Part shown: positions 1 to 64,000 of the stretch, in pieces | Position numbering within the stretch: the stretch's first letter is position 1 | Layout: each line of letters opens with the position of its first letter | NCBI RefSeq assembly: GCF_000210295.1 | Contig: NC_026743.1 | Coordinates: 2,294,001-2,358,000, forward strand | Source: Trypanosoma brucei gambiense DAL972 | Lineage: Eukaryota; Euglenozoa; Kinetoplastea; Trypanosomatida; Trypanosomatidae | Direction: 5' to 3' | Length of the DNA: 64,000 bases | Translations under genes and position numbers: made by a program | The notes under the pieces: model-generated | Databases searched by the model: none | The model's input: the letters and a program-made list of their open reading frames with translations, nothing else | What the model was told of the DNA's origin: nothing

Positions 1-1359
1 ATTCGTGCACATTACCAAAAATTGGGACAAAGCAGAAGTAAATGTAAATTCAGGCTCTGAGATGGTTTCTGGCGTACAATCCGGGACGGGGATGGAGTAA
101 TGATGGAAGGAAGAAATATAAGGAAGTGTGAAGAGAGGAAAAAGAAATTTGAAGTGATGGTGCGAACTTCCGCTAGGTGTTCAGGGCCGTTGACAAGGCT
201 GTATATACTTCTGTTTAAAAGAGGGAACAAAAAGTCCAAAACATTTTATACTAGAGGGCCATCAAACTAAGCAGGTTGGGAAATCTGTGCTGCTCGGGCG
301 TGTGTAACAGTGCTCAAGAATATCCCACCGTATCATGTAAATTAAGCACAAATGCCTTCTTCTTTTGTTCGTGTCAATTTGTTCATTTTTGCTCGTCGGA
401 GGCCTAGTCGATAATACGTACTTGCAAACAATCGTGTGTACCTTCTCCCTTCCACATCACCAACACCACGTCCCAGCACTTTAAGAGCCTTTAAAAAAAT
501 AAAACAAAAATAGGTGAAATAAGGGTTGGACCGCTGGTGGGGGAACATGCGAGTAGAAGGTCTGATTCGGTAACGTATGTGTGTATGTGTTTATGTTTTT
601 TTCTTTTTTTTTTTTTTCTTGGTGGAGGAGGTGCGGTGTTGAGAGTGTTTTTCTTTTGGGCAGTTGTTTAGGTACCAGACACAGGGACAGATAGAGCCCA
701 CCAAGGCGTCGCATTCTATTTCTTTCCTTGTGTATTTTCTTCTATGTCGTTACTATCTTGATGTATTTTTCTTTCACGGCAGGACTCCGCGAGAGGTTGA
801 TACCGTGTTGTTTTGGCCCATGCAAGAGCAAGTGGCCATGGACGGACCAATGGTTGGTTCCTGAAGTCTGTATCATATCCAGTACACTTGTTTTTTCTTT
901 TGGTGCCTCTCCCGCCCTTTTGTTCCTTTGTTTCACTGTTATTGTTCCTCATGCGGGAAAATCAAGTAACTTTGTGGTGTCTGCTCGATGTTGTAACTGA
1001 TGATTTGCTGCCGCCTCTTCTTTTTTTTTTCTTTGTTTGTCCCACGGTTACTTAGTACCCTCCCCGTATCTTCTTCCCGTTTCCACACCTTTTGTCACTC
1101 TACTGTTTGCGGGCGTGTTTGTGTTTGGATTATTCACACGTAGGGAAAAGGACTCCCGAAGGAAGGGTGCATCCAAACGGTGAATTAAAAGCAGAAGGGA
1201 AAGATTTATACTCCTTACTTTTTTGTCGATTTCCGAGGGCTAACAGCGAATACATTTTTGACACATACCCTTTTTTTCTAGAGGACGGGTATTATATCTT
1301 GTGAAGGGTGCGAACACCGCCTCCGCACTCCGTTTTCACTCTGCCATTACCTCAATATA
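1..1359. other. Gene-free leading spacer
   Basis: No reading frame here looks like a protein gene: the frames are short and rich in Phe, Cys and Leu from pyrimidine runs. The first ~100 bases have a short open + frame ending in a stop at about 101-103; it could be the tail of an upstream gene but is too short to judge. The stretch probably holds the 3' UTR of the preceding gene and the spacer. A pyrimidine run ending in an AG at 1280-1281 is the likely trans-splice acceptor of the next gene, leaving a leader of about 78 bases without an upstream ATG. Confidence 0.6.
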
Positions 1360-4300
1360 ATGTTGAGCACCCTTTTCTTCGATGGTGCTGACGCTACCAG
1401 TGCACTTCACGTACGCACAACTCTTGAGGATCGCTTGGGTGATGCACCTGCACGTACCGCAGCTGACAATGTTGTTTCATATCAGGCGATGGATTTCCCC
1501 AGTAGCGGGTCGATTCCGGTTCCATCACTGCGCGCCACACTTTTGTGGTGGTTGGATCGTGATGAGCCGCTGGTTCACATATTGCTAACGGGAAGCACAG
1601 TCGGAGATATGAGTTATTCTTCCCGTAAACTGTCAGTGGAGCTGGTATCACCGCGGCACACTATTATTGCCTGTGGTGTTACACACGTGCGAGATCAGGC
1701 GGTGTTTGCCGTGTCGTGGGTAACTTCTCTTCTCGAAGCAGGGGCTTTGCAAATTCAGCTGCAAAGGAGTAGTGATCATCACAGCCAATTGCTTATTGTT
1801 CCGGATGAACAAGCAGTACTAACATCGCGCTTCTCGGGTGTGGCGGCGGCGTTTGAGTATGATGCGTCAGTGGTTCAGGCGAAGTTAAATGGCAATGGAG
1901 GTAACGTCGATGACGAAGAGGGAAACGGGTCAGAACCCACATTGTGTGCCTCGGTTATTGCGAGCCTGCCGCAGGCCGCTGCCGCCGATGGGCTGCTTTC
2001 TGTCATTCTGTTAAGTAACGGCTGCACGTTGTGGCGTGTGGAAATAGCCAGTGATGGTACCTTTGTTGAGCATGAGTTCAAAGATGCAAGTGGAACTAGT
2101 GATAGCGATGGGGAGTTTTTAGGCGGAAGTTTACTTCCGTCATGGCTCCTCACGTGGTCGCAAGATCATAGGGAAAAGAGCCACCGGCGGTACATCGCCG
2201 TGAGTTCCGTGCAGCTGACCCACTACTTTGCCATTCTTCGCTCTGATGGCTCAATAGGATTGTACGATGACTCCCTGTCCACCATTTCATCAGCGTCAGA
2301 GTGTGCCCTAACAAAGGATGAGATGGTTTTTAGTCACGCACTTCAGTGGTCCGCGCTTATCGGTAATGACGTGCATGTTGTCACCAGTTTTGGTAGGAAG
2401 GAAATTCGGCAGTGCTTGTGGGCTCGGATACCCATCGCATCAACAAGCGGTGATGATCCCAAAACAGTCAAAATGACGATCCTCCCACCTTCGTCCACGA
2501 GCACCCTTTTGGGGTGTGTTGCCATAAACCCAACACGTCTTTCCCTTTTGTGGGATATTGGGGCAGAGGAGGATGCATGTATTCGTTGTTCGCTTTCTGT
2601 TGGTTCACTCATGCATGCCAATGAGCAGGGCTTGTCAGGCATATTGCAAATCATTGATGCACAGGAGGAGTTGGATGCGGATGGCGGTTCCATCAGTGGT
2701 TCTTGTGCTTATTCTTCACTCAGGGAGGCCCAGACTTTCTTCTGTCATTCTAAACCGCTGCATGCGCTTACGGCTGTGGGAGAAGAAATGGTACTGGTAG
2801 AAAAGGTTGATGAGAGCGTACGAGCTCATGTACTCACCAGTGATATGAGTCCGCTCGAGGAGATGCTGGAATCTGCCTTTGCCGTTACGAGGCCTGTTGC
2901 GGCGACGACGCACTGCACACTACCACTTGCATCCCTTCATCTGATTCCTACGGTGGTTAGAGAAAGCGGATGTGCGACGGCGGGAAAGCTTGAAGCATTT
3001 TATGAGGGCATAGAACTGGCTGCCTCATGTGCAGAGGCCGCGGATCACCTTTCGGCCCTTTTGATCAATGCAGTGCATTGTGTTCCAGTCGCATCCACCC
3101 TGGGTGGCTTTCAATTACTGCGCAGTGCCGCACATTTACAGGGGTATACGCCCTCCGGATTTGTAAACGAGGACGCTATCAAGGCCGCCATCGAACACGC
3201 AACTATGTTTTTTGACGTTTCCACAAGGAAGGCATCGTTCTGTAGCTACTCGAGACACTTTATTCAACATACCATCGCACGGGATCTCTTGTTGCGCGTC
3301 GCTTACCTTACATGCTCTTTTATTGGTTGGATGGGGTCGGACCCTGATTACCGAACGAGTCCTGAGATTGCCCGCGTCCGCGCTACTCTTGAACTTTTGT
3401 CCGCTGCGTACCATTCCGTAAGCGTCACAGGCCCTTCAACAGCAACCATCGTACCTGAAGTGCGTAAAACGGTCGCTGACGATGCCATTAGGTTGTTTTT
3501 ACAATTTACGGTGGGCGAGGAAGCGGAGGGAAACGATGTGCTTTTTGCCGTCCGGGTGGCAAACAGGCTAAGGGCCTGCAATGAAGCTCGCGGTCCAAAA
3601 GCTTGTGCAACTTGGTGCAATCTACTTAGTCGTCGTTATCCGTGCTTGCAACACTTCCGAATTATTCGCTGCATCGAGGTAGGCCGGACGTCATGTCCCT
3701 CACAACTAGCTGCTATGTGCCTGGCGACTACCTTTCACTTGGTGAACTGTCCTGCGCCAGTTGCCAAAGCGTTGTTGCTCGACTGTGGGTTGGCCATATA
3801 CAACGACAGCACATTTCAAACTGCCTTCAACGGTATAGACGTCAGAGAGTGGTGGGCGCTGCTAGACGATAGCGGTGACTCCACCGATGGAAAAATAAGT
3901 GCCGTCATCGCCTCTGTGTACCGTGTGGCGCTCCTTCGCTGCATTGTGCACCCCGGTACTTCACACCATGCGAGCGCTAGTGCATCGCTAGTTCGTGAGC
4001 TGTTTCTTGCGGAACTGATTCAACTCGGACAGCACCTTCAAGAGTCACGTCTTGACTGTCCTGGGATCCTTCGGGCACTCACAGAACTCCGCGTAGATAC
4101 GCACATGTTTCTCGCGAGAGCGGCTCTCGACGATCCCAACTTTGGGGATGCGTTCCGGTCGATTGCAGATGTGCAGCAGATCGCGGTGGGTCCTGATATA
4201 AAGACTGTGTGCATGGAGAAGATTGGGCTTTTGATTGGTGAGGTAGTCGAGATTGCGTCTTCATCCGATGAACTTACCGACTGCCTTGTCGACGTCACGC

Positions 4301-5580
4301 ACTGTAGTGCTGAATTAGACACTCTTCTCACGTCCAAGTGGTACTCGTTTATTGCACGACTAGCTGTCAGAAGCGGTTCAACAGAGGCAGAACAACTGCG
4401 ATGGCGCGCAGCAATTGGCCTGTACCGTTACCTTTGCAAGCGTCACGCATACGGGCAAGCCGGCCGGATGATGACAGACCTTACCACAGCCATACGTTGC
4501 TCATCGCTTCGTGCGAACGTTGTTGAAACAGTGGTGGAACTCACTTCACTGGCTGTGACCGCGGTGGAACTCATCTCTCCAATAGCTCCACTTCAGGTAC
4601 AAGACAGCGAACCCCTGGATGGTGCTCAGGAATCTTCCACATTTAGTGCGTGCAGTGGTACAGGGTGCTTTTTTACACCAGAGTACGCAGCTGTGAGGGA
4701 GCCGTTGGGTCGTGAGCACCTTCCATGGGTGCGGCGTCGCCATTATCAGGCATATTGTGAACAGCAACTCCTGAAGGCGAACCGACGTGTGGACTGCACC
4801 GATTTGTGGGTAGAAAATCCGCCACCAGCGGCGTACGCCGCTGCATTGAGACGCTTCGTGGAGGCACTCATGGAGGCGCGGCTATGGACTGAGGCTTTGC
4901 GGTTTGCAGCTATGGCAGGGGCTGATGTTGGTTTGGTGCTTCAAAATCACGCGCTGGACCTTATGAAACATACAAATTACACCTGCGACGAGGAGGCTCT
5001 TGAGGAGTGGGTTATGTTAGTGGCAAGTTGTGAAGAATTTTCCACACTTTCTAACAAGTATTCACCATTGCGTTCAACTGTTGTCACAGCACTTCTATGT
5101 GACTGCGAAAAGGTGTGCCCTGCGCTCCTAGATTCTCTCCTAAAGGCCGACCGCTATGAAGCGCTACAAGCGCTTCTTGAGGTATTTGAAACGCTGCTTC
5201 GCAGAAATTCCTTCTCCGAAGGAGACGATATGACCGACGGAGAGGACCGTAACCATGACTCCTTGACATCTGCCGCATGCAATGAGGAGGAAGGTGATGA
5301 TAAAAGTGACGGTGCGTACAAACCATGGATGTTGCTGCTGAAGGCCCTTCAAATCGGTACCGCCGTTCTCATGGACTCGCTCTCGAATGAAGAAAAGTTT
5401 GAGCTAAACGAAGCACCGATGACGGCTGGTGTCTTTGATCCTATGGTGCGGAGGGCGAGTGAACTACTGAACTCACCGTTGTTGCTTCAACACCCTTCTC
5501 TTGTGAAAGCGGAGGGTACAGCAACGAACTTTTTGAAATTTGTTGGGTTGGTGAAGCAGAAGAAGTTAGCAGGGCTATAG
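1360..5580 (+). CDS. Large conserved protein, possible Nup160/Nup120-type scaffold nucleoporin
   Basis: The frame encodes 1406 residues from an ATG, the first one after the likely splice acceptor at 1280-1281. I see no catalytic motif. The first ~500 residues are rich in short beta-like stretches alternating with acidic loops, as in a beta-propeller; the rest is Leu/Ala-rich and helical, as in an alpha-solenoid. That order, the size (~150 kDa) and the general pattern of the N-terminal blocks fit outer-ring scaffold nucleoporins of the Nup160/Nup120 class, but no short signature proves it. Other propeller-solenoid proteins (Elongator ELP1, Rav1, vesicle-coat or intraflagellar-transport subunits) remain possible. 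Acidic low-complexity segments lie near residues 180-190 and 1285-1315. The gene is certain; the nucleoporin call is a fold-level inference. Confidence 0.6.
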   Translation: MLSTLFFDGADATSALHVRTTLEDRLGDAPARTAADNVVSYQAMDFPSSGSIPVPSLRATLLWWLDRDEPLVHILLTGSTVGDMSYSSRKLSVELVSPRHTIIACGVTHVRDQAVFAVSWVTSLLEAGALQIQLQRSSDHHSQLLIVPDEQAVLTSRFSGVAAAFEYDASVVQAKLNGNGGNVDDEEGNGSEPTLCASVIASLPQAAAADGLLSVILLSNGCTLWRVEIASDGTFVEHEFKDASGTSDSDGEFLGGSLLPSWLLTWSQDHREKSHRRYIAVSSVQLTHYFAILRSDGSIGLYDDSLSTISSASECALTKDEMVFSHALQWSALIGNDVHVVTSFGRKEIRQCLWARIPIASTSGDDPKTVKMTILPPSSTSTLLGCVAINPTRLSLLWDIGAEEDACIRCSLSVGSLMHANEQGLSGILQIIDAQEELDADGGSISGSCAYSSLREAQTFFCHSKPLHALTAVGEEMVLVEKVDESVRAHVLTSDMSPLEEMLESAFAVTRPVAATTHCTLPLASLHLIPTVVRESGCATAGKLEAFYEGIELAASCAEAADHLSALLINAVHCVPVASTLGGFQLLRSAAHLQGYTPSGFVNEDAIKAAIEHATMFFDVSTRKASFCSYSRHFIQHTIARDLLLRVAYLTCSFIGWMGSDPDYRTSPEIARVRATLELLSAAYHSVSVTGPSTATIVPEVRKTVADDAIRLFLQFTVGEEAEGNDVLFAVRVANRLRACNEARGPKACATWCNLLSRRYPCLQHFRIIRCIEVGRTSCPSQLAAMCLATTFHLVNCPAPVAKALLLDCGLAIYNDSTFQTAFNGIDVREWWALLDDSGDSTDGKISAVIASVYRVALLRCIVHPGTSHHASASASLVRELFLAELIQLGQHLQESRLDCPGILRALTELRVDTHMFLARAALDDPNFGDAFRSIADVQQIAVGPDIKTVCMEKIGLLIGEVVEIASSSDELTDCLVDVTHCSAELDTLLTSKWYSFIARLAVRSGSTEAEQLRWRAAIGLYRYLCKRHAYGQAGRMMTDLTTAIRCSSLRANVVETVVELTSLAVTAVELISPIAPLQVQDSEPLDGAQESSTFSACSGTGCFFTPEYAAVREPLGREHLPWVRRRHYQAYCEQQLLKANRRVDCTDLWVENPPPAAYAAALRRFVEALMEARLWTEALRFAAMAGADVGLVLQNHALDLMKHTNYTCDEEALEEWVMLVASCEEFSTLSNKYSPLRSTVVTALLCDCEKVCPALLDSLLKADRYEALQALLEVFETLLRRNSFSEGDDMTDGEDRNHDSLTSAACNEEEGDDKSDGAYKPWMLLLKALQIGTAVLMDSLSNEEKFELNEAPMTAGVFDPMVRRASELLNSPLLLQHPSLVKAEGTATNFLKFVGLVKQKKLAGL

Positions 5581-6052
5581 TTGCTCCCGAATAAGGAAAG
5601 GGCAGGTAGTGTGCGTCAAAATAGAGGAGTAATTCTAAGGTAGGAGAAGAAGTGAAGCAAAAGTTGAAAACTTATATATATTATATTTTTCCTGGGGTGA
5701 CAACAAGAGTTGAGTCCAAGACATTTTTTGTCACCACAACTCTATCTGCGAACCATTTTGTTGGTTGGTTGTGGCGGCGGATCGTGAAGTTGCCAATGAG
5801 GGCGACAAAATTATCAAAAAAAGGCAATGAAAGGGGGATGTCACTCAAGCCCACCAACGGGAGGGGAGGTGGTGAACGAATGGTTGGTAATCTCTTAAAA
5901 GGGAAACACTTTTTTTTTGCCGCCGCGGCGTGCGGTTGAACTCTTGTGTGTGCGTGTGTGAAGGGGAGCCATGCCATTTTTCGCTACGTACACGCAGCTC
6001 TGTACTTAATTCTCACTTTTACCCTCGTAGGTGGACACCTTAGGAGCACACC
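5581..6052. other. Spacer with trans-splice acceptor
   Basis: No gene is seen. The spacer presumably holds the 3' UTR of the upstream gene. The pyrimidine-rich stretch at about 6006-6028 ends in an AG at 6029-6030, the likely spliced-leader addition site for the HAT-repeat gene, giving a 22-base leader. The ten bases ACCCTCGTAG at this site recur at the acceptor of the gene starting at 21838. Confidence 0.6.
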
Positions 6053-8383
6053 ATGAAGCGGAACCGTAACTACAACGACCAAATGGGTCCAGCGGCTGCA
6101 GCGTTGCGCCGCCGCTCTGTTTTTCGTGATGCTCGCGCTTCTTCTACACAGTTGACTGATGCCCAGTTAATCGCAGGGGCGCTAGAGATGCAGCGTAGCA
6201 TTGGCCCCTCGAACACAAGTACAACTGTTGTTATCAACAGCCCAGAGGAACTTGCTCTTTACAGACAAAAAACGCGTGCTGAACTGGAGGAGCGGGTGAA
6301 ACGCGGCTACACATTCCTTGGAAATTGGGTGAAGTATGCGAGGTGGGAGGCACAACAGAAAGACTACGAGCGCATGCGCAGCATACTGGAACGCGCCGTC
6401 AAGTATCATGGCGCAAATCCCGTTCTCTGGCGCGATTATGCTGAGTTGGAGGAGGAGGGTGGTTTTATAAATCATGCACGAGCGGTGTGGGAGCGTGGTG
6501 TCACTGCACTACCATCCGCGACAGACCTCTGGCTAAAATATATTGTGCTCGAACAGGCAGCAGGGCAGGACGGTAAGGTGCGCGACTTATTTAACCGTTG
6601 GGTGTCAGGGCCGACGCCACCTGCGTGCGCATGGGAGTTATTTGCGCTGTTCGAGGCGCAACAGCGTCGCGCTGAAAACTGTCGGGATATTTTGCGGCGG
6701 TATGTGGAGGCTCACGGCACTGTGGAGTGTTGGATTTTCTATGGTAGTGCCGAGTTGAATGTGCTGAAGAATGCGGACCGTGCCGTCATGGTTTACGCTT
6801 GTGCGATGGAATCGTTGCCTAACGAATATATAAATGGTGAGAAAGATTGTCGAATACCGCTTGCGTGGGCTGACGCCCTTGCCGCCGCACTGAAATTTGA
6901 TGAAGCACGCGAACTATATCATCGTCTTTTGAAGGAGTGTACATCTGTGAAGGCACTGGACGGCATTTTCACGGCTTACAAGCGCTTTGAGCGACTATAC
7001 GGAAGTGCTGAGAACCATGAGACTATGACCTCAGTCATCGCCAGAGCAATGTACCAGCATCGCATCGCCCACAACCCTCGTGATTTTGATGCTTACGTTG
7101 CGCAGTTTCTACTTTTTCGTGATGCGACCCAAGGAGATAATGCAAGTGTGTGTGCGGGCCATGCTGTTAATGTGGGCAGTAAGGGAGGAGCGTGGGAGGA
7201 GGCACTCCAGTGTTTAACGGCTGCTGCTGGGATCCGTATTGATGGGGAGAAAGATGCTGTGTTGGCGCAACACCACGCTGTTGTGGTGATGGCATATGCG
7301 CGTTTGGTGGAGGAGCGTGGTGATGTGGCCGCTGCACGCTCAGCATTAGCGAAGTGCATCCGCCATTTCCCCTTTAAGACGGCATGTTGCCCACGACTCT
7401 GGATAGAGGCTGCAGCGCTTGAAGAGCGACATGGTGAGTTTGTTCAAGCACAAAAACTTCTCGCTGCGTCACTTAATATCTCACCCTGCCCCGAAGTATT
7501 CGATGCTGCGCTTCGCTTGGAGTCTAATGCTTGCGCAGCTGGTGAAGTTAGCGCAGAAAGTTGCGTTCAGCGCAGTCGTGCCATCTATGAGAGTGCGATT
7601 AAGCAGTTCCCACAAAATTTCGCCTTGTGGGAGGGCTACGCGAAGTTGGAGGAGAAAGAACGACAATTTCACCGCTCTGACGCCCTGCGTGCTGCATGCA
7701 TACGTTCCTTCTCCGCAGTTGCGCGGTCGGTGGTCTCGTTGTCTGAGCGTTATGAAGTACTGGAGAAGGTGGACCAAGCTTGGGCGCGCCGCCTCGCTCT
7801 GAAGCGACGTCTCCTTCGCTCTGCCCGCAAGAAAACGTGTGGAGGGCTCTCGGAGAGTGCTGAGGTGGAGGAACTTAACTCTTCCCTTCGTCAGCTATAC
7901 CAAGAGCTGTTGGATTCCGTGTGGGATGAATACATATATGAAGCATTACGTTGGAGGGGTAAAAATGCCTCAACAGTTGGGGTTCTCTCCCCGCCCCCAT
8001 TGCGGCTGCCGGAGGTTCTTACACCGGCGACGGCCAGATGGGCAGAGGCCGTTAGTGCGGTGACAAATTTTGTTGTCTCGTCGACGACGGCTGATGGTCG
8101 ACCGGAGGACTCGTCTGTGGAGTGGATGCGCACAACATTCCATGAGCGGCTTGAGAGGTACCGCCCCAAGTTGCTGCAAGAGTTTGGGGGGCTGGACAAT
8201 AACGCCAGTTTTGAGGCGATACAACAGTCGAAGCGGTGGGTAGAATTCCTTCTGTCTCCGAACGGAACGGAGTGGCGGCGGTTTGAAGCAGCTCATGGGA
8301 CATCTGATACGTTGGAAGCGGCGAAGGAATGCACGCAACCAACTGCACGTCGCACGCGGTTGTTTGTGAGGAAAAAGGCATGA
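6053..8383 (+). CDS. CLF1: Crooked neck-like HAT-repeat pre-mRNA splicing factor (CRNKL1/Clf1/Syf3)
   Basis: The 776-residue protein is built from HAT (half-a-TPR) repeats. Typical HAT blocks with paired Trp, Tyr and Glu occur throughout, for example WVKYARWE near residue 95, LWRDYAELE near 125, and LWEGYAKLEE near 525. The order of an N-terminal basic segment, a block starting with an R-x-E-L-E-E-R-like helix and then tandem HAT repeats matches crooked neck/Clf1/Syf3, a core component of the Prp19-associated (NineTeen) complex that acts in spliceosome activation. Length fits the family (about 680-850). In trypanosomes the main splicing reaction is trans-splicing, so the protein probably serves there. 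The close relative Syf1 has a different, longer repeat layout. The start is the first ATG after the acceptor at 6029-6030. Confidence 0.88.
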   Translation: MKRNRNYNDQMGPAAAALRRRSVFRDARASSTQLTDAQLIAGALEMQRSIGPSNTSTTVVINSPEELALYRQKTRAELEERVKRGYTFLGNWVKYARWEAQQKDYERMRSILERAVKYHGANPVLWRDYAELEEEGGFINHARAVWERGVTALPSATDLWLKYIVLEQAAGQDGKVRDLFNRWVSGPTPPACAWELFALFEAQQRRAENCRDILRRYVEAHGTVECWIFYGSAELNVLKNADRAVMVYACAMESLPNEYINGEKDCRIPLAWADALAAALKFDEARELYHRLLKECTSVKALDGIFTAYKRFERLYGSAENHETMTSVIARAMYQHRIAHNPRDFDAYVAQFLLFRDATQGDNASVCAGHAVNVGSKGGAWEEALQCLTAAAGIRIDGEKDAVLAQHHAVVVMAYARLVEERGDVAAARSALAKCIRHFPFKTACCPRLWIEAAALEERHGEFVQAQKLLAASLNISPCPEVFDAALRLESNACAAGEVSAESCVQRSRAIYESAIKQFPQNFALWEGYAKLEEKERQFHRSDALRAACIRSFSAVARSVVSLSERYEVLEKVDQAWARRLALKRRLLRSARKKTCGGLSESAEVEELNSSLRQLYQELLDSVWDEYIYEALRWRGKNASTVGVLSPPPLRLPEVLTPATARWAEAVSAVTNFVVSSTTADGRPEDSSVEWMRTTFHERLERYRPKLLQEFGGLDNNASFEAIQQSKRWVEFLLSPNGTEWRRFEAAHGTSDTLEAAKECTQPTARRTRLFVRKKA

Positions 8384-8737
8384 AGAAGCAGGGTTAGTGA
8401 ATGCACGAGGCTGAGGAGAGGTGTGGTAGTATCAGAGAGTGTGGAAGCTGTAAATTGCTGTCACTTGCCAAACAGAAAGGCACGTTTATTGTATATCATT
8501 GTAATTCTCTATTGGTCGCTCCTGCCTCTCGTGTTTCTATTTTACATGCATCTTCTTCTTTGTTTCATGCAATCATAAGAGCTTTTCACCTTGCAGCGAC
8601 AAGCCGCCTAAACGCTTTTTGATGCTATTCGGGGACCCTAAGAAGTATCGTGCCTTCACACCGATTCTTCAACTTCTCGTGGGGCGTGTTTCACTCCAGA
8701 TCGCATTAAACTCTTGTTTCCCGGTCCACAGGTAAAA
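8384..8737. other. Spacer with two candidate splice acceptors
   Basis: No gene is supported; a 73-codon frame at 8401-8622 has no recognisable features. Pyrimidine-rich sequence at about 8664-8697 leads to an AG at 8698-8699, and a second AG lies at 8730-8731. Either would leave a short leader (38 or 6 bases) before the ATG at 8738. Confidence 0.5.
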
Positions 8738-11671
8738 ATGGAGCAGGCACAGCGGCCGCCGGACAATGTGATGGGTGTTATGCGTTGTGCTGTTGAGCGG
8801 GGTCGCAAGTCATTCGTTGCCTACAAGAAACGTTTTTGGGTTGTTGATGAGACACAAGGCCGTTTAGAGGTGTACAAAAATGATCAAGAGCCGGTACCGC
8901 TAGATAGGTTCTGCGCATCAGAGGTGCGTGGAGTCATTATATCTGGTGACAGACAGAACAAGTTTTATGGCCTTGTACTGCAACTTCGGCGTGGCCAAAA
9001 CATCAAACTCCGACTTAGCTCTCTGGCGGAACGGGATAGGTGGTATGCCGCAATCACTCGTCTCATCGAACGATGCTCCACGTACAATCGTGACTATAAT
9101 CTGTTGCGCGTCGCGCAACGGAGAACGCTGGTGGCAGGGCGTTTATTAGGGGTGAACATTACTTTGGCCGTTGCACGATTAAGTGATATCCCTGATGATC
9201 TTCTTCAGTACCTGGTGGAAGCCGTTGATGTTGCCATCGACACAATCTCCGCGGCGGTCCATGCATACGGTGGTGATGTGGAGGTGCCACGGCGGTACAC
9301 GATTACAGTAGAAGCGGGTCAGGATCGTATTGATACGGGCCCACAGTATGACCCAACTACAGGTAGTCTCCTGCTAAACGTGTGGATTTCACGAGATGTA
9401 ACAGGTAACGTTCGCTTCAATGTTGCGGATTCGGCGGAAGTGATGAAAATGACGCAGTCACACGTGTGGCGTGAACCGCGGATCGAGGGGTGGATCACAA
9501 CAAATCCAAGTTGCGTTGCTGTTTGCCGTGAAATTGGTGAAATGCTCGGAAGCAGGAACTTTTCATTTTCATTCCAGTGGGGCCAAAACTTACGGGATAC
9601 GGAGAGGGTTGAACAATATTTGCATCAGTACGTTCATGAGGATTTTTTGCGTGCAATTCATCGGAATATCGTCGAGGTAGTGGAGGATTTCAGACGCTCT
9701 GATACAGACGCTGACGATTCGTGCTATCTCAAGTACATTGGGGACTTTGTTTCTGGAATAGCTATTGTTCTGGATGAATCAACTGTAAATGCGGGGAAGC
9801 CACCTCTACTGCGTGTAACAACTACGGTTGAGTACCAGCGGCGTTGCAGGCACGCAGTGGTGCTGAAGTCGAAATACTTTGAAGTGTACCGGACGCAGCG
9901 TGTGCTGACCAAGTCATTGAGGTTGCAACTTGTAGAAGTTATTCTCCTAGCAGACCTGAGCAAGCGGCTGAGTGACAGTAAAACTGCCCTAACTCAAGCC
10001 ATTGGAGGCAACGAATGTGTGCGTATTATATGGGTTAACTTATTTCGCTCGTTTGCAAGCGTTGGCGCTCAGCTACCTCAATTTAAGTTATCTGATGTGG
10101 TCACTTCCATCACTAACACTTATTTGACCCGTCTAGAAAGCCTACAGCAGTTGGGGTCACTTGAGCTACCGTACGCTGGAGTGAAACCGCTTTACGCATC
10201 ACTTTTTTCCAATGTCACCACTGTTGTCGTTGATTTTGTGCCATTTAAGGAGGATGACGTTTCCCAACTGCCGGAGCCAAAGGTTCACGACGGTATATTG
10301 ACGGATTACATTGTCTGCTGCACAGCCGCTCAACAACGCGCTATGATGAATTTCATTTGTTCGCGAAGAGGTGTACCTCAGATTGATCGAGCCTATGTGC
10401 TGTTGAATGGTCTTTTTGCTTTTCCTTCGATGCCCGCAACTACCTTTAAGGAGTGGTGCGAGAAACAAGCATTTAATGGCGTGGAGGGATACAGTGGGGC
10501 GAATGACGATGATTCTAGCTCCCGCTCTTCTGGAGGAAGTGATGACTTGGGCGATGCTGTGGCGTTTGAGCGCAACGCGGAGGCACAAGTGCTCGATCTG
10601 CACCGTGTTGTGAGTACAATCTACGACTCGCAAGGTGCTGCCGTACACCTTAAGATCGGTGCGGATTCTATCCGTGATGCTATCGAAGCACTCGAACAGG
10701 CGTTTGACGGACGTCAGATTCGTAAGCACGATTTGGTGCGTGTACTTACAGCCAATCTACGTCGACTACGGGCTATTTATAGTCATGCTGTTGGAGGTGA
10801 AGTGATGACTCGTCTCGACTTAGATGCGGCAGGACGGCTTCTTCGTTCTCTCTGTGAATACAAGGAAAGTGAACAGGGCCTTGATGAGTTGCTTCAGCGA
10901 TGTGCCCAACAACGACAGCAGGCCGTGAGGCTGGGAAGCAGTGACTCGGTGCCCCAAGAAAGAAGATCGCTGTCCTGCAGCGCATCGGAAAGTATCTACG
11001 ATTTTCAATGTGTATCGCAAGTGGCGCTAAACTATGTTCTACCACGGGAGGTGAAGCTAGCCCGTAAAGCGTGGCGCGTCGGTCTTGTTGCGGGTCTTCA
11101 GGATGTTGGAAAAACGCTGATCCTCAACTCTCTTCACGGTGTCATACAACCGACATTTCCAACAATTGGACTTTCCCAGAGAGTAATCGCTTTTGAGGAG
11201 TGGGTGTTTGCGATGCACGAACTCGGTGGTCGAGAGAGTTTTCGTGAGAACTGGCGCTACTACGTTGAACGCATGGAGGAGGTCGATTTCTTGTTCTTTG
11301 TCGTAGACAGTATGAACAAACGCGCCTTCAAATATGCTTCCAATTATCTGCGTGAGATTACCAATTATTTCGTGAATACTCCCCTTGTTGTGTTGTTCAA
11401 CAATGCCCGTGTAGGCGTTAGAGGCGTTTCCTTGTTGGATCACTTGTCAGGTGCTGTTAAACTGGACAAAATAAAAAAACGGCAGCCAGAGAGATTCATC
11501 ATCGTTGGGACATGTGATATTACTGTGGTGAGCTCGTCGCACCGCACAATTCCTCCGACACTTCTTGAAACTATGCAGCGTCTTGGCGAATATCTACGCC
11601 GAGTGTCACCGCCGGAACGAACGCCCAGCGAACCAAAGAAGGGAGCTGGAGTTGAATACACAACGACATAG
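8738..11671 (+). CDS. PH domain protein with C-terminal degenerate Arf-like GTPase domain
   Basis: An in-frame TTG lies 24 bases upstream, but the first ATG is at 8738 and gives 977 residues. Residues ~8-118 form a PH domain: a basic strand with KKRFWVV, followed by strands and a closing helix with the typical Trp in RDRWYAAITRL. The middle ~650 residues are not recognised and include an acidic Ser-rich patch near residue 590-605. From about residue 780 the sequence follows the Arf/Arl fold: P-loop GLQDVGKT at 786-793, switch I with FPTIGL, and ELGGRESF at about 828-835 in place of the Arf DxGGQ motif. The base-recognition motif NKxD is replaced by NNAR. The PH domain suggests membrane phosphoinositide binding and the GTPase part may be a regulatory or pseudo-GTPase module. 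Both roles are inferred. Confidence 0.8.
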   Translation: MEQAQRPPDNVMGVMRCAVERGRKSFVAYKKRFWVVDETQGRLEVYKNDQEPVPLDRFCASEVRGVIISGDRQNKFYGLVLQLRRGQNIKLRLSSLAERDRWYAAITRLIERCSTYNRDYNLLRVAQRRTLVAGRLLGVNITLAVARLSDIPDDLLQYLVEAVDVAIDTISAAVHAYGGDVEVPRRYTITVEAGQDRIDTGPQYDPTTGSLLLNVWISRDVTGNVRFNVADSAEVMKMTQSHVWREPRIEGWITTNPSCVAVCREIGEMLGSRNFSFSFQWGQNLRDTERVEQYLHQYVHEDFLRAIHRNIVEVVEDFRRSDTDADDSCYLKYIGDFVSGIAIVLDESTVNAGKPPLLRVTTTVEYQRRCRHAVVLKSKYFEVYRTQRVLTKSLRLQLVEVILLADLSKRLSDSKTALTQAIGGNECVRIIWVNLFRSFASVGAQLPQFKLSDVVTSITNTYLTRLESLQQLGSLELPYAGVKPLYASLFSNVTTVVVDFVPFKEDDVSQLPEPKVHDGILTDYIVCCTAAQQRAMMNFICSRRGVPQIDRAYVLLNGLFAFPSMPATTFKEWCEKQAFNGVEGYSGANDDDSSSRSSGGSDDLGDAVAFERNAEAQVLDLHRVVSTIYDSQGAAVHLKIGADSIRDAIEALEQAFDGRQIRKHDLVRVLTANLRRLRAIYSHAVGGEVMTRLDLDAAGRLLRSLCEYKESEQGLDELLQRCAQQRQQAVRLGSSDSVPQERRSLSCSASESIYDFQCVSQVALNYVLPREVKLARKAWRVGLVAGLQDVGKTLILNSLHGVIQPTFPTIGLSQRVIAFEEWVFAMHELGGRESFRENWRYYVERMEEVDFLFFVVDSMNKRAFKYASNYLREITNYFVNTPLVVLFNNARVGVRGVSLLDHLSGAVKLDKIKKRQPERFIIVGTCDITVVSSSHRTIPPTLLETMQRLGEYLRRVSPPERTPSEPKKGAGVEYTTT

Positions 11672-12527
11672 CTCTTGATCTCGTTATGTTGCTGTGACTT
11701 GCACTATGTGGTCTCACGGCGTACTTGTTTGAAACTCCCTTCGGAGATTCCCTCCCTTCTTTCTTCCCCCCCCCCACCGAGCGGCGCAGTCTTCAAACTT
11801 GGCACACGGGAATGGCCGGTAACTTATGCCTGCTTCATCATATCGTGCGCTTAATAACATTTCTGAAGGATTTACATGCGCCTTTTACTTCGCTTTTGAG
11901 CACCTAGCGGCCGGTAGTTGCGGCAACCTTCGGTAGATCAATGTTCATTCGACTCACCTTCTTGAGTTAAATATTGAATTTTAACGTATTCGTGGTTTTC
12001 AGTGATCTGCTAGTTGTGAACTCGTTCCTTCCTCCCCCCCCCTCCTGCACTTCTTTTCGTTGAGTGGTAAGTCGTTGGTCGGCAGGTAGGTGTCATGTAC
12101 TTCCATCCTCTCCATGTGGCTCCGTTGCTTGCTCCTGATGTCTGTATCGGTCAGACCTTATTTGGCTCTTATTAGGTGGGAAGCTGATCACAAAGGAAGA
12201 GGTTGATGATATATTTCACTCACACTTTTTGTTGATCACTACACACTGAGGACTGTGTGGCAGTACAAAAGCAGTTGATGTGGGAAAGAAGAAGAGATGC
12301 CCCCCCCCCGTGGAGCGGAGCGGAGGTTTGCAGGGGGATGAGGGCTGATGATGGGACTCTTCGGCCCGCACGGTGCGCATGTTGGTGCCTTTTGTAAGGA
12401 ATTGTGGTATTGTTTAGGATGTTGCGTTCCCTCACCGCCCACGTGAGGTGTTTACTTGCGACTGACAAAAGAAGGCTCCGGTGTGACGCAAGGGGAGGTC
12501 AGGTGTGTTCGTTTGAGTTCGAAAAAG
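11672..12527. other. Spacer with poly-C runs
   Basis: This gap of about 850 bases has no clear gene. It contains three C homopolymer runs near 11766-11776, 12033-12042 and 12300-12309, and a mixed pyrimidine tract around 12020-12060. It is probably the 3' UTR of the PH/Arf-like gene. AG dinucleotides at about 12470 could serve as acceptor for the small frame that follows. Confidence 0.4.
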
Positions 12528-12653
12528 ATGTTTCCCATCAAACCGAATTCGTCTGCAGTGCCACAGCTGCTTAGCTCAATTATTACGTCATTGTTTTTCG
12601 TTATCATCGTCACCGGTTTATGTTACCTTTCGTGGAGGGACTCTTCTTCGTAA
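12528..12653 (+). CDS. Candidate 41-residue single-pass membrane microprotein
   Basis: A short ATG frame of 41 residues sits in the middle of a 1.28 kb gap. It has a polar N-terminus (MFPIKPNSS), one hydrophobic stretch of about 19 residues (LLSSIITSLFFVIIVTGLC, ~14-32) and a charged end (WRDSSS), which is a tail-anchored or single-pass layout. Unlike many T-rich spacer frames it is not a translated homopolymer tract. It has room for its own 3' UTR and the next pyrimidine tract (12700-12730) before the SET-domain gene. I do not recognise a family, and coding status is uncertain. Confidence 0.3.
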   Translation: MFPIKPNSSAVPQLLSSIITSLFFVIIVTGLCYLSWRDSSS

Positions 12654-12953
12654 GAGAGAAAAGCGAGTGGCGGATGTGGTGCGGTTGATATCACAACATG
12701 TTTCTTTCTGCTTTTTGTTTTTTTTTTTGATCGTGATCTGTCCAGGGATCAAACTCGCTTCGCGTCCTTTTCACTTGAAGTCACAATTGCTGCCGATTTT
12801 TTTCTGATTTGCTCCGTTTACAGCATACTTTGGAACGAGGGAAAGCAAAATAGGGGAGAAAGGAGGTGTATGCGTATTCTTCTGTTTCACTCTCTTTCTA
12901 CATCCAGAAGGAGGATATTTTTTCCTCCTTTCACACTCTAGCCTAGTTGTGAA
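12654..12953. other. Spacer with pyrimidine tract and 8-bp hairpin
   Basis: The stretch holds a T-rich tract at about 12698-12730 and a second pyrimidine stretch at 12880-12906. A perfect 8-base inverted repeat, AAGGAGGA at 12908-12915 and TCCTCCTT at 12923-12930 with a 7-base T-rich loop, lies next to possible acceptor AGs at 12906-12907 and 12939-12940, just before the SET-domain start. Confidence 0.45.
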
Positions 12954-14357
12954 ATGAGTGTTTGCCTTGGCACGGATCCGTCTCCGCAACTGTTTGCAAG
13001 TTGGGCTAAGAAACAGGGCATCTTTCTCCACCCCGATGTAGCCTTTCTTGTTCCTACCAAAACAATGGGAGCAGGTGTGTTCGCTCGGAGGCAGCTTCCA
13101 AAGGAAACTGTTATAGTCAGCTGCCCATTCAGCAGTTCCATTTCGCCGTATGCGGGGCCTTCCACCGTTGAAGCTCCCTGTGTGAAAGCACTTAATGATA
13201 CCCAAGTAAAAGATAATGTATTGTACGTGACACTGCGCTTTATGGCAGAAGTTCTGCGGCCTTCATCGCCTTGGGTACCGTGGCTTAAAACGTGCCCGCG
13301 CATGTTAGACCACCTTTTTGGCAATGTGATCGATGATAAAGCGTTTTGCTCTGCTACATGTACCTCATTAGGTACTGTTTCGACACGGTGGACATGTCTT
13401 TCGCAACAACTGCTCGAGATGAATGTTTCCCAGCGGTGGGGTCTTGCAGAAGAGATTATGAAACGCTATCCCGAACACTGGCCGGAGGATCGCGCTACGT
13501 TTCCTCTTTTTTGTGAGTGTCTGGCCCTGGTGCTCTCACGCAATTTCCACCGTGAGAACGTTGAGGGCCGTGAAGGTCCTTACTTACTCCCTGGTCTTGA
13601 CATGGTCAACCACTCCTTTGAGGCGAACGCAATCCTGGAAATCCGTGGGGGCGGACGCAAGCATAGTTTAACCTTTTGTCTGGTCGCCTCCAAAGAGCTA
13701 CGTCGTGGAGAGCAGGTACTTCTTTCCTATGGAAAGATTGGTGCCGCACGGTTTGCCGTGGAGTTCCAGTTCGTCACGGATTCTGTTGTAGGGGAGGATA
13801 TGCTTCGATTTTCCGTTGATGTAATAGTGGACATAGTTGCAGCTATTATGGCATCGGGTGAAAGTACAAGCGACACAGAATCGAACGTAAGGATGTTGCG
13901 GCAGCGCGTGGAGCGACTACAGCGCCTTGGGTTTCTCTTCGATGAGGGTCTTTACATCTCACGATTACCACGCACTTCAATCAACCGTGACTTAGATGCC
14001 GTTGGTAGTTCGTGTTCTGCCTCCACTTGGGGTGCCGAGATCGCACCTGCAACCGTTAAAGATGTTCAGCGGTTCTTTAATGTTTTCCATCTTATGACGG
14101 TAAGCACTGGTGAGTTTGACCATCTAATTCACACCATCAACCGGGATTGGCAGGTGAAGCGCACAGATGCCTTGATGACCCTAGCGTCCAGGGTGATAGC
14201 TATGCGAGCAGAAGCAGCTCATCTGCAGCTGAATTTGGTTCAAGAGCAGTTTTCAGGGGAGGAACACTCCTCTCGTCGTAGGCTCATGGAAACTGTTCTG
14301 AACTCTGAGCTGCAGATGCTGGATACACTTCAGGAGTACGTGAAAGGAATGTGTTAA
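12954..14357 (+). CDS. SET-domain protein lysine methyltransferase, SETD/Rubisco-LSMT-like
   Basis: The 467-residue protein has the layout of the SETD3/SETD6/Rubisco large-subunit methyltransferase class. A glycine-rich SET start is at MGAGVFARRQL (residues 38-48). A long insertion follows, then LDMVNHS with the cofactor-binding Asn219-His220, and GEQVLLSYG with the catalytic-type Tyr259. The C-terminal ~200 residues are helical and fit the substrate-binding domain of this class. It should transfer methyl groups from S-adenosylmethionine to a lysine (or histidine, as SETD3 does) of a non-histone protein; the substrate cannot be read from sequence. No targeting signal is obvious. The start is the first ATG after the nearest acceptor AGs. 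Confidence 0.85.
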   Translation: MSVCLGTDPSPQLFASWAKKQGIFLHPDVAFLVPTKTMGAGVFARRQLPKETVIVSCPFSSSISPYAGPSTVEAPCVKALNDTQVKDNVLYVTLRFMAEVLRPSSPWVPWLKTCPRMLDHLFGNVIDDKAFCSATCTSLGTVSTRWTCLSQQLLEMNVSQRWGLAEEIMKRYPEHWPEDRATFPLFCECLALVLSRNFHRENVEGREGPYLLPGLDMVNHSFEANAILEIRGGGRKHSLTFCLVASKELRRGEQVLLSYGKIGAARFAVEFQFVTDSVVGEDMLRFSVDVIVDIVAAIMASGESTSDTESNVRMLRQRVERLQRLGFLFDEGLYISRLPRTSINRDLDAVGSSCSASTWGAEIAPATVKDVQRFFNVFHLMTVSTGEFDHLIHTINRDWQVKRTDALMTLASRVIAMRAEAAHLQLNLVQEQFSGEEHSSRRRLMETVLNSELQMLDTLQEYVKGMC

Positions 14358-14834
14358 GATTTTTTTCTTGTAGTCGCACAAGGGTTTCGGACGTACCGCT
14401 TGTAAATATATAGGGGGGGGGTGTCCAGTTCTTTTTTTTTTTTGAGGGTTCGGCGATTAAAGCTCTCAACGATCCCCTTCCTCCCATTTCGTCATTCGCT
14501 TTAATTATTTGGGAGCCGCTGGCTACTCTATAATTCCTGTTCCTGGTTGTTCTACTGTGGTACCATGACACTTCTTGTAGTGTTTACAGATGAGTCTCAT
14601 CTATACGCGCTGCCGCCATATTTTTCGATCTCTCCCACTTCCCCTATTTTCGCCCACCCTCAAGTCTCTCCTCTCCAAAGACGCATCTATATTTACTCTT
14701 CTGTATACGTGTGCACACAATTTTTATACACAACTGAGGTTAAGGTGTTGTTGGATCATTGTGGTGAACAATCCTGACGCGTATCGTTGCGCGACGTGGG
14801 AAGAGGTCGTATATATATATATATATATGCGCTG
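14358..14834. other. Spacer with G run, long pyrimidine tract and TA repeat
   Basis: A run of nine or so G residues is at about 14409-14417 and a T run at about 14432-14443. A long pyrimidine-rich stretch covers about 14610-14690, with AGs near 14664 and 14684 as likely splice acceptors. A (AT)9 repeat at 14811-14828 directly precedes the next start. A three-codon upstream frame begins at 14827. Confidence 0.5.
14811..14828. repeat. (AT)9 microsatellite at a start codon
   Basis: Eighteen bases of alternating A and T lie immediately before the main start of the tandem-C2 gene; the last repeat unit supplies the A and T of an upstream ATG at 14827. Length changes here could move the leader without touching the protein. 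Confidence 0.9.
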
Positions 14835-14835
14835 A
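14827..14835 (+). promoter_or_regulatory. Two-codon upstream ORF overlapping the main start (TGATG)
   Basis: ATG-CGC-TGA starts at 14827, and its stop shares one base with the main ATG at 14835. No other ATG lies between the likely acceptors (14664-14684) and 14827, so ribosomes would meet this frame first. Such stop-start overlap is known elsewhere to allow reinitiation; here the effect is inferred. Confidence 0.5.
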
Positions 14836-17800
14836 TGAGTAAGCTGCTTATCACGCTACATGGCTGTCATATAATGCATTCCCCGGGTCTCTCGACTGTT
14901 TCCCCTCGCGTATTAATAGTGGTGGATGGTGTGTACGAGTTCGTGGCTCACGGGAAAGCTAACACCTTCACATCCTACTTCAACGAGCTTTTCACAGTTG
15001 GTTACATTGACCGCTTAACAGTAGTTGAAGTACTTGTATACAATTCGTCAACCACGGGATGTGGAGACTACAACGAACAACAGTTGCTTGGGACATGTCG
15101 ATTATCCACCGTGTGGTTGTTCCAGGGGAAGACACCTAAGCAGCGACGCCATGTTTTGGCGAATGATGCCGGCATAGCCGGGACAGTTGAGCTCACTTTG
15201 ATGCTTGACACCTCTAGGGAAGGTAAAGGCAGCTTTGAAGAAGAGACGAACGAGTGGTGTGCCTCGCGTTTGGTTCGTTTTCTGATGCACAATGATAAGG
15301 GCCGTTTGAGGGATGTAGACCTTTTGCTTTCCACAATGGAGACTAATGGAGCGCCACTGAGGCCTCTAGCATCACCCAAAAAATGCGCAGCTGCTTCATC
15401 TGAGAGTTCGCGAAGCTCTTGCGCGGCTTTTGAAGAATTAATGAGGAACCTGTGCGAGGAGTATCACTGTGAAGAACCTCCGCAGTGTCGGGTCCGGGTT
15501 GCTTTGGAAGGTTGTACCTCTCTTGAAGAAAGTGACAAGCACCACTCATCAAATGTAATTGTGGTGTTTCGGAGTACAGCCGAGGAGTTCGTGTCGCCGT
15601 CAAAGCCGTACACGTCTAACCCTGTCTGGGGATCAGCGTTGGGTACGGCCACTTTCGACGTCTGTAACCCGGAGGACTTTGTGCTTGATGTTATTGTGTA
15701 CCGCATCACTTCGTCATCGGGTTATGTTGAAGTTGGCCGGGCGCAAATACGTGTTTACATGCTCACAACGGAATACTCTTCCAAAAGACAATATTTTATT
15801 TTCCGCCATGATAGTTACATAACGCCATGTGTTACAGGCGCCGTCCATATCACAATAAAACCGTTGGGGTTCGGACTGTCACCGAAAGATGCGGGTGGAA
15901 CCGCCGACTTGTTCCATGCTCGGTTGAATCGTTTTTTTTACCGCTACGATCGTCGGCGACTGCAAGAGGTGGATATTATTCTCTACTCTCGCAGGAATAA
16001 ACTGGATGAATTGATGGACGAATTGGAAGTTTACTACGGTCGTGAACCTGGCACGGCAGTACTGTGTTTGACTGTGGAGGAGGTGCAATCGTTATTGCAT
16101 GTTGCATCTACGGACCTCGATGGTGAGGATGTAGTAGTTGTGGTCACAATGGGTAGCCAATCGAACCGTACAGACGCTAAGCGAGTGACTGCGAACTCTC
16201 GAATAGTTTTTGGCAATGCTTTTCAGATTGACGTTGTTCGAGAAACTGATATGATACGGTTTGAAGTAGTGAAAGCAGGATGTGAGGACGTTGTGTACGG
16301 AAGCGTGGATTTTACTTGCCTCAGAATTCAGAAAGGTGTTGAGAATACCCGGACGCTGTATTTGGTAGGAGCTGCGGGCACAGAGAAGGCATTTCTAAGT
16401 GGAACAATAACAGTTACTTTTTTCAGTGAAAATTTGGGCCAGTCGTACACTGCTGATACAGAATCAGAGTGCATGTATGCAGGGCGTCTGCGTCGCTATG
16501 CGTGTCAGCACGCACCAGAAAAACTGCATCTTGTGGACGTGGCGGTTGCTACTGTTTTCGATACTGAGGGATTCATGAAGGAAATGAGTCGAGATTATGG
16601 CGAAGAGAATCCAACTTATGTGCTGTACATGACAGTATTGGGGTGTCGAAAGCTGAGGAAGCGTTTTGGGTTTACAATGAGTGCGTACGTTGTCGCTCGT
16701 ATGGGCGTGGACCGCTACGAGACACGTGTAGTGAGAAATAGTACGAAGCCGGACTACTTTGAATTCTTTGAGTTTTTTATAGATCAGTTCGCGCACACGG
16801 AACTCACCCTGGTAGTTATGGATCAGTACGACATGGGTACCGACAAAGAGGTTGGCCGGACTGTCATTCCCTTGGAAAATGCAATCCCCGAGCATCAGTA
16901 CAACCTCTGGTTGCCTCTCATGAAGGATGGGTGCTCCAACTGTGGGTTTGTGGGTGTGAAGTTTGTGGTAAAGGATCTTCAACTTCGCGACTCGTTGTGT
17001 GACCACGTCAAAGCAGGAACCTTCTCAGAGCGTTGCGGCCCTAGACAAGAGGAGCTTACATCGCCAAATGAGTCACGACGGACAACAGGTGTTACCAATT
17101 TTTCCAACGCGTTATACCACTTGTTTGGTGGGTGGGGCAAGAGAATATTCCGTGCGCCTCGGTGGCAGTCGTGGCGGGACGAGTCCAGCAAGGGGTTCTC
17201 CAAGCTCAAGGTATCTGAAGGGGTTTCGGGCTGTGAGCATGGATCAGATCACCCAGTGCTTGCGAACATCATTGACGACGGCATCTACTCTGCAAGTGAG
17301 TTCTTGCGACCCAGAACAGCGAGAACGGCACCCAAGTTATTATCAAATCTTCTTGTTAAACAGCGTGCTCGTCACACCCTCGTCCCGCAAACACCTAACT
17401 CTACCACAGGAAGGCGGTTTTTACATGTACACCTCCACTACTGTGACGACTTGGAAGAGAGGCGTTTAGTTCCTCCAAGCCCGTGTGTGATGCTCGCAAC
17501 ACTCAGGACAACATACATTTCGAGAACAGCGTTCGAAACTTGTTCACCCCGATATGACGATGTCTTTCATTTTCCCATCACTTGCCCAGATGAGGACTTT
17601 CTTACCATAACAGTCATGACAGACACGCCGTATGGTAGAAAAACTCTTGGGTTCTGTATGCTCTCCATAAAAAATGTTTGCTATGGCATGCCTCAAACGC
17701 GTTACGTAGCGCTGGTGGTCGCCCCTCATGGATCTGTGGCGCAACAACGTGGTGTGGTGTGTCTCTCCCTTCTTAGTGAGAATTTCGGTGTTGCCGTACC

Positions 17801-20348
17801 GCCACCCCTGGGGAGAGAGTGCAGCTTTCGGCAATGGTTGCAAAGCATCCTCGTGAAGTATGCGCCGACGGAGCTGCATCGGCTCGAATGGTACGTAGGC
17901 GAGTATTCTGTCAAAGACAACAGAGAGGTGGAGGGCTTCTTCGTTACGAACACATACAAGAGGAGGGGGAAGGAGGAAGTCAATGTCCATATTTCCGTGG
18001 AAACGGTATCAAACTTGCATTGCGATGGTTTGGTCGTTGCCTCTGGTTCGTGTTCGATGACGGCGGAGTTAGGGGGAAGGACGGTCTGCCGTATCCCCGC
18101 TGTGGAGGGAAGTAACGGCTTCTTCAACATTTCAGGGGAATTCGATGTTACCATCCCTCAACCACTAACGCAGACACTGCGCCTTCTTGTGAGCGTCAAG
18201 GCAGGCTCAAAACGTAGCCACGGAGAATGTGTCATATCATTCGCGGATGTGCACCGCAAGGCAGCTCGTGGGCAAGCTCACTACATTGTGGAAGGCCCAG
18301 GACTCCCGTCGGCCTCCCCCATTGGCTACGTAACCGTCTCAATGTCCTGTGACCGTTGCGGCAGAGTGGGGACGCCATCAGATTATGCAGATAGGAGTCT
18401 ATATACGCGGATGCGTGATTACTATTACTATTACATTCGTGAACGACTTCACGTGGTGAACGTCACTTACAGCAAGAAAGTGGATGTGGACAACCATCTG
18501 AGAAAGCTGGTGGAGGTGTATGGCCCAGAACCCAGCACCCGTCAACTCCATCTAGAAATTGTGCAGTGTAATTTTCCAGGCATTGCCGACGGTACTCCCT
18601 ATTTTGCTCTCGAAGTCGGACTCCTGCAGTATAGGACAGTACCTGTTGCCGACAACCCTGACTCCCATTTCAAAGGGTCATTTGACATTCATCTTGGATT
18701 ACCTGAAAAGGATGAACTAAACCTGATAGTGTTTATGAGTCGTGCGTGTGAGTTGCTTGATGTGGAGGTTGGACGAACCTTGATACCCCTCAGGAACGTC
18801 GTGTGCGGGAAGAAAATGCTTTTCCGTCTCCCACTCGTGCGACAGGCTCAGACAAAATATGCTAAAATCCATGGCTCCGTTGAAGTTTTGCTTTACACCA
18901 ATGATTTTGGTCTCCCGTCCGAGCAGCAGAGGCACGCTCTGCATCACAGCCTTTGCGATCGAGTACAGTGGGAGGTTTCTCACTCCAACCCAAAGGACAT
19001 TCATCGGATCCCCAATTTTCTCGCGGGAATACAGGTGCAAAGCGGGTGGGTTAGCGGTCAAATGGAATGTAGATCGTTACCTCGGCCTGGCTCAGCGTCA
19101 GATAACGCAATCCGTGTTCTCTTTCTTGGGTTTCAATGCCTTCCCGAAAAAGGTGTCTACATAAAAGTGAAGTTGGATGGCTGTAAGAAGCTTCTACGCA
19201 CAGGCGACCTGTCGGGGAAGCGGCTTGCTTGCGTCAATGAAGAATTCACCATTGAAGGTTCTGCTGTACTGAAAAACACAGTTTTTACGTTGAAGTTAGC
19301 AGAAAGTAAGACAAATGAATCGCGCGTGTTATGTTACTGCGACTTCACTCTAGCAGATTGTCCCCCTGGATGTGTGTCTAGAAAGTGGCTGCGTCTCTTC
19401 GACGACAGGGGCAGGTCTATGGGCCAACTAGGCATTCAGGTGGACGTACCAGCTTCCTCAAGCTCATTTTTCTCTCGCAGCAGCAGCAACCGGTCCCATC
19501 ACGACGTGGAGCGAGTCACGGATGATGTCGTGTCACTTCTACAAAAGTACTTGCCGCAAGGGCTGCGGCGACTCGACCTGATAATTAACCATTCCGATAA
19601 TGTGAGTGCCGTTCATCGTGTGCTTCGCAAGGAACTGGCACCCAAAGTGCAAGCGACAATATACTGCCAGGTTCAGCAAATCAGATTGCGAACTCCAGCA
19701 AGGATCTACCCCCGAGTCGAGTTTTCTTCAGCTGACGAGGTTCAATACGTAACGGAGCGCACATACGGGGAGTGTATGGTGGACTCAAATACGCCATCCC
19801 GAAAGAGAGGGGCCGTTTACCTCCACTTTTCTTCAGTCCGTTTGGATGTGAACGGGGCAGATGCGCTGCGGATTTCTGTTCATGATGGTGAGGCGAGAGA
19901 GGGGTGTGAGAAGTTAGGGAGTGTGGTGCTTTCGCTGCGAGCACTTCTAACTCCGAAACTGTACGGCACAAATGAGATATTGAGGGTGCCGCTTGTCAAA
20001 CTGTGGCGTACCGGGATTAAAACACGGGCAGTCGTGGCTGGAACCATAACCTTCCACCTTAGTATCCCTATTTTTGAGCGGTACCCAGCGGCGCTATGCC
20101 TCTCCGAGATCTTTCCGTGCGCTGTGGACCGAGATGTGATACGGTGTTATTTCAACAAAATATCTTCAGTGCTGCGGTGCCACGATACGGGTTCACTCGT
20201 GGACATCCACCGCAAGGTGTTTGAGGAGCTTGTCGTGAAACCAAATGGGTCGGTTGAGCTGCGCAACTTCCTCCACCAATTAGCGGAACGGTGGGGCGTG
20301 GACGTGAGTTCTCTTGACGCCACTTCCCCCGACTGGTCGTTTTGTTGA
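14835..20348 (+). CDS. Giant tandem C2-like domain protein
   Basis: The frame is open from 14787 (TTG), but the first in-frame ATG is at 14835, giving 1837 residues. The protein repeats one plan about nine times: a short helical linker ending in YGPEP-like or related residues, then a C2-like beta-sandwich of ~120 residues ending in a strand before FG. Linkers start near residues 145, 363, 551, 1001, 1192 and 1569, with the theme R-L-x-x-Y...L-H-x-V-D. The C2 calcium-ligand aspartates are not consistently visible, so many copies may be calcium-independent and bind lipid or protein. The last ~90 residues are helical. Residues ~860-1837 match the next large gene, including the shared block HRLEWYVG at ~1015-1022. 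No transmembrane segment or signal peptide is evident. The C2 call is by pattern; the cellular role is unknown. Confidence 0.75.
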   Translation: MSKLLITLHGCHIMHSPGLSTVSPRVLIVVDGVYEFVAHGKANTFTSYFNELFTVGYIDRLTVVEVLVYNSSTTGCGDYNEQQLLGTCRLSTVWLFQGKTPKQRRHVLANDAGIAGTVELTLMLDTSREGKGSFEEETNEWCASRLVRFLMHNDKGRLRDVDLLLSTMETNGAPLRPLASPKKCAAASSESSRSSCAAFEELMRNLCEEYHCEEPPQCRVRVALEGCTSLEESDKHHSSNVIVVFRSTAEEFVSPSKPYTSNPVWGSALGTATFDVCNPEDFVLDVIVYRITSSSGYVEVGRAQIRVYMLTTEYSSKRQYFIFRHDSYITPCVTGAVHITIKPLGFGLSPKDAGGTADLFHARLNRFFYRYDRRRLQEVDIILYSRRNKLDELMDELEVYYGREPGTAVLCLTVEEVQSLLHVASTDLDGEDVVVVVTMGSQSNRTDAKRVTANSRIVFGNAFQIDVVRETDMIRFEVVKAGCEDVVYGSVDFTCLRIQKGVENTRTLYLVGAAGTEKAFLSGTITVTFFSENLGQSYTADTESECMYAGRLRRYACQHAPEKLHLVDVAVATVFDTEGFMKEMSRDYGEENPTYVLYMTVLGCRKLRKRFGFTMSAYVVARMGVDRYETRVVRNSTKPDYFEFFEFFIDQFAHTELTLVVMDQYDMGTDKEVGRTVIPLENAIPEHQYNLWLPLMKDGCSNCGFVGVKFVVKDLQLRDSLCDHVKAGTFSERCGPRQEELTSPNESRRTTGVTNFSNALYHLFGGWGKRIFRAPRWQSWRDESSKGFSKLKVSEGVSGCEHGSDHPVLANIIDDGIYSASEFLRPRTARTAPKLLSNLLVKQRARHTLVPQTPNSTTGRRFLHVHLHYCDDLEERRLVPPSPCVMLATLRTTYISRTAFETCSPRYDDVFHFPITCPDEDFLTITVMTDTPYGRKTLGFCMLSIKNVCYGMPQTRYVALVVAPHGSVAQQRGVVCLSLLSENFGVAVPPPLGRECSFRQWLQSILVKYAPTELHRLEWYVGEYSVKDNREVEGFFVTNTYKRRGKEEVNVHISVETVSNLHCDGLVVASGSCSMTAELGGRTVCRIPAVEGSNGFFNISGEFDVTIPQPLTQTLRLLVSVKAGSKRSHGECVISFADVHRKAARGQAHYIVEGPGLPSASPIGYVTVSMSCDRCGRVGTPSDYADRSLYTRMRDYYYYYIRERLHVVNVTYSKKVDVDNHLRKLVEVYGPEPSTRQLHLEIVQCNFPGIADGTPYFALEVGLLQYRTVPVADNPDSHFKGSFDIHLGLPEKDELNLIVFMSRACELLDVEVGRTLIPLRNVVCGKKMLFRLPLVRQAQTKYAKIHGSVEVLLYTNDFGLPSEQQRHALHHSLCDRVQWEVSHSNPKDIHRIPNFLAGIQVQSGWVSGQMECRSLPRPGSASDNAIRVLFLGFQCLPEKGVYIKVKLDGCKKLLRTGDLSGKRLACVNEEFTIEGSAVLKNTVFTLKLAESKTNESRVLCYCDFTLADCPPGCVSRKWLRLFDDRGRSMGQLGIQVDVPASSSSFFSRSSSNRSHHDVERVTDDVVSLLQKYLPQGLRRLDLIINHSDNVSAVHRVLRKELAPKVQATIYCQVQQIRLRTPARIYPRVEFSSADEVQYVTERTYGECMVDSNTPSRKRGAVYLHFSSVRLDVNGADALRISVHDGEAREGCEKLGSVVLSLRALLTPKLYGTNEILRVPLVKLWRTGIKTRAVVAGTITFHLSIPIFERYPAALCLSEIFPCAVDRDVIRCYFNKISSVLRCHDTGSLVDIHRKVFEELVVKPNGSVELRNFLHQLAERWGVDVSSLDATSPDWSFC

Positions 20349-21837
20349 TGGCGCCGCGCTTTACTGTGAAAGACTGTTAAGTACATATGTATGTTTATAT
20401 TGTTTGCAGGGCTCGTGAAACGGTTCGGATGTAAGTGTTTGTGATGTGGTAGTCGTTCGTTTCTGTCACGATGTTTAGTAGCGTAAAATAAAGTATTTGT
20501 TTATTTATTTGTTGTCCCTTTTTTTTTTTAAATTGTGTAATACCCCTTCTCGCAAAAGTAACGGAAGAACGGGGCGGCTCTTCCTGAAAGACTGTTAAAA
20601 TAAAAACAGTACGATACACCGCTGGTGTACAGGGGGAAAGGGGGAAAAAAGGAAAGTCAAGTATGGTATAGTATTTATTTGTTTGTAGTCTGCTGGCCCC
20701 GTGTATTATATGGCAAAACTGAATATAGTGGAACCGTACGTACGGGACTTCGTTCGGTGCCTTTTTTTTTTTTGCGCTATTTCGTTTATTTGATGCCCTT
20801 CATGACTTCTCTTTCCCCCCACTGAATCTTACGGTTTTGGCATTACTTACTCGATGGTGGTAACGGGTTCCGTCATCTTGTCTTTTTATATTTTAAACCT
20901 CTTGTTAGCCCGGTTTTCGTTTTTTTCTTTTCTTATGAAAAAAAAAATAATCTAACTCCTGTTTGTGTTTTTGGGAACAGATCGACGCATGTGGTTGAGG
21001 TGTAGAGAGGACAACAAGCACAACAACTTGTGCGATATTACGTGTCGCATGTTAGTTTCCTACCCTTTTTGTTGCTGTTGTTGTCTTTCACTTCTGTCAG
21101 CGGCTTACTTGTTCGTAAAAGTGTCATGGGAGAGGAGAGAGTTCGATTGGAACACTTCTTGATGTGGAAAACGATTAAGTCTTTTTTCCCCCTTCTGTTC
21201 GCTGTGGCTTATTGGTAGACCCCTCATGTGAGCACTTTTATTCTGCTCCCCCTTTGTACTGTTTTCCGTCTGTGCGAAAACCACTCGTGTCTCTTCTTGT
21301 ATACTTCGTCATGATACCTTCTTTCTATTTTCTCCTTCTCATTCTTATCATCAATTTACCGTTTCCTTTCCCTCCTTTTTTTTCGCACTGCCCCCAAAGT
21401 GTTCATTTAAACCCCCACTATCACAGTGGTTGTGAACTGAGTGTGTAGAGTGCAGGAGGCGGATAACAACAAAAGGGCTCCATCACTGACACTACGCTAC
21501 CCGCCACCCGTGTTTTGAAGGGTACGCACACACATAAGCACACAAGCAGAAAAAGAAAACGAAAAAAGGAAGGGAGACATTAGGGGTTTCAAAAGGGAGA
21601 GTAATTCGAAGAGCAGAGAAGGAAGGGGAACATCACGGCACATATTCCTAGAAGGGCGATTGTTAATAATTTGCTCGGACGAGGGAGGGCTACGAAAGGA
21701 AGTGAGTGAGACGAACAGAAGTCACATTCTCACTGATAGTGTTGTGCGAGGGTTTTTGTGTTTCAAGACAACGAGAATATTGTCCATTTAAGCAGGGTAA
21801 CACTTCGTCACCCTCGTAGAAATATTTGCAAGTAACC
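20349..21837. other. 1.5 kb spacer between the C2 paralogues
   Basis: No certain gene. T-rich tracts occur near 20519-20530, 20762-20773 and 20919-20934. An AG at 20979-20980 is followed by an ATG at 20989 opening a 57-codon frame, listed separately. The purine-rich part at 21460-21720 probably belongs to a leader or untranslated region. The likely acceptor of the next gene is the AG at 21818-21819 (ACCCTCGTAG), leaving an 18-base leader. Confidence 0.5.
20989..21162 (+). CDS. Doubtful 57-residue ORF
   Basis: The first ATG after a candidate acceptor (AG 20979-20980) opens 57 codons. The product starts charged (MWLRCREDNK), has a run of five cysteines inside a hydrophobic stretch (~25-45) and ends in WERREFDWNTS. 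The Cys run comes from a TGT/TGC repeat, which argues for non-coding sequence. No family is recognised. Confidence 0.15.
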   Translation: MWLRCREDNKHNNLCDITCRMLVSYPFCCCCCLSLLSAAYLFVKVSWERREFDWNTS

Positions 21838-24800
21838 ATGAAGGACAGTTATCGCGATCCCAACAGGGCAAAGAGCTACGCGTCGTCCGCCGATGCCTTT
21901 TCTTCTAGTGCGCAACGTTCATGTGCTGTCGGTAGTGCCACCTGGAACGGCTCGCCCTGCGATAATTCGCCCAGTAGCACATTTATAAGTAGCACCGGAA
22001 GAAACACTGGGAAGTTGCATAAGGTGGGGTTTCGGAAAAGAGAAACGACTGCCCCACGTGGTGAAACGCATCCGCCGAGGGTCCCAAGAAAGCAGACGCC
22101 ACCGACTGCGAGGAGCAGGCCGGTGCCCCCTTTGGCGTTGACGCAAACAGGTGCAAGAACAGAACGCGGTCACAGAATGGATTTGAGGGTACGTGTCGAG
22201 GGCGTCAAAAAATTGCTTCCCCCTAATAGCGCATCGAAAGCCCTACCCTCAACCTTCATTATGGTTCAAACAGCAACAGGGCGTGGCAAAACGCCGGTAA
22301 TTTTCAACAACGCTAATCCTCCTTTTAACGACGAGTTCGTGTTTACCGTTAGAGATCCCAAATTAGATGAAATTACGGTTGTATTAGTCTCGCACACACC
22401 ATCTGGAAACAAAAAATTGGGACAGTGCGTTCTTTCTCCTGGAAATCTTGTGTGTGGCGAAGAGAAGAGGCGATGGGTTTCTATTGTCCGCCATCCTGGA
22501 ACAGATCAAGCTCGCGACTACGCTCCCATGCTACTTAGTATGTATACTGAAGACTTCGGCCTTCGGTGTGGGCCATCAGAAGCGAAAGAAAGTGAATTCC
22601 GCGAAAAGCTTCGTGCGCTTCTTAAAAACAACGCACCACGGGAGCTCCACCGTCTCGAGTGGTATGTGGGAAGTTGCGTAGGTGACTATGATGGTGCTTT
22701 TTCTCAGCTGTGCTCAAAGTATCGCAAGTCAAAGGGCACACCTGCGACGTTTCAGCTTGTCATTAACGCAGTCTCTGACTTGACCGATGGTAATGGATCA
22801 CCAAGCGCTTGTGAGACGTGCTGCGTGAAAATTTACGCGGGTCGGGTGAAACGGGTCACCCCAATGGCCTTGTATCGATCCTCGGCAGTATTTAACGAAG
22901 TCTTCAACCTGTCATTAGATGACCCCTTGTCGTCTGGAATAACTCTCTGCGTCTGTTCGCCACGCGGTAAGATTGGTGAATGCGTTGTCTCTCTGAGAGG
23001 GATCCAGAAGGGCGTCGCGAAGGAGCGCACAAATTCTCTTGTTTATGCTGCTGGGACCGGGGATGCAAGTCTCTGTGGAACCATTTCCTTTACCCTTTAC
23101 TCACAGACGTTCGGAGTGGAAAATCCCATTGAAGAGGCAGAAGAGAACGCCAGGCGTACTCGGCTGCAGAACTATCTGTGGAATTATCTCCGAGATGACC
23201 TACATCGTCTAGACCCCATTCTATACTCCATCACTGACGTGGATTCCTTCATGAGTGTGTGGACGCGCACGTACGGTCCGGAGCCCCGACAACACCTTCT
23301 ACGGCTCCGAATTAAAAATTTGAGACTCCTGACCAAACTGAAGAGTCCCGAAGAGTTTACGGTCGTATTACGTACAGGACCAAATGCATATCGAACTTCC
23401 TGTGTTCGCTACTCACAAGACTTCAGATTCTGTGATGAATTGGTGGTCAGTGTGTGCACTCCATCCGCCGCCGAGTTCACTTTTATTGTGGTGAAAACAT
23501 CGGACGTACACGAGGTAGAGATGGGTCGGGCCACCGTGTCCTTTGCAGATATTCCGCAGAGCTCTGTATTCAAACGTGATATAATCATCTATGAGGACGC
23601 CTTACAGGTCGGCTCCAAAGACTTTGGTACGCTTTTTATTGAGGGGATTACGAACGACTTTGGTCTGCCGTCGGAAACCTTAACTCCTGAAAGGAGAGAA
23701 TACTACAGACGACGTGTCGCATCGATTTTGTCCCGCTACAAACCGACTGAGGTATACCGTTGTGACTACCTTCTTGGCACCCACTCGGGAATGGAGGAGC
23801 AGCTTGTGAGGCGTTTATCAGAGGAGTACGGCCCCGAAACCGGTAACGCGCACGTCAATATCCAAATTTTGGCAATTAATGACTTCATGCTCTCCTCTCC
23901 CTGCTACGTTAAGGTATACGTGGATGACGTTCAGGTACTTAGAACAAAGAGCCACCGCACAGCCCTGAATATGCAGTTTGATATATCCCTGAACAACTCC
24001 GCAACGCTGCAGATAGAGAATCCCCTCCGCTCGCTACTGAGGTTTGAGTTGATGGAGCCTCGGAGGTTTCTGCGATCCCGAGTTGTGGGCGTGGCAGAGT
24101 TAAGCCTGGTCAAGATGGTACCGAATGAGAAAAATGTGTACCGGCTTCCAGTGTTTAACGCTGAGCGAAACGGAGAGGTTGGAACTCTGAGTGTGGAAAT
24201 AGAATCACCAAGTCTGAGGCACGACGTGTCAGCCATTTTCGACACTCCCCGCGAAGAAGATGACGCCGAGCTATTCGAAAATGTAATGAAAGATGTAACA
24301 ACTCTGGTAAGCAAGTACTGCCCTCAGAACTTGCCCCATGTCCAGCCGATGGTGGCCAAGGCAGCGTCATTGAGGGATGTCCACCGCGAGCTTAGGGACA
24401 AGTTCACACCAAAGCGGGTTGCTTTCACTTTTTACGTACATATTGACAAGCTGGACCTATCGAACCGCGAGGACATTGAGGCGTATGACGAGGGTCTTAT
24501 TTCTGTCGAGGCTTACTTCATGAACGAGCGTGTTGTGCAGCCAATGAAGGTAAGTGATGTAAGCAAAGCAAGGGCGAGTAAGTTGTTTCCCGAAATTCGT
24601 TTCGATATCGTTCACCCACACTCATCAGAGCCTGATTGTAGCTTGCCCATACTTGAGATCGTGATGCACAAAAAGAACTATAGTACCTTCAAACCCCTTC
24701 TAGCTGTTACGAGGCATGGCACTGCTGCTGCAGCGAAACCTCTGAACGTACAAACAACAGAAATGGGCCGTGTGGTTCTCTCGGCGCGGGCCCTTCTAAC

Positions 24801-25383
24801 AGAGTGCATGTACTCCCTTGGAGAACCGGTTACTGTAGGTCTTGTCTCTTCAGGGGAACGCGCTCCACAGGGAGGTACCGTGTTTGGGGACATCGAAAGC
24901 TGTCAACGTGCCTACATTGGCGACCTAACGTTGCGCGTGACTGTTCCTTCATTTGAAACTATACCGCGATGCTTACAGTTTAGCTCTCACGTCACACGAG
25001 ATTTTCAACAGGATTACGTCCGTTATCACGCTGACCGAATCTTCAGTCTGTACCGAGCTCACGATCCATGGAAGCTGCGTGAATTTTACTACTTGCTCTT
25101 CGAGAGGGATGTGGCTTTGGGCAAGTGGCCTCGATCACTACATAATTGGTTGGTAAATTGTATCAAACTGTATGGACCAGAGGCCCCTGGTACCTATGGA
25201 CCGCCTCCCAAGCTTCGTTTGGGTTTGAAGGAGTGGGATCAGCAACGAGTCAATAGAACGACGGCGAGTACTGCGTGCACATCAAGCGGGTATAACACAG
25301 CTCGAGGAAGCAGCTCCGCATTTCCTTCAAACGCATTCAGCGGCAGCGCCAGGCGTTCCCGGAACGGCGATCATGGACAGTAG
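21838..25383 (+). CDS. Tandem C2-like domain protein, shorter paralogue
   Basis: The in-frame TTG at 21826 is not a credible start; the ATG at 21838, 18 bases after an AG acceptor, gives 1181 residues. The first ~110 residues are Ser/Arg/Pro-rich and disordered. From residue 114 five C2-like units alternate with the same helical linker seen in the upstream gene (RELHRLEWYVG near 268, DDLHRLDPILYS, TEVYRCDYLLG, QNLPHVQPMV), several followed by YGPEP or YGPET. The C-terminal helical block around VRYHADRIFSLYRAHD parallels the end of the neighbour. The tail is again Ser/Arg-rich. Unit order matches units 5-9 of the neighbour, so this is a tandem duplicate lacking the N-terminal half, or the neighbour gained one. 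A membrane- or cytoskeleton-linked scaffold is plausible but not shown. Confidence 0.75.
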   Translation: MKDSYRDPNRAKSYASSADAFSSSAQRSCAVGSATWNGSPCDNSPSSTFISSTGRNTGKLHKVGFRKRETTAPRGETHPPRVPRKQTPPTARSRPVPPLALTQTGARTERGHRMDLRVRVEGVKKLLPPNSASKALPSTFIMVQTATGRGKTPVIFNNANPPFNDEFVFTVRDPKLDEITVVLVSHTPSGNKKLGQCVLSPGNLVCGEEKRRWVSIVRHPGTDQARDYAPMLLSMYTEDFGLRCGPSEAKESEFREKLRALLKNNAPRELHRLEWYVGSCVGDYDGAFSQLCSKYRKSKGTPATFQLVINAVSDLTDGNGSPSACETCCVKIYAGRVKRVTPMALYRSSAVFNEVFNLSLDDPLSSGITLCVCSPRGKIGECVVSLRGIQKGVAKERTNSLVYAAGTGDASLCGTISFTLYSQTFGVENPIEEAEENARRTRLQNYLWNYLRDDLHRLDPILYSITDVDSFMSVWTRTYGPEPRQHLLRLRIKNLRLLTKLKSPEEFTVVLRTGPNAYRTSCVRYSQDFRFCDELVVSVCTPSAAEFTFIVVKTSDVHEVEMGRATVSFADIPQSSVFKRDIIIYEDALQVGSKDFGTLFIEGITNDFGLPSETLTPERREYYRRRVASILSRYKPTEVYRCDYLLGTHSGMEEQLVRRLSEEYGPETGNAHVNIQILAINDFMLSSPCYVKVYVDDVQVLRTKSHRTALNMQFDISLNNSATLQIENPLRSLLRFELMEPRRFLRSRVVGVAELSLVKMVPNEKNVYRLPVFNAERNGEVGTLSVEIESPSLRHDVSAIFDTPREEDDAELFENVMKDVTTLVSKYCPQNLPHVQPMVAKAASLRDVHRELRDKFTPKRVAFTFYVHIDKLDLSNREDIEAYDEGLISVEAYFMNERVVQPMKVSDVSKARASKLFPEIRFDIVHPHSSEPDCSLPILEIVMHKKNYSTFKPLLAVTRHGTAAAAKPLNVQTTEMGRVVLSARALLTECMYSLGEPVTVGLVSSGERAPQGGTVFGDIESCQRAYIGDLTLRVTVPSFETIPRCLQFSSHVTRDFQQDYVRYHADRIFSLYRAHDPWKLREFYYLLFERDVALGKWPRSLHNWLVNCIKLYGPEAPGTYGPPPKLRLGLKEWDQQRVNRTTASTACTSSGYNTARGSSSAFPSNAFSGSARRSRNGDHGQ

Positions 25384-27023
25384 TTTGCCGGTTGGTTCCC
25401 ACAGGAAATGGGCAGTTTTGGGGGGGGGAGATTGTGGCTTATGAGTATGCCAGAACGGGTGCGCCACGGTGGAGAAATAACATTAGAAAATCCTACGCCG
25501 TCATCCATATATGCGTATGAATGTATATATGTCTGTATAAAAAAAAAAATGGGGTGGATGATGCTAGAAGATTGAATGAGAGATGTAAGACAGGCAATAT
25601 AGGCGAAGCGAGGAGGGCAGGCGAGAGGGTGTGCTCGCACTGCACCCCTGTTTGTGTTCACACTTGTAGTGTATGTATCTATATCTGCGACAAATGTACG
25701 AATTTTAAATTTCTGACTTTACAGTAGCGCCTTGATGCCTTTTTGGAGTGGAGTGCGCAGGTGAAAAAGAATGGGGAAGTTGAATGCGGTGGAAGTGCGC
25801 TTGACGTGTGTGCCTGCACATACATGTGCGGATGTGGATGTGCATGTGAGAGGTGGTGCGTGGCCGCAATCAGGATGCTGGAGCGTTTCCCGTTATTTTA
25901 TCATCCTCTAGGGGAACTCTTTTTTTTTTTTTGCCATGCTTCGCATTCGCTATGTGGAATAAGACCGCCAGTTTACCTTCTCGGTATACTTCACTACCCT
26001 TTAGAGCATATGGGTAACCAGCTGAGGATGCACGGGCGAGCTCATGGTTTTGTCCATTTCCCTAAATTGAGGGTGGATGGGAAAACCAGTTGTCGAATTC
26101 AATCTCTCTTCTCCCCTCCCCCCCCCCAAGTCAGTCCGCTGCGGCGGCACTCAAAATGCAAGTAGCATCACGTATGACCTTCTGTTTTCTTCCTTTTTTT
26201 TTCCTTCAGTTTTTTTTTCCTCCGCTATATGTTCACTTTTTTTTTTGTGTGTGTGTGTGTGCACTGATTGACTCCGGTAGTGGTGGTTTCATTGAAGCAT
26301 TTATTCCGTATTTCCTCCTCCTTTCGCTTTGTCAGATCCCTGGTCCTTCAGCGCAAGAACTAAACCGCACCATGTTTCCCGTTGCGCATTGTTTTTATTG
26401 TTTTGTCGCTTGCACTCTCCCTTGTATAGTTTTGTTTCTTTTTTTTTTTGTTTTGTCTCCTTCGCCGCTCCATGACCCTTTTCCCCCTTTCTGAATGTGC
26501 TTTGCGACTATGGGAAACGAAAGTGTGGGCAATGTACAGCAAAATACGACAGAGTGGTACGTTTAGAAGGAAGGAAATGGAAAATGCAACCTGTGAGAAA
26601 AAGGGGGAAATGTGCATGACAAGGAAGGAAGAAACCAAGAAGAAGTTGCCTTCATGATAGAAAACTGCTTGCTACACGTTACGGATATCTTTTTTAATAC
26701 TACAATGAGCTACCGAACATGTGTATAAGAGCATCATTTTTCTTCCTGTATTATCAGCTGTTGCGCATCTGATGTGATTCTACCCTAACTTCCTTCATTA
26801 TTTTCCTTTCTTTAGTCGCTGATCCTACTTCCTCTGCATCGAGGTTGTTATTTCTGTCTTAACTAATTATCTGCTCGGGTACTGCGGCCACTCGGGCAGT
26901 GCAACACGTGTAAACGTACATAAGCAAATACATTCTTTCGTATATATATATATATATATATATTCGTATAGTTGTTGAAGCGGACCTCTTCCTATAGCTT
27001 TGTAGGCCAAGAAGGTAGTAAAA
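25384..27023. other. 1.6 kb spacer with simple repeats
   Basis: No supported gene. It carries a G run near 25420-25428, an A run near 25540-25549, a T run near 25920-25932, a C run near 26118-26127, a GT repeat near 26246-26261 and a TA repeat at 26940-26963. Good acceptor-like sites occur at 26334-26335 and about 26994-26995. The latter follows CCTCTTCCTATAG and probably serves the next gene. Confidence 0.5.
26940..26963. repeat. (TA)n microsatellite
   Basis: About twelve TA units lie 60 bases upstream of the start at 27024, just before the acceptor region. Confidence 0.9.
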
Positions 27024-28547
27024 ATGTATCACTACGAGTACGATGACGACCACTCAACCAACCTCTCGCAAGCAATTAACGCCAAGTTGATTACGCGTAG
27101 GGGTATAACAACAGACAGCCCAGATCCCATTACTCCGGTTTTTTCGTCGACCGCGCCAACTCGCTCATCAACTGGACTAACGACTGAATGGATACGACAT
27201 CAAAAGCCTAGCGGAAGGGCTGTACCCCCGACCCTTGATACTCTAAAGGGGACAGGTAGTGGAAGGAAATACAAGAGTGTCACAAATTCCCAAGAAAACA
27301 ATGTGGACCCAAACAGCATTAACCGCGGCACTTTGCTAGTTAACTCATCCTACTCGGCACCTTCACCAAGATATAACCACGTCTCTTCAGTGGTAAAAAA
27401 GCTGATAGAGGGGAGAATAACGCCCCAAGAGGCGCGTCGTGCAAGTTCCTCTCGTCGTGGCAGCTCACGAACCACCCGACTGGTTGCCAGTAGCCGATTC
27501 GCTCCTGCCGATAGGCCATCAAGCGCCCCGAAACGTCTTCCGATGGGCAGCGGTAGGACTGGTGGGCTGCTGCCACGTCTAAGAATATCGTCAACACCAC
27601 ACATACCCGTCCGCACGCAGCAATGGATCCCTTCAAACTCAGCAAAACCAGCGACGGCGGAATGCCAAAAAAACATATCGCCACGAGGTCCGGCAACCAC
27701 GCAGTCATCGGGCAGCTCACGAAGCTTAAACATGTATCAAAGGGTGCCACTATCACGACAATGCGACTCTTTTCCGAGGAAACCAACAACTGTGGAGGAA
27801 AAACCGAAGCCCCCTCAGCCATTGTTCAGTCGGGTTCCGAGATGTGCGGCGGATATTCCAGATCATCGGAAGCCCTCTCCACGACACGATGTACAGTCAA
27901 GAAGGCCGTACGTGCCGCAGTCAGGACGTGAGGTACCGAAAGCGCATAAGACACCACTCTCCAGGGCATCCAGTTCGCCGAAATACAACAGTGCCCGGAG
28001 GAGGTACGTGCAGGACAAACAAGCCAACGAAACATCTACTATCAGCGGAAGGCAACGAGTTCCTGTAAGTGCAGTAGGTGTAGGAAGCAGGGAGAAGGCT
28101 AACGTCAGCGAAAGGCAACGAGTTCCTGTAAGTGCAGTAGATGTAGGAAGCAGGGAGAAGGCTAACGTCAGCGGAAGGCAACGAGTTCCTGTAAGTGCAG
28201 TAGATGTAGGAAGCAGGGAGAAGGCTAACGTCAGCGGAAGGCAACGAGTTCCTGTAAGTGCAGTAGATGTAGGAAATAAGGAGCAAGAAGACGGGCGAGT
28301 CACCGCAATTTCTTCGGACTCGAGAGGCGCATTAAGTCAGACAAAGGCGATGGAGACACAAAAAGTCGTCGATCCGTTGTTAACAAAAGATATAATTTCC
28401 CACGACGCGGCTGGTCGTCCCAAACATAAATCTCTTAATGGTGGTTTAGTGATACCACAGGTGGAGGGGATTAAGTCATTACTGCTTTTTGATATCAAAC
28501 CACCGAAACTGAGCGAGACTGGCGCTGTTGCCGCCACTGTCGGTTGA
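27024..28547 (+). CDS. Basic Ser/Pro/Arg-rich protein with four 21-residue repeats
   Basis: The 507-residue product from the ATG at 27024 is largely disordered: Ser, Pro, Arg and Thr dominate and no folded domain is recognised. Residues ~341-418 hold four copies of a 21-residue unit with core RQRVPVSAVDVGSREKANV; the last copy is truncated and diverged. Basic segments with RRGSSRTTR and similar motifs suggest binding to an acidic surface such as microtubules or nucleic acid, but this is speculation. The C-terminal ~70 residues are less biased and contain IPQVEGIKSLLLFDIKPPKL, which may be a short conserved end motif. No signal peptide or transmembrane segment is seen. The length of the open frame, a sensible splice-acceptor context and in-frame repeats support a real gene. 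Confidence 0.75.
   Translation: MYHYEYDDDHSTNLSQAINAKLITRRGITTDSPDPITPVFSSTAPTRSSTGLTTEWIRHQKPSGRAVPPTLDTLKGTGSGRKYKSVTNSQENNVDPNSINRGTLLVNSSYSAPSPRYNHVSSVVKKLIEGRITPQEARRASSSRRGSSRTTRLVASSRFAPADRPSSAPKRLPMGSGRTGGLLPRLRISSTPHIPVRTQQWIPSNSAKPATAECQKNISPRGPATTQSSGSSRSLNMYQRVPLSRQCDSFPRKPTTVEEKPKPPQPLFSRVPRCAADIPDHRKPSPRHDVQSRRPYVPQSGREVPKAHKTPLSRASSSPKYNSARRRYVQDKQANETSTISGRQRVPVSAVGVGSREKANVSERQRVPVSAVDVGSREKANVSGRQRVPVSAVDVGSREKANVSGRQRVPVSAVDVGNKEQEDGRVTAISSDSRGALSQTKAMETQKVVDPLLTKDIISHDAAGRPKHKSLNGGLVIPQVEGIKSLLLFDIKPPKLSETGAVAATVG
28044..28277 (+). repeat. Tandem 63-bp in-frame coding repeat, about 3.7 copies
   Basis: Copies begin at 28044, 28107, 28170 and 28233. The first three differ at only a few bases; the last loses identity after about 28274. 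The period is a multiple of three, so the reading frame is kept. Near-identity at the DNA level points to recent expansion or homogenisation. Confidence 0.95.
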
Positions 28548-29111
28548 GAGCGTATGTGTTCCATTACATCTTGGTACGTGTCTTCCAAGTGTAGCGTTTG
28601 TGTGTAACCTTTGCATTCAGTTTGGCGCAGAGCAGTTCAGTTCTTCCTCACCAAGGCAATTAATTTTGGTGACAGTTGGCAGTGAGTCTGGAAAGGGGGG
28701 AGGAGTGATGGAAAATCTCATGGAACCTCCCACGATAGTACCAAATGAGAAGTTGAAATTTATTTTTTGGATACGGTGGGCAGTCCTTCCGCCGCTTCAA
28801 CGCATGTGTGCGTCATCATGTATATGTGTATATATGTATTTTATTCGTACGGCTCTCCTTACTCACCTACACGTTTTTTTTTCCCTTACCGCCATATTTT
28901 GTTTCACTGGCACTTAGGGATTTCGTTTCCCCCCTCAACTCGAGTGCAGGGGGCTGTTGTTATTTTTTCCGGTGTTGTCTATCTTTAATTTTTCTATATT
29001 TATTCTTTTTACACCCTTTTGTTTCCCTTCACTTTCCCTTTGAAGTATGGTTTCTTTGAGTTTGTTTAAACTGCTAAAGTTGAGGAACCAGTGCCCACTC
29101 TACCAAAGTGA
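28548..29111. other. Spacer with strong pyrimidine tract and upstream ATG
   Basis: No gene. A long pyrimidine tract at about 28985-29041 ends in an AG at 29044-29045, a textbook acceptor. The first ATG after it (29047) opens a 28-codon frame that overlaps, out of frame, the start at 29112. Using a later AG (29078-29079) would remove it. Confidence 0.5.
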
Positions 29112-30113
29112 ATGTGGCGTCCAGCTGAAGTGAACGCTAATATCGGCACCCCACCGCATAAAGTATCTTCAATACCCGGTTTGGACGCGGGATTGGCTCC
29201 ACTATGTGCAACAATGTGGGCCGGTGGTTTGTGTCCAACAAGGGACGTGACATTGTGGGGATTCGGTGATGGTGATGGTGTGGGCGGGGAACAGCAGTTG
29301 CGTAACGTACAGCAGCACAGCGGTCCTTCTCCCTGTGCTGTAAAGGAAGGAGACGAAGTGTTGATGTATGCTCGTCCGCTTCCTTCAACTGCGAATGAAG
29401 AAGAGGATGAAGATGGTGCCGTAAGATTCGCTCAGTGGTGCACTCCCATAGAGCGGAAACACGCCTCTGATGCCGGAGACTCCAGTCAGTGTAGCATGAC
29501 CGGTCATAAGGCACGTGCAGCGCTGGCGATGAAACGACACCACGGCGACCCCGGTGCTCCGACAAAATTACCCGAAAGTAGGACATGTATTTTTAGTGAT
29601 GCTGATGAACTTACTGTTCCGTTTGCTAAGCGGTATCGGTCTTTTCAGTTGCAGGGTGTGGATGATGGTGACTCTAACAAGGTGAACGGCAGTAGCGTGC
29701 TAACTCCCTGTGATTCGTCTAATCTATCCCACATTACGCCACTGGATGAGGTTGGAGAGTCGATTGACCTTGCGAACCACATGTCGGGTCTCATATTAGC
29801 GGCATCCCCAACCCCAAAGAAACTGGATTTTGTCACTCCTCTTGAAGATGGTGAAGTGCACACGGGGGACAATGGCACATTTAATACCCAGGATGGGGAA
29901 AATAGGCCACTCAGCGCATGTAGCAGCACCCATCGCCCCCTTCGGGGGAAGAGATTTCTTGACGATTTGGACCCGAACGTGGGAGTTGCAACATCCCACT
30001 TATCAACCTGTAAGTCAATCAGAGAAGGCTGCCGAAAGTGCCGGCGGGTGGATGCACCGGAGGGTTGTGGGGAGGAAAAACGGCAGCGCATAACCGATTC
30101 AGTGCGAATGTAG
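29112..30113 (+). CDS. Conserved-looking hypothetical protein with CDK-type sites
   Basis: The ATG at 29112 opens 333 codons. I recognise no family. The protein is polar, with a Gly-rich stretch (GFGDGDGVGGE, ~48-58), an acidic block (NEEEDEDG, ~95-102), and a basic, Cys-containing end (CRKCRRVD, then EEKRQR) that could act as a nuclear localisation signal. It has several S/T-P sites; ASPTPKKLDF near residue 236 fits the S/T-P-x-K/R consensus of cyclin-dependent kinases. No transmembrane segment is visible. A regulated nuclear protein is a reasonable guess, no more. An out-of-frame upstream ATG at 29047 may reduce translation. Confidence 0.65.
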   Translation: MWRPAEVNANIGTPPHKVSSIPGLDAGLAPLCATMWAGGLCPTRDVTLWGFGDGDGVGGEQQLRNVQQHSGPSPCAVKEGDEVLMYARPLPSTANEEEDEDGAVRFAQWCTPIERKHASDAGDSSQCSMTGHKARAALAMKRHHGDPGAPTKLPESRTCIFSDADELTVPFAKRYRSFQLQGVDDGDSNKVNGSSVLTPCDSSNLSHITPLDEVGESIDLANHMSGLILAASPTPKKLDFVTPLEDGEVHTGDNGTFNTQDGENRPLSACSSTHRPLRGKRFLDDLDPNVGVATSHLSTCKSIREGCRKCRRVDAPEGCGEEKRQRITDSVRM

Positions 30114-30913
30114 GGAGGCCAAATCTCTTTTTTTTTTTGTTAGGATTATGGGCGCTGTACTGTTAGTATAAGAAACAGGGAAGAGAAAGGAAGAACACTA
30201 TAAAGGGTGCTGTTGAGAAAATATCAGTTTAAATTCAGTTTTCAGTGTATATGCGCGGTTTATCCGCGGGTGATCTTTCTTACTGAAGGCTCTCACTGCT
30301 TTTCCAATCTAGCTATTATTGCGCGTTCTTTTGTTTAGTTTTGCTAATGGATGTGTCCCTGGGGTTATCTGTACTAGTGAAGTTATTCCACTTCGGGAGG
30401 CATAGCAGGTGGCGCTGCTTTTCCCCATCTTTTTTTTTGTACCGTTCCCTCCCCATGTGTTGGCGGCGAATGTGATGGTGTGTCAATTGTGCGCGGCTCA
30501 CTTCTCCGCATCCCGCTTTCTTCACACGCATTCCATGTCACTGTACTTGTATTTACCTCTCGTTGTACTTCACTCTTTCTCAGTTTCGGACGGCAGTGTT
30601 GTGCAGTGCTCCCTCCTTGGTGAACCACTGGCTTTGCGCACGTCGAGGCCACGACCGTGTTAATTCTAGTGTCTCTTATCTTCTTTCGGTCCATTTCCGT
30701 CTATTCACTTTTTATTTCCGCATGACTAAAGAAGAAAACTTAGCCGATAATCAAGGGAGAGCCAACCGCAAAAAGGCAAGCAGGCATACAACCGTTGTAT
30801 TTTGTACCGGTAAATAACGGAGGGAAAAAGAAAGGAAATATAGGGAGGTTCAACCGAGAGAAACGAAGGAGAGAAAGAGGGGAAGTGAAGGAACAGTCTC
30901 GTGAATAAACAAC
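30114..30913. other. Spacer upstream of RPT6
   Basis: No gene seen. T-rich stretches at 30128-30140 and 30683-30718 are present. The likely acceptor is the AG near 30729-30730 after TTTCCGCATGACTAAAG; the long purine-rich leader that follows (about 180 bases, roughly 30731-30913) has no ATG before the RPT6 start. Confidence 0.5.
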
Positions 30914-32140
30914 ATGGCAACCAAGATGGTGACACCTACGGCAACGGCTAGCGACACAGATAATCCTGTGAGCACATACTTTCTGCAAAAGATTCAGGAG
31001 CTACGGGCTCAGGAAAAACGATTGCAGGATAATTATATGCGGCTGGAGGCTCAACGAAATGAACTTAACAGGCGTGTACGACATCTGAAGGAAGAAGTGC
31101 AACTTCTGCAGGAAAGTGGATCTATAGTTGCCGATGTCGTGCGAGTGATGAGCAAAGGCAAAGTGTTGGTGAACGTCAGCTCCAGTCAAGGGAAGCTAGT
31201 CGTTGATGTGGAGAAAACCGTTAATATCGATGACCTCTCGCGCAATGTTCGCGTGGCGCTTCGAAGTGGCACGTTTGCAATTCACTACATTCTTCCCACC
31301 AAGGTGGATCCACTTGTTTCCCTTATGAAGGTTGAAAACGCTGGTAGCGAGTCAACTTACGATGAGATTGGCGGCCTCTCTCGCCAGGTGAAGGAGATCA
31401 AAGAAGTGATTGAGTTGTCCGTTAAGCATCCTGAGCTTTTTGAAGCGTTAGGTATTGCCCAACCAAAGGGTGTGCTATTGTATGGGCCTCCAGGCACTGG
31501 AAAAACATTATTGGCTCGAGCAGTGGCACACCACACCGACTGCACCTTCATTCGTGTGAGTGGCGCTGAGTTGGTGCAAAAGTACATTGGGGAAGGTGCT
31601 AGGCTCGTTCGTGAATTGTTCGTTATGGCCCGCGAGCACAGCCCATCTATAATCTTTATGGATGAAATTGATTCTATCGGTTCAACCCGTTTGGAAAATA
31701 CGGGTCGTGGAGGTGACAGCGAGGTGCAGCGCACCATGTTAGAGTTACTCAATCAGCTCGATGGATTTGAGTCTACCCAGTCTATCAAGGTGATTATGGC
31801 CACGAACCGTGTGGATATACTAGACGAGGCGCTGCTTCGCCCGGGTCGAATTGACCGAAAGATTGAGTTTCCTGCACCCGACGAGCCGGCAAGGTTTGAG
31901 ATTTTAAAGATTCATTCGAGGAAAATGAACCTGACACGTGGGATCAATCTCAGGACCGTAGCCGAGAAAACAAACCAATGTTCTGGTGCGGAGCTAAAGG
32001 CAGTGTGTACAGAGGCAGGAATGTTTGCTCTCCGCGAGCGCCGTGTGCACATTACTCAAGAAGACTTTGAACTTGCAGTCGCCAAAATCATGCATAAGGA
32101 CCAAGACAAGAGCGTCTCACTCAAGAAGATGTGGAAATAG
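30914..32140 (+). CDS. RPT6: 26S proteasome regulatory ATPase subunit RPT6 (PSMC5)
   Basis: The 408-residue product matches human PSMC5/yeast Rpt6 along its whole length. An N-terminal coiled coil (~28-70) is followed by the OB-type domain and an AAA+ domain. The Walker A GPPGTGKT starts at residue 191, Walker B with IIFMDEID is near 246-253, and the second region contains [12 protein letters not shown]. The YDEIGGL block before the AAA domain and the [16 protein letters not shown] block are diagnostic for Rpt6 among the six Rpt subunits. It ends in KKMWK like its orthologues. It is one of the six ATPases that unfold ubiquitinated proteins and open the 20S gate, in nucleus and cytosol. A HECT ubiquitin ligase gene follows directly, though adjacency carries little meaning in such clusters. 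Confidence 0.97.
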
Positions 32141-33043
32141 CATTGTTTGCGTAAGGAAAGGAATATTTTTTCAAAGAGTAAAAACAAATGCAACAGAAAA
32201 GGAACTTGTCGAGGAGGAGATGGGCCCCGAGCAGAACACCTTTTTTCTCCATTTTTTTTTTCCTTCTATGGGGGTGGAGTTCGTTAGTTTGCCACCTTCA
32301 ACATTCTTTTTGCTGTTTTCCTTCACTCTGTATCCCCTCACGTCTCAGTTTTTGCGGAGGATCACTACTGCCTGTCTACCCAGAAGGAGGGGCACCAGTA
32401 TGTTGGTATATGTGCAGTTGCATGGAGGGGAGGAAGTTAATGGTGGGCACTACAAGGGTGAGAGGGTAAATTCTTTTTGCACTGCAGCGTCGGAGCGCCA
32501 AATTTCGGTACCGAGTAGAGAGGACAGCGAAATGCAACCGGAGTCGAGTCGCATCAATGTGCATCCACTCTTTATGCTTTTTCGATAGCCTGCGGGTTCA
32601 TATGTCTCACAGCTTTTTGTTTCGTGAATTTTCGAGGATTGGTTTGCCACTTCTATGCCATTTTTTTTTTTCCTTTAGCCTACTTCGCATATAAGTGTGC
32701 ATACGGAATGAGGTAATCATTCCTCTGTGTCGATGACAGACAACGCGGTCAGTGGTGTTGATATCTGTACAGGAACTGATGTTAGTGGTTTATCACACAT
32801 GGGGTGACATACCTGTGATGTGCTCACTTAAGTATGTGCGTTTTCTTTTTCTCTTTTCCCTTTCATATTTGCACTTTCTTTTTATGTATATTGACGGCTG
32901 TGACGACACTCACACATTTTGGAGTGTACGGGTCAGCCTAGTGGAGCGTGGCGCTGGGCCAGGTAACGGAAGGAACGCGGGAAGGCATTCGAACCCCATA
33001 AAACGAGACTGGTAGCGGCACTTAGTGGTTTCAGCTTAACACC
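32141..33043. other. Spacer upstream of the HECT ligase gene
   Basis: No supported gene; a long + frame entering from the RPT6 gene is a shadow continued into the 3' UTR. T runs occur at 32249-32258 and 32662-32672. A pyrimidine tract at about 32838-32882 precedes an ATG at 32884, but the first AG comes later (about 32928-32929), so that ATG would be removed and 33044 becomes the first ATG of the mRNA. Confidence 0.55.
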
Positions 33044-36000
33044 ATGGACGAAGAAACCACATTTCCACCTCAACAACAAGGGAAAGCGCTGATCTCAGAG
33101 CTACGGAGTGTAGTTAACGACTACAGAAATAGGAAAACCGTGGAGGCTCGCGAAAAAATTATAGCAGCGATGGACAACACTTGTGCCTCTCTCTGCTTTG
33201 GTGATGAGGGGTTCATCCGCAACTTGAACCCTTGCAGTTTGGCGTCTGCTTTAGTTGCTGTCCTAACAAGTACTCTCGCAACTGATTACCCGGAGGTCCA
33301 ATGCCTCGCGGTGCAGGCGCTGGCACTTGTGGCAGATCTTGTGCCACGAGGTGGTTTTGCTGTTGTAGCTGCAAGGGGTGTACAACCACTCCTGCTCCTC
33401 CTAAAGGAGCTGGATGCGTCAGAAAGCACGACACTGGAGGAGTTGTTGAGGTGTTTGACAAATCTCGCTTTTGAGGCTCACGAGCAGTTAATGCAACACC
33501 AGGCATTTTCTGTTATTGTTTCCATTGAAAGGCGATTGGAAACTCATCGACTGCGTATGATGTGCCTCAAGTGTCTGTCACATCTTCTCACATTGACCTC
33601 ACCGGAAGAATGGAACATATATCTGTCCAAGCCGTGTAGCTCGTTGATGGCAACATTTCATGAGGCGGTGACAAGACTTATGAAAGATGATTGTGCAGGT
33701 GATCGTCTGTCAAAAGACGACGAGGCTTATCTGCTGCGACTCCTCGAGTGTGTTGCGTTAACGTTTGATAGGGTGCTGTGTTCGGCGAAAATGATCGACA
33801 GGAACAGCAGGATGGTAGAGCAGCTTGTTTCGTCTCTCGTAGTGGTTATTAATGGAGCTGCTTCCATGGGTTCGCGCGGCACCGCCCTGCGTAATGCTGC
33901 GTGTTCGCCCCTTCTTACCCTTCTGTTCACAGACCCGGCTGTTACAGTGAGGATATTTCTTAAATGCCACGTGTTAGATTCTATATACAGTAACATTTCT
34001 GGGCTACTCGAAAAGAGGCCGAAACAGGCTTCTTACAATGGCGCAGCCGTGATCTCTGCTCTCATGGAAGAGGATCTGACGGCCGTGCCGAGCGTAGCTG
34101 AGGAACAAAAGGTCATTCCCCTGCTAGAGTTTCTTCTAGTAGTTATGCCACCCTCATGCACTGCAAGTGATTGCGATTATTACACCACCTTACCACACTA
34201 TATTTGGCAGTGGGAAGATGACTTTCATAACTGGTGTGACTGCACCGAAGACTTAAGCAAACGACTAGAGGGGGAGTACATAAAACAGCGGCGACTCTCA
34301 GGATACACAGTTTTTGAAGTTTCTAATGCAACATCTACACTGAAGATTAACTTTTCTACCATGCGATACAGAAGCAGCGAAAGCCTGCACTACCCTCACA
34401 ACATTAGCCGTCGTCCCTCTATTGCCGGATATATTTACCGGCGACCCATACGATGCCAGTGCGACGTTAAAGTTACACCGAACTCTTCATTGCCCGTCGA
34501 GGTGGCGTTGGGCAGGTTGGTTTCTCTCGGGGCAGGCACCACGACGGTTCTCGACGGTGAACCCGCCGTGGTGTCGGCCGGGGTACCGACGGGAAATGCG
34601 CATAGCAACGAACAATCTTATTGTGAAAGTGCATCCTATAGTTTTGGCAACATCGCTGCTCCCTCGTCTTCGAACCAACCTTCAAGGGGTCACGGGGCTC
34701 ATAATGGTGGTGTTGTGGAGGAGCGTGGGAGCCATTGCTGTTGTGTCAGCGTTTTGAGGTCACTGTTTCGTAAGTTGAAGGGTTCAGGACGTTCAACCGC
34801 AGTTCCCGAGGCCGGAAAATACGGTGCAGGGTCAGCGCTTACATCCTACGAAGTACTCGACGATGCTAGAGTGGAGCTTCTGCGCTGTGCTGCAACTCGT
34901 TCCAATTTCTTGCAGGAGCGGATGATCTACAGAATAATCCAACAGTATCTTCCAATTCTTATGCGTGTTGTGGATAGCACAGCCAATCTTATCATCGTAC
35001 GCCACTGTTCAGTACTGATTTTGCGCTGCGTTGACTTGGTGATAGGTTACTTCCGCTCAGGTGGGAGGGACCAGGGTCAACCTACCAGGACTCTCTGGGG
35101 CTTGTTTTGTGCCTTGGGCCCAAGTCTTGCGACGTCATTGTCCTATCTGACAACTTCCAGCACGACTCACGGATCGCTGACGCTATCGGCAGCACCCTTC
35201 AGGGAATTCCGGTGCGGTAGTGCGTTTGTGCTCGCGTTGTCAGCTTTAGACGTGACAGTTGGAACCCGGTTACCAGCAATGAATCTTGCTTGTGAAACTC
35301 AGCTGACCTCATTGAGTGCCCTGATGATGCTTTGCAGCCTCTGCCCCATAGGCGTGAAGGCGCTGACGAAGCAGCAGTCGCTCGCGTTATTGTGGAAACT
35401 GGAAAGGATTACTGGTCCCACTGAACGCAGTTCACAAGGTGGCGTCCACCTGTTGCTTGAAGGACATAGAGTCCCGCCGTGTCCCTTTCACACGAAGGCA
35501 CTGCAAATTGAGGAACTGCGCAGAACGCTGGTTCAGCAGCTTTGTTCGTTACTGTGGACAAATGCAAGGGCGGTAGATCAAATGTTGCCCTTCAAAAAAT
35601 GTTGTTTGGACATATCCGGAGACGATCAACAGGATAGTCAGCTTGGGGATTCCGTCGCCATGGGTTCACCTGAGGGGAGTGTGTCACCGAGTGCCAGTTG
35701 CACGAGCCTCACGTATATTTCTTCCAGTGGCGATCTGGACGGTGACACACCGCGTTCTCGCAGCACTCAGGTGATTAAACGTTTAACACGGATCAATGAG
35801 TACATGAAAGAGCACAGTAATGATCTCCCCGTGTTCTTGTATGATCAGCCGGAGCTGCTGAAGGATCTCGCTAGTGCTTTGCGCAGTGCTGATGTAAGGG
35901 AGGTGATTGGTTCAAAGATGAATGAGGTCTTTTCCCAACTGATAAAGAGTTTGCTCCGCACCATCTGCAAGTACACGGGAATTGGCAGACTAGAGGAACC

Positions 36001-38650
36001 CCGCGCCGTAGAGCGTCAGTATTCGCGGTTTCAACGCCGTACCCGACGCAACAGGACTATGTTGATGGTGGTTGACTACCTGTGGACGCCTCTTCGGGTG
36101 AATCTTGTTAATACCCCTGTTCAAGCAGGTAAGAAGAGGAGTTTGTCTAAATTCTTTCGCTTGCAGAAAGACTCCACCAATGCGGCTGATGCGGGCTCAC
36201 CAAATGCTCAGGTGAGGGAATCAGTGTTAAGTGTACTCCCAACGACTCCATTGAGTTACATTGCAAAGTATATTATAATGCGGTTAAATGAAGCTTGCAA
36301 CAACACGTGTGACCCCAAATCAGAGGACGCGCAGCAGCAGCGGCAGCAAGAATTAGCTGAGGAAAGTAATTTCGGGGCGACGTTAGCCCACCAGGAGGCA
36401 GCCGACACTCCAGTTGGTGTCAATGGCGGCGTTGGTGAAGAAACTGCACTGGCAGGCAACGTGATAAGTTTTTTAAACCGCAGAGAGTCTAGGTTGTCGG
36501 ATGCTTCGGATGCCGACGACGAGGAAAGCGTGACTTCTGGTGATGCATCTGAGTTTTCGGAAGGCCGCGACGGGGATTACTTAAGTGAACATGTTCTCAG
36601 CACCGTGTCGGCAACCGTTTCTATGGTGCCTCAAGCGCCCTCAAATATTTGCAGTGGGCCTTTAGGTGGACTGAGGGCCTCACAAGTTGAAGGTAGCACT
36701 TCCACCACAATTACCATCGACAATGTTGTCTTCTTCTGCGGGGGCAAGCCCGTAACAGACTTAAGCATATCCGTTTTAGACCTTTGTGGGAGTTCCTATT
36801 GTCAAGCTTCTGGTTGGTCCGATCTCCACCAGAGTGATTCCGACGAGAATTGCGGTGATAATGCACCTGTACGACACACTAGTGGTGAACGACTTCACTA
36901 CTTGATGAAAAATGTGCTTTCACTGTGGTCATCTGTACATACAATTAACTATTCCATTGTAGGAATGCGTGCCAATGAAGAGCGACGCGGTACAGATGGC
37001 GAAGAGGTGTTGGATATGAATGAAAATTCCCCGGTCGAAGTTTTTTCTCGTTTGTCGTACTCCCCCAGAGGAACGCCATTTTTGTGGGCCGCGGCGGACC
37101 TTCTGAATGAAATGGGCCAGTTAGTGCGTGCTGCAGGTGGTGCTCTCTCCATGGATGATCCACTGGTGTCGAGCGCTTTGTTCCATGAATTCTACAATCA
37201 CTTTGGTGTGTTGATGTTGCCCGCACTCGCGTATGGTATTATCCACGCCTACCTGGCGGATCAGCAGGACCGTTATCTCATTAGCTCCGTCCTTTGGAAG
37301 TATCCACAAACTTTCAGCTACGAAATTAGGCGGACACTGCTGCATTTGCTACTTTCAGTCCGACGTATACACACGCCAGCAATAGTTAAGTTGAAAGAAT
37401 GGGCGTCAGGCTCAAGTCCCATACCCCCTGTCCAGGGTTTAGAATGGCTACGGCCCGATTTGAACATGCGTGGAACTTACAGGGTTCGAGTGCAGAGGTT
37501 TAACATTTTTGAGAGTGGCGCACGTGTGCTTCGTCGTCATGCAATGTGTCCACTTACGCTAAGTGTGGAGTTTGAGAATGAGCTTGGTGTTGGGGCGGGA
37601 CCTGCAGTGGAGTTCTATAATTTATTGGCGAGGAAGTTTCAAGACGTGCAACTTCACATGTGGCGCACAGAGGAATTCACCGATGAATCTGCTAAAACCG
37701 CGCGGCGCGTTCAACTCCCACTGTTCCCTTCACTATTTCAGGATGACGAATCGCTTTCCAATTTTGAGCTCCTCGGGATGTTAGTAGGACGGGTGCTAAT
37801 GGAGGAACGTGTGGTGGACCTTCCGCTGAGTGAGTGCTTTCTTCGTGGCATTCTAGGAGACTTGGATGACACTAACCGGCTGCCATATATCGATCCCCAA
37901 CTCGATAAGCAGCTGGATTCATTGCTTAAACTCACGGCCAATGAACTAGAGGAATGCGAACTAATGTTCGTAATTCAGCACGGGGACGCGGAGCACAACG
38001 GAGGTATTGTAGAACTCTGCCCTAACGGGGCCACAACTCAGGTTTCTGCTATGAATGTCAATGAGTATGTTCAGGAGGTGCGGCGGTACTATTCGAAGAC
38101 GGCCCTCGCACGGCCCGTCTCGCATTTCATCCAGGGACTCCGGTATACACTTATTCCTTACCATCTGCGACTCTTTGATGCCAGAGAGCTCCAGCTTGTC
38201 ATATCGGGACCCGAAGGGAAGATATGGGAAAGTGCAGGAGACCTTCTGACCGTCATTACAACTAACCACGGTTATGACAAAAACTCCCTGGTTGTGGCTT
38301 ATTTTGTGGAAGTGGTTAGCAGCTGGGATGTTTCTCTACAGCGGTCCTTCCTGCGCTTTGTGACGGGCTCCACTCGCATTCCCATAGGAGGACTGCGACC
38401 CCCCATAACAGTGGTACGTCGTTCGGTGGAGGTGGCTCCCGGAGAGGCCACAAACCAGTTGGATACTACAAACAACTTTCTGATGGACGATCGAGTTGAG
38501 GTGTTACAAAACCTAATGGACGCCTCACTTCCTACCGTGAACACATGTGCGCACTACCTTAAACTTCCAAACTATAGTTCAAAGAAAATACTGGAGGAGA
38601 GGCTGAAATTGGCCATAACAGAGGGACAGGGTACATTCTCGCTAACGTAG
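33044..38650 (+). CDS. HECT E3 ubiquitin ligase, TRIP12/UFD4/UPL3-like
   Basis: The 1868-residue protein begins with Leu-rich armadillo-like helices (~30-330), as TRIP12, yeast Ufd4 and plant UPL3 do. A long middle part of helical and Ser/Gly-rich segments follows. The HECT domain occupies about residues 1500-1868. Typical HECT blocks are visible: LSVEFENELGVGAGPAVEFY, LLGMLVGRVLMEERVVDLPL, and the C-lobe TGSTRIPIGG and NTCAHYLKLPNYSS with the catalytic thioester Cys1835. The protein ends five residues after a GQGTF block, as TRIP12 does. The enzyme accepts ubiquitin from an E2 and passes it to substrates; TRIP12/Ufd4 act in the ubiquitin-fusion degradation and N-degron routes. The substrate in this organism is unknown. 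The start follows an acceptor near 32929 with no earlier ATG. Confidence 0.92.
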   Translation: MDEETTFPPQQQGKALISELRSVVNDYRNRKTVEAREKIIAAMDNTCASLCFGDEGFIRNLNPCSLASALVAVLTSTLATDYPEVQCLAVQALALVADLVPRGGFAVVAARGVQPLLLLLKELDASESTTLEELLRCLTNLAFEAHEQLMQHQAFSVIVSIERRLETHRLRMMCLKCLSHLLTLTSPEEWNIYLSKPCSSLMATFHEAVTRLMKDDCAGDRLSKDDEAYLLRLLECVALTFDRVLCSAKMIDRNSRMVEQLVSSLVVVINGAASMGSRGTALRNAACSPLLTLLFTDPAVTVRIFLKCHVLDSIYSNISGLLEKRPKQASYNGAAVISALMEEDLTAVPSVAEEQKVIPLLEFLLVVMPPSCTASDCDYYTTLPHYIWQWEDDFHNWCDCTEDLSKRLEGEYIKQRRLSGYTVFEVSNATSTLKINFSTMRYRSSESLHYPHNISRRPSIAGYIYRRPIRCQCDVKVTPNSSLPVEVALGRLVSLGAGTTTVLDGEPAVVSAGVPTGNAHSNEQSYCESASYSFGNIAAPSSSNQPSRGHGAHNGGVVEERGSHCCCVSVLRSLFRKLKGSGRSTAVPEAGKYGAGSALTSYEVLDDARVELLRCAATRSNFLQERMIYRIIQQYLPILMRVVDSTANLIIVRHCSVLILRCVDLVIGYFRSGGRDQGQPTRTLWGLFCALGPSLATSLSYLTTSSTTHGSLTLSAAPFREFRCGSAFVLALSALDVTVGTRLPAMNLACETQLTSLSALMMLCSLCPIGVKALTKQQSLALLWKLERITGPTERSSQGGVHLLLEGHRVPPCPFHTKALQIEELRRTLVQQLCSLLWTNARAVDQMLPFKKCCLDISGDDQQDSQLGDSVAMGSPEGSVSPSASCTSLTYISSSGDLDGDTPRSRSTQVIKRLTRINEYMKEHSNDLPVFLYDQPELLKDLASALRSADVREVIGSKMNEVFSQLIKSLLRTICKYTGIGRLEEPRAVERQYSRFQRRTRRNRTMLMVVDYLWTPLRVNLVNTPVQAGKKRSLSKFFRLQKDSTNAADAGSPNAQVRESVLSVLPTTPLSYIAKYIIMRLNEACNNTCDPKSEDAQQQRQQELAEESNFGATLAHQEAADTPVGVNGGVGEETALAGNVISFLNRRESRLSDASDADDEESVTSGDASEFSEGRDGDYLSEHVLSTVSATVSMVPQAPSNICSGPLGGLRASQVEGSTSTTITIDNVVFFCGGKPVTDLSISVLDLCGSSYCQASGWSDLHQSDSDENCGDNAPVRHTSGERLHYLMKNVLSLWSSVHTINYSIVGMRANEERRGTDGEEVLDMNENSPVEVFSRLSYSPRGTPFLWAAADLLNEMGQLVRAAGGALSMDDPLVSSALFHEFYNHFGVLMLPALAYGIIHAYLADQQDRYLISSVLWKYPQTFSYEIRRTLLHLLLSVRRIHTPAIVKLKEWASGSSPIPPVQGLEWLRPDLNMRGTYRVRVQRFNIFESGARVLRRHAMCPLTLSVEFENELGVGAGPAVEFYNLLARKFQDVQLHMWRTEEFTDESAKTARRVQLPLFPSLFQDDESLSNFELLGMLVGRVLMEERVVDLPLSECFLRGILGDLDDTNRLPYIDPQLDKQLDSLLKLTANELEECELMFVIQHGDAEHNGGIVELCPNGATTQVSAMNVNEYVQEVRRYYSKTALARPVSHFIQGLRYTLIPYHLRLFDARELQLVISGPEGKIWESAGDLLTVITTNHGYDKNSLVVAYFVEVVSSWDVSLQRSFLRFVTGSTRIPIGGLRPPITVVRRSVEVAPGEATNQLDTTNNFLMDDRVEVLQNLMDASLPTVNTCAHYLKLPNYSSKKILEERLKLAITEGQGTFSLT

Positions 38651-39058
38651 CAGGTATATGTATATGTGGGCGTGTAGTCGTCCGCGAGGACAAACTACAG
38701 AAAGTTGGTATGGTGCATTATAGCTAATGTGGGGTGGAGTGAGTGCGAGTGCGATCAGCTGGAGGGACAGGAAAAGTAAGAATGAGGAAGAATACAAGTA
38801 TGGGAGCATGTGTATCAACTTATTGGGGTGATGTGTTGTTGTCATAGTGCCGTTATTTGTTTTGGTTTCGATTGGGATATGTATGTGACACATCATTTGG
38901 GAAACCGCACGTGAAACTGTGATTTCATCTCCAATTTTTTTTTTCTGGACATCACTATTCAGCGCGTGAGCGTCATCCCGCTCCCGCCACTGTCCTTTCT
39001 CTCTCCCTCTTTGTTTCTTCACAGCCGTTTCTGTCAATTAGCTCCCAGCGGTACGTCG

Positions 39059-39190
39059 ATGGTGTGTTATTTACTCTCCATGGCTTCCTTTGTGATTAAC
39101 ACAATCACCAGAAATGCTTTGTTTTTGTCTTTGGTCCGACGTTGGTGGGAGATGGAAGGGAACGTTGGCGCCATGACCTCTGCTACTTAA
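39059..39190 (+). CDS. Candidate 43-residue small protein
   Basis: A near-ideal acceptor (pyrimidine tract about 38993-39022, AG 39023-39024) is followed by a 34-base leader and a first ATG opening 43 codons. The product has a hydrophobic first half (MVCYLLSMASFVINTI), a basic-aromatic middle (VRRWWEMEG) and a short polar end. The hydrophobic residues are not from a homopolymer tract. It may be a mini-gene, or the acceptor may be unused. No homologue is recognised. Confidence 0.28.
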   Translation: MVCYLLSMASFVINTITRNALFLSLVRRWWEMEGNVGAMTSAT

Positions 39191-39949
39191 ATAGTATTGT
39201 TTTCCTTTTTTTTTCCTCCTTTTGTGTGTGTGTGCATGTATGTATGTGTTTTCTTTGCCAGATTGTATTATTCATGTGTAGGAGTGAAGATAATGCGGGT
39301 ATTGTGTTATACCAGCTACCCGCTACAGGATGTGCGAAAAGTAAGTGAATGGAGCGAGTAGCGGTGAGGATTGTTGTGCCGAGTTTGAGCTTTTTATTAT
39401 TGTTATTATTATTATTATTAACTCTGTGAGAACTCACCCCTTTTCCTCCCTCGGGTTAACGTAAAGAGGAGAGAGGCAACCAGCAACCCGCAGTGTCGTG
39501 GGATGTGAAGTTTGAGAAGTGAATTGAAGGGGAAAGATACAAGGCCCTCAACTCCCGTTCGCTGAGCAGAACAAAGCATGGAAGATACAACACCTCCATA
39601 AGGTTATTTCGATGCTAAACCTATTGTTTCTGTTGTGTTGGATTCGAAGTTTAGCAACTTTGAGTAGTACCAATGAATGAGTTCAGACTTTTCATCTTGT
39701 AATTGTTGTCGCTCGTTTTAATGATGTTGTTTAGTGCAACTCTTCACAAGGTGGTGGAGGTTGAAAGGTGATCGTGTAAAAATGGTAACAGTGCCCAAAT
39801 TCTCAATTGTGTATGAATGTAGGTTGTGTTCTGTCGATGTGAATCAGCTGCCAGCAAACGGAAACGTGGTGTATTCCAAGGGTTAGAGCAGTCTGGAAAA
39901 AAAAAATCAAAAAAAAAAGAAGAACGTTGGTGTGTCTTCAACTATATGT

Positions 39950-39989
39950 AAATAAATAAATAAATAAATATATATATATATATATATAT
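39950..39989. repeat. AAAT repeat running into an (AT)n repeat
   Basis: About five AAAT units are followed by about eleven AT units in the large spacer. No coding role is apparent. Confidence 0.9.
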
Positions 39990-40412
39990 GCATGTGTGTT
40001 TATGTGCAAACTTGTACCTACAGGTGCATGCACACACAAACATATGTGCGACATTTGCACATTGTTTAGCGGTAGAGGGGATGGAGAAGAGAAGAAATGC
40101 AAGAAAAGAAAAAGATAAAAAGAGAAAAGCACAAATAGAAACAAGTAATTAATAAAAAGAAAACGGCGATACTACACTTTGTGCCCATTCACTGTTGTTG
40201 GATTTGCTTTGAAGTGACGAAGGCAATTGGTGCGTGAAGTCCCCTTTGGTCTTGAGATGACTGCTCTCACCCACAAGATCTGTTTTTTTTTCTTCTTACT
40301 CTCTCCTTCTTATTTCCCTTTTTTCTCTTTGCTTTCTTCGGGTAATCTCGTTTTTTTTTCCTTTTTTTCTTCTTTGTTGGAAAAAACAAATCACGGAAAC
40401 GAAGTCAACGGC

Positions 40413-40431
40413 ATTAATAATAATAATAATA

Positions 40432-40460
<29 letters not shown>
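40413..40460. repeat. AAT/ATT palindrome followed by (AT)n
   Basis: About seven TAA-type triplets are directly followed by about five TTA-type triplets, forming a perfect inverted repeat that can fold back, then about ten AT units. It lies in the large spacer, just after a long pyrimidine tract. Confidence 0.9.
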
Positions 40461-40462
<2 letters not shown>

Positions 40463-41441
40463 TAAAAAGAATCACCTCGTGTAGTATTTCCATCCTCTTT
40501 TTCTTCTTATTTTACGAAATATTTGGTGGGTTCTGAGTTTGGAAGGAAGTGATATCAGTGACTGGTTTGTTCCCTTCTGTCCTTTTTTTTATTTTCTGTC
40601 TTTTGTTTTTTTTTTCCTTCGTCGACTATTATGTTGTCTGGAAAAGGAGTGACGAAGCGCGGAAGCATGCGATAGGACGAGGGACTTTCGGTAATCTGTT
40701 TTTTTTTTTTCAATCACCTGCTGTTGCTCCCTGTTATTCGACGATGGAGCAGGGAAAGTTGCGTAGGTTTGTGTCTGTAGGGAAAAAAAGTTGTGATAAA
40801 TTCGGTTGATAGATTTCTCCTTCATTCCGCGCGGTAGTTAACAACAATAAAAAAAATTTCTACTCCTTGGGCTTTGACGCCTCAATACTTGCGCTTCTAT
40901 CTTGTATAACCACCTGTACGCGCTGTTCAATTAAAGGAAAAAAAATGGTGGTGGTGGTATTTGTTTCTCTTTCTATTTCTTTTTCCCCCTCCACTCCCTC
41001 CCTCTTTTCAGCTGCTGCACCATCTGTTGGAGTACAATAAAAGGTGAGAGTAAACACCTTCCCTTGTTTTTTTTTTTCTGAGCATTCCGCGTGTTCCTAC
41101 ATTTGTGGTTATATATATGTACGTGCACAATGATGGTAAGATGGTTGTGCTGTTCCTTAAAGAAGGGAGGTGTCTCCACACAAATTGCTTCTTATGTAAT
41201 GTTTTTAGCTGTTATTCCCCTTGTTGATGTGCTACGCATTCTGGAGTCTTTATATATCTTCGTGTTTTGTGCTATTTGCTAATGTGTAACATCTATGTTT
41301 GCTACATCCTCTTCTGTATAAATAGTCTGGTTTCATTAGTCACAGTTTCCTCATTGAAGGGAGAGAGAGAGGCACTTGCAGGAGGAAGAGATAGTGACTC
41401 AGGGATTGTGTTTTTTGAAGGTGGAATAAAGTGCTAGGAAG

Positions 41442-42497
41442 ATGCTGCTCACAAAACTTGCGCCCATGAGGTCTGCAGCACGTCACATGCCGTTACTGTG
41501 CATCCCACTTCATACCGCTCGTCACACTGCCACTGTGGGTGCGAGCGGCGCCTCTGGGCGTGTAGGGGAGGACCACCGCCACAGTTCATTGGAAGGGACT
41601 TTACTTCATCCTCCTTTCATTGGTTCGTCTTCACGCTTCACGTATGCCTTACCTGCTTTAGACTCCGATGATATAGCGGCTTTGGAGAGGGAAACACTTA
41701 ACCATCACGAACCAAACTGCTGGAACGACTACTGCTGTGTCTCCCTCGTGAAACTGCTCCGCTGGTGTGCCGATAAGTTATTCCGTGAGCGTTACATTCA
41801 CAGGGCTACAATGTTGAAAGCGATTGCGCCTGCACCGGCGATGGCTGGGGCCATCGTTGCCAACCTGCGGATGTATTTGAGGAAAAAGGACGCGACATAT
41901 TTGCCAAGTCACGGCAACTTTTCGTCAGAGGTTCGAGTGCTAATGGCGCAGATGGAGTCCCACGCCGCACATGTCAATATCCTCTTGTCAATGTGCGAGA
42001 TAACGACCGTTGAGCGCGTCGCCGCCGTTCTTCTTTATGGGCTTCATTATTTCATATTTACCCTTCTATTCTTCCTGTATCCGCGAATGGCGTTTCGGCT
42101 TATGGGTTACCTTAACGAGGAATCCGTAGTTATTTGGACGCACATGATAAACGACGTAGAGTTGGGGAAGATTGTTGAGCGACCAATACCTCGTGCGGCG
42201 CTTCAGTACTGGGGACTTCATCGTTTCCACCACCGCCAGAAACAACAATCTCATACAAAGAGCTATGTCACAGAAAAAGAGGAAGAGGGTAGGAGGGTCA
42301 TGCATAACAATGAAGCCTCCTATGCCAACCCCAGCGGTGACGGTGCCGCAGAGAATGGAGGGGAGGATGGAGATGTGTCGAAGCGTGGACTTACGCTGCG
42401 TTATATGCTGCTGTTATTGCGCTCGGATGAGATGGTCTGGCGCGACTCATGCCACGCGGCTGCGGACGCTATAGACGAAATGCACGAGGTGCAATAA
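41442..42497 (+). CDS. Alternative-oxidase-like protein lacking most di-iron ligands (putative pseudoenzyme)
   Basis: The 351-residue protein has a basic, Ser/Ala-rich N-terminus typical of a mitochondrial presequence. From residue ~120 it follows the alternative oxidase (AOX) fold block by block: HRATMLKAIAPAPAM (AOX: a Glu-containing first helix), MESHAAHVN (AOX: ENERMH), a hydrophobic stretch ~199-218, RLMGYLNEES (AOX: GYLEEEA) and LLLLRSDEMVWRD (AOX: RADExxHR). By eye-alignment to the six ligands known in the trypanosome AOX, Glu123 is replaced by Lys126, Glu162 by His174, Glu213 by Asn225 and His269 by Trp333. Only His177 and Glu330 remain, and the active-site Tyr220 is Trp231. It can hardly bind two irons or reduce oxygen. 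A structural or regulatory mitochondrial membrane role is inferred. A polar insertion lies at ~265-305. Confidence 0.7.
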   Translation: MLLTKLAPMRSAARHMPLLCIPLHTARHTATVGASGASGRVGEDHRHSSLEGTLLHPPFIGSSSRFTYALPALDSDDIAALERETLNHHEPNCWNDYCCVSLVKLLRWCADKLFRERYIHRATMLKAIAPAPAMAGAIVANLRMYLRKKDATYLPSHGNFSSEVRVLMAQMESHAAHVNILLSMCEITTVERVAAVLLYGLHYFIFTLLFFLYPRMAFRLMGYLNEESVVIWTHMINDVELGKIVERPIPRAALQYWGLHRFHHRQKQQSHTKSYVTEKEEEGRRVMHNNEASYANPSGDGAAENGGEDGDVSKRGLTLRYMLLLLRSDEMVWRDSCHAAADAIDEMHEVQ

Positions 42498-43029
42498 AAC
42501 TTTGTTAACGCTTGTTCCTTCGTTTTCTTATCTTGGCTCTCGCGGGACGTTAGGCGATACATCCACCAACGGGGCAGGGGAGGGGGACATTTGCCCTGCT
42601 GTCGAGTTGCTTGGAGGAATTATGGTGTGACATAGTCTGTCGTTTTTGTTATTCACACAACTACCGCCCCGTTTTAACGAAGCACACAAACTACGACCCG
42701 AATGCTATGAAGGTCAGAGAAGGAAGAGAAATAGTTGATGGGAGACGTATTATTTCTCAATAGTTTGTCTCTGGTGCAAATTTTCTCTCACATTTCTTTA
42801 CACCGTGTAATATATACGTATACATGTGCGTATGTCATCTTTTATTAGACCACCACCACCCCCCCATGCTGGTGGTTTGCCTTCTGAGGGTACTGTGTTC
42901 AAGTGTCACCTTCCGCATGCCACACTATTGTGTAGCCACTCTCTTCGGGGCATCTTCTCCGTTAAATTTTGCAGTGACGAAAAAGGGTTTAACGTTGGGT
43001 CGTAGCTTACAGGTGGTGTTAGGGCTACC
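42498..43029. other. Spacer upstream of GCP2
   Basis: No gene. The spacer contains a pyrimidine-rich segment at about 42770-42810 and a C run near 42859-42865. The nearest acceptor to GCP2 is an AG at 43011-43012, leaving a 17-base leader. Confidence 0.5.
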
Positions 43030-45384
43030 ATGACGACCCACTTGTGGGCAAATTTTGTTACATCCCTGGAGTCCCGTGGCATCTCATTTCAGCACGTGCA
43101 ACACGCATCTGACCGGAGTGCCGTAATTTCAGCGGCAGGCTTTGGGGACCCCATTAGCGTTGCTATTTTGGAGACGGAATGGATGAAGCGTTGTGCACCC
43201 ACCAGCACCCAACATGCCTCACCCGTGGGCGTATCCGACAAGGGCGCATTTGCCCCTCCACCTCCTCTCCAAGCGCCACAGACTGCTGCAGCAACCGTGA
43301 GCAGTCCCACAAGGCTCGCCCCCCAGTTTTCTGACCACACGAAACTGGAAGACGTTCCCGAGGAAATTCAGGATCGTGTCATCACAGCGGAGGTACTAGC
43401 CGCAGCCGTCGGCAACGGTGGCTCGCTTTTGCAGGCATCACGGGACGGTTTCGTGGTATCGAGATATGTGCCCGTTTCGATGCGCGGCCTCTGCAAGACC
43501 ATAGTTCCCATCGCAGACTCTTTCGTAGCGCTACGGAAAGTTGAACGTGCAGAGTATATGGGAAAGAGCCTTGTTGCTATGGCTCTGGGTGAAGCGGTAT
43601 CAGAAATTTGCACCAGTTACGCACACGAGATTGCAAACCTGCAGAGGTGGTCCCAAAAGAAAGCAATGCCGCTGATGGGGGTCGTCTCAGAAGTTCTTCG
43701 TGCCGGCCACCACATCGTGCGGTTGCGGCAGGTACTGCCCACAGATTCAATTCTGGAGGAAGAAGGAACACTCTCCATGGCTGGGTGGCGGTTGCTCAAC
43801 CACATCCATGAGCAGGCTGAAAAACATTCGGGAAGCAGGGAGGACGATGAATTGCTGAACTTGTTACTTAGACGAGCATCAGTACCATACCTGCGGGTGT
43901 TGCACAGGTGGGTGCACGAGGGAGTAGTTGAGGACCCGTACGGAGAGTTTTTCATATCAGACGCATCCCTCCCCACTGGAGCAGCATCCACTGCCACCGC
44001 AGCACCAGTTTCTGCTGTGGCAGGTATGAAAAAGAGTGCAGTGAGGCGCATATTTCCCCCGTGTGGCGGAGGAGGCGACGATTACGGCGAGACAGGGATG
44101 GATGATGCGCATGCCTTTGAACGGCGCTTCTCGATGAATAAGAACATGGTTCCTAATTTTATTCTCACAAACACAAAGATGGCGAAGATAGTGTTCTATA
44201 CCGGCAAATACTGCTGCCTGCTGCGGGAGTACAACGGCGCTCTCCCATCGTTCGGGGAATTATCGAACCAAATACTTATATGGTCTGGTGTTGACGAGTT
44301 GCATCGGCGTATAGAGGAGTCATATGAAATTGCGAGTGGAGAGGTGTTACAGTTGTTTCTGGGACCGCAGGTCGATCTTTTGGGGCACCTTACATCGTTG
44401 AAGAGTTATTTCTTGCACCAACGTAGTGACTGGCTGATCGATTTTTTAGACAGTGCTGAGGAACTTCTCCTGAAGTCACCTTTTCAGGTGAAGGCGCATT
44501 CCGTTCGCGTGTTACTCCAAGCAGCAATCGCTAGGTGCTGTGGGAAAGACTTGTACCATACTCTCATTGGATGCAGCTTCTCGGGCACAACTGTTGCACA
44601 AGACATTATCAACTCACACGAACGGCAGAACGACGAGTCCCCTCAACGCGCATCCACAAACGGCAGGAGGAGCGCCACGCGTATTGAGACACGTTGTTGT
44701 ATAGAGCTGCTTCAACTTGAGGCTGACCTAAAATGGCCACTCACAATGGTCATTGACCCCCCTGTTCTTGAGCAGTTCAACATCGTCTTCCGTCTTTTCA
44801 CGTGGCTGAAAACCTGCGAACGGGACGTTACCACGTCGTGGACGGGGGATACCGATTTGGATCCTCACTACCAGCGTGCATATATCATTAAGCATCAACT
44901 CATTCAGTTCATCAGGCAATTTCAGTTCTATGCAGCACATTTCGTTGTGGAGCCGCTTTGGGGTCGGATGATGAATCGGATATGCCAGGCTGATAGCATT
45001 TTCGCCGTAAATAGTGCATTGAAAGATTTCTTCAAGGGTATCGAGCTTGGTCTGGTGCTTTCTAGCGCCACTCGTTTCCGTAGTCTCGCACGTATTCTGG
45101 AGATAGCCTCCGTTTTCAGTGAAACAGGGAGACCAGGTGCGGCCCAGGGGCTTAGCGAGCAACGGCTGCAGGAAATATTACAGGATGTGGAAACGCAGTT
45201 CCTTAAAGCTCTTTCCGAGCTCGCTTCCCCTGTGGGAGCCGACTATCCACAACTTGTGCCGCTTTTGACGTGGATTGACTTCAGCGGCTATTACGACCGC
45301 AACGGAGTGTACCGCGTGCTGTACTCCGCAAGTGCCGCTACCGAACCGGTGTCTTCCTCAGCCACGGACAGGCGAAAGCGTTGA
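43030..45384 (+). CDS. GCP2: Gamma-tubulin complex component 2 (GCP2/Spc97)
   Basis: The 784-residue protein carries both GCP (gamma-ring protein) domains. The N-terminal one includes helices around FVALRKVERAEYMGKSL and the block ASVPYLRVLHRWVHEGVVEDPYGEFF (~285-310). The DPY-EF form and the following GKYCCLLRE block with SLKSYFLHQRSDWLIDFLD (~450-475) agree with GCP2 rather than GCP3. The C-terminal domain has FRLFTWLKTCERDV and the HQLIQFIRQFQFYAAHFVVEPLW block that contacts gamma-tubulin. The first ~115 residues are variable and Pro/Ala-rich. With gamma-tubulin and GCP3 it should form the small complex that nucleates microtubules at basal bodies and the spindle. It is somewhat shorter than human GCP2 (~900 residues). 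Confidence 0.9.
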   Translation: MTTHLWANFVTSLESRGISFQHVQHASDRSAVISAAGFGDPISVAILETEWMKRCAPTSTQHASPVGVSDKGAFAPPPPLQAPQTAAATVSSPTRLAPQFSDHTKLEDVPEEIQDRVITAEVLAAAVGNGGSLLQASRDGFVVSRYVPVSMRGLCKTIVPIADSFVALRKVERAEYMGKSLVAMALGEAVSEICTSYAHEIANLQRWSQKKAMPLMGVVSEVLRAGHHIVRLRQVLPTDSILEEEGTLSMAGWRLLNHIHEQAEKHSGSREDDELLNLLLRRASVPYLRVLHRWVHEGVVEDPYGEFFISDASLPTGAASTATAAPVSAVAGMKKSAVRRIFPPCGGGGDDYGETGMDDAHAFERRFSMNKNMVPNFILTNTKMAKIVFYTGKYCCLLREYNGALPSFGELSNQILIWSGVDELHRRIEESYEIASGEVLQLFLGPQVDLLGHLTSLKSYFLHQRSDWLIDFLDSAEELLLKSPFQVKAHSVRVLLQAAIARCCGKDLYHTLIGCSFSGTTVAQDIINSHERQNDESPQRASTNGRRSATRIETRCCIELLQLEADLKWPLTMVIDPPVLEQFNIVFRLFTWLKTCERDVTTSWTGDTDLDPHYQRAYIIKHQLIQFIRQFQFYAAHFVVEPLWGRMMNRICQADSIFAVNSALKDFFKGIELGLVLSSATRFRSLARILEIASVFSETGRPGAAQGLSEQRLQEILQDVETQFLKALSELASPVGADYPQLVPLLTWIDFSGYYDRNGVYRVLYSASAATEPVSSSATDRRKR

Positions 45385-46414
45385 ATGTGACGCTATGACT
45401 TTCAGCTAAGGGAGAACGCAAAAAGAAAAAAAAATGTGTGAAAATATGGGGCAGTAGACGTGATGTGATGGCGTATCAGCCCCTTTCTGTATTTGCAGTG
45501 TCGTTGTTCACACATAGGCGTTTACACGCAAATACTCTTTTTCTCCCTTCCTGTCTTTGTTTTACTTGTAGGGCACAACTTTGTGGTTTGAGGAAAAATA
45601 CGCATATTCGTGCCACCATGGGGGAGAAGGGGGCGGGTGTGGAGGTAATTGGCGAAACGTGACGGACGGGTATGAGACAAACAGATTTTGAATCAATTCG
45701 CTATGCTCCACTGTGTGCGAACCCATGTTAACGGAAACCCATGCCATCAAAACGACGAAGAATAAATTCTGCGGTACAGAGCGCAGCACCCACACTCCCT
45801 TACCGTTCTGGGATCCGCAAGAGGGTTGTAGTTGGTGTGTTGTGGCTGCTTAGCTCAAGATTCGCATAAAATACGGAATAAGTTTTGTCATCGGGCGGAC
45901 AGGCTGCAGCGCACATAACCATTCACCCACCAACATCGGTGCCACCTTTTCGCACTGCAAGTCCAACTCGAAAGGTGTCCATGTGCGAAAAGGAGGGGTA
46001 CCAATCATTCAACTCAACTCTCAACTAATGCCGGAAATGTTTAGCGGTGTTCTCTCGTGGCATTTGTTGTTGTTCTTACCGGTAGGAGGGGGGTGCTGTG
46101 CTAAGGAAGAAAAGTTAGATGGCATCAGTGTCGTGTGTACACATCATTTGCAATCATAACCGCTTAGTTGCTTGTGTCCGTGGTTGAAGCATTGGGAGAG
46201 TGTAGAATAATTTCTACCATTTTGTCTTAAAACCGCTACGGCTCCGAAGTATGCCCTCCACCCTTGAAAAAGAAAAAGGGACCTCTAGAGCCCGCATTAC
46301 CCCTCCTTGATACTATTCTTCTTTCAAACTCTCCGCACTTTCCACTCGTTTCGTTCTTCTTTCTTCTTTATTTATTTGTGCGCTCTCGCTTAACGATGTT
46401 GAAGGGCGGCAAAC
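45385..46414. other. 1 kb spacer upstream of the MAK5-like helicase gene
   Basis: No supported gene; a 74-codon frame at 45438-45662 lacks any feature. A pyrimidine tract at about 46337-46379 is followed by an ATG at 46396 and only then by the first AG, at 46403-46404. Splicing there would delete that ATG and leave a 10-base leader before the start at 46415. Confidence 0.55.
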
Positions 46415-49054
46415 ATGTCACTGAAGAAGAAGACGCTAAAGCAGCGTCTTCGTAAGAATGAAATGAGGCAACGGCAGAAGGTCTCCAAAGATGTTCGGAA
46501 GCGCGTGCGTGCCGGTCGCCGTCAATGCAATCGCTTCGACGACATTGAAAGCGGGTCGCGGCCCCTTCAAGAGTTAGTCGAGGAAATAGCAGCAGGTTCG
46601 GCTGCACCTACGCGTGAAGTGGCCTTAGACCCACGAAGCCTTACCGATCTACTCCTTCAAACTTCAGCTTCTCTCAGTAACACCAACAGTGGTGGTAAAA
46701 CAGCAGCAAAACCTAATGTTGGCAGGGGCAACAGTGAGTCTGATGGTAAACCAAGATTAGTCCTTCCGGAGGCACCGCTTCCAGAGGACCATCCCCTCGC
46801 TCTGCCAGAGGTTCAACTCGGTGAAGACGAGCTGGGCGGTGGGAAGGACACTAACTCAGTTCCAGGGGGAAAAAATCAGTATCGGCACCACGGTGATCCG
46901 TACGTCTTCTGGGAGCGTGTTGGGCTTCATCCACTCCTTCTTAAAGCCTTGAGAACTATGCGTTTCACCCATCCGACTCCCGTTCAGGAAGAGGTGCTTC
47001 CAAGTGTTCTCTCACAAAACGTTGATGGTCGTGCAGTTGGAGGGAAAGAAAAGATTACCCCTGGAAAGGGCAAGTCTGGAGGACGTGGTTGGGAAAAAGA
47101 TGTTATCATCTCTGCGGAGACTGGAAGTGGAAAGACTTTGGCCTTCGCAATCCCTATTCTGCAACATGTTTTGACCAACGTGCTGGTGAATGAAGTAACG
47201 CAAGGTCCGGACGGGAAAATTGGAAACGAGGAGACGGCGAATGCAGCAAAGGGGAAGGAGGGTAAGGGGAAAAAAACAAAAGGTGGAGGAAAATCTATTG
47301 AAAGGGGGAAAAGTGAAAGCTCAAAAAAAAGTCGAAAGCGGCTGCGCGAAGAAGAGGAGGAGGAAGGGGAACAGCTCACTACAGCACCTCCCACAACTAC
47401 CTTCAAACTTCAAGGTCGGCTCATGCAAGCGCTGATTGTTTCACCAACTCGTGAGTTGGCACTCCAAATTAGCGAGGCGATGCAGCAGCTTGTGCAACAC
47501 GCTCCTCAGGTTATCGTTGGTTGTGTTGTTGGTGGCATGGCACCAGAAAAGCAACAACGTGTGCTCAACCGCCACCCGCATGTTCTCATATGCACACCAG
47601 GTCGCCTCTGGGAACTGATGCAAAAGAACGAGGGATGCTATTTGGGTCACAGCCTCAGCCGACGCCTTTCTTATGTAGTTCTTGATGAAGCCGATAAGCT
47701 CCTGCAGTCCGGTCGTTTCGAGGAGCTGAAAAATTTGCTGGAGCGTATCCACTGCGAAATATTACCCGCCGGTTACGTGCAGGAGCGGGAGGAAGGGGCG
47801 GAGGCGGGAGATGCAGAGCTTGAGGCCGGTTTTTGGGATGCGGAAAAGCAGAAGTTTGTGCCTTTTCCAAAGGATTCTCCCACTGGCGACGACGATAGGA
47901 AAGAAACGCCTCAGCTAAGGACTTCCAGGAAGGATGAGCCCCGCCTCATTCCAATGCCGCCAGATCCACCGGAAGGTCATCGCGTTACAACGTTTGTTAC
48001 TAGTGCTACACTTTCGCTTCAAACGAACTATGTGCGGAGAGACATGCGCGCCAAGAAAACTGTGATCCGTACCTCCAATGAAGACACAATGGGGAAAGTG
48101 TTACAGCAGTTGGAAATAAAGCCTTCAAGCGCCCACGTCTTCACTATTTCACCCAAAGTTGATGTTGCCGCCAAAATACATGAGACGTACCTTCGTTGTC
48201 CCGGGGACAGTAAAGACCTTTATTTGTATTATTTCCTCAAGATGTACCGTGAGAGGTCGATTGTGTTTGTTAATGCCATATCTATGCTTCGTCGCCTTGT
48301 AAAGTTGTTAGAAGTGTTGGGCATACCTGTGGCTGGTCTGCACGCTTCACTTCAGCAACGGCAGCGGCTAAAGTTCATTGACAAGTTTAGAAAAGGCGAG
48401 AAGCGTGTTCTGGTGGCTACCGACATCGCCTCTCGTGGGTTGGACGTGGAAGGAGTTCGGTACGTGGTTCACTTTCAGGTTCCGCGTTCTACCGATGCTT
48501 ACATCCACCGCTGCGGTCGCACAGCACGGTGTGGAGGGACTGGTCTTTCTCTTCTTATGGTAAATGCGCAAGAACATGTCTCATTTACAAAGCTAATGGG
48601 CTCTCTCGGGCGCAGCACTGGCGATTTGGAAGTGTTTGCACTTCAACCAACCATCGTTCATCAACTGCATGCACATCTAAAAGTAGCTTTGCAGATTGAT
48701 AAGCTGCAAAAAGAGATTGACAAATCAAGGGCAAATAATAATTGGGCGCGCCGCATGAGCCGTGAGGCCGATGTGGATGTCGACGATCTGATCGACGATG
48801 ACGCAGACACTGAAAATAAGGCGAAGGAAAAAGCAATCAAGATACTACGTAGACGTCTGATGATTCTAGCAGAAAAAGATATGGGGACGTCAGGTGGAAA
48901 AGGAAGTTTCCGCAGCAGCGCCCAGGCGATAGGCGCAAAGCAGGCCGAATCCAAGCTTGTTGAACGTGCTCAACTGCAGGTTACTCAGAAGCCTAAGAAA
49001 GGATCCAAGGTTGTGAAGAAAGCTGGAGCCCAAAAAAATACCGAGAAGGAGTAG
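46415..49054 (+). CDS. MAK5: DEAD-box RNA helicase, MAK5/DDX24-like
   Basis: The 879-residue protein starts with a very basic segment (KKKTLKQRLRKNEMRQRQK) typical of nucleolar proteins. The helicase core shows the Q-motif region (FTHPTPVQEEVLPSVL), motif I AETGSGKT at 234-241, Ia SPTRELALQ, Ib TPGRLWEL, motif II DEAD at 424-427, motif III SAT near 529, motif V TDIASRGLD and motif VI HRCGRTARCG near 700. A Lys/Gly/Glu-rich insertion between motifs I and Ia (~255-320) and the VGGMAPEKQQRVLNRHP block match MAK5/DDX24, which is needed for large-subunit rRNA processing. The C-terminal ~100 residues are Lys-rich. The spliced-leader site 10 bases upstream fixes this start and excludes an out-of-frame ATG at 46396. 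Confidence 0.88.
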   Translation: MSLKKKTLKQRLRKNEMRQRQKVSKDVRKRVRAGRRQCNRFDDIESGSRPLQELVEEIAAGSAAPTREVALDPRSLTDLLLQTSASLSNTNSGGKTAAKPNVGRGNSESDGKPRLVLPEAPLPEDHPLALPEVQLGEDELGGGKDTNSVPGGKNQYRHHGDPYVFWERVGLHPLLLKALRTMRFTHPTPVQEEVLPSVLSQNVDGRAVGGKEKITPGKGKSGGRGWEKDVIISAETGSGKTLAFAIPILQHVLTNVLVNEVTQGPDGKIGNEETANAAKGKEGKGKKTKGGGKSIERGKSESSKKSRKRLREEEEEEGEQLTTAPPTTTFKLQGRLMQALIVSPTRELALQISEAMQQLVQHAPQVIVGCVVGGMAPEKQQRVLNRHPHVLICTPGRLWELMQKNEGCYLGHSLSRRLSYVVLDEADKLLQSGRFEELKNLLERIHCEILPAGYVQEREEGAEAGDAELEAGFWDAEKQKFVPFPKDSPTGDDDRKETPQLRTSRKDEPRLIPMPPDPPEGHRVTTFVTSATLSLQTNYVRRDMRAKKTVIRTSNEDTMGKVLQQLEIKPSSAHVFTISPKVDVAAKIHETYLRCPGDSKDLYLYYFLKMYRERSIVFVNAISMLRRLVKLLEVLGIPVAGLHASLQQRQRLKFIDKFRKGEKRVLVATDIASRGLDVEGVRYVVHFQVPRSTDAYIHRCGRTARCGGTGLSLLMVNAQEHVSFTKLMGSLGRSTGDLEVFALQPTIVHQLHAHLKVALQIDKLQKEIDKSRANNNWARRMSREADVDVDDLIDDDADTENKAKEKAIKILRRRLMILAEKDMGTSGGKGSFRSSAQAIGAKQAESKLVERAQLQVTQKPKKGSKVVKKAGAQKNTEKE

Positions 49055-49366
49055 GCGCAAACGACGAATTGTTATCGGTTGTGAGGTAACCGCAGGGGTT
49101 ATGCTCAGAAAGCGCAGCCCGTTGGATATACGTATGTTTGTATCCTTTAAATAAAATGGGCAACTCACGCATGGGTTTCGAGTAAATTAAGTGTAACAAC
49201 GATAAGATGTCTCGCAAACAAGTCTATCTCTTCCTGCTTCCTCTGCTCTACCTTTCGTCCGTAGTGACACGTGACAAGGTGGAGTAAATTCGCTGTGTAA
49301 TCTTTTCTCACTCTCATATTTTTCTAATCGAGGCGTAGATCGTGGAAAGGCCTCGGAAAGCAGGTA
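49055..49366. other. Short spacer
   Basis: No gene. A pyrimidine stretch at about 49226-49258 and AGs near 49332-49362 provide possible acceptors for the next gene. Confidence 0.4.
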
Positions 49367-49912
49367 ATGAGACTTATTTCTTTAGCAACGAGAACTGTGT
49401 TTCACAGAATGAAGTGCTTCGTGACGCTTCACACGGTTCCTCTGATTGAGCAACACAGGTTGTATTGCTCTACACATGTTTTGCAGTTTGATATGAAACA
49501 ATACGAAATGGAAAAGCGTCGGAAGCGGGAAATGGAGCGGGCGGGGGTTAGCGATGATGAAGACGACGCGCCGTGGATTGCTCCAGAGGAACAACAGCGG
49601 ATTGACGAAGAGCAACAACAGCGTGACAAAGAGGAGGCAGAACGTGTTCGTGAGATGCTCGAACGCCGGGAGCAAGAGGACATTATTAAGCGCAAGAAGT
49701 TCAAGGAATTCCGCGCAAAGCAACTAGCAATGAGCAAGAACCGCAAAGAAGCTGCCGCAGCCGCTAAGCAACAGCAGAGAGGTGGCAGTCGAGTAGTGGA
49801 GGAACTCGTGGACGACACGTCTGATACAACCGGGGCACCACCACTATCCACTGCTGGATCTGCTGAAAAGGACGCGACTCATGGGGCACCACACGAGAGT
49901 GGCATGCGATAA
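49367..49912 (+). CDS. Hypothetical charged coiled-coil protein, possibly mitochondrial
   Basis: The ATG at 49367 opens 181 codons. The first ~40 residues (MRLISLATRTVFHRMK onward) have Arg, Ser and hydrophobic residues without acids, as in a mitochondrial presequence. A charged helical segment follows, with QYEMEKRRKREMER, an acidic patch SDDEDDAPW near 64-72 and a long Glu/Gln/Arg/Lys coiled coil (~75-140), then a Ser/Thr/Gly-rich tail. I recognise no family. A downstream ATG at 49493 (residue 43) would give a version without the presequence; both remain possible. Confidence 0.65.
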   Translation: MRLISLATRTVFHRMKCFVTLHTVPLIEQHRLYCSTHVLQFDMKQYEMEKRRKREMERAGVSDDEDDAPWIAPEEQQRIDEEQQQRDKEEAERVREMLERREQEDIIKRKKFKEFRAKQLAMSKNRKEAAAAAKQQQRGGSRVVEELVDDTSDTTGAPPLSTAGSAEKDATHGAPHESGMR

Positions 49913-50208
49913 GAGGCTGCTTGGTGGAATTGGTGTTAATTTTAACACCGTGTTATCCGGTTCGTTACAAAGCGTGCGTGAAATGTGCGTGGGCTTGTCT
50001 TGTTCCTATCGTGTTGACTTTGATGTATCTGTTTGCTTCTTTCGCGTATTGCAGTAAACCCTGCTATTCAGTATGCCTTTCATTGCCGTCTTCTTCGTCC
50101 CCTTCTTTTTCCTGTGTTTTCACCTAACAGGGAAGGAGAGAAGCTCCGGGATTCACTTTTCCTTTCATTAGTTTTTGCACCGCACTCGTTTGGTAATATT
50201 AGCCGCTG

Positions 50209-50601
50209 ATGGTTGCTGTTCGCGCAAAGGTCGGCTCCCGCGGCTTCACTCGCCAGAGGCAGCTTGCGAAGGGAAAGAAGGTGTTCAAGATTGACTGCAG
50301 CATCCCCGCCAGCGACGGTATCTTCAGTGATGATATCCTCAGCAACTTCCAGCAGTACTTCCAGGATAATGTGAAGCTAAACGGCCGCAAGGGGAAGCTC
50401 ACCTCGAAGGTACGCGTCAACATGCGTGAAAACATTCTGTCCATCACGACGACTATGGCTTACCGCAAGAAGTACTTCAAGTACCTGACGAAGAAGTTCC
50501 TCAAGAAGAAGGACCTCCGTGATTGGATCCGTATTCTCGCCAAGGGGAAAGACACGTACCAGTTGAAGTACTTCAACATCCAGGATCAGGAAGAGGCGTA
50601 A
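50209..50601 (+). CDS. RPL22: 60S ribosomal protein eL22
   Basis: The 130-residue protein matches eL22 throughout: KVFKIDCSIPASDGIF near the N-terminus, NGRKGKL in the middle and the signature YFKYLTKKFLKKKDLRDWIRILAKGKDTYQLKYFNI at the end. It is slightly longer at the N-terminus than the human protein and lacks its long acidic tail, keeping only QDQEEA. It is a component of the large cytosolic ribosomal subunit. Codon use is strongly biased to C-ending and AAG codons compared with neighbours, as expected for a highly expressed gene. Candidate acceptors are AGs at 50170-50171 and 50201-50202. Confidence 0.96.
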   Translation: MVAVRAKVGSRGFTRQRQLAKGKKVFKIDCSIPASDGIFSDDILSNFQQYFQDNVKLNGRKGKLTSKVRVNMRENILSITTTMAYRKKYFKYLTKKFLKKKDLRDWIRILAKGKDTYQLKYFNIQDQEEA

Positions 50602-51714
50602 ATCTTTTGCGGTTGCACGAGTAGGGGTACCCCGAACATGTTGGTTTGCCCCTACCTTTTTGCACTATTTTGTTCGTCATTTTGGGGTATGTGAAGTCTG
50701 TCCCGGCTCATTTCCTGTTTTCTTTTCTTTAATGATTTTGTTACTTCGTTTACCTCCTCTGCCTTCGGTTTATTCTCCCCCCATTCGTCTCCCGAACTTC
50801 TTTATAAGGGATGATGGGTGTGAAGGATGAGGAAAGCACTCGAGTAGGCGTTGCAATTACTGTTTTGGTGTACTGGTTCCACAGCAGAGGCACTTATCTT
50901 TTCCGGCCTTCATGTTTTCATTTGAAGGATTAACTTTCCCCTGATGTTTCTTTGGTTTTTTTTTCTATTTGCCTGCATTTGTTCTTTACCAGCTAATGTA
51001 GTTGCACATGACCAACCTGCTCAGACATATGCGTAGGTACAACTGCATACTCTGAGGCTGTGGCATGAAAACACCTCCCAAGTGCCAATGAAGGAAAGGG
51101 AGCGAAAGTTTTTTATTCCAGTCTTCCGTTGGGGCGGTGCGCTTCACACTAACAGTTGTTACGTAAACACCTCCGAACAACAGTTTCTTTGAGGAGTGGG
51201 GCGCCACACAGACATGAGAACGCAAGGAATAGTAATCAAGGACACTTACGGTTTATCGTGCAATCGTGTATTGCTCGCTTAGGATTTGAAAGCGCATTGA
51301 AGGTTTGGTATTATTCCATGGGGAGCGTTGTTGGCCAGTCGGGGTGTAAAATACCATTGGTTCAGCCACCATTACAAAAGTAAAACACACATATCATGTT
51401 CGTTTTTGTTTGCTAGTTGTGACACTTTGCAACACCCTTCTGTGGGCGTCTGTTTTTATTTTTTGCTTTCCGCGCTGCCAACACTCCGTTGCGACTCTTA
51501 TGAACATCTGTTTTGCTGTTGTGTTTTGAAAGGACAACATTATATACCTCCTTGGTGAGTGGGGGGTGTGCGTGAGACTGTTTCGTCCACTGATACACTT
51601 TTAAGTGTCGGTGAGACGTTGCATAAAGGAAAGGCTTTTACATTAGGAAGTGATTAAGAATACATAGGCGAGCGAACGAACGTGATAAAAGTATATTATT
51701 TATATATCGACAAA
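50602..51714. other. 1.1 kb spacer
   Basis: No gene supported; two frames of about 75 codons at 51156-51383 and 51328-51558 show no family features. Pyrimidine tracts are at about 50950-50970 and 51500-51526. An AG near 51530 is a likely acceptor for the next gene, and no ATG occurs between it and 51715. Confidence 0.5.
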
Positions 51715-52620
51715 ATGGGCAGTAGTAGCAGCAGTGCTAATGATTCGAGTAGCGCCAATATGGACGCTGCATCTGGGAAGGGAATCATTAACTCGCCACC
51801 ACCGGGTGAATCACCCGATGACAACTCTGAGACTACCGCAAAGTGCTCTAATGCAAGTGATCTCAACAGCTACCGTGAGTTCCGCGATCAGTTACTTAGC
51901 TTTTCCCTCGGGGAAAGTGCCTATGATTACGCTGAAACGCTGTTTGCGAAGAACCCCTCCAGTCCTGAGGTGATGGCGCTTCTTGCAGAAACTACCGTGC
52001 TGTACGACAAAACTAAGAACAAGTACGCCAGGGATCACTGGTGTGATCGCCTCGATCTGCTGCAGCGTGGGGTGGACGTCAGTCGCAAATGTATAAATGA
52101 GAACCCGGAATATGGCCCGTGTTACCGAACCTACGTGTTGTCTGCTACACGTGAGGCAGAAGCCCTGTATTACATGAAAAGTTTGATGGGCCTTGGGCTC
52201 TTAGAGAACTATAACGCCATTATGCGTCGGGGGGAAAAGGGGATGGAACTGCTTCCCACTGATGCGGATATCCCTAACGCGCTTGGAGCTCTCAGTGCTC
52301 GTTGCGCTTATGTCTGGTATAACCCAACCCGCCTATACGCACGTTGGTGCGGGGTTCCTGGCTGGAAGGAACTATGGGCAAAGAGTGTGCAGCTGCACAA
52401 ACGCGCAGTGGAAAATGACCCTGCAAACCTTGAGTTTGCTTGCAGGCTTGCGCAGGCTTACTTTCACAGCGGAGACTATCAAAACGCGCGGCGGTGGTAT
52501 GGAAAGGTACGAGATGAAATGCCACCACAAGACCTGAAAGATGAGCGGTGGCAAGCGATCGCACACACACACCTTTCCACAGCATTCGTAAAGACCAGTT
52601 GGAATGTTCCTTTCGCGTAG
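51715..52620 (+). CDS. RMDN-like TPR protein with N-myristoylation signal
   Basis: The frame is open from a GTG at 51682, but the first ATG is at 51715 (301 residues). The product starts MGSSSSSAND, a good N-myristoylation signal (Gly2, Ser6), so it is probably membrane-anchored. A Ser/Asn/Asp-rich stretch covers the first ~55 residues. The rest consists of TPR-like helical pairs and resembles the regulator of microtubule dynamics (RMDN) family, with CINENPEYGPCYRTYVLSA, GMELLPTDADIPNALGALSARCAYVWYN and AVENDPANLEFACRLAQAYFHSGDY in the same order. RMDN proteins bind microtubules and, in RMDN3, tether ER to mitochondria through an N-terminal membrane anchor. Here a lipid would replace the transmembrane anchor. 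Function is inferred. Confidence 0.7.
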   Translation: MGSSSSSANDSSSANMDAASGKGIINSPPPGESPDDNSETTAKCSNASDLNSYREFRDQLLSFSLGESAYDYAETLFAKNPSSPEVMALLAETTVLYDKTKNKYARDHWCDRLDLLQRGVDVSRKCINENPEYGPCYRTYVLSATREAEALYYMKSLMGLGLLENYNAIMRRGEKGMELLPTDADIPNALGALSARCAYVWYNPTRLYARWCGVPGWKELWAKSVQLHKRAVENDPANLEFACRLAQAYFHSGDYQNARRWYGKVRDEMPPQDLKDERWQAIAHTHLSTAFVKTSWNVPFA

Positions 52621-52950
52621 CGACCCCTGTGGATGGTCAACGACGAAAGGGATGAGAACCAGAAAATGTCTTTACAGCTATCGCTGCGTTATGAGATATT
52701 CGGTTGCTGTTTTTTTTTTTTACGTTGTCGTATTTGTGTATCTTCGCTTGGCAGTTCGTCATGCTGTGTCGTGTAACCCCGCCTTCGCCTTCTTTCCCCC
52801 CTTGTGGCTCACTGTGTTTAACAATGATAATAATCGTACTTATTGCAACGGCGCAATCATCGCTTCAGTAGTATATTGAATAGCAACGAGGTGGCGGCGG
52901 GAAATTTTTAAAGAAATAGGGTAGAAACATAGGTGCGTAAAAAAAAAAAA
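52621..52950. other. Spacer with A12 run at a start
   Basis: No gene. A T run is at 52711-52721. AGs at about 52918, 52923 and 52931 are candidate acceptors. Twelve A residues (52939-52950) lie directly before the next ATG. Confidence 0.5.
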
Positions 52951-54978
52951 ATGTTGCGGCGTGTCACCCCCTTCACACTGTGTGCTTCAGGCTTCACTGC
53001 CTGCCGTTGGGCCGGACGAGTGCGTCATGGTGCGACGATTTGTTCAGCTGTCAGTGATGCAACCGCTGGGAAGCAAAAAAGCGCTTGTGTCACAGACGTG
53101 GAGGAAATACCCACACTTTCTTTCCTTTCGTCAAAGTCCATATTGTCGGAGACAGTTGATCGAACCATTGAGGTGTGTGACGCACTTCTAAACGAAATTC
53201 CAAAGGCCAAGAGCATAAAAGAAAAACACGACCTTATTGACTCAACTAGTAACGTTCTATGTCTTCTTCTTGACCCCTGTGAGTTTGTGCGCCAGGTTCA
53301 CCCTGATGCGGAGTACAAGCAGCATGCCTCGTTCGCATTTCAAAAGGGATATGAGTACATGAGTAAAGTCAACTCCCGAAGGGATTTGTACGATGTTGTC
53401 CTTCAGCTTGACAGCACTGAGGGACACAAGGAACTCAGCAGTGAAGAAATTAAAAACGTGGCCCAACTTAGGCGGGACATGGAAAGTAACGGCATCCATC
53501 TCCCCGACAAACTACGTGAGAAGGTAACTGAAATGAACATTGAAAAGGAGGAACTCGCCATGCGCTTCCTGACGGAGCAGGGTTCGAAGAATCCCTTTGC
53601 AACACTCCGTTATCTTCTTCAGTGCCGTTACGAACTCTCGCAACTGCTGGGGTTTGAGAGCTTCGCAGAACAACAACTTCGAGGGACAATGCTGGAAAAT
53701 CAGCAGCGTGTTTGGCATTTCTTGTGTGGAATTGCCCATAAGTACCGGAGAGAGGCCGAGAAGGAGATGGATATCATACGGAGCAACGTTGGAGAAGTAC
53801 GTAATCGACAAAACATTACAGACGATGTCCGAGCTCGAGTGGCTCATTCACTAAGACGTGATGCGGAGCCGGAAACGGCGGCTGAGTATTTCTCCGTTGC
53901 AAACTGCATACGCGGTATTCAGTGCCTCTGTTTGGAGGTTTTTGGCGTGCGGTTGGAGGAAGTGCAGTTCGACAAAGATGAGATCTTCAACAACGACGCC
54001 AAAAAGTATCACGTGTATGACGAGAATAAGGCGTTTCTTGGAGTTATCGTACTCGATTTGTACGCGAGTGAAATGAAATATTGCCAAGCTGGCCACCTTA
54101 CGTTGCAGCTTGGTTGTATACCCCACCAGGAGGCCTTGGCAAAGGTGGGGCTAAAGTTACCGAAACGCCAGTATCCCGTTGTTGTTTTAACGTGCAATGT
54201 TGGAGCCTGTTCGCCCGTGCAGCGACTCCCTAATGGTAGGTTTGACGATGAGTCTACGCTTATGCACCCCAATGAAGTGACAACAGTTTTTCACGAGTTT
54301 GGTCATGCGATGCACACCATTTTTGGCCAGACGAAGGTACAGAACCTCGCTGGAACACGTGCTAGTATCGATTTTGTAGAGACATTCTCGCAGCTCTTTG
54401 AGCAATTCCTCACCTCCCATGAGTTTCTGCAGTTGTGGGCACACCGTATCAGCACGCGGGAACCCATCTCATTTGACATGGTCATGAAACGGAACGCAGC
54501 TGCTGACATGTTCAAGCACCTTGACATGATGGATCAAGTAGTTCTTTCGGCGGTAGATCAGACCCTTCATGGTCCTCAGCCATACACTGTGTACTTTCCT
54601 CGTGGAGACCAGGGGAACCTTGGGAAACGTACACTTGGAGATATCGGCGACTACGGACGCGGTACGTACAACTTAGCAAAGGTCCTTATCGACATATGTA
54701 CTCCTCTGTCTATTGTGACACCGACGGAAACAGGTGTTTTGGGTACTCTTTCGTTTGAACACCTCTCCGGTTACCCGGCAGGTTACTACGGTTACCTTTA
54801 CAGTCTTTCCATTGCTCGTCGCATATGGGCGAAGAAGTTTATGAAGGACCCGCTTAACCGTGACGCAGGGAGGGAGCTGGTGCAAAAAGTAATGCGCCAC
54901 GGGGCTGCATGTAACCCTGTTGATGTCATTGAGAACTATCTGGAGGACAAACTCGATGAAATCGACATATGGGTGTGA
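52951..54978 (+). CDS. Mitochondrial intermediate peptidase (M3 family metallopeptidase)
   Basis: A GTG 18 bases upstream is in frame, but the ATG at 52951 gives a clean presequence (MLRRVTPFTLCASGFTACRWAG) and 675 residues. The zinc site is HEFGH at 448-452, with the third ligand Glu477 in DFVETFSQLFEQF, as in peptidase family M3. The C-terminal blocks GDIGDYGRGTYNLAK and LSGYPAGYYGYLYSLSIARRIW (the Gly/Tyr-rich loop that contacts substrate) also agree. Size, presequence and overall sequence favour mitochondrial intermediate peptidase, which trims an octapeptide from some imported precursors after the main processing peptidase, over cytosolic thimet-type oligopeptidases. Location: mitochondrial matrix. 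Confidence 0.87.
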   Translation: MLRRVTPFTLCASGFTACRWAGRVRHGATICSAVSDATAGKQKSACVTDVEEIPTLSFLSSKSILSETVDRTIEVCDALLNEIPKAKSIKEKHDLIDSTSNVLCLLLDPCEFVRQVHPDAEYKQHASFAFQKGYEYMSKVNSRRDLYDVVLQLDSTEGHKELSSEEIKNVAQLRRDMESNGIHLPDKLREKVTEMNIEKEELAMRFLTEQGSKNPFATLRYLLQCRYELSQLLGFESFAEQQLRGTMLENQQRVWHFLCGIAHKYRREAEKEMDIIRSNVGEVRNRQNITDDVRARVAHSLRRDAEPETAAEYFSVANCIRGIQCLCLEVFGVRLEEVQFDKDEIFNNDAKKYHVYDENKAFLGVIVLDLYASEMKYCQAGHLTLQLGCIPHQEALAKVGLKLPKRQYPVVVLTCNVGACSPVQRLPNGRFDDESTLMHPNEVTTVFHEFGHAMHTIFGQTKVQNLAGTRASIDFVETFSQLFEQFLTSHEFLQLWAHRISTREPISFDMVMKRNAAADMFKHLDMMDQVVLSAVDQTLHGPQPYTVYFPRGDQGNLGKRTLGDIGDYGRGTYNLAKVLIDICTPLSIVTPTETGVLGTLSFEHLSGYPAGYYGYLYSLSIARRIWAKKFMKDPLNRDAGRELVQKVMRHGAACNPVDVIENYLEDKLDEIDIWV

Positions 54979-55475
54979 AAACGCTCTTTACTCTTCTGCA
55001 CTACACATACATGCTCACGGCCTTCACCGTGCTAGGTGCGGCGAGAAGCAACACATCAGGATGTGGCAGCTCAGTCGAATCCTTCGGTCTTTAACGTTCT
55101 GCTAAATAAATGAAGTAGGGGTGCAGTGCCATTTTTCTTTTTTAAAAAGTTTTTCTACCATGGTGCCGCGCGCGTGCGAAATTAAAGCAGTGCTACATGT
55201 GGCATTTTACCACCAGTCGCTGAGCGTCTGCAAACATAGGCCACACTTTACCATTTATTTTTTGTCGTTCTTTTCCGCCTATGGAGACAGGAAGCGACTG
55301 CACAACATAATTTGTGCTTGGTGCCGCTTCCCCTCCTTCCACTGTTTAGGTACGAATATCTACTCATTTTTGTAATCTTTTTTTTTAAAGATAACAAATC
55401 GTGAGGTTTTCCCCCTAGGTACTTTAGTTGACCATAGGTTCAAATAATACTTTGCAAGCGTGAGTGCAAACCATA
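54979..55475. other. Spacer upstream of the probable COX VI gene
   Basis: No gene. T runs occur at 55136-55142 and 55378-55385. Several AGs (about 55417, 55427, 55437, 55456) after a pyrimidine stretch at 55406-55416 can act as acceptors. Confidence 0.45.
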
Positions 55476-55949
55476 ATGCGCCGCACCTTCATTTCCTTTT
55501 CTGCTGCATCGGCAGCTGCCGCCGCACCTGTGACAAGTACTAAAATGCAGACACTTCATAAACTTCTTACGGGAGAGGTGAGCTTCAAGAACAAGGCACC
55601 AGTAAAGGACTGCAACATTGTCCATCAGTTTGGGGAAAATTGGGCAACGGAGCTATCTGCTTACGCCAAGACTCTACCGGCGGAGCAGCAGAAAATTATT
55701 GTACGACAAATTGCACGTGTTAAGTTAACACGTTATACCGTGGCTGAGCTTGCGGCATACTGTGGCGATGGCCCTGCACTCTTGGATGAAACGGCACGGG
55801 CAGCCAATATAGAGCAGGGTGTTGCTTTTGTAAAGGCAAAAGGGGTTGAGGCATTTGAGAAATATGTTGCAGAGGAATCGACGAACGCAAATTGGAAGCC
55901 CGAGGAGGCAAAGAAATTTATCGAAGATGTGAAAGCAAAGGCTAAGTAG
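55476..55949 (+). CDS. Probable cytochrome c oxidase subunit VI (kinetoplastid-type), mitochondrial
   Basis: The frame extends to a GTG at 55464, but the ATG at 55476 gives MRRTFISFSAASAAAAAP, a typical short mitochondrial presequence, and 157 residues. The rest is soluble, helical and Lys/Ala-rich with no transmembrane segment. It resembles what I remember of the nuclear-encoded subunit VI of trypanosomatid cytochrome c oxidase, one of the kinetoplastid-specific subunits of complex IV. That match is from memory and cannot be confirmed here; another small mitochondrial complex subunit is the main alternative. The gene itself is well supported. Confidence 0.6.
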   Translation: MRRTFISFSAASAAAAAPVTSTKMQTLHKLLTGEVSFKNKAPVKDCNIVHQFGENWATELSAYAKTLPAEQQKIIVRQIARVKLTRYTVAELAAYCGDGPALLDETARAANIEQGVAFVKAKGVEAFEKYVAEESTNANWKPEEAKKFIEDVKAKAK

Positions 55950-56874
55950 ACTCTGATGTGCGAGTATGTGTCTCTGTGATAAAGTGGTGCCCAAACTTTG
56001 AAGCAGCGGAAGAAAAATGAGTTAAGAGGGTTGGAAAGGAGGAAATGAATAAAGAAGGTGCGGATCCAAGGAATGGTGGAATGAGTGTGAAGAAACACCG
56101 GGATCTGAGGGTTAGGAATAATCACTCCTCGTGCCGGCTGTTGTGAAGAGGATGCGGGGTGTGTGGGGGGAACCATTTACATATTTACATTTATATTTAT
56201 ATATGTGTAAGTGTTTGTGTGTATGGCTCGATGAACGATTACTTTGCTCTCTCCTCCCCCCTTACATGCACATGTGTTTATGCTTGTTGCGTTGTGAGAT
56301 TAGTTGTAGGAAGTCATACTCGTAGTGGGCGTGCCATCCGTGTGGGGCGGGGTGTAAGATGTTTTATTCCACTTTTCCCCACATTAGTAATCCTTCGACT
56401 TTCCTTTAGCTTACATCTGTTGGGTACTGTAGGAGGTGTTAGGGAGGAATTGCCTTTTCACTTGGAATATGGTAATAACGTAGTTGGACACGAATTTACG
56501 CGGTGCATTTAAGCAGTTGCGCGTACCAGTGACGTGATGAAAGTGCGTACACACAAATAAAATAGGAAGAAGCGTGCATGTACACTAACTTGTACCGATG
56601 ACGCACTGGCTGTCATTATGTGGCCGTTCGTGCGCATATTTTTTTTTCTTTTTTTCTTTTCCCATCTTCACCGGATGGTCGCGTTAGACACCTAGGTTGA
56701 TTCAAATTGTGTCAAGGGTGGAGGCTGTCAAGAGGACTTGCAACGAAAATTCAAAGAAAAAAAGAAGAAAGGGAGAGTTTCCGGCCTGCAATAAACACCA
56801 GAGCGGAAAGCGAAGTAGTGGAAGCGTCGCATCGACAAACAACAAAAGAAAAATACAACGCCACCAAACAAGTT
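55950..56874. other. Spacer upstream of the J-protein gene
   Basis: No gene supported. A pyrimidine tract at about 56639-56670 precedes an ATG at 56674-56676, but the first AG follows it at 56686-56687. Splicing there removes that ATG, and 56875 is then the first ATG, after a purine-rich leader of about 187 bases. Confidence 0.6.
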
Positions 56875-57663
56875 ATGGTCTCCAAGAAATCACTGTATGA
56901 TGTACTCGGCCTGTCACGAGATGCTACGGCTGCTGACATCACGCGTGTCTACAGACGTTTAGCGCTGCAGTATCATCCCGACCGCAACCCCGAGGGCGCA
57001 GCAAAGTTTAAAGAAATTTCCAACGCATACAGTGTGCTCTCTGACGAAAAGGACCGTCGTACTTACGATGCGACTGGAATAGTGCCGGGCGCAGCGAGTG
57101 GGAGAGGCGATGAAATGTCGGAATCACAGCGATCTGCTGAAATGCAACAACGTGTACATCAATTTTACGCCACATACGCGGGATCACATGAGGAGGAGGA
57201 AGATGTTATTGAACGATTCAAAAAGTGTAAGGGTAACTTTGGTCGAATGATACGAGAGGAGTTATTGTTTGACAACGGTAAAGTCGAGGAGGTTAAGCGA
57301 CTACAAGACCTTGTGCGCTCCCTTGTGAAAAGGGGGAGGTTGGAATCTACGGAGGCGTGGGAGATTACATCCACAGAAGCGGCACGAAAGCGCATTGAGC
57401 GGGCCATGGCGAAAGAACGGAAAAGGGCTGTTGAAACACTCGACGCAATGGGGTTGAGCACCAAGAAGAGTGGAGCAGGGAGCATGCAAGAGCTTCAGGC
57501 CATTATCTCACGTAACCAAGAGAAGCAGTGGGCTGATATGCTTGGTAATCTGGAGGAAAAGTACGTTAAGCGAAAGAATGTAGCTGAGGAACACGCCGGG
57601 AAGAAAAAGAAGCGGGAACAGCAGGAAAGTGCATCGGCACCTCGAAAAAAGACAAAGAAATAA
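56875..57663 (+). CDS. DNAJC9-like J-domain protein (putative histone co-chaperone)
   Basis: The open frame extends upstream to a TTG at 56707, but the first ATG after the likely acceptor is 56875 and gives 262 residues. Residues ~5-70 form a J domain with the HPD tripeptide in YHPDRN, needed to stimulate Hsp70. No Gly/Phe or zinc domain follows. Instead the helical C-terminal part resembles DNAJC9: FKKCKGNFGRMIREELLF, then AARKRIERAMAKERKRA and LQAIISRNQEKQWADMLGNLEEKY, ending in a Lys-rich tail (KKTKK). In animals DNAJC9 binds histones H3-H4 and recruits Hsp70. A nuclear histone co-chaperone is therefore the best guess. The basic ends could serve as nuclear localisation signals. Confidence 0.82.
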   Translation: MVSKKSLYDVLGLSRDATAADITRVYRRLALQYHPDRNPEGAAKFKEISNAYSVLSDEKDRRTYDATGIVPGAASGRGDEMSESQRSAEMQQRVHQFYATYAGSHEEEEDVIERFKKCKGNFGRMIREELLFDNGKVEEVKRLQDLVRSLVKRGRLESTEAWEITSTEAARKRIERAMAKERKRAVETLDAMGLSTKKSGAGSMQELQAIISRNQEKQWADMLGNLEEKYVKRKNVAEEHAGKKKKREQQESASAPRKKTKK

Positions 57664-58246
57664 GTCTACGCATTATTCTCAGCTAGCCGTGTGCATGCCA
57701 CAACTACATCCGAAAGCGGTGTATCGATGACCATAGATTCTGGAGACTAACTTAGCTGTGTTGGTTTGGGAACTTCGCACTGCGTGAACACTAATGCATT
57801 CAGTTTGGTCGAAACATTGTGACGGCACGCTAGTGACAACTACCTCAACATCACACTTCCAATAGAGTTAGTTTTTTTTTCACTTTCTGACTTTTTTTTT
57901 TATGTTTAGCCATCCCACAAGTGCACGCGTATTCGCGTATAGACGCTCTCATGAAAGCACAAAGGCAGAGAGCGCGCTGCTGCAAGTGTCTACCGCTGTT
58001 TTTCTACTTTTCAAAAATCCTTCGTTTCTTGTCTCGACGCATATTTATTCATTGATTCATTAAATCACTAAGGTAAAACAGCTGTGTCTCCGCGCCGCGG
58101 TGTTTGTTTGTTTGTTTGTTTCTTTCTTTCTTTGACCAAGGAGAGAAACGAAGGATTTGGGAATAGGAAGAACACTTTTATTTGCTAAGGTGCTAAGTTG
58201 CTAAACACCCTAGGTCGCTACTACCCTTTTTAGTGTTGGTGTCCCA
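57664..58246. other. Spacer with GTTT/CTTT repeat and acceptor
   Basis: No gene. Two T runs lie near 57871-57880 and 57891-57901. A GTTT repeat passing into CTTT at 58101-58133 forms the pyrimidine tract for an AG at 58139-58140; no ATG lies between this AG and the start at 58247. Confidence 0.6.
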
Positions 58247-59935
58247 ATGCATTCAGTCCACGAATCGCTCTTAGGGGATGACGCTGCCGCGCGCAATAAT
58301 GGTCGCCAGTCAACCATCAACCGAATTTCAATGCTAGTTGCTCAAAGACTTTCTGTTGTTGGAATGGAGGAGGAGGTTCGACATGGATCGGTCGCTGGCG
58401 CCTCTGTCAACACATTATGTAATGTTATTGGGGCAGGTGTGCTCTCTCTACCACTAGCAATGCATGAGGCATCTATTGTCGGTGGATTTACGCTGATGTT
58501 GTTTATGGCGCTGCTGGGAGGTCTTGCAGCGTTTATGGTCATTATGGGATGTGAAGCAACGCAGCGGTTTTCCTTTGCTGAAGTAGTAGCGCACGCCCTG
58601 TTCCCATCTTACACATTCGAGGATTTTTGTACGAAGGTGGGTAAACTGGCACTTCATGACCTTGGTTGTGTGGGGGGTGGCGCAATGGAAACGGAGGAAC
58701 TGCATCGCAAACACAAGGAGAGGGAGGCGGTAAGCAGACGTAAACGTCGGGCTGTGATTGTTCTTCTTGAGCTATTGGTGTTTATTAACAACTATGGAAC
58801 GCTTATCATATATTCTCGGGTCATTGGTGACTCCATACCTCCGGTCGTGAGCAGCCTCCTGCACACCTCTGGCATTATTGCTACCAGAACCTTTTGGCTG
58901 GTTACGTCCGGGGTCATTTTCTTCTTGCTCAGCTGCGTCCGGCATATGGACGAACTCAAGTGGACTTCTTTTCTGGGATTTATCACTATATTGTACATAG
59001 TCGTCATCGTTGTCGTACGTTATGTCACCAGTCTACAAAATCCCCCATACCCCGATGTGGACCCTGCCGCGCTTGAGGGAATCAACTGGTGTAAAATTAG
59101 TGTGAACATACTTCGCAGCGTATCAACATACAGCATTGCCTTTTCCTATCATAGCAACATTCCCTACTTTTATCGGGAGCTAAGGAACCGCAAACCCCAC
59201 ACGATGCTCAAAAGCGTCTATATTGCGTTTCCCATTGTTACAGTGTGCTACGCTACGACAGGTTTCTTTGGCTACTTGACATTTGGTACGTTAGTCGCCA
59301 GTCCCGCTGCCGGTGGTGACATTGTGCGAAATTACCCAGCGGACGATTTATTGGTTAATATCGGGCGTTTTGGACTCTTTCTACATTTTGCCTGTGTCTA
59401 TCCCATTCTTTCGGTGTGCGCAAGGCGCGGTCTTCACCGAGTTATTATGCATGCACTAACTTGGAACCGTCTGAGCACCCCAGACGAGGAGGACGAAACC
59501 CCACCAGCGAATGAAACTACCAAGTACTACTCCACAGACCACAGGTATAAAATGTCGGGAGGCAGTGATGAATTGCCTTTGAGCGATGACGCTGACAGAG
59601 ATGTTGGCTCTCCGGAAGACACCACCACTCTAGCTATTGTTTTGGAGGCGCTCTTCATTGTGTGCACATCTGTGGTGCTCGCCGCTTACATCTCCGGTAT
59701 ATCCGTCGTGATTGACTTCCTTGGAACACTCCTCGGGACGGTTATGATGTTTACCGTCCCTGGCTTCACAGGTTGGTGTATCTTATCACGTGCGTCGCCG
59801 CTTGGTGGTTCTACTGTGGTTTCGCACACCCGCCTCTTCATGGTTCTTACCTTCCTACTCGTGGTGATGGGAATTGCTTGCACATCGCTGGGTTTGCTGT
59901 TTCTTATCAAACAGTACGTCCTTCCTGCTTTGTAA
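58247..59935 (+). CDS. Amino acid transporter of the AAAP (SLC32/36/38) family
   Basis: The 562-residue protein has about 11 hydrophobic membrane segments. The first carries the family signature around SVNTLCNVIGAGVLSLPLAM (~50-70), with the unwound GAGVLSLP segment that binds substrate. Further segments include VGGFTLMLFMALLGGLAAFMV, VIVLLELLVFINNYGTLIIYSRVIGDSI, a region with SIAFSYHSNIPYFYREL, and the last helices VVLAAYISGISVVIDFLG and VLTFLLVVMGIACTSLGLLFL. Two hydrophilic loops (~145-170 and ~410-450) are charged. Family members move amino acids with protons or sodium across plasma or vacuolar-type membranes. The ~45-residue soluble N-terminus and long loops are more like the SLC38/vacuolar AVT branch than the short tandem AATP genes of trypanosomes, but the substrate cannot be told. 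Confidence 0.87.
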   Translation: MHSVHESLLGDDAAARNNGRQSTINRISMLVAQRLSVVGMEEEVRHGSVAGASVNTLCNVIGAGVLSLPLAMHEASIVGGFTLMLFMALLGGLAAFMVIMGCEATQRFSFAEVVAHALFPSYTFEDFCTKVGKLALHDLGCVGGGAMETEELHRKHKEREAVSRRKRRAVIVLLELLVFINNYGTLIIYSRVIGDSIPPVVSSLLHTSGIIATRTFWLVTSGVIFFLLSCVRHMDELKWTSFLGFITILYIVVIVVVRYVTSLQNPPYPDVDPAALEGINWCKISVNILRSVSTYSIAFSYHSNIPYFYRELRNRKPHTMLKSVYIAFPIVTVCYATTGFFGYLTFGTLVASPAAGGDIVRNYPADDLLVNIGRFGLFLHFACVYPILSVCARRGLHRVIMHALTWNRLSTPDEEDETPPANETTKYYSTDHRYKMSGGSDELPLSDDADRDVGSPEDTTTLAIVLEALFIVCTSVVLAAYISGISVVIDFLGTLLGTVMMFTVPGFTGWCILSRASPLGGSTVVSHTRLFMVLTFLLVVMGIACTSLGLLFLIKQYVLPAL

Positions 59936-60595
59936 CTCCTTCAATGCCAAGCGCGCCTTTTACTTTTAGCCGCTGCTATTCAGAAAGCCGACTCTTGACT
60001 CCCTTCTTTCATTTGTTATTCGGTGTGTGAAACCGATGAAGGTTGTTCAAGCCACCCCTCCTCGTACAAGGGAGATTCCTTACGGAATGGGAGAGAAGGG
60101 CAGAGAGTGTGTGTGTGGGTTTCAACATTCTAATTGACGATTTGTGTGCCCCATTTTTTTTTTTTTTTCGTTGCCACTCACCCCACGTTTGGACGGTTCC
60201 GCTCGATTAGGTGTCTATTTGACTTACTTTTACGCTATGAAGGTTTTGTAGCTGCATCCACCGGCTGCTAACGTGTACCCATGTTGTTTTTCCTTTGATG
60301 TCATGCCTTGTTCATACCCAATTTTGCGGTCGATGAAAACTGACACCTTACTTTTTTTTTTTACGTATATTTGTGCACTTAATTTTCTCTATGGCAATTA
60401 AAACCCGACAACCAACCATAAATTACTTATTCTATGGATTTACTAGACGTTTACGAGAACATTGGTATAGAACTACCCGTCGTTTTCGGCGCTTGTCTGA
60501 TTTGCCGGTACTCAATTATCGCTCTCGCATCAGAGGCGACGAATTCCGTCAGGTGTGGCACAGAAGCCCGGAGCTGAGTGACATATTTTGAATAT
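59936..60595. other. Spacer upstream of the HemK-like gene
   Basis: T runs occur at 60156-60169 and 60350-60362. The first AG after the second run is at 60445-60446, which makes the ATG at 60596 the first of the mRNA. A 66-codon ATG frame (60391-60591) starts before this AG and ends five bases before that start. Confidence 0.5.
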
Positions 60596-61858
60596 ATGCG
60601 TCGATGGCTGCGTAACGTTCGTGGGGGATTACTTCATCCTCGGGCAGCACGGCTTATGGTTTCCTGTGGGAAGACTCATGGCCTGCACATGGTCTCTACT
60701 GTTAGTAGAAACACTGAAACTGAAGATGAAGAAATTAGGGACAACGAATCGTTTCCACATCAAGATGATGATGACGAGTCCGTGACGGAAATAAGCGAGG
60801 AGATGATGCGATCTCTTCCGAAAGCTCCTCCGAAACTGAGGTCAGCGGGGTCACTACTCTCCACCGAAGAGCAGGAGCAACTTACAAGGATGATTTTCAA
60901 GGCGCACTATGCGGGGGAAGGGATAGGGGAAAACGATCGAGCGATGTGGTACCAAAGTGCACTGGAGATCCATTGGCTGGAGGAATGGGCGTACGAGGAA
61001 TTTGACGGGCAAACACAAAGGGATGTGGCACGTCGTGCCGTGAAGAAGGCAGTTCTTCAGCGTGTGGATCTACACAAACCGCTTGCTTATATTATTGGGC
61101 ACCAGCCATTTTACGGTTGTGATATTCGTTGTTCCCCACCTCTCCTTTGTCCGCGACCGGAAACAGAGATGTGGACCCATTGGCTCGTTCGCACATGGCT
61201 TTCGAAAATACCTGAAACGACCCAACCCTTGCGTGTTTTGGATATGTGCTGCGGGACCGGCTGCGTTGGTATTGCCATCGCCAAGCATGTGCCCTCCGCA
61301 CAAGTTACTGCCGTGGATATCCTGGATGAGGCGATTGGGGCATCAGAGGAAAATGCAAAACTGAATGGGCTTGAAGCGAGTCGCTTTTGCACTTTAAAGA
61401 GCGACATGTTCGAATCCTTTCTTGTCTCGAATAGCGGGAGTCTCACCGGAGAGGACACAAAGTTAGACCTCAAGAAGAAAGAACCAGCAGCAGAGCATGC
61501 TGGTTCTTTTGACATCATAGTGTCCAATCCGCCCTACGTGTTGCCGGATCAGTACACTGATTTACCACCTGGTATTAAGTTGTGGGAGTCCAAGTTGGCC
61601 TTGGTGGGCGACGAGAAGCGCGAACAGCAGCAGTATCTTTACTTCCAAGAGCTGTCCGAATTTGGTTCTTTGTTACTGAAGCCCAAAGCGATGCGAAACC
61701 CTGCGCTTTGCGCAGCGCCAAACATTGTTATTGAGGTAGGTCTACAGGCAGAACAGGTTGCGTCCGTCATGGAGAAGAGTAAACTATGGGAAAATGTGGA
61801 GATTCACTTGGATTACGCGCAGCAGATGCGATGGATTACTGCCTCTTCCTCCCACTAA
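60596..61858 (+). CDS. HemK/PrmC-type release factor glutamine methyltransferase, probably mitochondrial
   Basis: The open frame begins at a GTG (60578); the ATG at 60596 gives 420 residues and a presequence-like start (MRRWLRNVRGGLLHPRAARL). An acidic Asp/Glu-rich stretch follows (~45-75). The helical N-terminal domain contains HKPLAYIIGHQPFYG, the PrmC substrate-binding signature. The SAM motif I is VLDMCCGTGCVG (214-225), and the catalytic NPPY is at 311-314 in IIVSNPPYVLP. The enzyme methylates the glutamine of the GGQ loop in class I release factors. With the presequence it most likely modifies a mitochondrial factor, as HEMK1/Mtq1 do. It is longer than HEMK1 because of the acidic N-terminal insert. 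Confidence 0.88.
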   Translation: MRRWLRNVRGGLLHPRAARLMVSCGKTHGLHMVSTVSRNTETEDEEIRDNESFPHQDDDDESVTEISEEMMRSLPKAPPKLRSAGSLLSTEEQEQLTRMIFKAHYAGEGIGENDRAMWYQSALEIHWLEEWAYEEFDGQTQRDVARRAVKKAVLQRVDLHKPLAYIIGHQPFYGCDIRCSPPLLCPRPETEMWTHWLVRTWLSKIPETTQPLRVLDMCCGTGCVGIAIAKHVPSAQVTAVDILDEAIGASEENAKLNGLEASRFCTLKSDMFESFLVSNSGSLTGEDTKLDLKKKEPAAEHAGSFDIIVSNPPYVLPDQYTDLPPGIKLWESKLALVGDEKREQQQYLYFQELSEFGSLLLKPKAMRNPALCAAPNIVIEVGLQAEQVASVMEKSKLWENVEIHLDYAQQMRWITASSSH

Positions 61859-62391
61859 TCTCTCGGAACGGTATCCACGCGCTAAACACCGCAACGGTCG
61901 CCCACTGGCGCAAGTTTTTCGAAACTCATGCTGATGTGGACGACCGTTGCCATTGCGAGCCGTGCTCACCAGGATGTTTCCTTGGGAACGGTGTGGGTCC
62001 CATGATCCCTTTCATCCACGAATGGAGTGTTGTGGTACTGACTTGCACTGATTCACTAGTTTTCTTGTAAATTACTGCTACCATTACTAGTATCGCCGTT
62101 AGTGCCGCAGATGCACTTGTGTTGTGATGATATATTTAGTTTTCAACGTCACCGCTGAATGAATACCACTACGGTAAGGGAAGCCCGTCGCAAAGAGGTA
62201 CGCAAAGGGAGCTGTGAGCGCCCCTTCCTTCTTGTTGTGCTTTGCTGACGCTCGGAAGGCCCCATCTATAAATGGGTAGTATTACAGTTATTATTTTAGT
62301 GTCATTTGTTACTAGTTTTGTAAAGAATCTGCATGTTTCTGCATCTGAGTTTTATTCTTAGAAAGAAAGTGGAAACAGGAAAGAGGCGACG
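61859..62391. other. Spacer upstream of CFAP298
   Basis: No gene; an overlapping frame running from the HemK gene to 62070 is a shadow. A T-rich stretch at about 62327-62358 leads to an AG at about 62360-62361, a likely acceptor with a 30-base leader. Confidence 0.5.
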
Positions 62392-63189
62392 ATGGTTCTT
62401 ATTGAGTGCAAGCGTTTACCAAAGGATGAGTATAGTAAGGACTATGACGTATTTCTAGTGTCCATGCCTGGAAGTACAAACATTGGTGAAGCGACGGATG
62501 CACTTCAAAAAATGCGCAACACTCGGGTGCGTATAAAATGGATGTGTGCGGCAGCGAAGCAGCTTGCAAAAGATTTCTGCTCGGATGAGCAAAAGCACCA
62601 CCTGTTGGGGGCTGTAGAGGATGCAGAGCGCTACATGGCCATTGAGCGAGCAGAAAATCGTCAGTTGTGCTCTCAGGAAGACCTAGACGCCCATATTGCA
62701 GCCTTCAAGGGAAGTGCGATGATTTTGTTCCCGGCCGAATGCAGTGGCACCGACGCCGTGAAACGGCTGGCCCTCGTTCTTGATGATGAAAACACAACTG
62801 ATTTGGAGCGCTCGAAGGCGCACCGCCTTTTGAGTATCATCGACGATGGTGCCGCTACTGAGGATATTCTCCAAGGACCAGCGGTGATGTGGTGGAGTGG
62901 TAAGCCACTTGATAGAAATGCAGATTTTACCAAGTATGTCGGAAAGAATGAAAAAACAAAAATAACGGTGAAGCTGGCGGCCAAGGATGCACCTCCGCCA
63001 CCACGCGAACCGGCTGTGGACGCCAAAACACAGTCAGAGATGATGGCTTTCTACTTTAAAAAGCAGGAAGAAATGAAGAAACTCATTGAAGACGAGGACC
63101 TCACCTATGGTAACAGTGCTTGGGCGGATCCCCGTGGGCTGAGGTCACAGTTGCACGGTTTCGATGGAGTTAAGTACAAACCTGGGTAA
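62392..63189 (+). CDS. CFAP298: CFAP298 (C21orf59/Kurly) cilium assembly protein
   Basis: The 265-residue protein starts MVLIECKR like its animal orthologues and ends in their diagnostic blocks: VMWWSGKPL (~165), YVGKNEKTKI (~183-192), FYFKKQEEMKKLIEDED (~222-238), and NSAWADPRGLRSQLHGFDGVKYKPG at the C-terminus. Human CFAP298 is about 290 residues. In animals and algae it is required for assembly of outer dynein arms and ciliary motility and acts in the cytoplasm as a dynein-assembly factor. In a flagellated parasite the same role in axonemal dynein preassembly is expected. The start follows an acceptor AG near 62361 with no intervening ATG. Confidence 0.93.
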   Translation: MVLIECKRLPKDEYSKDYDVFLVSMPGSTNIGEATDALQKMRNTRVRIKWMCAAAKQLAKDFCSDEQKHHLLGAVEDAERYMAIERAENRQLCSQEDLDAHIAAFKGSAMILFPAECSGTDAVKRLALVLDDENTTDLERSKAHRLLSIIDDGAATEDILQGPAVMWWSGKPLDRNADFTKYVGKNEKTKITVKLAAKDAPPPPREPAVDAKTQSEMMAFYFKKQEEMKKLIEDEDLTYGNSAWADPRGLRSQLHGFDGVKYKPG

Positions 63190-63864
63190 AATGTGAAGCA
63201 AGTACGTTTTTCTCCCCACGGGCACCTCGTATATTATTTCCATTATTATTATTATGGTTTCCAATGGTCTGCTCTTTCTTTTTTTTGTCCCCTACACTGC
63301 GAGGTAGTGTGCTCGCATCTACGTATGCCTCCTCGTGAATGCAACGAAACAACATGAGAATGAAGGAGGAGAGTGATAAACTTCATGTTAGATTGTTATA
63401 GAAACTTCCCAAGTGCGTGCGTGGGGAGTTTGTGTTGTACCTTGTCTGTGCGCCACTGCTGTTGCGTTTTGTTCTCAGATCCCTCATCCCAATATTTTCG
63501 CTGTTTGCACCCGCCGGTTTACATCGATGGGTCCGAGCACTGTGTTTGTCGGTGCTCACCGCATGTGAAATACTTTCTCCTGCAGAGCGGATGCAACGCG
63601 TACTCACACGCACAGGGTTATACATATATACACATATGCATATTTCCGTAGTGATAATAGCAAACATAAATTCTTTGACATACCCCTTTGCTTGTCCCTG
63701 GAGACCTTGATGTTCCTCAATGCACAACAATCGTACGGCTTTCACTTTTCTTACCCTTTCTTTTAAAAATACACCTAACCACCTCGTATCACTATAAAAA
63801 TATATATATATATATAAAATAAATCATAGGTTTCAACTCTTTTTCTCTTACCTTCCCGGTAATA
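63190..63864. other. Spacer upstream of eL18
   Basis: No gene. An ATT repeat is at about 63241-63254 and an AT repeat at about 63800-63818. The pyrimidine tract 63746-63764 is followed by its first AG only at 63828-63829. The leader then contains a second pyrimidine tract (about 63837-63858) before the ATG. Confidence 0.55.
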
Positions 63865-64000
63865 ATGGGCGTAGACCTCACCGGAGTGCAGAAGAAGAAG
63901 CGGGTGGTACGCCACCACACCTACTCGACGAACCCGTACATAAAGCTTCTCATCAAGCTGTACAAGTTCCTTGGGAAACGTACCAATTCCCCATTCAATA
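63865..64000 (+). CDS. RPL18: 60S ribosomal protein eL18 (partial, cut by window end)
   Basis: The last 136 bases encode 45 residues starting MGVDLTG. The blocks NPYIKLLIKLYKFLGKRT and NSPFN match the start of eL18 (human eL18 begins MGVD and has LYRFLARRTNSTFN at the same place). Codon use is strongly biased to C- and G-ending codons, as in the eL22 gene of this window. The remaining ~75 percent of the protein lies beyond the window. It is a component of the large cytosolic ribosomal subunit. Confidence 0.93.
   Translation, partial: MGVDLTGVQKKKRVVRHHTYSTNPYIKLLIKLYKFLGKRTNSPFN

Follow-up and report, generated by a model that had tools for sequence, protein, structure and literature searches.

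The closest described relative of the protein analyzed here is the trypanosome alternative oxidase (TAO; PDB accession number 3VV9), which is Tb927.10.7090 in print and has a four-helix-bundle fold. The iron ligands of TAO are E123, E162, E213, E266, H165, and H269 (PMC9246349), whereas R96, D100, and E215 belong to the proton-transfer network proposed for alternative oxidases (AOX) (PMC6204527), and R118 and L122 are named as residues of the inhibitor/quinol pocket (PMC7904559). Mutation of any single ligand of AOX is described as extremely detrimental, and T219V as an almost complete loss of function (PMC6213860). AOX relatives without some of the six ligands have been reported from wild and domesticated wheat; in these "AOX-like" isoforms, for which the authors weighed a role other than that of an oxidase, a motif is missing outright and the dimer-interface residues are mostly kept (PMC6075773, PMC6213860). 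In class Ie ribonucleotide reductase R2, a ferritin-like di-metal protein, replacements are found at three metal-site residues that are otherwise strictly conserved (PMC11846895). This subunit acts through a radical and together with an R1 partner; for the protein described below, neither a radical nor such a partner is known. The relation known between the two is that of general fold class, and R2 may serve, by analogy, as a precedent for function after ligand loss.

Two AOX genes of Trypanosoma brucei are on record, Tb927.10.7090 and Tb927.10.9760 (PMC8312217, PMC5737535, PMC3616968). The window, i.e., the whole stretch of 64,000 nucleotides analyzed in this study, lies on contig C10 of the T. 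brucei gambiense DAL972 genome (22.1 Mb, 11 contigs) and contains the gene in question, whose features are collected in Table 1. A Pfam AOX search of the genome gave two loci, the window gene and C10:1718414. The latter is a 329-residue ORF with 100% identity to the T. brucei AOX record P0016 (82% covered; locus L002) and is the canonical TAO; the window gene is therefore assigned, by elimination, as the orthologue of Tb927.10.9760. The sequence P0002, which is nearly identical to the window protein (P0001), was swapped for P0001 in all counts. The nearest long ORFs, as identified by Pfam, encode a HECT-domain ubiquitin ligase upstream (33044-38650 in the window) and a gamma-tubulin complex component downstream (43030-45384), and no neighborhood clue to function or respiration was found (Pfam scan, 16 of the 25 other window ORFs of at least 150 aa). 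The 2.8 kb between the ligase ORF and the paralogue (38651-41441) contain short ATG ORFs only, of at most 84 aa, with simple-repeat translations near 40400.

Table 1. Positions of the AOX-family paralogue and its features within the window
Feature	Position	Strand	Remarks
AOX-family paralogue ORF	41442..42497	+	351 aa, P0001; uninterrupted frame, zero internal stops
Probable mitochondrial presequence, residues 1-35	41442..41546	+	4 R/K, 0 D/E; low pLDDT
R107 to D111 (TAO R96 and D100, proposed proton-transfer pair)	41760..41774	+	kept in 28/28 and 27/28
K126 at ligand E123, with H120, R121, and L125	41799..41819	+	from alignment; R121 = TAO R118, L125 = TAO L122
H174-x-x-H177	41961..41972	+	E162 replaced by His in 27/28; H165 kept in 28/28
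N225 (E213), E227 (= TAO E215), S228 (A216), I231 (T219), W232 (Y220)	42114..42137	+	from alignment
Hydrophilic insert before the last helix, approximately residues 261-317	42222..42392	+	mostly low confidence in the predicted model
E330 (= ligand E266) and W333 (at ligand H269)	42429..42440	+	from alignment

The window protein scores 187.9 bits against the Pfam AOX family PF01786 (curated cut-off, 22.7), which is matched by all 28 paralogues at E ≤ 0.001. A phmmer search of the PDB sequences gave three significant matches, all of them TAO (E = 4.4e-11 to 7.3e-11), and the sole further entry listed had an E value of 1.3; no PDB chain other than TAO matched the window protein or the paralogue family profile at E < 1. 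The identity to TAO is 24% over residues 80-261. Because 5 canonical rows were among the 33 used for the first predicted model (T. brucei), a second model (Leishmania major) was built with zero canonical rows, and in fold searches with both models every match with E ≤ 0.001 was TAO (14 + 14). The Foldseek superpositions gave target-normalized TM scores of 0.68-0.72 (RMSD = 9.7-11.1 Å) for the T. brucei model and 0.55-0.59 (RMSD = 4.1-6.8 Å) for the L. major model, and the VIA-align superpositions of model and TAO were tighter than those of Foldseek itself. The paralogue thus has the AOX fold, and the AOX family and helix order read from the DNA in the first-pass annotation were borne out by the profile score and by the structural search against TAO. 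The Pfam, phmmer, and fold searches rule out chance resemblance to AOX. The match to COQ7 (human COQ7:COQ9, 7ssp_E) was far weaker than that to TAO and on a par with ferritins, and Pfam gave no COQ7 family match for the window protein. In NCBIfam, P0001 and P0138 had no match and P0147 had two weak ones below the cut-off. The protein is therefore a member of the AOX family; judged by its residues, it should not be called an oxidase.

In the window protein, K126, H174, N225, and W333 stand at the positions of the TAO ligands E123, E162, E213, and H269, respectively, while H177 (H165) and E330 (E266) are retained; four of the six ligands are changed, as the first-pass annotation had read by eye. 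The same four ligands are lost in all 28 paralogues, and H165 and E266 are retained in all of them. The residues found are Val (15), Lys (10), Leu (2), and Thr (1) for E123; His (27) and Ala (1, P0149) for E162; Ala (17), Gly (8), Asn (2), and Tyr (1) for E213; and Phe (13), Trp (9), and Tyr (6), aromatic in every member, for H269. Tyr220 of TAO is replaced by Trp in 28/28 (W232 in the window protein), Thr219 by Val (19) or Ile (9; I231), and His206 by Phe (27) or Tyr (1; F218). The numbering of the active-site change had been off by one in the first-pass annotation, since residue 231 is the Ile replacing Thr219 and Trp232 replaces Tyr220. These counts come from a MAFFT alignment of 149 rows, of which 121 are canonical (TAO and the best 120 of 7019 TAO matches); all canonical rows have intact ligands except one fragment, P0058, which is gapped at three of them. 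When each member was compared with a canonical-only HMM profile, the same residue counts were obtained except for uncovered rows (position 162: 23 His, 1 Ala, 4 of 28 uncovered), which rules out ligand misalignment. In the wheat isoforms a motif is absent, whereas in this family the motifs are present but substituted, and the family spans the trypanosomatids. Since single-ligand and T219V mutations ruin AOX, ordinary AOX chemistry is very unlikely in the paralogue. The proposal of an AOX-fold paralogue with a dismantled di-iron centre is thus supported, and the dismantling extends across the family, which is under constraint; the accompanying description as non-catalytic holds, as far as the residues go, for the known di-iron chemistry, while other chemistry at H174, H177, and E330 is possible.

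Such chemistry is the core of the main rival to a quinone-handling role. The centre may have been rebuilt as a mononuclear metal site of two His and one carboxylate (H174, H177, and E330), with Trp232 in place of the Tyr, for other redox chemistry or for metal sensing. H177, E330, and W232 occur in 28/28 and H174 in 27/28, ligand E162 is replaced by His and not by some arbitrary residue, and two new His, H120 and H202, are invariant in 28/28 at positions that are listed as cavity lining in TAO. On the other hand, the divergent member P0149 has Ala at position 174, the trio exceeds random core sets in conservation by a small margin only (5.1% of sets as low), and in the Trypanosoma rows a K126-E330 pair could take the place of a metal. 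We consider this rebuilt site unlikely. Its more specific form, in which the trio would hold a single metal by the invariant Trp next to a retained quinone-head pocket, would make the protein a redox enzyme or sensor of a kind not yet described, mononuclear and quinone-coupled, on an AOX scaffold, and is likewise doubtful. P0149 (703 aa) is the most divergent paralogue and also has Tyr at the E213 site, so that the His-x-x-His is not absolutely fixed.

The equivalents of R96, D100, E215, R118, and L122 are retained, by sequence, in 28, 27, 28, 28, and 28 of the 28 paralogues, respectively (R107, D111, E227, R121, and L125 in the window protein). The 12 substrate- or inhibitor-binding positions listed in PMC6204527 are conserved within the family to a degree reached by 1.4% of random core sets; the fraction falls to 0.6% for the 7 positions left when the five ligands are taken out, and to 0.07% when E215 and Y220 are added to those 7 (9 positions), all raw, uncorrected fractions for sets trimmed and extended by the analyst. 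Tight conservation of this set within the family is not the same as residues unchanged from TAO. A216, T219, and Y220 are replaced in 28/28 (A216 by S228 in the window protein) and L212 is retained in just 12/28; the 32 scored cavity positions are no tighter than random (19.5% of sets as low), and the six ligand columns taken jointly are also ordinary (42%). At the dimer interface, the 16 positions scored vary more than expected by chance, with 0.3% of random sets as variable. None of the six TAO interface residues H138, L142, R143, R163, L166, and Q187 is kept in the window protein; across the 28 paralogues Q187 is kept in 25 and the other five in at most 3 each. The tight pocket sets together with the variable interface positions suggest that the pocket is under constraint in the paralogues and the AOX dimer interface is not. 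Canonical AOX has 65 nearly invariant columns, 24 of which keep their residue in 25 or more of the 28 paralogues, and 74 of 216 core columns carry one residue in at least 27 paralogues. With redundancy weighted at 70% identity, the 28 rows are worth approximately 5 independent ones, and the conserved Arg, Asp, and Glu could serve folding alone; these points, like the replaced pocket residues and the ordinary cavity, argue against a quinone pocket. The ubiquinone binding suggested in the first-pass annotation is accordingly favored by the five conserved residues and disfavored by the changes in the rest of the pocket.

The loops also differ from those of TAO. Between TAO positions 248 and 256, where TAO has 9 residues, the 28 paralogues have 46 to 158, and the loop joining the helices of positions 126 and 174 has 23 to 103 residues in the paralogues versus 15 in TAO; the D111 to R121 stretch is 8 residues shorter than that from D100 to R118 of TAO. 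A mitochondrial presequence, which the first-pass annotation had also seen, is plausible on the window protein from its basic, acid-free N-terminus, a feature that is suggestive and short of proof.

The 28 paralogues comprise 21 named entries and 7 environmental sequences. The named entries are from nine Trypanosoma (including the window and T. cruzi marinkellei), seven Leishmania, Porcisia, Novymonas, two Leptomonas, and Angomonas, and among the 7992 best word-sharing candidates scored there was no named member outside the trypanosomatids. In a quick unrooted tree, for which the ten ligand and pocket columns were removed, a single branch (SH-aLRT 100) separates all 28 from 39 canonical rows, and TAO groups with the AOX of Phytomonas and Angomonas (SH-aLRT 98). 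The 39 are part of the 121 canonical rows, which had been chosen as the best TAO matches, support is by SH-aLRT only, the stems have approximately 3 changes per column, with P0149 as a long branch, and the split is not placed within AOX. The split rules out a recent duplication in T. brucei. The literature account of AOX copies in PMC7828693 gives a single copy in Trypanosoma, Phytomonas, and Angomonas and six in Vickermania ingenoplastis; the paralogue, which is present in Trypanosoma and Angomonas, is absent from that account.

Among the best 120 of 7019 TAO matches, many of whose rows are unnamed, a canonical AOX of the same species was found for T. brucei, T. congolense, and Angomonas deanei only; the other 18 of the 21 named carriers have none under their own name. 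T. cruzi and Leishmania are stated to have neither TAO homologues nor activity (PMC12153322), and AOX is given as absent from L. seymouri (PMC4552786), yet each of these carries the paralogue, which presumably functions without TAO there. The first-pass annotation had also offered the role of an AOX partner. A heterodimer partner or regulator of TAO would share its family and fold, and both proteins were met in one gel analysis of Phytomonas serpens (PMC8312217), but the carriers with no AOX among the listed matches, the stated lack of TAO in T. cruzi and Leishmania, and the complete replacement of the interface residues in the window protein make this role very improbable. The retained R96, D100, and E215 equivalents would suit an enzyme that still works as a terminal quinol oxidase by means of an unusual metal site and would then be the AOX hidden in Leishmania and T. 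cruzi; with four ligands, Tyr220, and Thr219 lost in 28/28 and the stated lack of activity in these organisms, such an enzyme is hardly to be expected.

In P. serpens, mass spectrometry identified the orthologue in blue-native gel slices of mitochondrial protein with NADH dehydrogenase activity, in which the canonical AOX, nine ATP synthase subunits, and one 2-oxoglutarate dehydrogenase component were also reported (PMC8312217). These data support a mitochondrial protein and say little of its partners. A complex subunit, another role offered in the first-pass annotation, is conceivable. The co-migration and the long family-specific loops would fit a protein whose part in some larger complex of the mitochondrial membrane is structural and nothing more, and which keeps the AOX fold with the pocket empty of ligand. 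The slices were mixed, however, so that co-migration is weak evidence, TAO is the sole PDB chain matched, and some pocket positions are conserved above the core average; we regard a structural subunit as improbable. The mRNA of the T. brucei paralogue is listed among the increased mRNAs tabulated in a study of a heat-shock zinc-finger protein (PMC3616968). A decaying pseudogene or annotation artifact, which the faster change of the paralogue might suggest (T. brucei/T. congolense core identity of 75% versus 89% for TAO), has next to no probability in view of the intact frame, the near-invariant core columns, and the mRNA and protein listed for T. brucei and P. serpens.

In PMC5015846 a "trypanosome alternative oxidase protein" is given the mRNA identifier Tb927.10.9760, that of the paralogue, and the two T. 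brucei genes seem to have been mixed. Table 1 of PMC5737535 sets both T. brucei AOX genes against one T. theileri gene (Tth.8.1700); T. theileri was met in our searches with the paralogue alone (P0008), and the low "alternative oxidase" mRNA reported there for T. theileri may be that of the pseudo-oxidase. Public records label the paralogue "alternative oxidase" in Leishmania, T. cruzi, and Leptomonas. The orthologues in T. cruzi marinkellei, T. rangeli, T. conorhini, T. theileri, and T. grayi (P0004, P0006, P0007, P0008, and P0010, respectively) bear the public name "GTPase activating protein of Rab-like GTPase"; since their sole Pfam match at E = 0.001 is AOX, this name is a propagated misannotation.

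Taken together, we favor, with a probability of roughly 0.5, a trypanosomatid-wide AOX lineage that lost the di-iron centre and the homodimer interface, still has the fold along with some of the quinol-head pocket, and would bind a quinone without oxidation. The family, the fold, the loss of four ligands, Tyr220, and Thr219 in 28/28, the kept pocket residues, the variable interface, and the occurrence in species for which the matches listed gave no canonical AOX are the part of this reading that comes from sequences and predicted models. The paralogue would reside at the mitochondrial inner membrane, where reduction of O2 with ubiquinol by the AOX route would be impossible for it; the retained pocket would bind ubiquinone, ubiquinol, or a similar prenylated molecule without oxidizing it, and the paralogue may thus be a membrane protein that responds to quinones or handles them, whose family-specific insert would be the likely surface for binding partners. 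Blastocrithidia nonstop is described as being without AOX and without ubiquinone-ring synthesis genes (PMC10874023); if the paralogue is missing there too, this could tie it to the quinone.

Annotations have long listed the gene as an alternative oxidase, and a literature search of main texts available without subscription found no description of the paralogue as a non-oxidase. The apparent novelty is that, by their residues, all members examined are pseudo-oxidases, and that they explain the "AOX" records in organisms reported to lack AOX. The records name an alternative oxidase in species for which papers state that there is none, i.e., T. cruzi, Leishmania, and L. seymouri (PMC12153322, PMC4552786); a dismantled centre would resolve this conflict, in that an AOX-shaped protein was kept and the enzyme was not. 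The two genes may have been confused in expression papers, which calls for caution, and the paralogue bears on the selectivity of the AOX inhibitors studied against African trypanosomes. With it, the capabilities of an AOX fold deprived of its irons can also be put to the test. Judged by its residues, the paralogue is very unlikely to be the respiratory enzyme of its label, and its task in the mitochondrial membrane is probably another one.
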